Shown here one piece after another: positions 1 through 33,723 of a stretch of 33,723 nt of DNA. The translations under genes were made by a program, and so were the position numbers. Under the pieces are notes generated by a model that saw only the letters and a list, made by a program, of their open reading frames with translations, was not told the DNA's origin and did no database searches. Within the stretch, counting starts at the first letter, position 1. The number at the start of each line of letters is the position of its first letter. The DNA is taken from IMG/VR virus record IMGVR_UViG_3300042397_000547, positions 1 to 33,723 of that record, one strand, 5' to 3'. This stretch comes from a virus.

Positions 1-164
1 CGACCATAAGCTTCTTCAAGGGTTGCTTTACGCTTACCTTTTGCATTATCTCGTTCTACATTCAAAGCGATAGCTACTGCCTGTTTTTTAGGCTTTCCAG
101 CTTTCATTTCAGCTTTAATGTTTTTAGATACTGAGGCTTTTGAGCCTGAACGGTCTAAAGGCAT
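1..164 (-). CDS. Small basic phage protein, DUF6496-like (cut by window edge)
   Basis: Leftward reading frame starting MPLDRSGSK at 164, with a GGAGAG ribosome site at 169-174, and open to the left edge. The 54 visible residues are Lys-rich and contain KAEMKAGKPKKQAVAIALN, a pattern known from short phage and bacterial proteins of the DUF6496 type, whose function is unknown. The 3' end is missing from the window. If the window is closed into a circle, the frame continues into base 33723 with codons Arg-Ala and then TAA, giving a 56-residue protein that ends just upstream of the small terminase gene. Family assignment is from memory of the motif. The existence of the gene is well supported by its start site. 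Confidence 0.7.
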   Translation of the reverse strand, partial: MPLDRSGSKASVSKNIKAEMKAGKPKKQAVAIALNVERDNAKGKRKATLEEAYG

Positions 165-212
165 GATTCTCTCCAAGTTTCTGATAGTATAAAGCGAATT
201 CTAAAGGAAAAC
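165..212. promoter_or_regulatory. Divergent intergenic region with overlapping -10-like boxes
   Basis: Short gap between the leftward DUF6496-like gene and the rightward methyltransferase. On the minus strand TATACT (186-191) is a good -10 box. On the plus strand TATAAA (188-193) overlaps it. No convincing -35 box was found for either. An AAAGGA ribosome site (204-209) precedes the ATG at 213. Confidence 0.3.
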
Positions 213-1199
213 ATGGACTTCAACGAGATTTTTAAAGAGCTATTCAGTCTTACTAAAGATGGCTCTATTCCAAATACTTCTCCATTGGCTGAGAAATTAC
301 GCAATCTTCCAGCGTTTGCCATCAATACCAAATTGTTTGGGCATGAGTTAGCTGAAAAATACTATGGTTACAAAAGACTTCCTGAGAAACACGATGCCTT
401 TACTCAAGGTTGGAAAGCTAGTGTTTATGACGATTTCCTGCAGGAATGGTTTATTTCCACCTGTGAAGAACTAAAGATAGCCCCTGTATTGCACCGTAAA
501 GTTTGGGAAGAAGCCTATGTAGTAAATACGCTACGCTCTAAGCTTAAGCCTGGCATGAAAGGCATAGTTTTTGGAGTTGGTGAGGAGCGTTTGCCATCCC
601 TCTTTGCATCTTATGGCTGTGAAATTCTAGCTACCGACCTAAATCCTAATGAAGAAGCTTCTCAAGGATGGGCAGCTACGGCTCAACTTGGCTCTTTAGA
701 TAAGATTTACAAGCCTGACCTGATTGACAGGGCATCCTTTGACCGCCTTGTGTCGTTTGAGTACGCTGATATGAATAATATTAGTGAACACTTACATGGG
801 CAATTTGATTTCTGTTGGACTTTATGTGCGTTTGAACACTTAGGCTCTATTGAGAAGGGTCTGCAGTTTATTGAAAATACAGGCAAATTGTTAAAGCCAG
901 GCGGTATTTCTGCTCATACGACTGAGTTTAACTACAGCAAAGAAGAAGAAACGATTGATAACTGGGGAACTGTTCTATTCCGTAAGAAAGACTTTTGGGA
1001 ATTAGGACAAAGGCTTAAAGACTACATCGTGCCACCTATTAACTTTGATGTAGGTGTAAACCCTATAGATTCGTTTATTGATATGCCCCCATACGCTTGG
1101 CATGAAGGTCATAACGAGAATTTAAATCATTGCCATCTAAAGCTAATGGTAGACGGCTTCCCATCTACCTGCTTTGGAGTGTCATTTCAAAAAGCGTAG
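213..1199 (+). CDS. SAM-dependent class I methyltransferase, substrate unknown
   Basis: A 328-residue protein with a Rossmann-type methyltransferase core. Motif I is VFGVGEERLP (about residues 119-128), the acidic residue after strand 2 is D142 in LATDLNP, and a later strand and helix read DFCWTLCAFEHLGS (about 199-212), followed by LKPGG at 227-231. These are hallmarks of SAM-binding small-molecule or sugar methyltransferases. Nothing in the sequence shows the substrate. The start has an AAAGGA ribosome site. It is the only rightward gene among leftward neighbours and its last 18 bp overlap, tail to tail, the end of the DUF5856-like gene, so it looks like an independently acquired auxiliary gene. 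Methylation of a surface glycan or of host metabolites is possible, but that is inference. Confidence 0.75.
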   Translation: MDFNEIFKELFSLTKDGSIPNTSPLAEKLRNLPAFAINTKLFGHELAEKYYGYKRLPEKHDAFTQGWKASVYDDFLQEWFISTCEELKIAPVLHRKVWEEAYVVNTLRSKLKPGMKGIVFGVGEERLPSLFASYGCEILATDLNPNEEASQGWAATAQLGSLDKIYKPDLIDRASFDRLVSFEYADMNNISEHLHGQFDFCWTLCAFEHLGSIEKGLQFIENTGKLLKPGGISAHTTEFNYSKEEETIDNWGTVLFRKKDFWELGQRLKDYIVPPINFDVGVNPIDSFIDMPPYAWHEGHNENLNHCHLKLMVDGFPSTCFGVSFQKA

Positions 1200-1541
1200 T
1201 TTGTAGGTAGTTGAGTCTACTAAGTCTGCAATAGCATCCATCAAATTGCATAGTTGCTCATCTTGCGGAAGGTCATTACGAGCTTCTTTGATGAACTTTT
1301 GTAGGCTTTGTAGGTAAGCTATTGGCTCTTTTGGCTGGTGATATACGCTTGGGAAAGACTTAATCTGTTCATAACAGCCCATATAGGCTTCTACATAAGC
1401 ATCTACTAACGGCACAATACCGTCATAGTAGGACCGCAAAGCCTTGTGTTTAGCGTAGGAATCAGTAGACCAATGAAAGAAATGGGTATTGGTTGCGCTA
1501 TGCAACATAGTTGCTGCAAATAGGGCTACATTTTCTTTCAT
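1182..1541 (-). CDS. DUF5856-like protein with Dps/ferritin-like features
   Basis: A 119-residue all-helical protein. Its N-terminal half carries HSATNTHFFHWSTDS (about residues 14-28), followed by a helix rich in Asp, Glu and Tyr (LVDAYVEAYMGCYEQI). The HFFHW pattern followed by an acidic helix recalls the His/Trp and Asp/Glu pattern of the ferroxidase helix in Dps mini-ferritins. The length is somewhat short of a typical Dps (about 160). The family is common in phages and its function is not established; iron binding or DNA protection is inference. The start at 1541 has an AAGGA site 6 bp upstream. It is the last gene of the leftward early operon, 9 bp after the oxygenase gene. Confidence 0.65.
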   Translation of the reverse strand: MKENVALFAATMLHSATNTHFFHWSTDSYAKHKALRSYYDGIVPLVDAYVEAYMGCYEQIKSFPSVYHQPKEPIAYLQSLQKFIKEARNDLPQDEQLCNLMDAIADLVDSTTYKLRFLK

Positions 1542-1550
1542 ATCAGTTCC

Positions 1551-2087
1551 TTATCTAAAAGTTGGACCATAAGCCCATGAAACTGCCGTAAATCGTGTTC
1601 CTTTTGTTACAGGAAGTACCCTGTGATTCAAAAAGGCTGGAAATACAACAATATCTCCCTGTGATTTTAATACATTTTCATTAGGATTTGTTGCCAGTTC
1701 AAGCTCTCCACCTTCAAAGTCATCGTTTAGCCTTACGACAATAGAGAGTTTTCGTTGCTCATTGTTTACAGGAGCTTTGGAATCCATGTGCCAGTTGTAG
1801 TGTCCACCTATGTCATATTTAGACATTTGGACTTTTTCCATGCGATGCACATGGTAAGCCCAGACTTCATTGGCTTTTGCTAAATAAGACTGTAAAACGC
1901 ATCCTATTGGTGTATACAGCTCCTGCCAGACCAACTCAGTTATGCGTGAAACATCATCTTTAACGCTATCTTTGCCCCTGTCTACCTTGGCTTCATCAGC
2001 TTTATTCCATTCGGTTTCTGCTATTACAAGCTCACAAAACTCTTTAGATAATGCTTTATCAAACAACAAATAGGGCGTGTTAATCAT
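1551..2087 (-). CDS. 2-oxoglutarate/Fe(II)-dependent dioxygenase (prolyl 4-hydroxylase-like)
   Basis: A 178-residue protein with the double-stranded beta-helix signature of the prolyl-4-hydroxylase/2OG-FeII_Oxy family. The metal ligands are H100 and D102 (WHMD) and H155 (NHRV), and R165 (GTRF) is placed to bind 2-oxoglutarate. The core between them includes FEGGELEL and GDIVVFP, typical of the fold. Such enzymes hydroxylate proteins, nucleic acids or small molecules, and several phages carry them without a known substrate. The start ATG overlaps the stop of the RusA gene in an 8-bp ATGATTAA junction, so translation is probably coupled. All catalytic residues are present, so the enzyme is likely active. 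Confidence 0.88.
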   Translation of the reverse strand: MINTPYLLFDKALSKEFCELVIAETEWNKADEAKVDRGKDSVKDDVSRITELVWQELYTPIGCVLQSYLAKANEVWAYHVHRMEKVQMSKYDIGGHYNWHMDSKAPVNNEQRKLSIVVRLNDDFEGGELELATNPNENVLKSQGDIVVFPAFLNHRVLPVTKGTRFTAVSWAYGPTFR

Positions 2088-2433
2088 TTATTTCCTCAAT
2101 CATTACTAGGCAGCCACCGCCTTTTTTAATTTCGCCTCTGTGTACGATTAATACATCTATTTGCTCGTCATTATCAAATACGCCAGCATCAGCTAGCGCA
2201 TCCCATAAAGCTTTAATTCTGTTGTCTATGTCTTGTTTTCTACGGTCTTTAGGGTACAAAGTAACTTGGAACTCTAGTCTTGCTTTGCCTAGCTTTGGGA
2301 CATTGTATTCAGCAACATAGTCAGAAACGGCTTCTTTAAAGGCAACTCCAGCTTTAGATACATACCGTCTATGACCATGAGTTCCCCAATAATGGTTTAT
2401 AGATGGTGGCAAAGGTAGATTAAGAACTAACAT
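2080..2433 (-). CDS. rusA: RusA-like Holliday junction resolvase
   Basis: A 117-residue protein, close to the usual RusA length of about 120. The N-terminus has the family pattern LPLPPSINHYW. The catalytic block contains QDIDNRIKALWDAL followed by GVFDNDEQID, giving acidic residues D68, D70, D78 and D87/D89 with K74 between, as in RusA endonucleases that cut four-way DNA junctions. It lies in a recombination operon with a Ref-like HNH protein, an annealing protein and an exonuclease, which fits branch resolution before packaging. Its start overlaps the end of the HNH gene by 14 bp and only a weak ribosome site (TTAGG) precedes it, so it probably depends on translational coupling. Confidence 0.9.
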   Translation of the reverse strand: MLVLNLPLPPSINHYWGTHGHRRYVSKAGVAFKEAVSDYVAEYNVPKLGKARLEFQVTLYPKDRRKQDIDNRIKALWDALADAGVFDNDEQIDVLIVHRGEIKKGGGCLVMIEEIND

Positions 2434-2698
2434 TTAGTAACCTAAGTGTCTCTGCGTGTAATGCTTCTTCAGTAATGCCATATTCCCTTTCAAATCGTTT
2501 TCTTCCCATTCCATGAATACTGGTATTTGAGCCTCGATGGTGGTAGGGGCAGAGACCGATAACAGGGGCAGAACTTCTTTTACCAGCTCGTCTAATGTGA
2601 TGCAGTTCGCAGGGTGTTCCCTCATTGCCTTGATGCCGACATAATGAGCATCCCAGTTCAGCAACTTTTCTGTAGTGTTCTTTTTCATCTTTAGTCAT
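2420..2698 (-). CDS. Ref-like HNH/zinc-motif nuclease candidate
   Basis: A 92-residue protein starting MTKDEKEHY at 2698. Residues C17 and C20 (CSLC), C30, H33 and H34 (CELHHIRRAG), and C50, H53 and H54 (CPYHH) form a treble-clef, HNH-like metal site. The C-terminal part reads IHGMGRKRFEREYG. This layout resembles the C-terminal nuclease domain of phage P1 Ref, a RecA-dependent DNA nuclease, and similar small phage proteins; the activity itself is inferred. A longer upstream extension in the same frame was rejected because it would run through the preceding gene. The chosen ATG sits in an 8-bp ATGACTAA overlap with that gene's stop codon. Confidence 0.75.
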   Translation of the reverse strand: MTKDEKEHYRKVAELGCSLCRHQGNEGTPCELHHIRRAGKRSSAPVIGLCPYHHRGSNTSIHGMGRKRFEREYGITEEALHAETLRLLNVSS

Positions 2699-3146
2699 GT
2701 TTGTGCAAGCTGGTTTGTGGAATCCAGTATTGAGGCTCACGCCCAATCTTTCTTGAGTATAGCCATTCAGGGTGTTCTTCAGCTTCTTCTGCTGTAAACC
2801 AGCCTTTAATCTCATATTTACCATAAGCACCGACTAGCAAATAAAAGCGCTTGCCTTTAGGGTCATTTGGTTTAATGTGTAAATGCCCATCCTTGTATGG
2901 TGTAGTTCTGACTTCAAACTCTCCAACATCAGGCTCATTTCTGTTGCCCTTCCACCAATAGACATTTAAATGCTTGGCAAATGCAGCTTCAGCTAAAGCT
3001 CCTCCTACCATTCTGTCCCAAAATGTTTCTGCTCCTTCTCCTGAAACATTGTAGATTTCATTGTTTTGAATGTTTTGTACGGCTCTTTGGCATCCTACAA
3101 ATGAAGCCATTGCTATTTCGGAAGGGCTTAAAACTATCTTAGTCAT
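2691..3146 (-). CDS. Unknown protein, possibly PD-(D/E)XK nuclease-like
   Basis: A 151-residue protein. The start was placed at MTKIVLSP (3146) rather than further upstream because that ATG overlaps the stop of the preceding small gene in the same ATGACTAA arrangement seen at its own 3' end. I do not recognise a named family. The pattern of an early Glu in a helix (GGALAE, E53), then D73 and E78-V-R80 on strands, then LLVGAYGKYEIKGWFTAEEA near residues 103-122, resembles the layout of PD-(D/E)XK nuclease folds, with the usual Lys replaced by Arg. This is only a structural guess. It sits within the recombination operon. Confidence 0.6.
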   Translation of the reverse strand: MTKIVLSPSEIAMASFVGCQRAVQNIQNNEIYNVSGEGAETFWDRMVGGALAEAAFAKHLNVYWWKGNRNEPDVGEFEVRTTPYKDGHLHIKPNDPKGKRFYLLVGAYGKYEIKGWFTAEEAEEHPEWLYSRKIGREPQYWIPQTSLHKHD

Positions 3147-3291
3147 CAGCAATATCTTGTAATTTAAGGGACATTTCAATCATGTCTGTAGCTATTTGAT
3201 AAGCCAATGCCCATTGTTTCTTTTGCATGGCATCTTCGTAATCCCTAGATAATTTGCGTAAAACTATTAATGGTTCGCTGTAATCTCTCAT
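3139..3291 (-). CDS. Small helical protein, 50 aa, unknown
   Basis: A short leftward gene starting MRDYSEPLIVLRKLS at 3291 and ending in TAA at 3139. It encodes 50 mostly helical, charged residues. It overlaps the stop of the upstream 71-aa gene by 4 bp (ATGA) and the start of the downstream 151-aa gene by 8 bp (ATGACTAA). This fits a chain of translationally coupled genes and argues that it is real. No family was recognised. Confidence 0.65.
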   Translation of the reverse strand: MRDYSEPLIVLRKLSRDYEDAMQKKQWALAYQIATDMIEMSLKLQDIADD

Positions 3292-3503
3292 TTAATGCCA
3301 TGCCTTTCTTTTGTTTCTTTCATCAATTCATTTATGTGGCTATTCATAGAATTGTGAATTTGTAACATAACCTCCAACTCCTCTATGCGTTCTGCTTGTT
3401 GGCGAAGCATAGGGAGTGCTTTTTCAATCCAACGAAAGGCATCAACTTCATCAAACGAATCCCAGTTTTCTTTGTAATCATTTACTAATTCGTATGCGTT
3501 CAT
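3288..3503 (-). CDS. Small coiled-coil-like protein, 71 aa, unknown
   Basis: Starts MNAYELVNDYKENW at 3503. The central part (RQQAERIEELEVMLQIHNS) has the heptad spacing of a short coiled coil, and the protein is acidic overall. The start overlaps the stop of the preceding exported-protein gene by 4 bp, and the end overlaps the next gene by 4 bp. Its role is unknown. It could be a small binding partner of another early protein, but nothing shows this directly. Confidence 0.7.
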   Translation of the reverse strand: MNAYELVNDYKENWDSFDEVDAFRWIEKALPMLRQQAERIEELEVMLQIHNSMNSHINELMKETKERHGIK

Positions 3504-3784
3504 TGCAGCACCCTCGGTGATGGTGGAGACATTGGACTAGGTGGGACTGTATAGCTAGGAGTTCCGACTGCATACCCGGATGGAGTTACAACTTGATTTG
3601 GATAGACTGTAACGCTTTGGGTTACACGCCCAGCATTATTGACTATTTGCCCTTGATTGCCTTGGACCTGTACAGTTCCTTGGCTATAGCCTTGTGGGTT
3701 GGTAATTACATAGGTTTGAGCTTGTGCATCAGATAACCAAATGCCTACGCTTGCTCCAGCTAAAAATATTAGAATTTCTTTCAT
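3500..3784 (-). CDS. Small exported Gln/Pro-rich protein, 94 aa
   Basis: The start was placed at MKEILIFLAGASVG (3784), which has a GGAGAAAG ribosome site 3-4 bp upstream; a longer frame from 3856 lacks one. Residues 1-22 form a signal peptide with a hydrophobic core and an Ala-x-Ala-like end (DAQAQ). The mature part is rich in Gln, Val, Asn and Thr with repeated strand-like segments (QGTVQVQGNQGQIVNNAG) and ends in a Pro-Ser-rich tail (PPSPMSPPSP). The protein should be periplasmic or outer-membrane associated. It sits among recombination genes next to a second exported peptide. No known function; modification of the host envelope or exclusion of other phages is conceivable. Confidence 0.7.
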   Translation of the reverse strand: MKEILIFLAGASVGIWLSDAQAQTYVITNPQGYSQGTVQVQGNQGQIVNNAGRVTQSVTVYPNQVVTPSGYAVGTPSYTVPPSPMSPPSPRVLQ

Positions 3785-3859
3785 CACTTTCTCCAAAAAG
3801 GTGGGGCTACTTACGCTCCGTATGTGAAGCGGAAAAATCGTGCGCTTTCGCCCCATAAA

Positions 3860-3988
3860 TTACCTGCAAATCGTTACCCATTGGCAGCCACCGCCACCGC
3901 ATACATACTGTTGCCAGCAATTAGCGTGTTGGGCTACTGCAAATCCTACTACAAAAAATGCTGCTGCTGCTACAAGTGCTTTTTTCAT
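3860..3988 (-). CDS. Exported cysteine-rich micropeptide, 42 aa
   Basis: Starts ATG at 3988 with an excellent AAGGAGAAAACC ribosome site and ends TAA at 3860. The N-terminus MKKALVAAAAFFVVGFAVA is a textbook signal peptide with a likely cut after A19. The predicted mature peptide has only 23 residues, starts with Gln, and contains four Cys (C24, C30, C35, C41 of the precursor) in a Cx5Cx4Cx5C pattern around a GGGG turn, with two Trp. Two disulphide bonds could form in the periplasm. It lies 10 bp downstream of the SSB-like gene in the early operon. No family recognised. Confidence 0.65.
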   Translation of the reverse strand: MKKALVAAAAFFVVGFAVAQHANCWQQYVCGGGGCQWVTICR

Positions 3989-3998
3989 GGTTTTCTCC

Positions 3999-4256
3999 TT
4001 AAAATGGCACATCTTCTTTAATGTCAGTAAATGATTTTGATGCTTGTTGCGTTGGAATAGCTTTATCTTCAGGTGGATTTAAGTAAGCTAAAAGACCGCC
4101 TTCTTTCATTGCAAACAATGGCAATGTTTCTAGTTTAAGCATCAACCCATGCTTTGTTTCCATGATTACGCCAATAGACTGATAGCGTTTCTTAGTTGTA
4201 CCGTCTTTGTCCTGGTACTCAGAAACTGCTGCTTTTACAAAATATTGAATTGCCAT
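3999..4256 (-). CDS. SSB-like small protein with acidic EDVPF tail
   Basis: An 85-residue protein with alternating strands in the first 60 residues (QYFVKAAVSEYQ, KRYQSIGVIMETKHGLMLKLE), compatible with a small OB fold. A flexible Gln/Ser/Lys segment leads to the C-terminus FTDIKEDVPF. Bacterial SSB proteins end in an acidic tip close to DDDIPF, the docking site for repair proteins, so the tail is suggestive. It directly follows the YqaJ exonuclease gene with a 1-bp TAATG overlap, and an annealing protein gene lies just upstream. A single-strand DNA-binding role in recombination is therefore likely, though the identity of the fold is inferred. Confidence 0.6.
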   Translation of the reverse strand: MAIQYFVKAAVSEYQDKDGTTKKRYQSIGVIMETKHGLMLKLETLPLFAMKEGGLLAYLNPPEDKAIPTQQASKSFTDIKEDVPF

Positions 4257-4891
4257 TATTTATTCTCCATTAATTTAACTTCTGCTTCAACTTCACTTAA
4301 AAACTGCTGTATTTCTGCATTCATGTACAAAATGAACTCAGGGTCTCTAGGCACATTAACTATTAGCAACTGGCTACGCTCTGGCATCCTTGGGTCAAAA
4401 CTAACAAAATCGCACCATTTAGCCCCTGTAACCGACATTTGCGCTTGCATCTGAATAAAGTATTTCTTGGGTGGCTCTTTAGCCTTGAAGTATTCCCAAT
4501 GCGTTGCGCTATTAGGGCATTTAATCTCAATTAAGCCTTCTCCTACGATGCCGTCAGGACTGCAACCAAACCCTTGAATTGTAGGATGGTCAATAAAAGC
4601 CACCTGGTCTACAAAGTTATGAGTTGCAACTTCGTAAGCTACCCTAGCTTGTGGCTCTGTAGCTGTTCCCCATTCCATAGCTGCATTGGTATATGATGGT
4701 TCAATGGTCTTGGTAGTTCTTTGCAAGGCAAGCTCAATCAGATAGTTTTGCCGACTAGCTGAAGGACCTGTCTTTGTCTTAGCCAGTATGTCAGCTACCC
4801 TAGAAGCTGTTACTTTGCCCCTGCGTAACTCATGCCATTCAGGTGTACCCTGCTCTACGGAAACTCTGTCCTCAGTTGTAAATGTAGTCAT
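4256..4891 (-). CDS. YqaJ-family recombination exonuclease
   Basis: A 211-residue protein of the YqaJ/lambda-exonuclease group of PD-(D/E)XK nucleases. Conserved points are the N-terminal QGTPEWHELRRGKVTAS (about 14-30), E79 in GTATEP, and the catalytic strand pair GCSPDGIVGEGLIEIKCP with D113, E122 and K124, followed by a glutamine-bearing helix (QMQAQM, about 148-153). Such enzymes resect double-stranded DNA to give 3' overhangs for a partner annealing protein. That partner is encoded immediately upstream with a 4-bp ATGA overlap, and an SSB-like gene follows with a 1-bp overlap. All catalytic residues are visible. Confidence 0.9.
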   Translation of the reverse strand: MTTFTTEDRVSVEQGTPEWHELRRGKVTASRVADILAKTKTGPSASRQNYLIELALQRTTKTIEPSYTNAAMEWGTATEPQARVAYEVATHNFVDQVAFIDHPTIQGFGCSPDGIVGEGLIEIKCPNSATHWEYFKAKEPPKKYFIQMQAQMSVTGAKWCDFVSFDPRMPERSQLLIVNVPRDPEFILYMNAEIQQFLSEVEAEVKLMENK

Positions 4892-5424
4892 GACAATTCC
4901 ACTTTCTTCATATCTTTAGCATTAGCAATCAACTGGACTGCGTTCTTGTCTTTGGCTACTGCAGCGTAGGCTTTGCCATAAACATCTTTAAGCTGGTCAA
5001 TAGTTGTGCAGTTTTTGATTGAATCTACCCATAATTGAGCATCTGAAGTTAAATCAGGTGTTGGCTCGTCAGGCACATCTTCACCAGCGTAAATGTATAA
5101 CCCAAGACCATGCAGGGCAATAGCTTTAGCTAGGCAGCGTTGCATAGCTGTGTTCACATCCATAGCGTTAGGGTTAGATATTGCTTTGTTTTGATGGTTT
5201 AGAACAGGTAACTGGGAAGTCATTGTCTTGCCAAAGGCTGTAACTGAGCAAAATACCATCAAAGTATCGCCAAATTGCATAGGAGCTTGGTAGTCCCAGG
5301 TAGCGGATGGGTCAAGCTGTAGTAACTGGTCTACTGCCCATGCCCATGACAAGTAGGTAAATTTACCTTTTTTGTCTGTATGTTCGTTAACATTAATCTT
5401 GCGTATTTCGTTGTATGTAGTCAT
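4888..5424 (-). CDS. Sak/DUF1071 single-strand annealing protein
   Basis: A 178-residue protein matching the DUF1071 (Sak-like, Rad52-related) annealing proteins. Characteristic stretches are KFTYLSWAWAVDQLL near residues 21-35, a central strand LMVFCSVTAFGKTMTSQLPV, and the block NAMDVNTAMQRCLAKAIALHGLGLY (about 86-110), followed by an acidic IYAGEDVP. These proteins coat single strands and pair them with complementary DNA. The start is the ATG at 5424 with an AAGGA site; the GTG just before it is too close. It overlaps the YqaJ exonuclease by 4 bp, forming a typical two-component recombination module. Its upstream junction belongs to a repeated sequence found before three genes. Confidence 0.88.
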   Translation of the reverse strand: MTTYNEIRKINVNEHTDKKGKFTYLSWAWAVDQLLQLDPSATWDYQAPMQFGDTLMVFCSVTAFGKTMTSQLPVLNHQNKAISNPNAMDVNTAMQRCLAKAIALHGLGLYIYAGEDVPDEPTPDLTSDAQLWVDSIKNCTTIDQLKDVYGKAYAAVAKDKNAVQLIANAKDMKKVELS

Positions 5425-5434
5425 CACTTATTCC

Positions 5435-5734
5435 TTAATCGTGTAAAAAGCCAGCACTCAAATCTTCTTGAGCATGATTCTCTGCAAATTTCTCCATGTA
5501 ATCGTAAGCCATGCAGAATAGCTTACGACCTAGTGCTTCGTAATCAATTGTTGATTGTTTGATAATGTCCTCAACCGCTTGGCGGTCTGACTCGTTAGCT
5601 TCGCTAATACCTTCTGCAAAGTTGGAGTATTCGGTAGGGTCGTAGTCTGTATTGAGCAAATCAGCTATGCGCTCATCAAGTAAATCTGAATCGTCATCTT
5701 CAGGCTCGTAGTATCTATCGTGCATTGACATCAT
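5435..5734 (-). CDS. Acidic early protein, 99 aa, unknown
   Basis: Starts at the ATG at 5734 (MMSMHDRYYEP). Upstream in-frame codons lie inside the preceding micropeptide gene. The N-terminus is strongly acidic (EPEDDDSDLLDERIADLL), and the rest is helical with AVEDIIKQSTIDYEALGRKL. The net negative charge is high, as in many phage early proteins that bind host enzymes or mimic DNA, but nothing specific supports that here. The gene ends 10 bp before the annealing-protein start, inside a repeated junction sequence. No family recognised. Confidence 0.65.
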   Translation of the reverse strand: MMSMHDRYYEPEDDDSDLLDERIADLLNTDYDPTEYSNFAEGISEANESDRQAVEDIIKQSTIDYEALGRKLFCMAYDYMEKFAENHAQEDLSAGFLHD

Positions 5735-5735
5735 G

Positions 5736-5816
5736 TTAAACACCCAACGCAAACATCACGCCCAATATCAATCCAAGAATCATTGCACCCAAAATATCTA
5801 ATGCTGTTGGTTTCAT
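5736..5816 (-). CDS. Membrane micropeptide, 26 aa
   Basis: Starts ATG at 5816 with an AAGGAGTAAGTG ribosome site and ends TAA at 5736. Its 26 residues form one hydrophobic helix (LDILGAMILGLILGVMFALGV, split here as LDILGAMILG and LILGVMFALGV with overlap) following MKPTA. It contains small-residue motifs that favour helix packing. The gene abuts the next start by 1 bp. The strong ribosome site and tight context support expression. The role is unknown; regulation of a membrane protein is possible. Confidence 0.6.
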   Translation of the reverse strand: MKPTALDILGAMILGLILGVMFALGV

Positions 5817-5826
5817 CACTTACTCC

Positions 5827-6102
5827 TTAATTGTTTAAAAAATTGTTGATTACTGCAGAAGCGTTTGATGTTGGATACCAAGAATCTGTGCCAACTTCAA
5901 TTTTTGATACTAAAACATTGTTGCGAACTTCTAAGAAATTACCTAAATTCAATTCTTCAATCAAAGCAATAATTTCTTGTTTTGTTGATTGTTTTTTGGT
6001 AACTCTTGTAAGGTATGCCAAAGAATGAGCTGCGTGGTCAGCTAAGTTGTTTGCTGATAAAACTTTAGCTGCTGCAACTTGTCGTGTTTCAAATTTATTC
6101 AT
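5827..6102 (-). CDS. First gene of leftward early operon, 91 aa, unknown
   Basis: Starts ATG at 6102 after AAGGAGTAAGTG; the GTG one codon earlier was rejected because of spacing. The protein is small, N-terminally helical (VAAAKVLSANNLADHAAHSL), with a Lys-rich middle (RVTKKQSTKQEIIALIEELN) and a C-terminal part that may form strands (NNVLVSKIEVGTDSW). I do not recognise it. As the promoter-proximal gene it is probably made early and in quantity. Confidence 0.7.
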   Translation of the reverse strand: MNKFETRQVAAAKVLSANNLADHAAHSLAYLTRVTKKQSTKQEIIALIEELNLGNFLEVRNNVLVSKIEVGTDSWYPTSNASAVINNFLNN

Positions 6103-6134
6103 CACTTACTCCTTTACTGTTGAACTAGCCTTCA

Positions 6135-6163
6135 CTTTATTCCTGTAAAAACCATCAGTCAAG
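6135..6163 (-). promoter_or_regulatory. Leftward early promoter (predicted)
   Basis: On the minus strand TTGACT (6158-6163) lies 17 bp upstream of TAAAGT (6135-6140). This matches the sigma-70 spacing, with a 5/6 match at -35 and 4/6 at -10. It is about 33 bp before the first gene of the leftward operon at 6102. It is the best promoter-like pair in the divergent control region. Confidence 0.6.
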
Positions 6164-6193
6164 CACTTTTTCAAGGTTTTTTCAATTATTTTT

Positions 6194-6230
6194 ATAGGTG
6201 GATTCCCTAATAGGTGTATTTTCATATATT
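6194..6230. promoter_or_regulatory. Probable operator repeats and rightward -10 box
   Basis: ATAGGTG occurs twice (6194-6200 and 6210-6216), 16 bp apart, and a related TTAGGTA follows at 6231-6237. TAGG and CCTA at 6195-6209 form a short inverted repeat. TATATT (6225-6230) could be the -10 box for the rightward operon; no good -35 box was seen. The layout fits binding by the Cro/YdaS-like regulator encoded at 6263, but binding is inferred. Confidence 0.4.
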
Positions 6231-6262
6231 TTAGGTATATGATAGCGAAAAAGGAGAAATAC

Positions 6263-6460
6263 ATGAACCCATCAGATTTATTAAAAATTGAGTTTGGCAG
6301 CTTGATAAACCTTGCTGAAAAGCTAGGAATTCAGCCTCAAACCATTTATTTATGGAACTCTACAAAGATTCCATTCAAGTATTTAAGAAAGATTGAGGAG
6401 CTTTCAGAGCTTCGTTTGACCAGAGAACAATTAAGACCTGACCTTTTCAAAAAGGATTAA
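6263..6460 (+). CDS. Cro/YdaS-like helix-turn-helix regulator
   Basis: A 65-residue protein. The start was placed at MNPSDLLKIEFG (6263) because GGAG lies 6 bp upstream; an ATG at 6239 has no ribosome site. The helix-turn-helix covers SLINLAEKLGIQPQTIYLW (about residues 13-31), followed by IPFKYLRKIEELSE and the C-terminal TREQLRPDLF, a signature of Cro/YdaS-type proteins. It is the first gene of the rightward operon and lies next to repeated TAGGTG sites. It probably represses the divergent early promoters. No CI-like partner or integrase was found, so a lysogenic switch is not supported. Confidence 0.85.
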   Translation: MNPSDLLKIEFGSLINLAEKLGIQPQTIYLWNSTKIPFKYLRKIEELSELRLTREQLRPDLFKKD

Positions 6461-6462
6461 TC

Positions 6463-7098
6463 GTGAATTTTTACCCTTTTCATATAGGGGACTACATTAG
6501 CCATACCAGCCATCTTACCGATGAGGAAGATTTGGCTTATAGGCGCATGATTGACCTTTATTACATGACGGAAGCTCCATTCCCGAATGATTATGCTTGG
6601 ATTGCTCGTAGAGTTAAGTCCAACAGAGAAATCATTTCAGAGTTATTAAAAGAGTTTTTTGAGCTTGAAGATGATGGGTTATGGCACAGTTCTAGGGCTG
6701 ACAAAGAGATTGCAAAGTATCAGTATTTGTCAGAATCAGGAAAAAAAGGTGCTGAAAAAAGGTGGAGCAATAGGGAAGCAAAGGCTACCAATAGCCCCCC
6801 TATTAGCCCCCCTAATGCCACCCTTATAGCAACCAAGACCATTACCAAGAACCAAGACCATATAACTACACCTGACGGTGTAACTGAGTCTGTATGGAAT
6901 GACTATTTAAAAATTAGGAAAGCAGCTAAGAAACCAATAACCGATACAGCACTTAAAGGATTGCTAAGGGAGGCTAGTAAGGCTGGTAAAAGTTTGAATG
7001 AGGCGTTGGTAATATGTTGTGAAAGAAGTTGGCTAGGATTTAAAGCTGAATGGCTAAAAAGTGATGTTCAACAAGTGGAGAAAGTGAGATTTTTATGA
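6463..7098 (+). CDS. DUF1376 replication-initiation-like protein
   Basis: A 211-residue protein with the DUF1376 domain at the N-terminus: YPFHIGDYISHTSHLTDEED (about 4-23), then LAYRRMIDLYYMTEAPFPND and WIARRVKS. The middle holds SGKKGAEKRWS and a Ser/Pro/Thr-rich linker, and the C-terminal part (VWNDYLKIRKAAKKPITDTA) is helical. Members often sit just before a helicase gene in phages and are viewed as initiator or loader proteins of the lambda O kind. Initiation is GTG at 6463 with AAAAGGA upstream inside the end of the regulator gene. It ends in a 4-bp overlap with the next gene. A replication origin may lie within or near it, but no iterons were seen. Confidence 0.8.
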   Translation: MNFYPFHIGDYISHTSHLTDEEDLAYRRMIDLYYMTEAPFPNDYAWIARRVKSNREIISELLKEFFELEDDGLWHSSRADKEIAKYQYLSESGKKGAEKRWSNREAKATNSPPISPPNATLIATKTITKNQDHITTPDGVTESVWNDYLKIRKAAKKPITDTALKGLLREASKAGKSLNEALVICCERSWLGFKAEWLKSDVQQVEKVRFL

Positions 7099-7382
7099 TT
7101 GGTCAAAACGCAATAACTAAAGAATCACAGGATGTAATCGTTGTAGTAGGACTTAACCCATCCTGGTTTGATGGTCAGCATCAAAGCGGAGTACCGTTGG
7201 TTTATACACAAAAGTCACGCCCTAAGCCTAATGACCTTGCAATCCTTAAAGGCAAAAGAGTTCAGTTAATTCATGGCAATACAACCGATGAGTTGTTTGC
7301 AAGATGGTACGCAGAGATTGTGAATACAATGCCAAGCCAACTTGTAGCTTTGGATTCTGAAGGAGAAATATTTTGCGGATAA
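7095..7382 (+). CDS. Small unknown protein between replication genes, 95 aa
   Basis: Starts MIGQNAITKESQDVIVVVG at 7095 in a 4-bp ATGA overlap with the DUF1376 gene, and its end overlaps the helicase start by 10 bp. Strand-rich segments (DVIVVVGLNPSWF, GKRVQLIHGNTTDE) suggest an alpha/beta fold. I recognise no family. The tight coupling to both replication genes suggests it acts with them. Confidence 0.7.
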   Translation: MIGQNAITKESQDVIVVVGLNPSWFDGQHQSGVPLVYTQKSRPKPNDLAILKGKRVQLIHGNTTDELFARWYAEIVNTMPSQLVALDSEGEIFCG

Positions 7383-8281
7383 CTGAGGATATTGACTTTG
7401 ATGCGTATAAAGAAACGGAAAACATCCGTAATCGAGTACGAGAAAAGTCAGAATTTACCGATGAAATCAACCATTACTTTGCCACTAGAGCTAATGGCAT
7501 AGATGGTGACAAGCTACCCTGGCATAAGACGGACCAGCTCATAGGATTTAGAAAGGCTGAAGTCAGTATTTGGGCAGGTGAGAATGGTTCAGGTAAGTCC
7601 ATGATGCTTGGTCAGTTAAAGCTAGGACTATTGGCTCAGAACAAAAAAGTCCTTACTGCAAGCTTAGAAATGCAGCCATATAAAACGCTTGCTCGTATGG
7701 CTAGGCAAGCAACTGGAGCGCCAATGCCTTCTAAAACGCTTATAGAGGCGTTTTCAGCTTGGAAAATGGATATGGGATACCTGTATGACCATGTAGGTCG
7801 TTTAGAGCCTTGGCAAGCCGTTGCTTTGTGTCGGTATGCTGCCAAACAATTAGGCATACAGCACCTGATTATTGATTCCATGATGAAGTGCGTAAGAGGA
7901 GAAGATGATTACAACGGTCAAAAAGACTTTGTTGATGCTTTATGCGATGTAGCAAAAGAAACCAACTTGCATATTCACTTGGTCCATCACCTTAGAAAGT
8001 CAGGTGAAGGAGACAAGATTGCAGAGAAAAAGGACATTAAAGGCTCAGGAATCATTACCGACCTTGTAGACAATGTGTTTTTAGTTGCAAGGAATCGTAA
8101 GAAAGAGAAGGAAACAGAAGTCAATTTGCTTCCTGATAACACTAAGCCTGATACATACCTTGTTTGTGCAAAACAGCGAAATGGTGAATGGGAAGGAACT
8201 TTAGGTTTTTGGTTTGACAAAAGAAGCCTTCAGTTCACAGAAGAATTTGGCTTGCCAATGACTAACTTTTTGGAGAGATAA
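7373..8281 (+). CDS. DnaB-like replicative helicase (RecA-type ATPase)
   Basis: A 302-residue protein with a single RecA-like motor. Walker A is GENGSGKS (69-76), the catalytic Glu is in SLEM (97-100), Walker B is LIID (165-168), the following sensor is HLVHHLRK (202-209), and the end of the motor has CAKQRNGEWEG (265-275), the arginine-finger region typical of DnaB/gp4-class helicases. There is no DnaB N-terminal domain or primase, and the protein is shorter than DnaB (about 450-470), as in many phage versions. The start is TTG at 7373 with AAGGAG upstream; the absence of a nearby in-frame ATG with a ribosome site supports it. It should unwind DNA at the fork with host polymerase and primase. 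Confidence 0.88.
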   Translation: MRITEDIDFDAYKETENIRNRVREKSEFTDEINHYFATRANGIDGDKLPWHKTDQLIGFRKAEVSIWAGENGSGKSMMLGQLKLGLLAQNKKVLTASLEMQPYKTLARMARQATGAPMPSKTLIEAFSAWKMDMGYLYDHVGRLEPWQAVALCRYAAKQLGIQHLIIDSMMKCVRGEDDYNGQKDFVDALCDVAKETNLHIHLVHHLRKSGEGDKIAEKKDIKGSGIITDLVDNVFLVARNRKKEKETEVNLLPDNTKPDTYLVCAKQRNGEWEGTLGFWFDKRSLQFTEEFGLPMTNFLER

Positions 8282-8620
8282 ATGGAAGAAATTAACCCAA
8301 ACCAAGCAGTAGACTTTTTACTTAAAAACGCTGGTCTTTACGCTAAAGCTAAAGCTGAACGAGTGTATTTAGAGGAATTTCGTAAGTCTAAGAAAGCTTT
8401 GCTAATGCAAGAAGCGTTTTGTGCTGGAGTTGACACTATGGCAGGTCAAGAGCGTGATGCCTACGCTAGAAGCGAATACAGAGAACTGTTAGATGGTTTA
8501 AAAGCAGCCATTGAAGTAGAAGAAAAGCTAAAGTGGCAATTAACTGGAGCGCAGTTAAGAGTAGATATTTGGCGTACTAACCAGGCTAATAACCGCTTTA
8601 TTGAAAAGAGTACCGTATGA
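8282..8620 (+). CDS. Helical protein of replication operon, 112 aa, unknown
   Basis: Starts MEEINPNQAVDFLLKN at 8282 directly after the helicase stop, with GGAGAGATA upstream. The sequence is almost entirely helical and charged, with KAKAERVYLEEFRKSKKALL and LLDGLKAAIEVEEKLKWQL suggesting helical hairpins. Similar short proteins are common beside phage replication genes, but I cannot name a function. It ends in a 4-bp overlap with the next small gene. Confidence 0.75.
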   Translation: MEEINPNQAVDFLLKNAGLYAKAKAERVYLEEFRKSKKALLMQEAFCAGVDTMAGQERDAYARSEYRELLDGLKAAIEVEEKLKWQLTGAQLRVDIWRTNQANNRFIEKSTV

Positions 8621-8718
8621 CAAGACGAGACTTTTTAGAAGAAAAGTTTAAAAATGCTAAGAAACAAAACAGCTTTTTACTGTATTTAAAGGTAGTTTTT
8701 TGGAGTTACTTTAAATGA
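8617..8718 (+). CDS. Small basic peptide, 33 aa
   Basis: Begins MTRRDFLEEKFKNAKK at 8617, overlapping the previous stop by 4 bp, and ends TGA at 8718, which overlaps the next start by 4 bp. The C-terminal half (FLLYLKVVFWSYFK) is hydrophobic and aromatic and might insert in the membrane. It is supported only by the chain of overlaps. No family recognised. Confidence 0.45.
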   Translation: MTRRDFLEEKFKNAKKQNSFLLYLKVVFWSYFK

Positions 8719-8858
8719 ATGAACCTAAAACATTAAGAGAAATAGCTGAATCTGAGGGGATTAGCCATCAAGCTATTACTGAAATCATTGAACGAGCATT
8801 AAAAAAAATTCAAAAAGAGTTGGAAAAACGCAATATCAAAAAGGAGGATTTACTATGA
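8715..8858 (+). CDS. Sigma-70 region 4-like mini helix-turn-helix protein, 47 aa
   Basis: Begins MNEPKTLREIAESEG at 8715 with a TGGAG site about 10 bp upstream. It ends TGA at 8858 with a 4-bp overlap to the next gene. The sequence LREIAESEGISHQAITEI followed by IERALKKIQKEL follows the helix-turn-helix of sigma-70 region 4.2 (the EIA..LGIS...V..IE.RAL.KLR pattern) but has no other sigma domain. It could bind -35 sequences or the RNA polymerase flap and thereby redirect host polymerase to late phage promoters, or it could be an anti-sigma-like or general DNA-binding protein. The domain match is by eye. Confidence 0.65.
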   Translation: MNEPKTLREIAESEGISHQAITEIIERALKKIQKELEKRNIKKEDLL

Positions 8859-9136
8859 AAGAGAGCCATGTCATTCAAGAACAAGATGGAAGTTTTACTG
8901 TTAATGTTAAAGGTAAAGCGAAAGTTACTTATACGGAACCCATCCCTTTTTTGGGAATATATGAGGAAAGTATGGAAAATGAAAAGCTAGCAGTTGCTAA
9001 AAACAGCACATTTAGATATTCATCAGGTAGCGATGTACTAAAGACTTGGAAGGCATACGGATTCGTACCACCTTCCACAGTTCGTAATGACTACCTTTTT
9101 AAGGCAAACCGCATAGCTTCAGGGCTATCAAAGTAA
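8855..9136 (+). CDS. Last gene of rightward operon, 93 aa, unknown
   Basis: Starts MKESHVIQEQDGSFTVNVKG at 8855 with a strong AAGGAGG site 8 bp upstream. The N-terminal half is strand-rich, the C-terminal half (DVLKTWKAYGFVPPSTVRND) may form a small helical domain, and the end is basic. No family was recognised. Its TAA stop forms part of the first stem of the structured element between the two converging operons. Confidence 0.7.
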   Translation: MKESHVIQEQDGSFTVNVKGKAKVTYTEPIPFLGIYEESMENEKLAVAKNSTFRYSSGSDVLKTWKAYGFVPPSTVRNDYLFKANRIASGLSK

Positions 9137-9225
9137 GGCGTAGATTTGGCGATTGCTATCTGTAGGGAAGAAGGCAGAAAAACTCCCTACTTATCGCATC
9201 CTCTAATGTCTGCCTAACCGCCTTA
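9134..9225. ncRNA. Candidate structured RNA or two-way terminator with pseudoknot
   Basis: Three nested stems are visible: TAAGGCG (9134-9140) with CGCCTTA (9219-9225), GCGAT (9149-9153) with ATCGC (9193-9197), and GTAGGGA (9162-9168) with TCCCTAC (9184-9190). The apical loop (9169-9183) contains AGGCAGA (9172-9178), which is exactly complementary to TCTGCCT (9209-9215) outside the inner stems and could form a 7-bp pseudoknot. The outer stem includes the stop codons of both converging genes. Being an inverted arrangement, it can form on either strand. There is no U-run, so it is not a standard intrinsic terminator. No known RNA family was recognised. Confidence 0.55.
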
Positions 9226-9831
9226 ATCGTTGCGTAGGATTGCTAGGACTTTTTCAGTTCTAGCTTTCCTATCTTCCAATCCGTTTAAGCCACCATTGAT
9301 TTTCTTGGTGATGCCTTCAATATCCATAGGATTTTTATCAGCAAGCTCATTAAGATTGCGTTTGTTCCAGTACCATCCTGCGCTTAAAGACGCATATTCA
9401 GGAGTAGCAAGCAAATCAGGGTCACTAAGAACATCCACACCAGCATTATGTCCGAAATTAGCATAGTTCTCTCTACCTGTAAGTTGGATTAGTCCACGAC
9501 CACGATACTTCCAGCCATCGCCTTCTTCAATGTTACCCATACGACCTGAATAAACTTTGTTAGCTATCTTTTCAGGATTATTAGCGTATTTTTCGGCTGT
9601 GTCCATATCAGGGAATCGGCTTCCCCAGGTACGCATTAAAGCAGCAGCAGAGTAATTAAGGTTTTCAGATAAGAACTTAAAGCCCCCTGATTCGTGCATC
9701 ACTTGAGCTAAAAAACACGCCTGTCTTTGTGGCGTATTAATGTCGTATTTTTCAAAACAATGGTTTAAACCGTCTAACCATTTATCGTCTAATCCTAGGG
9801 AATGGAGTTTTTCAAGAGTCAATTGAGCCAT
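9223..9831 (-). CDS. Endolysin, GH19 chitinase/lysozyme family
   Basis: A 202-residue glycoside hydrolase family 19 enzyme. The probable catalytic acid is E47 in HESGGF, and the second carboxylate is E56 in SENLNYSA. The substrate groove contains WKYRGRGLIQLTGRENY (about 106-122), and the C-terminal INGGLNGLEDRKAR is typical of GH19 endolysins. It cleaves peptidoglycan glycan chains at lysis. There is no signal peptide, so it needs a holin for release. It is the last gene of the late operon, 4 bp after the membrane-protein gene, and its TAA stop lies in the outer stem of the structured element. Confidence 0.92.
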   Translation of the reverse strand: MAQLTLEKLHSLGLDDKWLDGLNHCFEKYDINTPQRQACFLAQVMHESGGFKFLSENLNYSAAALMRTWGSRFPDMDTAEKYANNPEKIANKVYSGRMGNIEEGDGWKYRGRGLIQLTGRENYANFGHNAGVDVLSDPDLLATPEYASLSAGWYWNKRNLNELADKNPMDIEGITKKINGGLNGLEDRKARTEKVLAILRND

Positions 9832-9835
9832 TTAT

Positions 9836-10450
9836 TTACCTTTTAATCATCATGTTTGAAGCAATAATCATCATGTCTTGCACTTTGTTTATGTTTTCAG
9901 GAGGCGTTTTCCATCCTACTGTTAGCTGTCCAGCGAATTGCCCTGCTGCTATTGGCATACTAGAACGGCATAGGAATGTAGCCCCTTGTTGGATGTACCA
10001 AAGACCTACTATGGATTGCGCTCTGTTGTACGAGCCACAAGGAATATTGCCAGCGTATAGGCTAATAAGGTCTGAGTTGTTATCAGCGTTGTTAGATAAC
10101 ATTCCTACATCTAAGCCGTCATGGGCTTTGTCACGACCTTCTTTTGTGTATGCCCTGACTAGAACCCTTGTGCCAAGCATGATGTCTACTTCAAATATAG
10201 CCACTACATCAGCGTTTGCCTCTTTAATAAGCATCTTGGCTACATCGTCAGAACGGTTTACATCTATCTTAGGAAGTGCCTTGTTTTTATCGTATGCAGC
10301 AATCAAGAACGATTGATTGGAATAGATAAAGTAACCAGTAAATGAAAGAACAGCAAGAAGGACTACAACTGCCAGCTTAAAAGGGCTATCTATGTAAGTT
10401 AAAACGCCTAAAAGAGTATCTTTAGCGTTACTTTGCTCAATCTCTGCCAT
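9836..10450 (-). CDS. Lysis-cluster membrane-anchored protein, 204 aa
   Basis: One transmembrane helix near residues 25-45 (LAVVVLLAVLSFTGYFIYS), then a soluble domain of about 155 residues that should face the periplasm or, if inverted, the cytoplasm. The domain has conserved-looking stretches (LIKEANADVVAIFEVDIMLG, KTPPENINKVQDMM) and two Cys. Its position between Rz and the endolysin points to a role in lysis or its control, such as an atypical holin or holin regulator. I recognise no named family. The start overlaps the Rz stop in a TAATG junction. Confidence 0.7.
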   Translation of the reverse strand: MAEIEQSNAKDTLLGVLTYIDSPFKLAVVVLLAVLSFTGYFIYSNQSFLIAAYDKNKALPKIDVNRSDDVAKMLIKEANADVVAIFEVDIMLGTRVLVRAYTKEGRDKAHDGLDVGMLSNNADNNSDLISLYAGNIPCGSYNRAQSIVGLWYIQQGATFLCRSSMPIAAGQFAGQLTVGWKTPPENINKVQDMMIIASNMMIKR

Positions 10451-10824
10451 TACTGTAATGAGTCATATTGTTTATAACAAGCTTGTAGGGCAACCCTTAT
10501 TTCGTCTGCTCTGGCAGCTTCCCTAACAAGAAATTCTGCATCCTCGGCAAAAAGGCTGGTTCCGTTGCAACTTTTTCCATTGCTGGTTTCTGCGGTACGA
10601 CTGGTACGCTTACGCAGCTCACTAACAGCATCGACAAGCTGATTATTAATATCTTTGAGTTGAGCATCTTTGTCTTTCCTTATTTGGTCTGCATCCGATT
10701 GGTATTGGTGTTCTTTGTCTCTAATAGTCTTTTCAGCTTTACTTTGCTGGTAAGAGCATCCATTGACAAATCCACCGCAAAACAAGGTTACGGCTACCAA
10801 TGCGTAAATAGCGTATAAGTTCAT
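10450..10824 (-). CDS. Rz: i-spanin Rz-like protein
   Basis: A 124-residue protein with an N-terminal membrane helix (YAIYALVAVTLFCGGFVNG, residues 4-22) followed by a long charged coiled coil (SKAEKTIRDKEHQYQSDADQ and onward). The C-terminal block LVREAARADEIRVALQACYK is characteristic of Rz-type spanins. Rz is the inner-membrane half of the spanin complex that fuses the two membranes at the end of lysis. A lipoprotein gene matching Rz1 lies entirely inside it in another frame. It overlaps its upstream neighbour by 4 bp. Confidence 0.85.
   Translation of the reverse strand: MNLYAIYALVAVTLFCGGFVNGCSYQQSKAEKTIRDKEHQYQSDADQIRKDKDAQLKDINNQLVDAVSELRKRTSRTAETSNGKSCNGTSLFAEDAEFLVREAARADEIRVALQACYKQYDSLQ
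10497..10667 (-). CDS. Rz1: o-spanin Rz1-like lipoprotein nested in Rz
   Basis: A 56-residue frame, shifted by one base relative to Rz, starts ATG at 10667 with an AGGA site about 9 bp upstream and stops TAA at 10497. It begins MLNSKILIISLSMLLVSC, a type II signal peptide with the lipobox LVSC and lipidated C18. The mature part is Pro-rich (VPVVPQKPAM, then P37, P41, P52). A short, Pro-rich lipoprotein wholly embedded in Rz is the classical arrangement for the outer-membrane partner Rz1. This makes a complete two-component spanin set. Confidence 0.85.
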   Translation of the reverse strand: MLNSKILIISLSMLLVSCVSVPVVPQKPAMEKVATEPAFLPRMQNFLLGKLPEQTK

Positions 10825-11369
10825 CTAAATCCACTTATTCTTGGCGAAAAGACGAATGTGGCTTGATACGGATTAGGTTTTGGTTGGAAATTATCATCGA
10901 CCAAACCACGCACATTCCAACCCAAATTGATATAAATACAACGGCTAAAACCAATAGTGGCAACAAGAGTAAATTGAAATAGTCCATTAGCGTGAACCAA
11001 GCACCAGCCTTTTTTCGCATTGTCATTGTCCTTGATGGTTTTATCACCCTGTACTTTAGTACAGTACGGTTCTGTAAGGTAACGAATAGCAAAAGAATAA
11101 GCAGGATTACGCCATAGCCACTTGACCATTGACCAGTAATTAATGCCGTTTATTTGCTGAAATGTTGCATCGCCATATAAGTCGTTATCAGGAGTGTTAA
11201 ACCAATTTAACCAAGTAGGCAGTACAAAGCCAATGCTACGCTTTGAATGGTTATCTAGCCACCAATCTTTATGTACGCCAAACAAAGGCAACACAGGGGC
11301 TAATATGACCGCTATAAATGTCAATAACAGGCTAACTGGTACTATGGCTAGGTAAACTAGATAAATCAT
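10821..11369 (-). CDS. Membrane-associated phage protein, DUF7338-like
   Basis: A 182-residue protein with an N-terminal membrane helix pair or long hydrophobic region (IYLVYLAIVPVSLLLTFIAV and ILAPVLPLFG). It then has a Trp-rich soluble part with PTWLNWFNTPDNDLYGD and WLWRNPAYSF, motifs I associate with phage proteins of the DUF7338 type, function unknown. It sits in the lysis region, overlapping both Rz (4 bp) and the holin-like gene (4 bp). The family name is a recollection and should be treated as tentative. Confidence 0.65.
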   Translation of the reverse strand: MIYLVYLAIVPVSLLLTFIAVILAPVLPLFGVHKDWWLDNHSKRSIGFVLPTWLNWFNTPDNDLYGDATFQQINGINYWSMVKWLWRNPAYSFAIRYLTEPYCTKVQGDKTIKDNDNAKKGWCLVHANGLFQFTLVATIGFSRCIYINLGWNVRGLVDDNFQPKPNPYQATFVFSPRISGFR

Positions 11370-11548
11370 CTTATAGGCTCTTTTGTGATGTATCTAAGAA
11401 TGGCAGTAGTAACGCCTACAACAGCAAAAATTAAGCCGTAATACTTAGGGTCAATAATTGACTGTAGAGCTGGAAGGTAATCTAACAAAGCACCAAAAAC
11501 AACTAGGGCTACTGAGAACCACATTGTCTTGGACTTGTAGCACTTCAT
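11366..11548 (-). CDS. Small holin-like protein, 60 aa
   Basis: Two membrane helices are visible: MWFSVALVVFGALLDYLPAL (about residues 9-28) and YYGLIFAVVGVTTAILRYI (about 36-54), with charged ends MKCYKSK and TKEPIR. Size, topology and place in the lysis cluster match class II holins or the small DUF7940-type phage proteins annotated as holins. It would form the pores that release the endolysin. Its start overlaps the previous stop by 4 bp. Confidence 0.7.
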   Translation of the reverse strand: MKCYKSKTMWFSVALVVFGALLDYLPALQSIIDPKYYGLIFAVVGVTTAILRYITKEPIR

Positions 11549-11778
11549 TTTTTAATAAAGAAAATATCGGTAAGGAAGCTGATAACGCTACCAACAACGC
11601 CAGCAGCTCCCATTAATGCCCAAAGACTGCCTCTTGACCTTTCAGCCATTGCTACTAGCTTTTTAAGGTCATCATCCATAGAGTCAATCTTTTTCTCCAT
11701 AGAATCAAATTTGCGTTCGTAATCTTCAACTTTCTGCCAAAGAACTCCATACTTAACAGGGTCAATCTCGAACGCCAT
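11545..11778 (-). CDS. Coiled-coil protein with C-terminal membrane helix, 77 aa
   Basis: The start was placed at MAFEIDPVKYG (11778), where AAGGA lies at a normal distance; an ATG three codons earlier is too close to it. Residues about 15-45 form a coiled coil (VEDYERKFDSMEKKIDSMDD), followed by SLWALMGAAGVVGSVISFL as one membrane helix and a KK end. This is like haemolysin-XhlA-type phage proteins and some holin partners. It is likely part of the lysis machinery. Confidence 0.65.
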   Translation of the reverse strand: MAFEIDPVKYGVLWQKVEDYERKFDSMEKKIDSMDDDLKKLVAMAERSRGSLWALMGAAGVVGSVISFLTDIFFIKK

Positions 11779-11789
11779 TGGTATCATCC

Positions 11790-12008
11790 TTATTGCACGA
11801 CTTCAACTTGCTCAGTCAAAGAGCGTTTTAACATATCAATAAATGCTTGTTTGCCAACTTGCAACTGGTCTAAATTGAACTGAGTAGAACCAATTTTACG
11901 GTCTAAATCAGCAATATGATTAACCATTTGTTGTTGCTCAGGCTTCATATCTTCTAATACATACTGCACATCGTCAATAGTAATGGGAGTTGTTTTTTTC
12001 TCGCCCAT
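11790..12008 (-). CDS. Small coiled-coil phage protein, 72 aa (DUF6447-like?)
   Basis: Starts MGEKKTTPITIDDVQYVLED at 12008 with GGAGAATGAC upstream. The N-terminal part has a short strand motif, and the rest is a helical segment with MVNHIADLDRKIGSTQFNLD followed by QLQVGKQAFIDMLK. Closely similar small proteins occur in many aquatic phages; the DUF6447 name is tentative. Function unknown. It lies between the tail-fibre region and lysis genes. Confidence 0.65.
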   Translation of the reverse strand: MGEKKTTPITIDDVQYVLEDMKPEQQQMVNHIADLDRKIGSTQFNLDQLQVGKQAFIDMLKRSLTEQVEVVQ

Positions 12009-12032
12009 GTCATTCTCCTTGTGGTTAAAAAA

Positions 12033-12194
12033 TTATGCTAATTGCTCATCAGTTGGTTTAGTTAGCGTTGGATGCTCCCATTTTGCAATGTAATCGCCAC
12101 GACCATCAGAATCGTTTTGAAGTGCAATTACAGTTGCAAAATCTTGGCTTGTTAAGTCAGGATAAATATTAATAATTTTTTCGTATAAAGTCAT
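12033..12194 (-). CDS. XkdW-like small protein, 53 aa
   Basis: Begins MTLYEKIINIYPDLTSQDF at 12194 and ends TAA at 12033. LYxxIxxxYPxL, then LQNDSDGRGDYIAKWEHP and the C-terminal PTDEQL, match the pattern of XkdW-type phage proteins encoded next to tail fibres. The start overlaps the fibre stop in a TAATG junction. A role in fibre assembly or attachment is possible from its position. Confidence 0.65.
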   Translation of the reverse strand: MTLYEKIINIYPDLTSQDFATVIALQNDSDGRGDYIAKWEHPTLTKPTDEQLA

Positions 12195-13546
12195 TATGCT
12201 GCCCTTATTAAAGTACCTTGAAATCTAGTAGATGCAAAACCACCTGAATATTTTGGAGTTGTTGCTGAAAGCCATATTTGTGCATTTACATAATCGCCTG
12301 TTCCGTTTAGGTAGTAAATAATAGGTCCTCCAAATACTCCAGTTGCTGCAGTTTGATTTTCGGAAATTCTATTACCAATTCCGTTTTTTGCAATAATTGC
12401 AAAACATCTTGTAGGATTAACAGATAACTCTGTATTTACTGTCATATTAAATGAATAATAGCCAGCCACATTTGGTGCAAATGAATATGCAGGAACAGAA
12501 ATTCCATTTAGAGTTACTGTGCTTCCTGTGTTGTTATAACATCCGCCTAAATCGTATTCTTCAGTATTGTTTGCAATAACAGTTTGTGTTGCGGAGCTAA
12601 TTGTAGTGTCCAAAGCAGGATAACAACTAAAAACAGGAGTTCCTGTTACTCCTTGAGTAGCTGTGATTACACCAACAACATGAAGTTTTGTGCTAGGACT
12701 ATTTGTGCCAATTCCTACATTTCCAGAGTTATCAATACGCATACGCTCTGCACCACTAGTCCAAAACAACATAGGTGATGCATCTTCATTTAAAAGATTA
12801 AAAGCACCTGTTCCTCTTTTGGTAATTGTTGCTTCACCATTTGCACCTGAACCTTTAATGATTCTTAATCCATAGTCTGTATAGGTGTCATCGCTGTGAA
12901 AATCTATATAGGCGTTTCTATTACCAGTTCCTAGTGAGTTTAATTCTATTGAAGCAGCACTAATAACAGTATTATTTATAGTTGCTGCTCCAGAAACAGT
13001 AAGTTGTGACCCTGAGGCAGTAGTTGTAGTTCCTATACATACTTCACCAGAACTTAAAATACGCATACGCTCTGTATTATTTGTTCCTGTAATTAATGGG
13101 TAAGCCCCAGTAGACATAATGACAGATGAATATGCAGTTAAAGAAAAAGTTCCTCCAACAGAGTTTTCTTTTCCCACATAAAATGAACCGCCAGTATTAT
13201 TAAAATCCACATAAGCAGAATTTGTAGCAGTTGAAGGCTTTAATCTAAGATTTGCTAAAGTAGTTTGTATGTCTAAAGAATACCCTGGGCTAGTTGTACC
13301 AATACCTACAGCTCCTGAAGCAGTAGCTAAATAAGAGTTTCCAGCTACAGAAATAGTAGAAAAAATGCCATTAAAAGTATCTTTAGAAGCAATAGTTTGA
13401 ACTACTCCAGCAGAATCTTTGTAAAACAGTTTTCCATCAGCAGTATTAATGGCTAATTCGCCAGCAACTAGGTTTCCTGAAGTAGGAGCAGCACCGCCAG
13501 TAGCGGAATAATAAAGAGAAATTGGTGTGTATCCAGTTTGTGCCAT
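12194..13546 (-). CDS. Tail fibre with C1q-like C-terminal domain
   Basis: A 450-residue fibre. The N-terminus (GELAINTADGKLFYKDSAG, about 28-46) is the usual phage fibre module. The middle holds beta-rich repeats such as ERMRIDNSGNVGIGTNSPS and a second ERMRI segment. Residues about 306-450 resemble a C1q/TNF-type jelly roll: EYDLGGCYNN, then FAPNVAGYYSFNMTVN, KNGIGNR, GDYVNAQIWLS and RFQGTLI. Such trimeric heads bind ligands and would fit a receptor-binding tip. The domain match is by eye. The gene follows a 79-aa fibre fragment with only 2 bp between. Confidence 0.75.
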   Translation of the reverse strand: MAQTGYTPISLYYSATGGAAPTSGNLVAGELAINTADGKLFYKDSAGVVQTIASKDTFNGIFSTISVAGNSYLATASGAVGIGTTSPGYSLDIQTTLANLRLKPSTATNSAYVDFNNTGGSFYVGKENSVGGTFSLTAYSSVIMSTGAYPLITGTNNTERMRILSSGEVCIGTTTTASGSQLTVSGAATINNTVISAASIELNSLGTGNRNAYIDFHSDDTYTDYGLRIIKGSGANGEATITKRGTGAFNLLNEDASPMLFWTSGAERMRIDNSGNVGIGTNSPSTKLHVVGVITATQGVTGTPVFSCYPALDTTISSATQTVIANNTEEYDLGGCYNNTGSTVTLNGISVPAYSFAPNVAGYYSFNMTVNTELSVNPTRCFAIIAKNGIGNRISENQTAATGVFGGPIIYYLNGTGDYVNAQIWLSATTPKYSGGFASTRFQGTLIRAA

Positions 13547-13548
13547 GA

Positions 13549-13788
13549 TTAGTATGTCCCGCCAAAGATGCCTGTTAGAGCTGTTAGTGTACCAACATTA
13601 TTGATGTCATTTGTAGCCATATTTAAGTCACCTGACATAGCAGTTTGACCATCAGAGGCTACTGATTGAGTAAGGGCATCAGCAATGTTTTGCATTGTTG
13701 TATTAGCCCAACTAGATGTAATTGTAGTGCCTGTTACTACAGGATTCCCTACTGGGAGACTATAAACTCCGCTACCATTTCTACTCAT
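13549..13788 (-). CDS. Short tail fibre N-terminal module, 79 aa
   Basis: Begins MSRNGSGVYSLPVGNPVVTG and contains NIADALTQSVASDGQ and MSGDLNMATNDINNVG, the start of many phage tail fibres. It ends abruptly with GIFGGTY. It has no receptor-binding part of its own, so it may be an adaptor that joins the virion to the next fibre, or a fibre base whose distal part is supplied by the following gene. The end resembles that of the fibre at 26983-28965 (GVSGGTF). It lies 2 bp from the next gene's start. Confidence 0.75.
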   Translation of the reverse strand: MSRNGSGVYSLPVGNPVVTGTTITSSWANTTMQNIADALTQSVASDGQTAMSGDLNMATNDINNVGTLTALTGIFGGTY

Positions 13789-13790
13789 TT

Positions 13791-15416
13791 TTATTCTCCA
13801 ACTGATTTTTGAGCTGCAGGTGCAGCCAAATAAGGGGCTATTTCACGAATTGCATCAGCCAATTTTTTAGCACTTTCTGGGCGTTTTCCTACAGCAGCAG
13901 TAACAACATTTCTAACGCCTGGCAAATATGGAGAAGCAGCAGCACCAGCTAAACCAGCTCCAACAGCAGTTACACCTGGAAATGCTTGATATGAACCAGC
14001 TCCACCAGCACCTAATAAAGCGCTTACTAAAGCACTTCTACCAGCAGTACCAGAGTCAGGTATTTTACTAGGAAGAATTTGTACGCCAGCATCAGAAAGG
14101 TCTTGCATTAATGCTTTTCCTGTAGCCGTAGCTCCTTTACCAGCAGATTCATCAGAAGCTTTAACTGCTGCAGCTAATTGCGATGGCGTAATCATTTCTT
14201 GTGTATTAGCCATAGAGCCAGCTCTGCGTATTCTTGCAAAGTTAGCAAACGCTTCATTAATAGCGCCTAATTCTTGAGCATATTCAGGGTTACTTCTTGA
14301 TAAACCTTGTCTTACTTGACCTAAAGCGTTGTTGTAGGCATCGTAAACAAAAGCATCAGTTCCTCTACCGCCTTTAAAAGCTGAGGCTAATTTCTTAATA
14401 TCTTGCTCAATAGCTTGATAAGACTTGCCACTAATAATTTCATCGTCAGGAGTATGCTTTTTGATAATGTCTTTAATGTTAGTAACAATCTCTTTGCCTT
14501 CAGCTTTTGGTAATCCAGTAACTGTTTTTGGCAAATTGTTGATACCTTGCATCAAATCTTGGTCAGGCAAAAACTTCATTTTAGGCAACAAAGTATTGTA
14601 AGCATCGCTAATTTGAGTTTTAACAGCCTCTACGCCAGCACGACCTGTTTCTTTTGGTACTGTGCCACCAATAGGGTCTAAAGCACGCTTATAGGCTGCT
14701 CTATTGAATTCCTCAATGCCTTTAGTGCGAGAGTAATCAATCAACTCGCCCAACAATGGAACGCTAGTTAGCTTATCTTCTATTTTGCGTAGTGCGCCAC
14801 CCATCATTTGACCAGGAGTTAAATTAACGCCTTCGCCAACAAGCCTTTGAGCAGCTTCTGATAGCCTTGGAGCTACAACATTAGCAACTCCACGACCAAG
14901 AGCTGTACCGCCAGCACCGCCTAAAGCACCTACACCGACTTTTTGTGGCAATTCTTGTATTGCTTCCATGCCAGAAGTGCCAGATTCAGTAGGCGTTAAT
15001 GCTCCACTTGCTCCACCAACAGCAGCACCTTGCAAATAAGGATTTGCTCTAGCAAAACTAGGCAACATACTAGCACCCTTCATTAGAGCGCCACCAGTCA
15101 ACACTCCACCGCCAATTTGACCTGCACCAAATGTCATTGGATTGGCTTCTTGGAACGGCTTCATACGCTGTTGAATAGCTTGTGCAATTTCAGCAGGTTT
15201 ACCGCCTGAATATTGAGCAATAGCTAACGCTGGGTCAACAATACCCTTACCAGCACCAACAATAGCTGACTGATAAGCAGGTATTTCTCTTGCTTGTTGT
15301 TGACTTGGAGCTGCTTGACCGCCTTTTAATGCCATTAAGCCGTCATTAGACATCTTTGACAAGTCATTGGCTTTTAAAGCCATTAAATCAGCATCAGATA
15401 GCTTAGACAAATCCAT
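13791..15416 (-). CDS. Internal virion/ejection protein candidate, 541 aa
   Basis: The N-terminus holds a repeated 16-residue unit: DLSKLSDADLMALKAN then DLSKMSNDGLMALKGG (residues 2-33). Several Gly/Ala-rich hydrophobic stretches follow (near 100-150, 160-180, 460-505) and long helical regions lie between. This mix of amphipathic and membrane-seeking helices, together with the place after tail genes, is typical of podovirus internal proteins that are ejected with DNA and cross the envelope. No enzymatic domain was seen. The start overlaps the previous stop by 1 bp. Confidence 0.65.
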   Translation of the reverse strand: MDLSKLSDADLMALKANDLSKMSNDGLMALKGGQAAPSQQQAREIPAYQSAIVGAGKGIVDPALAIAQYSGGKPAEIAQAIQQRMKPFQEANPMTFGAGQIGGGVLTGGALMKGASMLPSFARANPYLQGAAVGGASGALTPTESGTSGMEAIQELPQKVGVGALGGAGGTALGRGVANVVAPRLSEAAQRLVGEGVNLTPGQMMGGALRKIEDKLTSVPLLGELIDYSRTKGIEEFNRAAYKRALDPIGGTVPKETGRAGVEAVKTQISDAYNTLLPKMKFLPDQDLMQGINNLPKTVTGLPKAEGKEIVTNIKDIIKKHTPDDEIISGKSYQAIEQDIKKLASAFKGGRGTDAFVYDAYNNALGQVRQGLSRSNPEYAQELGAINEAFANFARIRRAGSMANTQEMITPSQLAAAVKASDESAGKGATATGKALMQDLSDAGVQILPSKIPDSGTAGRSALVSALLGAGGAGSYQAFPGVTAVGAGLAGAAASPYLPGVRNVVTAAVGKRPESAKKLADAIREIAPYLAAPAAQKSVGE

Positions 15417-16495
15417 TATTTTCTTCCTTGTCTGCGTGCTATTTCAGCATCAATAGCAGATTGGTCAGGCATTGCACCCATAGGTGTCATTCTAGGAACT
15501 TGGTAGTACGGAACTAAACCAGCAGTATCTGGATTTTTTGCCATTTCACCAAGTTTTGCTTGGTAATTGTTATAAGTGTAATCAGAAGAACGCTTGGCAG
15601 CATTAGCCAATTGCTTAATTTCTGTTGGCGTAAAGGTAATGTCACCAGAAATAGCTCTTTCAGCCAATTTGCTTTCAGATTCGGTAATAGCACCTTGACC
15701 ACGCATTTGCTGACGACCTTGCAATGTCAACTCAGCAAGACCTTGCATAGCTTGGCGTGTATTACCAATCTTAGACTCTAATGTATCGCCACCTAAACCA
15801 AGTGTATTAGCAAGTTGAGCAGCACCCAAACGCACATTAGCACCTGTACCAGTAAACAGCTTATTGCTATCAATAGCTTGAGTAATTCTGTTAGCTGAAT
15901 CTTCAGTTTTAACTGCTGCTTGCGCTATTCCTTGAGCTTCTTTCATCATTGGACCAACTTCGCCAGCGATAGATTTGCCCATTTGGTTGATTACATTAGT
16001 TGCCCCAGCCTTTTTGAGACCCATTTCGTATTGAGCAAAAGCTGGGTTCTTTTGAGCATACTCAAATTTTCTAATATCAGCAGGAGTTTCTGGAATTGCT
16101 GCTTTAACCAAAGCACCTTGGAATGGAGTAGTTCCACCGTATGCGTTAGGTAATGACAAAGCACCAGCAACATCGCCTTTTTGAATTGCTTGAATAGCTG
16201 CCTGTCTTTCTTGTTCACGACCTTGGCGTAATGCTTGAGCTAAATCACCAGCTTTTTCATCGCCTTTTTTAGCCATATAAGCACCCAAAAGCATACCTAC
16301 AGGAGCTTGTAATGCTTGCCAAGGTGAAGGGGCTACATAACGCCCACTAATCATTTGACCTTGTGGAGCTTGTTGACCTTGTTGCATAAGCAACTGAGCC
16401 ATCTGTTGTTGACGGTTTAATTGTTGCTGTTGAGCATACAACTCAGGAGGCAATGTACCTGACTGAGAAAGATTGAGTTCGTCTAAAGTAGCCAT
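15416..16495 (-). CDS. Internal virion protein candidate, 359 aa
   Basis: Begins MATLDELNLSQSGTLPPELY. The N-terminus is Gln-rich (residues 22-48), followed by a hydrophobic helix (LQAPVGMLLGAYMAKKGDE) and a long helical region (LRQGREQERQAAIQAIQKGD; KLAERAISGDITFTPTEIKQ). This is similar in character to proteins found next to the ejection proteins of podoviruses. No catalytic motif. A 1-bp overlap with the next gene suggests coordinated synthesis. Role inferred from composition and neighbours. Confidence 0.6.
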   Translation of the reverse strand: MATLDELNLSQSGTLPPELYAQQQQLNRQQQMAQLLMQQGQQAPQGQMISGRYVAPSPWQALQAPVGMLLGAYMAKKGDEKAGDLAQALRQGREQERQAAIQAIQKGDVAGALSLPNAYGGTTPFQGALVKAAIPETPADIRKFEYAQKNPAFAQYEMGLKKAGATNVINQMGKSIAGEVGPMMKEAQGIAQAAVKTEDSANRITQAIDSNKLFTGTGANVRLGAAQLANTLGLGGDTLESKIGNTRQAMQGLAELTLQGRQQMRGQGAITESESKLAERAISGDITFTPTEIKQLANAAKRSSDYTYNNYQAKLGEMAKNPDTAGLVPYYQVPRMTPMGAMPDQSAIDAEIARRQGRK

Positions 16496-16504
16496 GCCAA
16501 TTCC

Positions 16505-16870
16505 TTAAAATTTTATTCCGTAACCGCCTGTGGCGTAAGGATTAATGCTTCCATAAGTGCCACTACCTTGAGTTAAACCAGTACCCATAGCATCACCCAT
16601 TCCTGGAACATTTGTCATTTGAGGAAGGTTAGAAGCAGGTAATTGAACATTGCCACCTTTGCCACGCAAAGCCATCGCCATAGCCAAAGGATTCAATCCT
16701 GATAGGCTTACGCCTCGACTTGTTGGTTGAGCCATTTCACTACCTTGACCAAGTTGCTGATTAAAGTATTGTTGTTGAGAACCAATGTTTTGAAAAACAG
16801 GATTCATGCCTTGTTGGTCAGCATCTTCAAAGCCAGTAGGCATATAGATATTTGTATATGGATTAGGCAT
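16505..16870 (-). CDS. Gly/Gln/Met-rich virion protein candidate, 121 aa
   Basis: Begins MPNPYTNIYMPTGFEDADQQ and is low in complexity: Gly, Asn, Gln, Met and Pro dominate, with no visible folded domain. It starts 8 bp inside the end of the S74-domain gene and precedes internal virion genes. It is probably a disordered structural or internal protein. No family recognised. Confidence 0.6.
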   Translation of the reverse strand: MPNPYTNIYMPTGFEDADQQGMNPVFQNIGSQQQYFNQQLGQGSEMAQPTSRGVSLSGLNPLAMAMALRGKGGNVQLPASNLPQMTNVPGMGDAMGTGLTQGSGTYGSINPYATGGYGIKF

Positions 16871-18602
16871 TTATCACTCCGTAATTAACCATTTTGTAGC
16901 CATCAGGTCTTGTAATAACGGCTTGTGGCATGACTTTCTCAACTTCGTGAGCCATGTAGCCAACAAACTTGCCATGACCAGCTTCATCTTTCCATTCAGG
17001 CTTGTATTCGTATTCGTATACAGGCAATCCGTTAGAAGCAATGCCAATCTTGACAATGTTTTCTTTAGAGCGAATATCAGACATCAATGCACCAGCACCC
17101 AACATACCGCCTAAGCCTAACAAGCCACTTGTCATGCCTGATTGAGCAGCTAATTGAGCGTTAGAGTTGCCAAGGTTGTAGTTACCAAGAGCGCTAGTAG
17201 CCCCAAGAATATCTGCTCCACTTGTAGTTGCTTGTTGTGGAACATTTACAAAACTTGGGTTTTGAACTTGTGCGCCACCACGCAATGCACTTAATGTATT
17301 AAGTGGCAAATTGTAATTGGTCATTGCTTGGGTATATTGCTGTTGCTGCGCTTGATTGCCAAGGTTTGCATTAGTCATACGATTAGCAAACATTTGTTGC
17401 ATAGCTGCATTGTTAGCTTGTTGAGCTGCCAATTGATTTGCATAACCTTGTTGACTAGCCTGATTATTAAAGCCCAATCCTGCCAATTGATTTGCATAGT
17501 TTTGCTGTGCTGCTTGATTTCCAAGCTGTGTTCCAGCAATTTGATTTGCGTAATTTTGTTGTGCAGCTTGGTTTTGCAATTGTTGAGCAGACAAGTTTTG
17601 ACCAAAATTTTGAGCAATAGCTTGATTGTTTAATCCAACATTTGCCAACTGGTTTTGATTTTGCTGTGTAAGCGCTTGATTTCCAAACTGTCCAGCAGCC
17701 AAGTTTTGACCAAACATAGTGTTTTGCACATTTGAGCCAGCTAATTGTGCTTGAGTTAACAAGTCATTAGTTTTTTGACCTTGTTGGGTCATGGCACGAT
17801 TGTAGGCTTCAGTACCAGGCACAATACCTTGGTTAGCTAACTGAGCTTTTAAACGGTCATCGCCTTGTTGAATTTGTGGATTCAAACGACTCATTAACAA
17901 TCCAGTTGCTTTATCCCAGCCTTCCATGCCTGTGCCAGCTACATTAGTTTGAAGATTTGCAGCGTTGCCCATGCGTTGAGCTTGTTCACCAGCACCAACT
18001 CCATAAGCTTGTTGTGCTTGCCCTACTCCTAATGCTTGTTGTGCTTGACCAGCTTGAGAAAATTGAGGACCTTGACCAACTTGACCTAAATTAGCTCCCT
18101 CTACACTAGATGTAAGAGATTTTGCTAAAGGCATTTGCCTACCTTCTGACCTACCAAAACTTACATAATGTTGATAAGGGTCCATGCCAGCAGCTGCTAC
18201 ATCAGGGTTAGCCTGTAAATAAGCTTGTGCATCAAAGTATGGGTTAAATCCTTGACCCATTGTTTGCTGTACACGCCCTAAAGAAGCATTAATGGTGTTT
18301 CCTAAGCCTACTCCAGTAGCGTTTTGGATGTTCAACATTTGCTGTTGAGCAGGAGCTAATGATGTATCAGCTCTCCAAGTAGGATTTCCTTGTGAATCTA
18401 CGCCTGTTTGCTGATAAACAAGGTTGCCGTATGGCGTGTACTGACTGACTCGGTTAGCAGCAGTAGCAGCTTGAGCAGCAGCTAAGTTGCCTTGAGCAGT
18501 TGTTTGAGCTGCACCAACATAATCAGGCGCAGGAGGAGGACTAGGAGGACTCCCAAAAAACAAATCTGTTACTGGACTTAAAATTCCGCCACCGCCACCC
18601 AT
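16863..18602 (-). CDS. Q/N-rich virion protein with S74 chaperone domain
   Basis: A 579-residue protein. The N-terminus is Gly/Pro-rich. Near residues 118-157 lies FDAQAYLQANPDVAAAGMDP and HYVSFGRSEGR, a module also seen in bacterial adhesins. Residues about 285-430 are a Q/N-rich array of units like NQAAQQNYANQLAG. The last 72 residues form an S74 intramolecular chaperone: SDIRSKENI (S508 to 516), KFVGYMAHEVEKVMP and VNYGVI. The S508/K513 spacing matches the Ser-Lys dyad that cuts such domains off after trimer folding. It is probably a fibre or tail-associated trimer; the exact site in the virion is unknown. Confidence 0.72.
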   Translation of the reverse strand: MGGGGGILSPVTDLFFGSPPSPPPAPDYVGAAQTTAQGNLAAAQAATAANRVSQYTPYGNLVYQQTGVDSQGNPTWRADTSLAPAQQQMLNIQNATGVGLGNTINASLGRVQQTMGQGFNPYFDAQAYLQANPDVAAAGMDPYQHYVSFGRSEGRQMPLAKSLTSSVEGANLGQVGQGPQFSQAGQAQQALGVGQAQQAYGVGAGEQAQRMGNAANLQTNVAGTGMEGWDKATGLLMSRLNPQIQQGDDRLKAQLANQGIVPGTEAYNRAMTQQGQKTNDLLTQAQLAGSNVQNTMFGQNLAAGQFGNQALTQQNQNQLANVGLNNQAIAQNFGQNLSAQQLQNQAAQQNYANQIAGTQLGNQAAQQNYANQLAGLGFNNQASQQGYANQLAAQQANNAAMQQMFANRMTNANLGNQAQQQQYTQAMTNYNLPLNTLSALRGGAQVQNPSFVNVPQQATTSGADILGATSALGNYNLGNSNAQLAAQSGMTSGLLGLGGMLGAGALMSDIRSKENIVKIGIASNGLPVYEYEYKPEWKDEAGHGKFVGYMAHEVEKVMPQAVITRPDGYKMVNYGVINA

Positions 18603-18603
18603 A

Positions 18604-19035
18604 TCATTCTCCTTTAAGAGGCGTTTTTAAGTCGAGCCATCGACAATTTTCACGCCTCATTGCTAATATAACTAAATCCCCATCGGCATGGGCATCCTCG
18701 ATATACGCTTTATCTACAAAACCAAGGTGTCGGTCTAACTTCAATGCTTCCTCGTTATTTGAGGAGACTGCAGCTAGTATAACCTTAACGCCTAGTTTGT
18801 TAAAGGGATAATCGAAACACGCCCACAATAAATCTCTAGTAATCCAATTTGGGACTATTGATGCTTGGTGCATAGCGCAGGACTTATCCTGGATATTCGT
18901 ATAAGCAACAACAGCCACTACTTCACCATCTAATTCTTGACCAATACATACTGTATTTTTGTCAAATTTAATGCCTAAAACACCTGTAATCCACGCTCTT
19001 AAATGCTCTTGATTTTCAGTAGTAACCCTACGCAT
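18604..19035 (-). CDS. GNAT-like acetyltransferase domain protein, 143 aa
   Basis: A 143-residue protein with the GNAT layout: strand pair TVCIGQELDGEVVAVVAYTN (about 28-47), then WACFDYPFNKLGVKVILAAV and SSNNEEALKLDRHLGFVDK (about 92-110), the last resembling the acetyl-CoA-binding and final helix of RimJ-type acetyltransferases. Proteins like this are common between tail genes in podoviruses of the T7/P22 sort, and their substrate is unknown. It could act as a virion component rather than an enzyme. It overlaps the nozzle stop by 1 bp. Confidence 0.65.
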   Translation of the reverse strand: MRRVTTENQEHLRAWITGVLGIKFDKNTVCIGQELDGEVVAVVAYTNIQDKSCAMHQASIVPNWITRDLLWACFDYPFNKLGVKVILAAVSSNNEEALKLDRHLGFVDKAYIEDAHADGDLVILAMRRENCRWLDLKTPLKGE

Positions 19036-21032
19036 TACAGTACGCCACCAGCTTCCATAACATAATCAGTTGATGCCCAATGCAATTCAATGTTTCTAGC
19101 TGCCACATTTAAGTTAATTGACCCTGTAAAGCCTAGACCTGTAACACCTTGCCAGATTTTAGTAGTTGTAAGCCCACCAGCCCAGTTAGCTCTATCCCAT
19201 TTAGACACATTCCAAACGCCATCATTCTGATTGCTAGGGTTAAATGAGACTTGTCCAAGGTTGATTTCAGTATCAAAATCGGTGCTTAGACCGCAATAAA
19301 CATTAGGAACTCCACCTGAAGATTGCAAAATAGGGCGAACCAAAGTAAAACGCTTTAATTGTCCTGGAGTGCCAAAATAAGAATAAGCTTGTTGAGCAGC
19401 AGCAGTAATGTTGTTTTCGTCATCAGAATTAGATGTGTAGAAAGTGGCTACATAGCCATTCCCACCAAAGTGCATATCAGCATCGCCTGATACTTCCCAG
19501 CAATGGGCTTCAATATTAGTAAATCTGCCCCATGACTTAGTAATGGTGTGCATTACATACTGTTCTGTGCCATTCGTAATAGGAATGTTCAGAATTAGCA
19601 TATTTTCACTAGCAAAATAGTTAATTTGCCAGCCAAAGTTAGCAAAATAAGTAGTTGCTGCTTGACTTACGGCATAGTAAATCTTGTCTGTTAGGTTCAC
19701 CCTAGGGTCTAAACGACTAGATTGAAGTGCTGAAGAAAGAGGCACTAAACCATCTTGAGTCAGCAAAAGAAGGTCTCCAGACCATTTAAAGAAGCATCTA
19801 CGGTTAAAAGTTTGACCTAATTGCCATACGCCTTTAAGAAGCCAAGTATCTGCGTTATCAGGGTCAGTACCGTTATAAACGATAACTTCACCCATTGAAG
19901 TGACAAATACTGCATAGTCATCAGCACCTTGTCCAGCATCCAATGTCCATGTTCCCATAGCTTGTAAGAAACCAGCATTACGAGCAATTCCACCAAAATA
20001 CAATGGGGAAGCAGTACCGCCAATAGAGTCTACAGGCAAATACCATGCAGTTAGACTGTCTTTTTCTGTAAAGTAAAGACGGTTTTTAAACAAGTTTACA
20101 TTGACAAATTTGCTGTTGTTTACGCCATCAATGCCAATGGTTGAATATGTACCCATAACAGTTGCTGAACCGCTAGGCGTTGCAGTCATGGTGTATTCAA
20201 AGGTTGTAGCGCCAGTTACATTAATAACATAAGTACCGCTATATTCCGTTGGCGTAGTGCCTGAAATAGTAACTCTATTGCCATCAACCAATCCATGAGC
20301 TGAGGCTGTAGTTAGAGTAGCCGTTAATCCTGAATTGGTAATACTGCTAATTGTTTGAGCAACTGAAGTTGTAGCTACATAGAACCAACGAGTGCCATCG
20401 TAAATCATGGTTGGGTCTACGCCATTACAAGCCACCAAAAAGTGACCTGCAGTATTGGTCATATTGACCGATTGAAACTTATCGCTAGTAATTCCAGTAA
20501 ATACCTTAACCGCTGGATTTGGTTGAGTATCCCAAATATCATTTCCTGCAGCACCAAATAAGTTATACCCAATATTCTTGGTGTAATTCATTAGGGTGTT
20601 TACAGGAGTGTCATCTTGGTTTAAATAAGTGCCTACTACTGTTGCGTTGCCACTTGGGACTGCATCCATTACATAAGTAAAGGTTGTAGGACTCATTACA
20701 GTAATCTTAAATACACCGCTATATTCAGCAGGAGTTGTACCTGTAATAGATACATAAACTCCAGTAGTTAGACCATGAGCTGCAGCCGTAGTCAAAGTAG
20801 CAATATCTTCTACACGAGTAATGCTAGAAATAGTCTGAACGCCTGTACTTGTGGTCAGAATAGAAGTTACTGTATACCCTCTACGCATCGTTACATCGGT
20901 TGGAGTAGGGTAAAAATTAACTAACTGAACAGCATCAGTAGGAGACATATTTGCTAGTGAATCCCTAGCGTTCCAGCCCCCAATAGGGGATGGTACTGAA
21001 GTTGTCATAGCGGTATTTTGTTTTGGTCGCAT
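19035..21032 (-). CDS. Tail nozzle protein with duplicated inserted domain
   Basis: A 665-residue protein starting MRPKQNTAMTTSVPSPIGGW. The N-terminal NARDSLANMSPTDAVQLVNF and YPTPTDVTMRRGY are seen in podovirus nozzle (P22 gp10-like) beta-propeller proteins. Two 72-residue beta-rich segments, about 65-136 and 225-296, are clearly related: VQTISSIT...AAHGLTTG and AQTISSIT...SAHGLVDG, each ending PSGxATVxGTY. They look like a duplicated surface domain inserted in the nozzle. The remaining propeller includes WQLGQTFNRRCFFKWSGDLL. It caps the tail channel and is encoded next to the adaptor. Confidence 0.78.
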   Translation of the reverse strand: MRPKQNTAMTTSVPSPIGGWNARDSLANMSPTDAVQLVNFYPTPTDVTMRRGYTVTSILTTSTGVQTISSITRVEDIATLTTAAAHGLTTGVYVSITGTTPAEYSGVFKITVMSPTTFTYVMDAVPSGNATVVGTYLNQDDTPVNTLMNYTKNIGYNLFGAAGNDIWDTQPNPAVKVFTGITSDKFQSVNMTNTAGHFLVACNGVDPTMIYDGTRWFYVATTSVAQTISSITNSGLTATLTTASAHGLVDGNRVTISGTTPTEYSGTYVINVTGATTFEYTMTATPSGSATVMGTYSTIGIDGVNNSKFVNVNLFKNRLYFTEKDSLTAWYLPVDSIGGTASPLYFGGIARNAGFLQAMGTWTLDAGQGADDYAVFVTSMGEVIVYNGTDPDNADTWLLKGVWQLGQTFNRRCFFKWSGDLLLLTQDGLVPLSSALQSSRLDPRVNLTDKIYYAVSQAATTYFANFGWQINYFASENMLILNIPITNGTEQYVMHTITKSWGRFTNIEAHCWEVSGDADMHFGGNGYVATFYTSNSDDENNITAAAQQAYSYFGTPGQLKRFTLVRPILQSSGGVPNVYCGLSTDFDTEINLGQVSFNPSNQNDGVWNVSKWDRANWAGGLTTTKIWQGVTGLGFTGSINLNVAARNIELHWASTDYVMEAGGVL

Positions 21033-21943
21033 TATGAACCGTATCCAGTATCAGGGATGTTAGCGTAACCAATAAGCACTTTGCTTGGGTATGGAGCAAA
21101 TGAAAGGTTAGGAGCGCCTTTGTCTTGGGCTTTAGCAACAGATAAATAACGCTGATAGTCTTGAGAAACAACAGTAGTATCAAAGCCTTTAATGCCCCAA
21201 TATTTAGCTTTTGTAAGCAAAACAATGATACGGTCATCTAAAACAGTAGTATCTAAGTCATTAGTAAAGCTTGTTTTTACAGAGCCATCAGGCGCTCTTA
21301 CATAGCCTTTAGACTTGTATTCCCACCCAATGTACTCTTGAGTGTTCATAGGCGGCCAGACTTGGAACTGATTATCCAAAATACGCCAGCGAATACGAGG
21401 ACCAGTTGAAATATAACCAGACTTTAGCCATTGCCATTGCTGTGCATCTTCAGGTCCAAGAGCTTCCCAATGCTTAGTTTTATCCCATTGGGTACGGTTA
21501 GTAATGCGCTCAAAGTCAAAAGGCAAAGAGTAAGCAGTTTGAGCCAAAACAACGCTACCAGTACCGTCTCCAGAAGCCATTTGGCTCATGGTGATGATTT
21601 TTGTAGTGTTATCGGCTGTTACTACTTGAGTGTCTTGATTAATGTTGTAGCCAGTAATGCCCCATTGATTTGTAACTGCGCTAATGTCTGTACCGCCATC
21701 AACTACAAGGGTTGTAGAGCCATTTACGCTAGTTGCATTGGTAGTAATTGCTTGGGTGTAGAAACGATATTGAACCTGTAAGGCTTGCCAATCGTATTCT
21801 TTTACTAAGTCGTACCCTGCGCCATTCATTAGGGCAAGGATTTGCTGGACATCCTGTGAAGGATTGCCAATTACATAAGTAGGAACTGCTAAGTTAAGTT
21901 CAGCTGCGGTTTGCTGAACCATCTGAAGCATAGTTTGGGACAT
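21032..21943 (-). CDS. Head-tail adaptor (P22 gp4/T7 gp11-like), 303 aa
   Basis: The start was placed at MSQTMLQMVQQTAAELNL (21943), with AAAGGTGA upstream; a TTG at 21991 would lie in the promoter/terminator region. Segments typical of podovirus adaptors are the N-terminal helix, GAGYDLVKEYDWQALQ, LPFDFERITNRTQWD, and FQVWPPMNTQEYIGWEYKSK. This ring protein joins the portal to the nozzle. It is followed by the nozzle gene with a 1-bp overlap. Confidence 0.78.
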   Translation of the reverse strand: MSQTMLQMVQQTAAELNLAVPTYVIGNPSQDVQQILALMNGAGYDLVKEYDWQALQVQYRFYTQAITTNATSVNGSTTLVVDGGTDISAVTNQWGITGYNINQDTQVVTADNTTKIITMSQMASGDGTGSVVLAQTAYSLPFDFERITNRTQWDKTKHWEALGPEDAQQWQWLKSGYISTGPRIRWRILDNQFQVWPPMNTQEYIGWEYKSKGYVRAPDGSVKTSFTNDLDTTVLDDRIIVLLTKAKYWGIKGFDTTVVSQDYQRYLSVAKAQDKGAPNLSFAPYPSKVLIGYANIPDTGYGS

Positions 21944-21990
21944 AGATTCACCTTTTACTTGGAAACGAGCCAAGTATTTGGCTTTGTCCA

Positions 21991-21996
21991 ATTATA
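21991..21996 (-). promoter_or_regulatory. Possible -10 box before adaptor gene
   Basis: TATAAT, a perfect -10 consensus, lies on the minus strand immediately after a terminator and 48 bp before the adaptor ATG. The -35 position falls in the hairpin and matches poorly, so it would need an activator or a phage sigma-like factor. A restart promoter after the capsid block is plausible. Confidence 0.35.
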
Positions 21997-21999
21997 TAC

Positions 22000-22021
22000 A
22001 AAAAAGGGAGATTTCTCCCCC
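22000..22021 (-). terminator. Rho-independent terminator after 206-aa gene
   Basis: On the minus strand GGGGGAG, loop AAAT, CTCCC, then six T (22005-22000) form a compact stem-loop with a U-run. It lies just after the gene that ends at 22028 and so ends or attenuates the head-gene transcript before the tail genes. Confidence 0.78.
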
Positions 22022-22027
22022 TTTTAT

Positions 22028-22648
22028 TTACTCAGTAACTTCTTCTTTTTTCTTACGAGGCTTTTTTTCTGCCATCATAGCCATTAAAGCATCAATTTGC
22101 TCTTGTTGTTTGGCTAGTTTGGCATCAGCTTCCATCTTAATTGCAGCGTTTTCTTGGCGCAATTTAGATAATTCTTCTTCTCGTTGATTTGTCTCACCAA
22201 CTTGGTCGGCAAGGTTCAAAAAGGCTTTAGCTTTGTCCCTAAATGAATAAGGATTCATGCCAGCAATCATGCCAATCTTTTGGATTTGTAGGTCAGAAGC
22301 GTTAGCAACCGCTTCAACTGTATGAAATTTAATGCCTTTTAGCTCGTCAGCTTGGCTACGGCTAATAATTGTCCATTCCTCAATAGGAGTCCCTACGATT
22401 TGCTCATGATTAGCGGTTTGGTTTTGGTAATGCGCCCATTGCCTTGGAAAACGAACTTTATGCTCATTGTTTGCATAAGTGTCAATTTCAGTTAATGAAT
22501 CACCAGGTATGCAAATACGGACAAAATCAAACTCTTTGAATATTGGTCTACCAGCTGCCATAGACTCATCTTCTTGTTTCATGGAGCGTTTGTAGAATGT
22601 TACTGCTAGGCGTGAATCTGCGCCCAAATCATCGGATGGTAATGCCAT
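22028..22648 (-). CDS. Virion-associated protein with coiled coil, 206 aa
   Basis: The N-terminal part is a beta-like region (FKEFDFVRICIPGDSLTEID). Residues about 95-145 (ELKGIKFHTVEAVANASDLQ and KIGMIAGMNPYSFRDKAKAF) look like a helix-hairpin-helix-type repeat. The C-terminal part is a charged coiled coil ending in a Lys-rich tail (EKKPRKKKEEV). It lies between a small virion protein and the adaptor, framed by terminators on both sides. It is a likely head component or assembly factor; no family name recognised. Confidence 0.65.
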   Translation of the reverse strand: MALPSDDLGADSRLAVTFYKRSMKQEDESMAAGRPIFKEFDFVRICIPGDSLTEIDTYANNEHKVRFPRQWAHYQNQTANHEQIVGTPIEEWTIISRSQADELKGIKFHTVEAVANASDLQIQKIGMIAGMNPYSFRDKAKAFLNLADQVGETNQREEELSKLRQENAAIKMEADAKLAKQQEQIDALMAMMAEKKPRKKKEEVTE

Positions 22649-22682
22649 TTTTAATTCTCCTAAGTAGTTAGGTTGTTAAAAG

Positions 22683-22713
22683 AAAAAGGGAGTCCTTCTT
22701 TAAGGGACTCCCT
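22683..22713 (-). terminator. Rho-independent terminator in head-gene block
   Basis: On the minus strand AGGGAGTCC (22713-22705) and GGACTCCCT (22695-22687) form a 9-bp stem with a 9-base loop, followed by a T-rich tract reading TTTTTCTTTT. It follows the 98-aa gene (ending 22736) and should reduce transcription of the genes downstream. Confidence 0.82.
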
Positions 22714-22735
22714 AGGGTACTACAAAAGCTGCAAC

Positions 22736-23032
22736 TTATACAGAAGCTTTACCGAACCAACCATAATCACCAGAAACCATTGAAACTGCTGGGGAGATAT
22801 AAGCTCCACCAGTAGCTGCAACAGTAAAGGCTGTTGTGTCGATAGCACAAACTGTAGTGCTAGGAGCGATAGTAGCTGCTGCTACAGCCCATACATAACG
22901 CAAACCATCAGAAGCGAAAGTTTGTGTTCCGAGTGGACCAAAGTTTGCAGGTTCGCCATTTACTGCGATTTCTGCTGCTGTTTGAACTACTTCTAGGTCA
23001 ATACCAGCGATGGGTAATGTTGAATATGCCAT
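22736..23032 (-). CDS. Small beta-rich head protein candidate (decoration-like), 98 aa
   Basis: Begins MAYSTLPIAGIDLEVVQTAA and is rich in Ala, Val and Thr, with apparent strands (DGLRYVWAVAAATIAPSTTV, GAYISPAVSMVSGDYGW). Its place right after the major capsid gene and its small size fit a capsid decoration or cement protein. The AAGGAAATAATC ribosome site is strong. It is sandwiched between a hairpin and a terminator, consistent with high expression with the capsid protein. Confidence 0.65.
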   Translation of the reverse strand: MAYSTLPIAGIDLEVVQTAAEIAVNGEPANFGPLGTQTFASDGLRYVWAVAAATIAPSTTVCAIDTTAFTVAATGGAYISPAVSMVSGDYGWFGKASV

Positions 23033-23072
23033 GATTATTTCCTTAAATTAATTGAGTAGACAAGATTAGAAA

Positions 23073-23084
23073 GGGCTTTCGCCC
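23073..23084 (-). other. GNRA hairpin after capsid gene (attenuator?)
   Basis: GGGC-GAAA-GCCC on the minus strand, flanked by AGATT and AATCT that can extend the stem, followed by TTTCT. A stable tetraloop close after the capsid stop codon may attenuate transcription or protect the 3' end of capsid mRNA. Confidence 0.5.
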
Positions 23085-23090
23085 AATCTA

Positions 23091-24077
23091 TTAGGTTGTC
23101 AACAAGCCTTGCAAGAAGCGGTTAGAAGTAGTCAAGTTACCAGCCCAACCGTATAACTTCACGATTGCATCTTGGTTAATCGCTTGACGCTCGCCACCGA
23201 TAGGTACAAAGTTACGCTCTTTGTGAGGGCGGAAGAAAATGTAGTTAGTGTTGAGCATATACATATAAGTAGCTGTCTCTTGTGAGCCATAACCACCACC
23301 AAGTACCACATCAGCAGATGTACCGCCACCGTAGAACTTCAATGAAGCAAAGCCTGAAGCACCTGATTCCTCAGAAGCGATACGCTGAATAGCTTGCAAA
23401 GAGTTTACATAGAGTTGATACATTGTGTTACCAGCAACAATCAAGTCAGCCTTGTCAGTACCACGAATCTGCTTGATAGCAGCTTCAGTCATCTTAGCAA
23501 GGATGTTTGTTGTAGCAGGAGTTGTAGTTACACCAGTAGTAATCTGGTTACGCCAGAAGTCCCAGTTAGCAGCATTAATGCCACCGTAAGTACCTAGTGT
23601 AGGAGTAGCAGAAACAGCAGCTCCCAAACCATCTAAGTTCTTACCACCGTTACCTGTACCGTTACCATAAAGGTCACCAGAGATACGGTTAAGCAAACGA
23701 GCTTCAGAAACTTGCATACGACCATCTAAAAGGTCAATGATTGCTTCTTTAGAGCTGTTTTGCAGCATTTCAAGACCAGACATAGTTACTGAGTCTGCGT
23801 ACTGAGCAATTTTGTACTGAGCAGCAGAAATAGGGCTATCTGGAGAAATGTTCAATACTTCGTAACCGCTATATGAATTAGCGTTATTAGTATTTGGGTC
23901 GTTGTACATGATTTCTTCAAGAATCACATTACCACCTGAGAATGGGCGTACATTGCCCTTCTGGTTTAAACGCTGAAGAATCGCATTGTTTTCTGTTAAG
24001 TTGTCTGCCAATTCACCGCTACGACTTTGAATAGTGGTAGCGATAATATCGGTAATAGCTGAGTTAGCAAATGCCAT
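23091..24077 (-). CDS. Major capsid protein
   Basis: A 328-residue protein, the usual size of HK97-fold capsid proteins. It begins MAFANSAITDIIATTIQSRS, and has an N-arm and E-loop-like region (NVRPFSGGNVILEEIMYND), a spine-helix-like segment (AIIDLLDGRMQVSEARLLNR), and a late domain with LIVAGNTMYQLYVNSLQAIQ and NTNYIFFRPHKERNFVPIGG. The fold cannot be proved from sequence alone, but position directly downstream of a scaffold-like gene and the strong AAGGATATATC ribosome site support it. It forms the head shell. Confidence 0.85.
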   Translation of the reverse strand: MAFANSAITDIIATTIQSRSGELADNLTENNAILQRLNQKGNVRPFSGGNVILEEIMYNDPNTNNANSYSGYEVLNISPDSPISAAQYKIAQYADSVTMSGLEMLQNSSKEAIIDLLDGRMQVSEARLLNRISGDLYGNGTGNGGKNLDGLGAAVSATPTLGTYGGINAANWDFWRNQITTGVTTTPATTNILAKMTEAAIKQIRGTDKADLIVAGNTMYQLYVNSLQAIQRIASEESGASGFASLKFYGGGTSADVVLGGGYGSQETATYMYMLNTNYIFFRPHKERNFVPIGGERQAINQDAIVKLYGWAGNLTTSNRFLQGLLTT

Positions 24078-24100
24078 GATATATCCTTAGTTAAAAAATT

Positions 24101-24112
24101 GCCAAAATTGGC
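24101..24112 (-). other. Palindrome between scaffold and capsid genes
   Basis: GCCAATTTTGGC is a perfect 12-bp palindrome followed on the minus strand by AATTTTTT. As RNA it gives only a weak 4-bp stem, so it may be a slight attenuator, a processing site or chance. Confidence 0.3.
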
Positions 24113-24115
24113 TAG

Positions 24116-25186
24116 TTAAACCCTACGACTCAATGCTTCGCCCATTTGTTCGGCTAACAATGACCGTCTATCCTTTTTATCTCCTGTGTCAGCCACTTTT
24201 CCGCTAGGTGTAACGGAACGAGGACTTACTGCAGCAGCCTTAGCTTTAGCTACTTGCTGTGCTTTACTTGCTTGTTTCTGTGCAGTTTTCAGGAGTCGTT
24301 CCTGTTCAATTGCCCATACTTCATCGTTCAAGCGTACAGCTTTGGCATAAGCCGTTTCTAGGTCTTGGGCTTTCCCTAGCTCAAGTAGTTGAGCCATTTC
24401 TTCCCTTACCACATCAAAGTGCGGAAACTTCTCCACATTACTGCGTACACGCTCAATTTCACCCATTAAGCGTTGGTTTTCCTCTTGGGCAAACCTACCT
24501 TTAATGCTTGAAACTTCTTGATTAACCTGGTTTAGTTGGTTCATCAATTGTTGCGTGTAAGGGTCTAGTTGTGGCTGTTCTGCCATTCCTAAACTCTCGT
24601 TATTTAATTGTATACCATAATCTTGTGCAAGTCGTTGGAACATTTGCAGTTTTTGTTCGTATGGAGCTTTTGACAAAACCATGTGCGCTCTGCCAAGATT
24701 ATTAATCCATGCAGAAGGGCTAATGTTTTGAGCTTGCAACTCAGGCACAAATGGAGCAATAGCTTCTTCTAAAGACCTAGCTCTGTCAGCTTCAGCCTTG
24801 TAAGTGGATACGCCTTTTTTGTACTCAGATTCTCTTTGGTTGGAATACTCAGCAAGTTTGCGAGCTTCTTCTTTGGTCAACTGTTCGCCTGAAGTGAGCT
24901 TATCCCAGATAGGCAAATACTCTTTTTTCCATGTAGAAGGGCGAGCTAATGGAGGCTCTTGTTCCTCAACTTCTTCAGCTTCCTCGGCTTCTTCTTGAGC
25001 AGCCTCAACAGCAGGTTCTTCTTCATCTTTAGTGAATTGACCCTTTTCGTTACGAGCTTGCTCCTCAATATCATCCGTAGCTTCTAGCTCTGCAGGAGCT
25101 TCGTCTACAGGCTCTAAATTGCCTTCTTCTGCAGCTTCCATAGCTTGCATTAATACTTCTCTACGGTCTAATTGTTCTTCTGACAT
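24116..25186 (-). CDS. Scaffolding protein, 356 aa
   Basis: The start was placed at MSEEQLDRREVLMQAMEAAE (25186), preceded by TTGGAGAAAACC; the in-frame TTG four codons earlier is the ribosome-site region itself. The N-terminal 80 residues are very acidic (EEAEEAEEVEEQEPP), the middle is helical coiled coil (QQLMNQLNQVNQEVSSIKGR), and the C-terminus is basic (SGKVADTGDKKDRRSLLAEQ). Acidic-to-basic helical proteins directly before the capsid gene are typical phage scaffolds that shape the prohead and then leave. No protease was found in the window. Confidence 0.82.
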   Translation of the reverse strand: MSEEQLDRREVLMQAMEAAEEGNLEPVDEAPAELEATDDIEEQARNEKGQFTKDEEEPAVEAAQEEAEEAEEVEEQEPPLARPSTWKKEYLPIWDKLTSGEQLTKEEARKLAEYSNQRESEYKKGVSTYKAEADRARSLEEAIAPFVPELQAQNISPSAWINNLGRAHMVLSKAPYEQKLQMFQRLAQDYGIQLNNESLGMAEQPQLDPYTQQLMNQLNQVNQEVSSIKGRFAQEENQRLMGEIERVRSNVEKFPHFDVVREEMAQLLELGKAQDLETAYAKAVRLNDEVWAIEQERLLKTAQKQASKAQQVAKAKAAAVSPRSVTPSGKVADTGDKKDRRSLLAEQMGEALSRRV

Positions 25187-25207
25187 GGTTTTCTCCAAGG
25201 TTTCGGA

Positions 25208-25579
25208 TTATTTAAGTTTTGCATGGGCTAATTCGGCAATTTGTCGCTTTCTTGCCTCCATAGACTGTCTGCTCAGTTTTGCTTCAGGGTGCTTCATGAT
25301 TGGGTCGTTACCCAACTCAATCATTCGATGCTCTTTTAGATGGCTGCGGTGATGGCTTCGGCTCTTAATCCATGTGCCGTCTACCTGTGAAACATAGCCT
25401 TCAATATCTGACATGACCATAGGTGCTTCCCTAGCGGTCATTTCCTGCTTTTCTTTCCATGCTTGTTCAGCTTCAGGAGTTCCTAGGGTATATCCCCAAA
25501 ACTCCAAGTAATGCTCTTTATCTGACTTTTTGGCTTCCACATGGTTGCCTTCGGTATATCCACATTTAGGGCAAATCAT
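25208..25579 (-). CDS. Zinc-knuckle-like N-terminal protein, 123 aa
   Basis: Begins MICPKCGYTEGNHVEAKKSD, with CPKC as half of a zinc ribbon. No second CxxC pair follows, but H13 and the later SHHRSHLKEHRMIELGND contain several His that might complete a site. The rest is helical and charged. It overlaps the glycosyltransferase gene by 4 bp and ends 22 bp before the scaffold start. A comparable small zinc-motif protein before scaffold genes is known to occur in podoviruses, but I recognise no function. Confidence 0.65.
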   Translation of the reverse strand: MICPKCGYTEGNHVEAKKSDKEHYLEFWGYTLGTPEAEQAWKEKQEMTAREAPMVMSDIEGYVSQVDGTWIKSRSHHRSHLKEHRMIELGNDPIMKHPEAKLSRQSMEARKRQIAELAHAKLK

Positions 25580-26469
25580 AGTTCCTCCAACAGTTTAGGT
25601 AGTTTGTGCCATTCTTCTTTGCGTAATAAGACTACTGAGTCGTACCAAGAAGCGTGTTTCCAACGCCAACAAATATAGTCATGGTCAGGTAGCAAAAGGA
25701 AACATTTAACTCCTAAAGCACCAGCCAAATGAGCAGTTGCTGTGTCAGGAGCTACTACGGCTTTCATAGCTTTCATGTGGCAAGCTGTTTTGTAGAAGTT
25801 CTTTTTCCATCCGTCATTAGGCAATGGGTCAAAAATGTCATCTACTTCTACATGAAGGGAATAAGCATTATCACCTACCAATTCACGCATTGTTTCTAGC
25901 GGAATGGACTTCGTATAGTGCAAAGGACCATTAGAAGCCGACCAATTTACGCCTATTTTGCGTTCAATATTGCTTGGTTTAGCCTCAAAATAGCCTTCTG
26001 AGCCAACAATCTTCTGATTTGTTATAGGAAATGACTGTTTAACGAATGGTGGTGCATAAGTAGCAAAATGAGGGAGTGACATAGAGCCAATCCAGTAATC
26101 TGCCTCTAATGGTGGACCATCAGTCCTAGAACAAGATATGTAATCTATGCAATCCATCGTTCCTAGGAGCTGCATCATGGATTCATGGCACATTACGCTA
26201 AGTGTTTTAGCTCCCCAGGCTTTGAGCATAGGTAGGAATCGAGCAAATTGGATAATATCGCCAAATCCTTGCTCCATTTGGACAGTAATATGCTTACCAA
26301 TCAGGCGTTCGCCATTCCATTTAGGGGCTTTTATCCATTTTTGCCAGTTTTCGCCAGTTGCTTGCATCACTAATGGATGCCAACGGAACTCATAGAGTCT
26401 AAAACCAGCTTGGTAATGACCCATGTGCAATAGGTCTACACCTTTTTTATAGCTACGGTAAGCCGTCAT
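25576..26469 (-). CDS. GT9-like glycosyltransferase (heptosyltransferase-type)
   Basis: A 297-residue protein. The N-terminus carries a TPR-like start (YKKGVDLLHMGHYQAGFRLY), then the family block MEQGFGDIIQFARFLPMLKA (about 65-84), then KIGVNWSASNGPLHYTKSIP, and the sugar-nucleotide-binding end KAVVAPDTATAHLAGALGVK (about 235-254). These match ADP-heptose:LPS heptosyltransferase (GT9) relatives fused to TPR-like helices. It sits in the structural operon, so it may glycosylate virion proteins or alter host surface glycans. It starts in a 4-bp overlap with an 11-codon mini-gene. Confidence 0.8.
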   Translation of the reverse strand: MTAYRSYKKGVDLLHMGHYQAGFRLYEFRWHPLVMQATGENWQKWIKAPKWNGERLIGKHITVQMEQGFGDIIQFARFLPMLKAWGAKTLSVMCHESMMQLLGTMDCIDYISCSRTDGPPLEADYWIGSMSLPHFATYAPPFVKQSFPITNQKIVGSEGYFEAKPSNIERKIGVNWSASNGPLHYTKSIPLETMRELVGDNAYSLHVEVDDIFDPLPNDGWKKNFYKTACHMKAMKAVVAPDTATAHLAGALGVKCFLLLPDHDYICWRWKHASWYDSVVLLRKEEWHKLPKLLEEL

Positions 26470-26501
26470 GCTTTTGCTACCAGTTCTGCGTAAGTAATCA
26501 C
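26466..26501 (-). CDS. 11-codon leader mini-gene before glycosyltransferase
   Basis: GTG at 26501 with a strong AAGGAGAAAGC site opens MITYAELVAKA, which ends TGA at 26466 overlapping the glycosyltransferase ATG by 4 bp (ATGA). The larger gene has only a poor site of its own, so the mini-gene probably feeds ribosomes to it. It could also be the frameshifted remnant of a longer N-terminus. Confidence 0.45.
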   Translation of the reverse strand: MITYAELVAKA

Positions 26502-26510
26502 GCTTTCTCC

Positions 26511-26981
26511 TTATAAAAACAACGCTAAAATGCTTTCCTCGTCATCTAGTTCAGCCAATCTCTTAGCTTCAAGTATTGCAATCTCTTGTTCTAAGCGCTC
26601 TTTTGCTTGACGAATCAACACCGAATTATATAAATCTTGAGCTTGTCTTTGCAGGTTAGCAATTAAGGCATCGTAATTGACGATTTCTTTTTGCTTAGCC
26701 TCTACAACTTGCTCAGGTGATTCTACATCAAGTGAATCTGCACTAACTTGTGGGTCAATCTGATTACGGATAAACGCTTTACGAGCTTCTTGGTCTGCCT
26801 TGAGAGCAGCCATGCGTTTTTCTTCAGCTAACTTGAGCTTTTTCTGTAATGCTTTGTACCGCTTTCTTTCTTCTTTAGTCCAACCTGCATCATCCCCACC
26901 CTTTTTAGTAGGTGCTGGAGTAATGACGATTTGAAACGCATCATTTTGAAATGCGTTTTCTTGGAAAGCAGTTTGAAACAT
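26511..26981 (-). CDS. Coiled-coil virion protein, 156 aa
   Basis: Begins with the repeat MFQTAFQENAFQNDAFQ, a motif common at the start of fibre-associated phage proteins. A Lys-rich linker (APTKKGGDDAGWTKEERKRY) leads to a long charged coiled coil (KALQKKLKLAEEKRMAALKA; LIRQAKERLEQEIAILEAKR). It directly follows the first fibre gene with 1 bp between. Probably a fibre attachment or chaperone protein; unproven. Confidence 0.7.
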   Translation of the reverse strand: MFQTAFQENAFQNDAFQIVITPAPTKKGGDDAGWTKEERKRYKALQKKLKLAEEKRMAALKADQEARKAFIRNQIDPQVSADSLDVESPEQVVEAKQKEIVNYDALIANLQRQAQDLYNSVLIRQAKERLEQEIAILEAKRLAELDDEESILALFL

Positions 26982-26982
26982 T

Positions 26983-28965
26983 TTAGAATGTACCGCCTGA
27001 AACGCCTACATATTTACTAGCAGTAATGGTAGCCCCAGTAATGTCGTTTGGAGTTGTACCGCCAATCGTAGGAGGGCTAGACAAGTCCAATGAACCGCCA
27101 AGAGTCAGGCTTCCGCTAGAAGTAACTGTTCCGCTAAGGCTAATACCTGAAACTGTGCCAGTTCCGCTTACGCTAGTGACTGTTCCTACATACTGGTCAT
27201 TAGAAGTAACAGTAAAGTTAGGATAAGTACCAGTAACGCTTGTAGTTCCTGCTCCTGTAATGCTTACAACTTGGTCAGGAGCAGTATTGGTTACAGTTAC
27301 GCTACCAGCACCTTCGGTTACGCTAATGCCTGTACCATCGGTTAAAGTTGCATTTACCCATTTTCCTGCGGTTTGGTCACGAATTAATAGCTGACCATTG
27401 GCAGGAGTTGTAATCTGCACATCGCCTTCGTATTGACCTAAAACACCACCAAAGGCAGGGCGAATAAATAAAGAGCCATTGTTATCTGCATGAACTACGG
27501 CACAAACTTGCACTTTAGCGTTAGGAGCTGCTGGCAAAGTCTTTGTTAATCCACCAGTTACAGTTGGGTCATAGTAAAGAATCTGACCATCTACCCATGC
27601 TTCTGCACCGCCTGTAGTATTAATGCCACGCACTAAGCCAAATGCAGTTACATAAATCCAATCGTTTAATGCACCGCTTTCAGTTGCTACACCCATGACA
27701 TAGGAAGCTGTTGCAGCCGTAAGTCCTGTAGCAGGTGCGCCAGTTAAGCCACCGCTAGAGCCTACTGTGCCAGTAAACATCACTACTTGACCTTCAGTAA
27801 TGGCAGCAGAGCATTTGATACGGAAATATGTTTCTTCACCAATCTGTTGGACTGCGTTACCACCTTCCATGACAAGGCTCAAAGTCTGTATGGAATCAGC
27901 ATTGTCCCAATACAAAGTGCCTTGAGCTGTAGGCAATGTGCCTGGAGTGATGTCAAAGTCTACGGAATTTACATTGGCTACATCGCCATTATCTGTGACA
28001 GTAACGCTAGAGTTCTGAATCAGTTTGCCAGTTGTCGTGTCAAAACGAGCAATAGCGTTATCTGTTGCAGAAGCTGGACCAACTACATCGCCACCCAAAG
28101 ATGGGCTTGAGTTAGTAATTACGCCTGTAGAGTTGTCGTAGCTAATGCCTGTGCCAGCACTAATTGAAGTTCTAGCTCTAGCGGTTGTAAAGTATTCGTT
28201 TGTACCTTCAGCGATGTTGGTAGTAGTAAGAACTACTGCTCCAGTAAACCCGTTTACGCTGGTAACTGAGTCTGTGTTGTCAATCTTTTGCCAGGCTGTT
28301 CCGTTATAGACTGCCCAATCTCCGACTTGCCAATCTGTAACTCCGTTAAGGTTTGTTGTTCCTGCAACTGAAACCACATAGTAGTAACCCTTAGTACCGA
28401 CTGAACTTGTAAGGGTAGGTGTGTTTGTTGATGCGTTCCAAGTGCCTTGATAGCTTAATGCTCCTATGATTGAATCAGGGATTTCTGAAATGGGTACTTT
28501 GCCTGAAGCATCTAAGGTTGCAACTCCCAAAGCTACGCCAGCATCTTTAGTAGAAGCTGTGCCAAGACCTGTAACTTGAGTATTTGCAATCTCAATCGGT
28601 TGGTCAAAGATGTTAGTTAAACGCCCTTGTTGGTCAACGGTCTGAGTAATGGTTCTAGCAGCAGTTCCATAAGTTCCAGTAGTTACGGCTGTATTAGCTA
28701 AGGCAAAAGTACGGTTAGCAGATAAGTCACCGCCTCCAGTCAATCCTGTACCAGCAGTTAAAGTGCGTGTTGTTGGTACATAGCCTGAAACGGTTACGCC
28801 TGAGATTGTTCCACCAGTAATGGCTACGGCATTAGCGTTCTGCTCTGCCATAGTCCCAAGACCAGTTAATTCATGGTTATCGTTCCAGTTACTCGGTCTT
28901 ACTATGGTGTCATCAGGACCATCAGGAATGGCACTAACAAACTTATGCTTGACTGTAATAGCCAT
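26983..28965 (-). CDS. Tail fibre protein, 660 aa
   Basis: The N-terminus MAITVKHKFVSAIPDGPDD and VRPSNWNDNHELTGLGT is typical of phage tail-fibre bases. The rest is Gly/Thr/Ser-rich beta repeats (TAGTGLTGGGDLSANRTFAL, SVNGFTGAVVLTTTNIAEGT), with a segment VKHADNN-like (AVVHADNNGSLFIRPAFGG) near the middle. The C-terminus ends NDITGATITASKYVGVSGGTF (21 residues; key positions are the NDI and GGTF). It lacks a chaperone domain. It is unusual in lying between portal and scaffold rather than after the tail genes. Function is host attachment or fibre connection by inference. Confidence 0.75.
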   Translation of the reverse strand: MAITVKHKFVSAIPDGPDDTIVRPSNWNDNHELTGLGTMAEQNANAVAITGGTISGVTVSGYVPTTRTLTAGTGLTGGGDLSANRTFALANTAVTTGTYGTAARTITQTVDQQGRLTNIFDQPIEIANTQVTGLGTASTKDAGVALGVATLDASGKVPISEIPDSIIGALSYQGTWNASTNTPTLTSSVGTKGYYYVVSVAGTTNLNGVTDWQVGDWAVYNGTAWQKIDNTDSVTSVNGFTGAVVLTTTNIAEGTNEYFTTARARTSISAGTGISYDNSTGVITNSSPSLGGDVVGPASATDNAIARFDTTTGKLIQNSSVTVTDNGDVANVNSVDFDITPGTLPTAQGTLYWDNADSIQTLSLVMEGGNAVQQIGEETYFRIKCSAAITEGQVVMFTGTVGSSGGLTGAPATGLTAATASYVMGVATESGALNDWIYVTAFGLVRGINTTGGAEAWVDGQILYYDPTVTGGLTKTLPAAPNAKVQVCAVVHADNNGSLFIRPAFGGVLGQYEGDVQITTPANGQLLIRDQTAGKWVNATLTDGTGISVTEGAGSVTVTNTAPDQVVSITGAGTTSVTGTYPNFTVTSNDQYVGTVTSVSGTGTVSGISLSGTVTSSGSLTLGGSLDLSSPPTIGGTTPNDITGATITASKYVGVSGGTF

Positions 28966-31232
28966 TATTGAACTCCGATGATTTTGCCGTCAGCTCCACG
29001 AACTACAGTTTTAGGTCTGCTATGTTGTGCATTAATAGTATCTACTAAGGCAGAAATAGCTTGTGCCATTTGCATATTACCTTGTCCGATAGCATCGGCA
29101 ATAGGTTGCATTGGGGATTCCATTGACTTAGCCATGTCTTGCTCAGTCATGTAAGCCATAGTTCCATCAGATTCATCAGCACCAATACGAGCTACTTCAA
29201 TCTTTGCACCGTTGTTAATATGGGCGAGAAGCACTTGGGTATTGCGCTCAGTCATCATCTTCATCTGAGCTACCTTCATTTCCATGTCTCGGTTCATAGC
29301 GTTGCGTTGTTCTTCCAACTGGAACTTGAGCTGATTTTCTTGAGCTTGGTATTCTTGCTTGGCTTGCTCAATTTGGATAGCATTTTGCATCTTCATTTGC
29401 TCTAACTGAGCCTGATTCTGCATCTTAGCTTGCTCAAGTTGAGCTTGCATTTGAAGCTTCTGCATTTCAGGAGTAGGTTGCTTAGGCTGACCTTTGGTAG
29501 ATTCATACTGCTTACGCAATTCGTCTGCTGTTTGGTCAATAATGCCTTCCAACTGTTTGCCAGCTTTGAACGCTGTAACGCCAAATTTAAGCATTTCGCA
29601 TAGCATTGGTGTCAACTCAGGGTTTGCATTTGCAGCAGGTAGGGCTGTTTGCATAAAGCTTCCAACTGCAGCCAAGAAAGCGATACGGTCTGACTTTTCT
29701 TGTTGCTCATCCTGATAAATCATGGAATCGCTAGTTACTTCAATACGGAAGTTCTTAGAAGCTTGGTCACGCAATAAGGCGATAGCTTGTGGAATTAGCT
29801 GCTTATCTTCATTAGATAACTGCATTGCACCGCTAATCTGTACCAAAGTCTCATCGGTAAACTGGTTACAAATGATTTGCGCTTTGATGGATAACAAGCT
29901 GGTAGCAAAGTCTACAACTGCGTGCTGCATGGTCTTTAAACGACCAGAAGCATTGTTAGACTTAATAATCTGCGCGCCCAATGTTTCATTAGGGTCAGAC
30001 TGACCACGCTGAATATCGGCAATACCCATTAACTCATAGATTTGACCCTTAACTTGGTCCATTGCTTGATAGCATTGAGCCAAAGCCATAGCAAATGGAG
30101 TGATGTCAACTAGGTCAATAGCACCTTTCATGCCTTGCTTTTCAGCAAAAGCCATCCAGTTATCCACAGGAATCAGGGTGTTGTTTTCGCCTTCAGAGAA
30201 CAAACGCTGCAACTCAGAGCTAGAAGCATCGTAAACACCACGCACTTTCAATGCGTTAATGAGTCCGTCAATACGGTCACATAAAGTATCCAGTTCCCTA
30301 GCTTGGTCTTGGTAAATGACAAAGTCAGGAATTGGCTCAAGACTGTCGGTAGTCAGAGTTGAGTACAAAGGCTTAGGACAAGGGAAGAAGCACTCTAATT
30401 GAAGTGGGTCATCACGCTCATCAATAATCTTGCCTAAAGACTTGGATAGCCACAGGACTTTACCTGTTTCTTTATCCCAAATCTCATAAATTACAGCTTC
30501 GTAAACGCCTTCCATCGGCTTATAAGAGTTCTTATCATCGGCTGGTTTGGTATCCAATGGAATCTTATAGCCCATTTCTTCACCAAAGCGCTCAACCAAT
30601 GCTGGGCGTGACATATAGACTTTACGCCAAACACAGGTAACTTCTTCCCATGTTCTTGCTCCTGGGGAATGTCCGAACTCTTTCCAATGGACATAATCGA
30701 CTGGAGCGCACTCGTACTCAATACGCTCTGGATTCTCATTTTCTTCACCTTCAGGTGTCTCTGCTTCATCTGAATCTTCGGTAACTTGGAAGCCATCGTC
30801 AGGTTCTCCTTCTACATCAGCTTCAAAATGAGGCTCGTAGCGAACCCAAGATACACCACGACCACCCAAAAGGCGGTCAAGAACTGCGTTATTCATGGCT
30901 GACTTGTAGTCACCGTAATGCTCAATCTCAAACTCAAGCGCACGCTCAAGCATCATTGAGGCTACACGACCTATTGGGTCATTGTCCCTAAACCTACGGC
31001 TAACATCAGGTCTAGGCAGTCTTGCAAAGATAGCTGGCTGAATAGTCTGTACATTGCTCCAGAGGATGTTGAAGCGAGCATTAGGATTTCTGTCGTATCT
31101 TGAATCATCTTTGTATTTCTTAACAATCCGTTCAACTCTAGCTTCCCAGCGCTTATATTGGCGCTCATAGGACACAATCGTTTTGTACCAATCCTCGTAT
31201 GAATGGTCTACAGTTGCTTTATCGTTTGCCAT
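28965..31232 (-). CDS. Portal protein (P22-type, large)
   Basis: A 755-residue protein of the length of large podovirus portals. N-terminal segments (DWYKTIVSYERQYKRWEARV, ARFNILWSNVQTIQPAIFAR) and LDRLLGGRGVSWVRYEPHFE are typical. An acidic segment lies near residues 138-170. The C-terminus (about 575-680) is a long Gln/Met-rich coiled coil (QMQAQLEQAKMQNQAQ, AIQIEQAKQEYQAQ), recalling the portal barrel. The dodecamer forms the DNA channel and binds the terminase, encoded just upstream. The start lacks special features; the end overlaps the fibre start in a TAATG junction. Confidence 0.85.
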   Translation of the reverse strand: MANDKATVDHSYEDWYKTIVSYERQYKRWEARVERIVKKYKDDSRYDRNPNARFNILWSNVQTIQPAIFARLPRPDVSRRFRDNDPIGRVASMMLERALEFEIEHYGDYKSAMNNAVLDRLLGGRGVSWVRYEPHFEADVEGEPDDGFQVTEDSDEAETPEGEENENPERIEYECAPVDYVHWKEFGHSPGARTWEEVTCVWRKVYMSRPALVERFGEEMGYKIPLDTKPADDKNSYKPMEGVYEAVIYEIWDKETGKVLWLSKSLGKIIDERDDPLQLECFFPCPKPLYSTLTTDSLEPIPDFVIYQDQARELDTLCDRIDGLINALKVRGVYDASSSELQRLFSEGENNTLIPVDNWMAFAEKQGMKGAIDLVDITPFAMALAQCYQAMDQVKGQIYELMGIADIQRGQSDPNETLGAQIIKSNNASGRLKTMQHAVVDFATSLLSIKAQIICNQFTDETLVQISGAMQLSNEDKQLIPQAIALLRDQASKNFRIEVTSDSMIYQDEQQEKSDRIAFLAAVGSFMQTALPAANANPELTPMLCEMLKFGVTAFKAGKQLEGIIDQTADELRKQYESTKGQPKQPTPEMQKLQMQAQLEQAKMQNQAQLEQMKMQNAIQIEQAKQEYQAQENQLKFQLEEQRNAMNRDMEMKVAQMKMMTERNTQVLLAHINNGAKIEVARIGADESDGTMAYMTEQDMAKSMESPMQPIADAIGQGNMQMAQAISALVDTINAQHSRPKTVVRGADGKIIGVQ

Positions 31233-31263
31233 GATGTTGCCCTAAATGTTGAAGATTTTGGCG

Positions 31264-31279
31264 AAATGTTAAGACATTT
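31264..31279. other. Small inverted repeat between terminase and portal
   Basis: AAATGT-TAAG-ACATTT forms a 6-bp AT-rich hairpin in the 56-bp gap between the large terminase and portal genes. It is weak as a terminator. It may be a protein-binding site or chance. Confidence 0.3.
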
Positions 31280-31288
31280 TACCTAATT

Positions 31289-32635
31289 CTAGTATCTTTG
31301 GTTCACTTTTGTCTTGGTTTCTTTCCACAAGTCATTAATCGTAACATCAGTTTTGCCAACGAATACTCCTCTGATTGGCTCATCTTTAGTCTTAATTTTG
31401 GCTTCATCTTTCCAAACGATAGACAAGTAACGGAACGCATCAGCACCATGTGATGTCCAGTCATGCCTTGGCTTATCTCTAAAGACTTTCTTGTCCTCAT
31501 CGTATTCACGCTGGTATTGGCGTAGACATTCAATGCCATCTTCGCACTTATGGTCAAACCAAGCTCTAGTTAAAGCTAGACGGCTTGCCTGAATACCGTC
31601 TTGTAACCCTAGATTTGGCACAATCCGTAATGATTTCATTGGCAGCTTATCGCCTAGTTGCTCAATGACTGAACGGTTAGAAGCTAAAGTCTTGGCTCTA
31701 GCATCATGTGGCAGGTAGTGATAGCCATATTCATAGCCTCGTTCCACTTCCCTAGATTGCACAATTCCAGCATAGAACGCTACTGGTTGACCATTTGAAT
31801 AATGGTAGTCCAATAGCCTGATTTCCCCATGTATGACTTGGAAGAACCATATAGCCGTATCGTCTGAGTAGCCCAAGTCCCATGCAGTATGAACCTTAAA
31901 CATAGGGTCATGTCTGACTTCGGTGATTCTGCCTTCATCGGTGAGCTGGCGCATTTCTTTACCGTAGAACGCTCCAAGAATGGCTGATTCAAAGTCACAT
32001 TCAAACTCTTGCAAGTATTGGTCTTGGCTCATCATCTTGGCAGCATCAGCCAATTCAGCCTCTGGCAATAGATGGGTTTGACTAGCTCTTAGTGTCTTGA
32101 CATACCAATCAGGGTCTTGGGTAGCATTGTTGTAGACATCCCAAAACTGGTTATGTCCTTTAGGCGTACCAATAAAGGTAGCCCATCCTTTACGGTCAGC
32201 CAATAATGGTCGAATGACAGCGCCCCAAATAGACGGTTTCATGTCTGCATACTCATCTAGCACTACGCCATCTAGGTAAAGTCCACGCATTGCATCAGGA
32301 TTATCAGCACCAAATAGCCTGATTCTGTTGCCATTGACCAGCTCTACCCATAGTTCTGAGACATTGTGATTTGTCCGAACAGGAGCAGAGAACTTCATTA
32401 GGTAATCCCAAGCAATAGTTTTAGCTTGAGCGTAGTAAGGAGCTACATAAGCATAGCGCCCATCTTGTTTACCTTCGGTTAATGCTCTGTAAATGACATC
32501 ATTCAGGCAACTGACTGTCTTGCCTGCTCGTCTATGGGCAATGATTACCGCCCAGCGCTGTTGTCTTTCATGAAAGTCTAAAAAGACTTCTCTAGGTTGG
32601 TAATCTAATTCTACTTCTTGGACTATTTCATCCAT
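31289..32635 (-). CDS. terL: Terminase large subunit
   Basis: A 448-residue packaging motor and nuclease. Walker A is AHRRAGKT (33-40), Walker B VVLDE (124-128), and the coupling motif GTPKG (156-160). The nuclease half has D253 in AWDLGYSDDTAIWF, D311 in LPHDA, and D399 in SHGADAFRY. All expected residues are present. It drives DNA into the prohead and cuts the genome at the end. It starts within an 8-bp overlap with the methyltransferase gene (ATGGATGA). Confidence 0.93.
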   Translation of the reverse strand: MDEIVQEVELDYQPREVFLDFHERQQRWAVIIAHRRAGKTVSCLNDVIYRALTEGKQDGRYAYVAPYYAQAKTIAWDYLMKFSAPVRTNHNVSELWVELVNGNRIRLFGADNPDAMRGLYLDGVVLDEYADMKPSIWGAVIRPLLADRKGWATFIGTPKGHNQFWDVYNNATQDPDWYVKTLRASQTHLLPEAELADAAKMMSQDQYLQEFECDFESAILGAFYGKEMRQLTDEGRITEVRHDPMFKVHTAWDLGYSDDTAIWFFQVIHGEIRLLDYHYSNGQPVAFYAGIVQSREVERGYEYGYHYLPHDARAKTLASNRSVIEQLGDKLPMKSLRIVPNLGLQDGIQASRLALTRAWFDHKCEDGIECLRQYQREYDEDKKVFRDKPRHDWTSHGADAFRYLSIVWKDEAKIKTKDEPIRGVFVGKTDVTINDLWKETKTKVNQRY

Positions 32636-33350
32636 ATATGCGTTTTGAGGCTATTTCAAAGTAATTAGGGTCTTGTTCAATACCTACGAATTTACGCCCT
32701 AAAGTCTTGCAAGCAACTCCAGTAGTGCCTGAACCCATGCAGTTATCAAGCACTATATCATTTTGATTTGTATAAGTTTTTACAAGGTATTCAAGCAAAT
32801 CTAATGGTTTTTGTGTTGGGTGCTGATTTTTTTGAGAAACTGAAGCAAATTTTTGAATACTTGTAGGGTATCTATAACCTGTGTCGGCGACTCTAGCTTT
32901 TTTAATGTTTCCTAAATATGGGCTAAATGTAGGATTTAATGTTTTTCTTTTATCTATTTTTGATTCATCAGCTTTAGTCATTACAGGATTGTATGTAATC
33001 TTACTGTTTGCAAATACAACAATATTTTCATGTATTTTCATTGGCATTATTTTGGCTGTAAAAAACCCTGTAGGTCTAGTTTTTTCCCAAATAAGCTCGT
33101 ATTTAAACCATTTTGTATTGCTCATTATTAATGCGCTAGTAAATGGCTGGCTACCAAACAATACTATTGCGCCATTGTCTTTAATAATGCGCTTGTATTG
33201 CGCCCAAAGTGGCTCAAAAGGTATTACGCTATCCCATTTACAGGCTGTAGTTCCATAAGGTAAATCGCAAATAATAGCGTCTATAGACTTATCAGGGATG
33301 GATTTCATTAATTCTAAGCAATCCCCTTGCATTAGCTTTATTTCTTCCAA
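32628..33350 (-). CDS. Beta-class DNA methyltransferase (N6-adenine or N4-cytosine)
   Basis: A 240-residue enzyme with motif IV DLPYGTT (29-35) ahead of motif X HPTQKP (177-182) and motif I LDNCMGSGTTGVAC (201-214), the beta-class order. DLPY is a variant of the DPPY catalytic motif of amino-methyltransferases. The SAM pocket continues with VGIEQDPNY. No restriction nuclease is adjacent, so it is an orphan methyltransferase that probably protects phage DNA or changes gene control. It lies between the two terminase genes, overlapping the small one by 13 bp and the large one by 8 bp. Confidence 0.9.
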   Translation of the reverse strand: MEEIKLMQGDCLELMKSIPDKSIDAIICDLPYGTTACKWDSVIPFEPLWAQYKRIIKDNGAIVLFGSQPFTSALIMSNTKWFKYELIWEKTRPTGFFTAKIMPMKIHENIVVFANSKITYNPVMTKADESKIDKRKTLNPTFSPYLGNIKKARVADTGYRYPTSIQKFASVSQKNQHPTQKPLDLLEYLVKTYTNQNDIVLDNCMGSGTTGVACKTLGRKFVGIEQDPNYFEIASKRIYG

Positions 33351-33670
33351 GATACCACCATGCGTACAGGTGCTTTGTCATCCCCTACAACTTCAGTCCT
33401 TGCAAGTTTAGGAACTGCGTACTCAACCATGTTTTGAACAATGTCACAAGCTTTACCCGGATTAGGCAAAACTATGTATTTTCCTGTCTCATCGTCTTTA
33501 AGCCCTTCAGCAGTGTTATAGAGCCATGTCTGAAGGAATGGTAGGTTAGCATCAAGTAGTGCTTTAACAGCCTCTCGTGCCTCTTGAGTGACCTTGTTAG
33601 GCACTCCTTTAGCCCTTCCACCTGTCTTAGGTCTACTTTTATCTACTTTAGAAGTTGCTTTAGTTGTCAT
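33338..33670 (-). CDS. terS: Terminase small subunit
   Basis: The start was placed at the ATG at 33670 (MTTKATSKVDKSRPKTGGRA); a TTG three codons earlier is less likely. The protein has 110 residues: a basic N-terminus with KTGGRAKGVPNKVTQEAREA (HTH region), a helical middle (VKALLDANLPFLQTWLYNTA), and a C-terminal VEYAVPKLARTEVVGDD followed by a strand, a layout I recognise in small terminases that bind packaging sites. It is first in the late operon, upstream of the methyltransferase and large terminase. Confidence 0.8.
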   Translation of the reverse strand: MTTKATSKVDKSRPKTGGRAKGVPNKVTQEAREAVKALLDANLPFLQTWLYNTAEGLKDDETGKYIVLPNPGKACDIVQNMVEYAVPKLARTEVVGDDKAPVRMVVSWKK

Positions 33671-33701
33671 ATCCGTCAAGTATTTGATTTCAATGGCTTT
33701 T

Positions 33702-33707
33702 ATTGTA
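33702..33707 (-). promoter_or_regulatory. Possible late promoter -10 box
   Basis: TACAAT on the minus strand lies 32 bp before the small terminase start. The -35 position would fall at the very end of the window, or across the junction if circular, and no good match is visible. A phage-modified polymerase could use it. Confidence 0.3.
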
Positions 33708-33723
33708 GCCTAAAAATTAAGCA

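Follow-up and report, generated by a model that had tools for sequence, protein, structure and literature searches.

At the junction of two converging genes in IMG/VR virus record IMGVR_UViG_3300042397_000547 (33,723 nucleotides, referred to here in full as the window), 92 bases can be folded into nested stems tied by a pseudoknot. This locus raises the questions of whether the fold is a real RNA structure, whether it belongs to a known class, and what it might do. The first-pass annotation had described it as a possible undescribed structured RNA.

The element occupies positions 9134–9225, with the minus strand as the predicted functional strand, and was matched by the R1 model at 9132–9227 with 114.3 bits, a score obtained on a sequence that was itself part of the R1 training set. 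The stems of 7, 5, and 7 bp were found where they had been placed, at 9134–9140/9219–9225 (outer stem a), 9149–9153/9193–9197 (helix b), and 9162–9168/9184–9190 (helix c) in plus-strand numbering, and the loop AGGCAGA at 9172–9178 was indeed complementary to TCTGCCT at 9209–9215, giving a 7-bp pseudoknot (helix p). The four helices already named were thereby retained, and a fifth, the nested 4-bp helix d (TAGA/TCTA, 9141–9144/9202–9205), which had been overlooked, was added. Read along the minus strand, the 5' arms follow one another as a (9225–9219), p (9215–9209, AGGCAGA), d (9205–9202, TAGA), b (9197–9193), and c (9190–9184), after which the U-rich loop of stem c contains the 3' pseudoknot arm p' (9178–9172, TCTGCCT), followed by the remaining 3' arms c' (9168–9162), b' (9153–9149), d' (9144–9141, TCTA), and a', which ends at 9134.

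The stop codons of both converging genes lie in the outer stem, as had been noted: the 3' arm includes the TAA at 9134–9136 of the plus-strand ORF 8855–9136, and the 5' arm includes the stop at 9223–9225 of the minus-strand ORF 9223–9831. The latter, on the same strand as the RNA element, matched the endolysin family phrog_181 in PHROGs (E 2.1e-82) and has the Pfam domain Glyco_hydro_19. ORF 8855–9136 encodes 93 amino acids, gave no match in PHROGs and Pfam searches, and is conserved in at least 33 viral contigs. Elsewhere in the window, positions 23091–24077 encode a major head protein similar to those of Myxococcus phage Mx8, Stenotrophomonas phage BUCT555, and Bradyrhizobium phage ppBjS10J-1 (48–51% identity).

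Taken by itself, the window sequence was barely above chance and not convincing. Its nested fold had a z-score of −2.63 on the plus strand and −1.75 on the minus strand, single-strand folding was uninformative overall (z from +0.15 to −2.6), and the combination of outer stem, inner hairpin, and 7-bp pseudoknot arose by chance 15 times in 60 shuffled windows, or about 0.25 per window. Comparative evidence, on the other hand, places the predicted structure far above chance. When 17 distinct copies were aligned, 19 of the 30 pairs showed two-sided changes and the pseudoknot was 100% paired. A larger alignment of 76 distinct sequences, comprising 72 phage rows and 4 rows of Atu_At1 (At1), raised this to 27 of 30 pairs, compared with a mean of 16.0 after shuffling and 3–10 in slid controls; 92.5% of cells were paired, versus 32–41% in the slid controls. 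The covariation score was 0.368 against 0.121 in shuffled alignments, and none of 500 shuffles reached either this score or the count of 27 pairs. These counts ignore kinship, and as the copies are related they do not represent independent events. The 76-sequence alignment was fitted to the nested structure, which biases it toward the nested part, with the pseudoknot lying outside the fitted model.

Within the 76 sequences, two-sided changes were observed at six of seven pairs in helix a (86.1% of cells paired), six of seven in pseudoknot p (99.4%), four of five in helix b (96.6%), and all seven in helix c (84.8%), while helix d was nearly invariant among phages, was altered on both sides in the At1 rows, and was paired in 100% of cells. 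The pseudoknot arms were exchanged in concert among copies, occurring as AGGCAGA/TCTGCCT, AGGTAGA/TCTACCT, AGGCAAG/CTTGCCT, AAGCCGA/TCGGCTT, AAGCCAA/TTGGCTT, and AAGACGG/CCGTCTT. The first-pass annotation had named compensatory changes in all of its helices as support for an RNA; such changes were present in every one, and a structured RNA with a true pseudoknot is strongly supported. Judged by this covariation, the 92 bases form a genuine knotted RNA structure of five helices.

The pairing also indicates the strand. The strand call was confined to well-aligned pairs (p, d, b without its last pair, and inner a), in which 8 G·U and 0 A·C cells were counted on the element strand; the window minus strand is therefore the folding strand. 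Counting all columns gave 25 G·U and 31 A·C cells, a result explained by fraying of the three outermost pairs and by misalignment of stem c in the short-type copies. This bias shows the predicted functional strand to be the minus strand, running along the endolysin gene.

Copies of the element were sought by pattern scans of IMG/VR, whose contigs represent uncultured viruses, and at least 91 copies were found among its phages when distinctness was counted with 25-nt flanks. One copy was present in each of 15 phage records (15/15), and the record of locus L064 had a second copy at the opposite contig end, which is probably an end repeat. Many uncultured bacterial viruses carry the element, as a rule in one copy per genome. 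Blastn searches of named phages with three element copies returned none, the plasmids searched contained no copy of the phage type, and genomes from 84,980 species gave no exact pattern match. The R1 model gave no match in 399 Pseudomonadota genomes, in a run that included no positive control, and a joint phage/At1 model matched only At1 when run over genomes. A spirochaete pattern match (L193) was rejected, with the rest of the fold absent and no match to RF02496.

The description of this RNA as undescribed holds only in part, since the element is the phage counterpart of Rfam Atu_At1, with the same fold. In a permissive Rfam search of the window, RF02496 (Atu_At1) was the best of 4227 families, matching at full length on the minus strand at 9135–9228 (23.8 bits, E 0.087), and the only other matches were two weak ones to snoRNAs. 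RF02496 also ranked first for the copy at L064, which differs considerably from that of the window (20.5 bits, full length); for the short-type copy at L104, it was absent from the listed matches of the same kind of search. Because the phage copies score 20–24 bits and the gathering score of RF02496 is 60 bits, we would not file the phage element as a member of this family. The closest known RNA is nonetheless RF02496, a Rhizobiales sRNA. A reverse search, in which a phage-only model was run over 13 phage and 26 At1-bearing loci, found the 13 phage copies and then 10 further matches, all on At1 elements. With the joint model, the window scored 100.9 bits and 19 At1 copies outside its training set scored 17–55 bits. 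The helix arrangement a, d, b, c is common to both, and the At1 copies of pAtC58 (L195) and Sinorhizobium (L196) carry the phage helices position for position in other letters, single end pairs excepted. In an At1-only alignment (A3, columns 21–27/62–68), the pseudoknot was 99.2% paired, with two-sided changes at three pairs; it is not shown in the RF02496 structure line printed by cmscan. One alignment of phage and At1 sequences, made with MAFFT (A4), was left out because its 3' half was misaligned.

At1 is a known transcript. In A. tumefaciens C58, the 118-nt intergenic sRNA pAT_55271R (55271–55154) was detected at about 140 nt on a Northern blot, had its ends mapped by 5' and 3' RACE, reached 3597 RPKM in AB medium, and was kept after TEX (Lee et al. 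2013, PMC3738593, Table 4). The RF02496 match on pAtC58 covers 55272–55165 on the minus strand, and the phage model match (L195:2997–3106) corresponds to 55271–55162, starting at the mapped At1 5' end. Among 199 genomes from the order to which Rhizobium sp. AAP43 belongs, 23 contained At1, as did 153 plasmid records, nearly all of them from Rhizobiaceae. Three genomes (G198, G517, and G451) had two At1-like matches each, with the pair in G451 lying 5.8 kb apart on one contig.

The mapped ends of At1 bear on one explanation in particular. A new class of self-cleaving ribozyme would account for a small knotted core whose unpaired letters are conserved and which has no set neighbour gene, and the size, the pseudoknot, the scattered single copies, and the invariant core letters recall how other small ribozymes were discovered; the element matched no known ribozyme. 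At1, however, is a whole RNA of about 118 nt that is kept after TEX and has its mapped ends outside the fold; no internal cleavage is therefore evident, and we regard a ribozyme as improbable. More generally, Rfam 15 at gathering score gave no match in the window, known ribozymes and riboswitches included, and a riboswitch was rejected on this result. Type III toxin-antitoxin RNAs consist of tandem pseudoknot repeats beside a toxin gene; this class was rejected, as the element occurs as a single copy per record with varied neighbours. A CsrA-type GGA site (AGAGGAUG) was set aside, being single, outside a hairpin loop, and varied in At1.

Genomic context was examined at the junction occupied in the window, which was located in other phages through 33 viral relatives of the 93-aa gene. 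In most of these loci the two stop codons were almost adjacent, and in four (L005, L015, L017, and L018) the element occupied the same junction in the orientation opposite to that of the window. The phage copies are patchy, with free orientation relative to the flanking genes and no constant neighbour: they lie beside two endolysin families, a capsid gene, SSB, a PD-(D/E)XK nuclease, and terminase-adjacent genes. At1 copies likewise have no constant neighbour gene. An operator-like repeat, TTTAGACATTTGTTTAAAC, was observed upstream of the element, between the preceding gene and the RNA, in five loci (L282, L292, L296, L297, and L313). In four others (L228, L231, L285, and L309), the promoter of the next gene (TTGACA, 17 nt, TAnnAT-like) started precisely where the outer stem ends on its 3' side.

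Some features of these surroundings would suit a knotted 3' UTR structure acting in cis, which would stop exonucleases or help to end transcription of the preceding gene. Many copies start no more than about 10 nt from a stop codon, or immediately follow a terminator, the outer stem supplies the stop codons of both convergent genes, and a T-run on the element strand starts right at the 3' end of the element in 9 of 28 distinct contexts (0–5 at other offsets), with no A-run excess on the other side. A role confined to the preceding gene is nevertheless hard to reconcile with the two orientations at one junction, with copies lying between divergent or opposite genes (L156 and L216), and with a set of unpaired letters, conserved with At1, that exceeds the needs of a block. 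Moreover, At1 is a separate transcript and the window copy has no U-run, so that we consider this explanation unlikely. The view that the window element is not a normal terminator was borne out, as CTTTGATAG rather than a U-run directly follows the stem. A two-way terminator or an origin, both raised earlier, found no support, with U-runs after the structure confined to one strand and to roughly one third of contexts.

The uneven distribution, and the occurrence of either orientation at a single junction, could also reflect a small mobile DNA, or a portion of a homing cassette mobilised by an HNH nuclease, whose hairpins would be read as single-stranded DNA. A motif search of the 857 kb of loci recovered 18 small HNH-like genes, confirmed as HNH by PHROGs, and all 18 adjoin an element (L085, L220, L235, L243, L246, and L271 among others), 16 of them ending inside it on the opposite strand. 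These account for only 18 of the at least 91 copies, and the phages that carry them are related. The usual single copy per genome and the outer stem letters, which are not conserved as those of a recombinase site would be, also speak against mobility, and the G·U asymmetry between strands and the existence of an At1 transcript favour RNA; we give this possibility little weight. REP- or MITE-like mobile DNA has many copies per genome and conserved ends, and was rejected given one copy per phage and an outer stem of varying sequence.

The best explanation, in our view, is a phage-borne small RNA, stand-alone or released, that acts in trans. We hold this to be reasonably probable, in agreement with the small RNA that the first-pass annotation had listed among its suggestions. 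Atu_At1, which is transcribed, shares its fold and its unpaired signature letters, and the lack of a constant neighbour together with the two orientations at one junction fits a role in trans better than service to one gene. Two observations count against it: copies lying directly after a strong terminator (L216, L220, and L245) leave little room for a promoter, and no −10-like site was found just upstream of the element in the window. The element would encode a compact knotted RNA of about 92 nt on the window minus strand, presumably transcribed in phages under its own promoter or else freed from the 3' end of a co-directional transcript, here that of the endolysin gene. The outer stem would close the molecule and protect or end it, in some phages with a U-run after the stem, and the knotted core with its conserved unpaired letters may bind a host or phage partner; it is from context that we infer action in trans. 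A broader and more tentative proposal, which we rate as possible but doubtful, is that phages and rhizobial plasmids and genomes share a class of knotted RNA that either targets a conserved component of bacteria in trans or is self-cleaving, and that has been disseminated by mobile DNA as a small independent RNA gene. To our knowledge, no RNA of this fold has been given such a function.

A pseudoknotted RNA of uncultured phages that is related to an abundant Agrobacterium sRNA provides a concrete RNA that can be tested in phages and in Agrobacterium alike. Covariation among the phage copies exposes a pseudoknot missing from the Rfam At1 structure line, and this tells experimenters which part of At1 to mutate. 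The element also adds to the few structured RNAs known from phages.

Comparison with known systems places the element closest to At1. Like intrinsic (Rho-independent) terminators, it has a closing stem by stop codons, followed in some phages by a U-run; unlike them, it has a closing stem that encloses about 78 nt with four further helices, has conserved unpaired letters, and in the window has no U-run. It resembles HEARO and the IscB omega RNA in being a structured RNA that adjoins an HNH gene in some phages, but these genes are short (about 110–136 aa) and stand beside only 18 of at least 91 copies. An omega RNA was rejected, as there was no Rfam match and 17 of the 18 short HNH genes lay on the strand opposite the element. 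With At1, the phage element shares all five helices at matching positions, including the 7-bp pseudoknot. In both, the pseudoknot arm is preceded by GU[UC]A and followed by GAC, AA separates helix b from helix c, and the 3' pseudoknot arm is preceded by a U-run and followed by UUCU/UUCC; neither has a constant neighbour gene. The two differ in that the At1 insertion GCCAACGAA..GGCAG..CGAG between c' and b' is missing from the phage copies, which have eight unrelated bases or none there, in that the phage copies are AT-richer, and in that At1 was seen here only in alphaproteobacterial (Hyphomicrobiales) genomes and plasmids.
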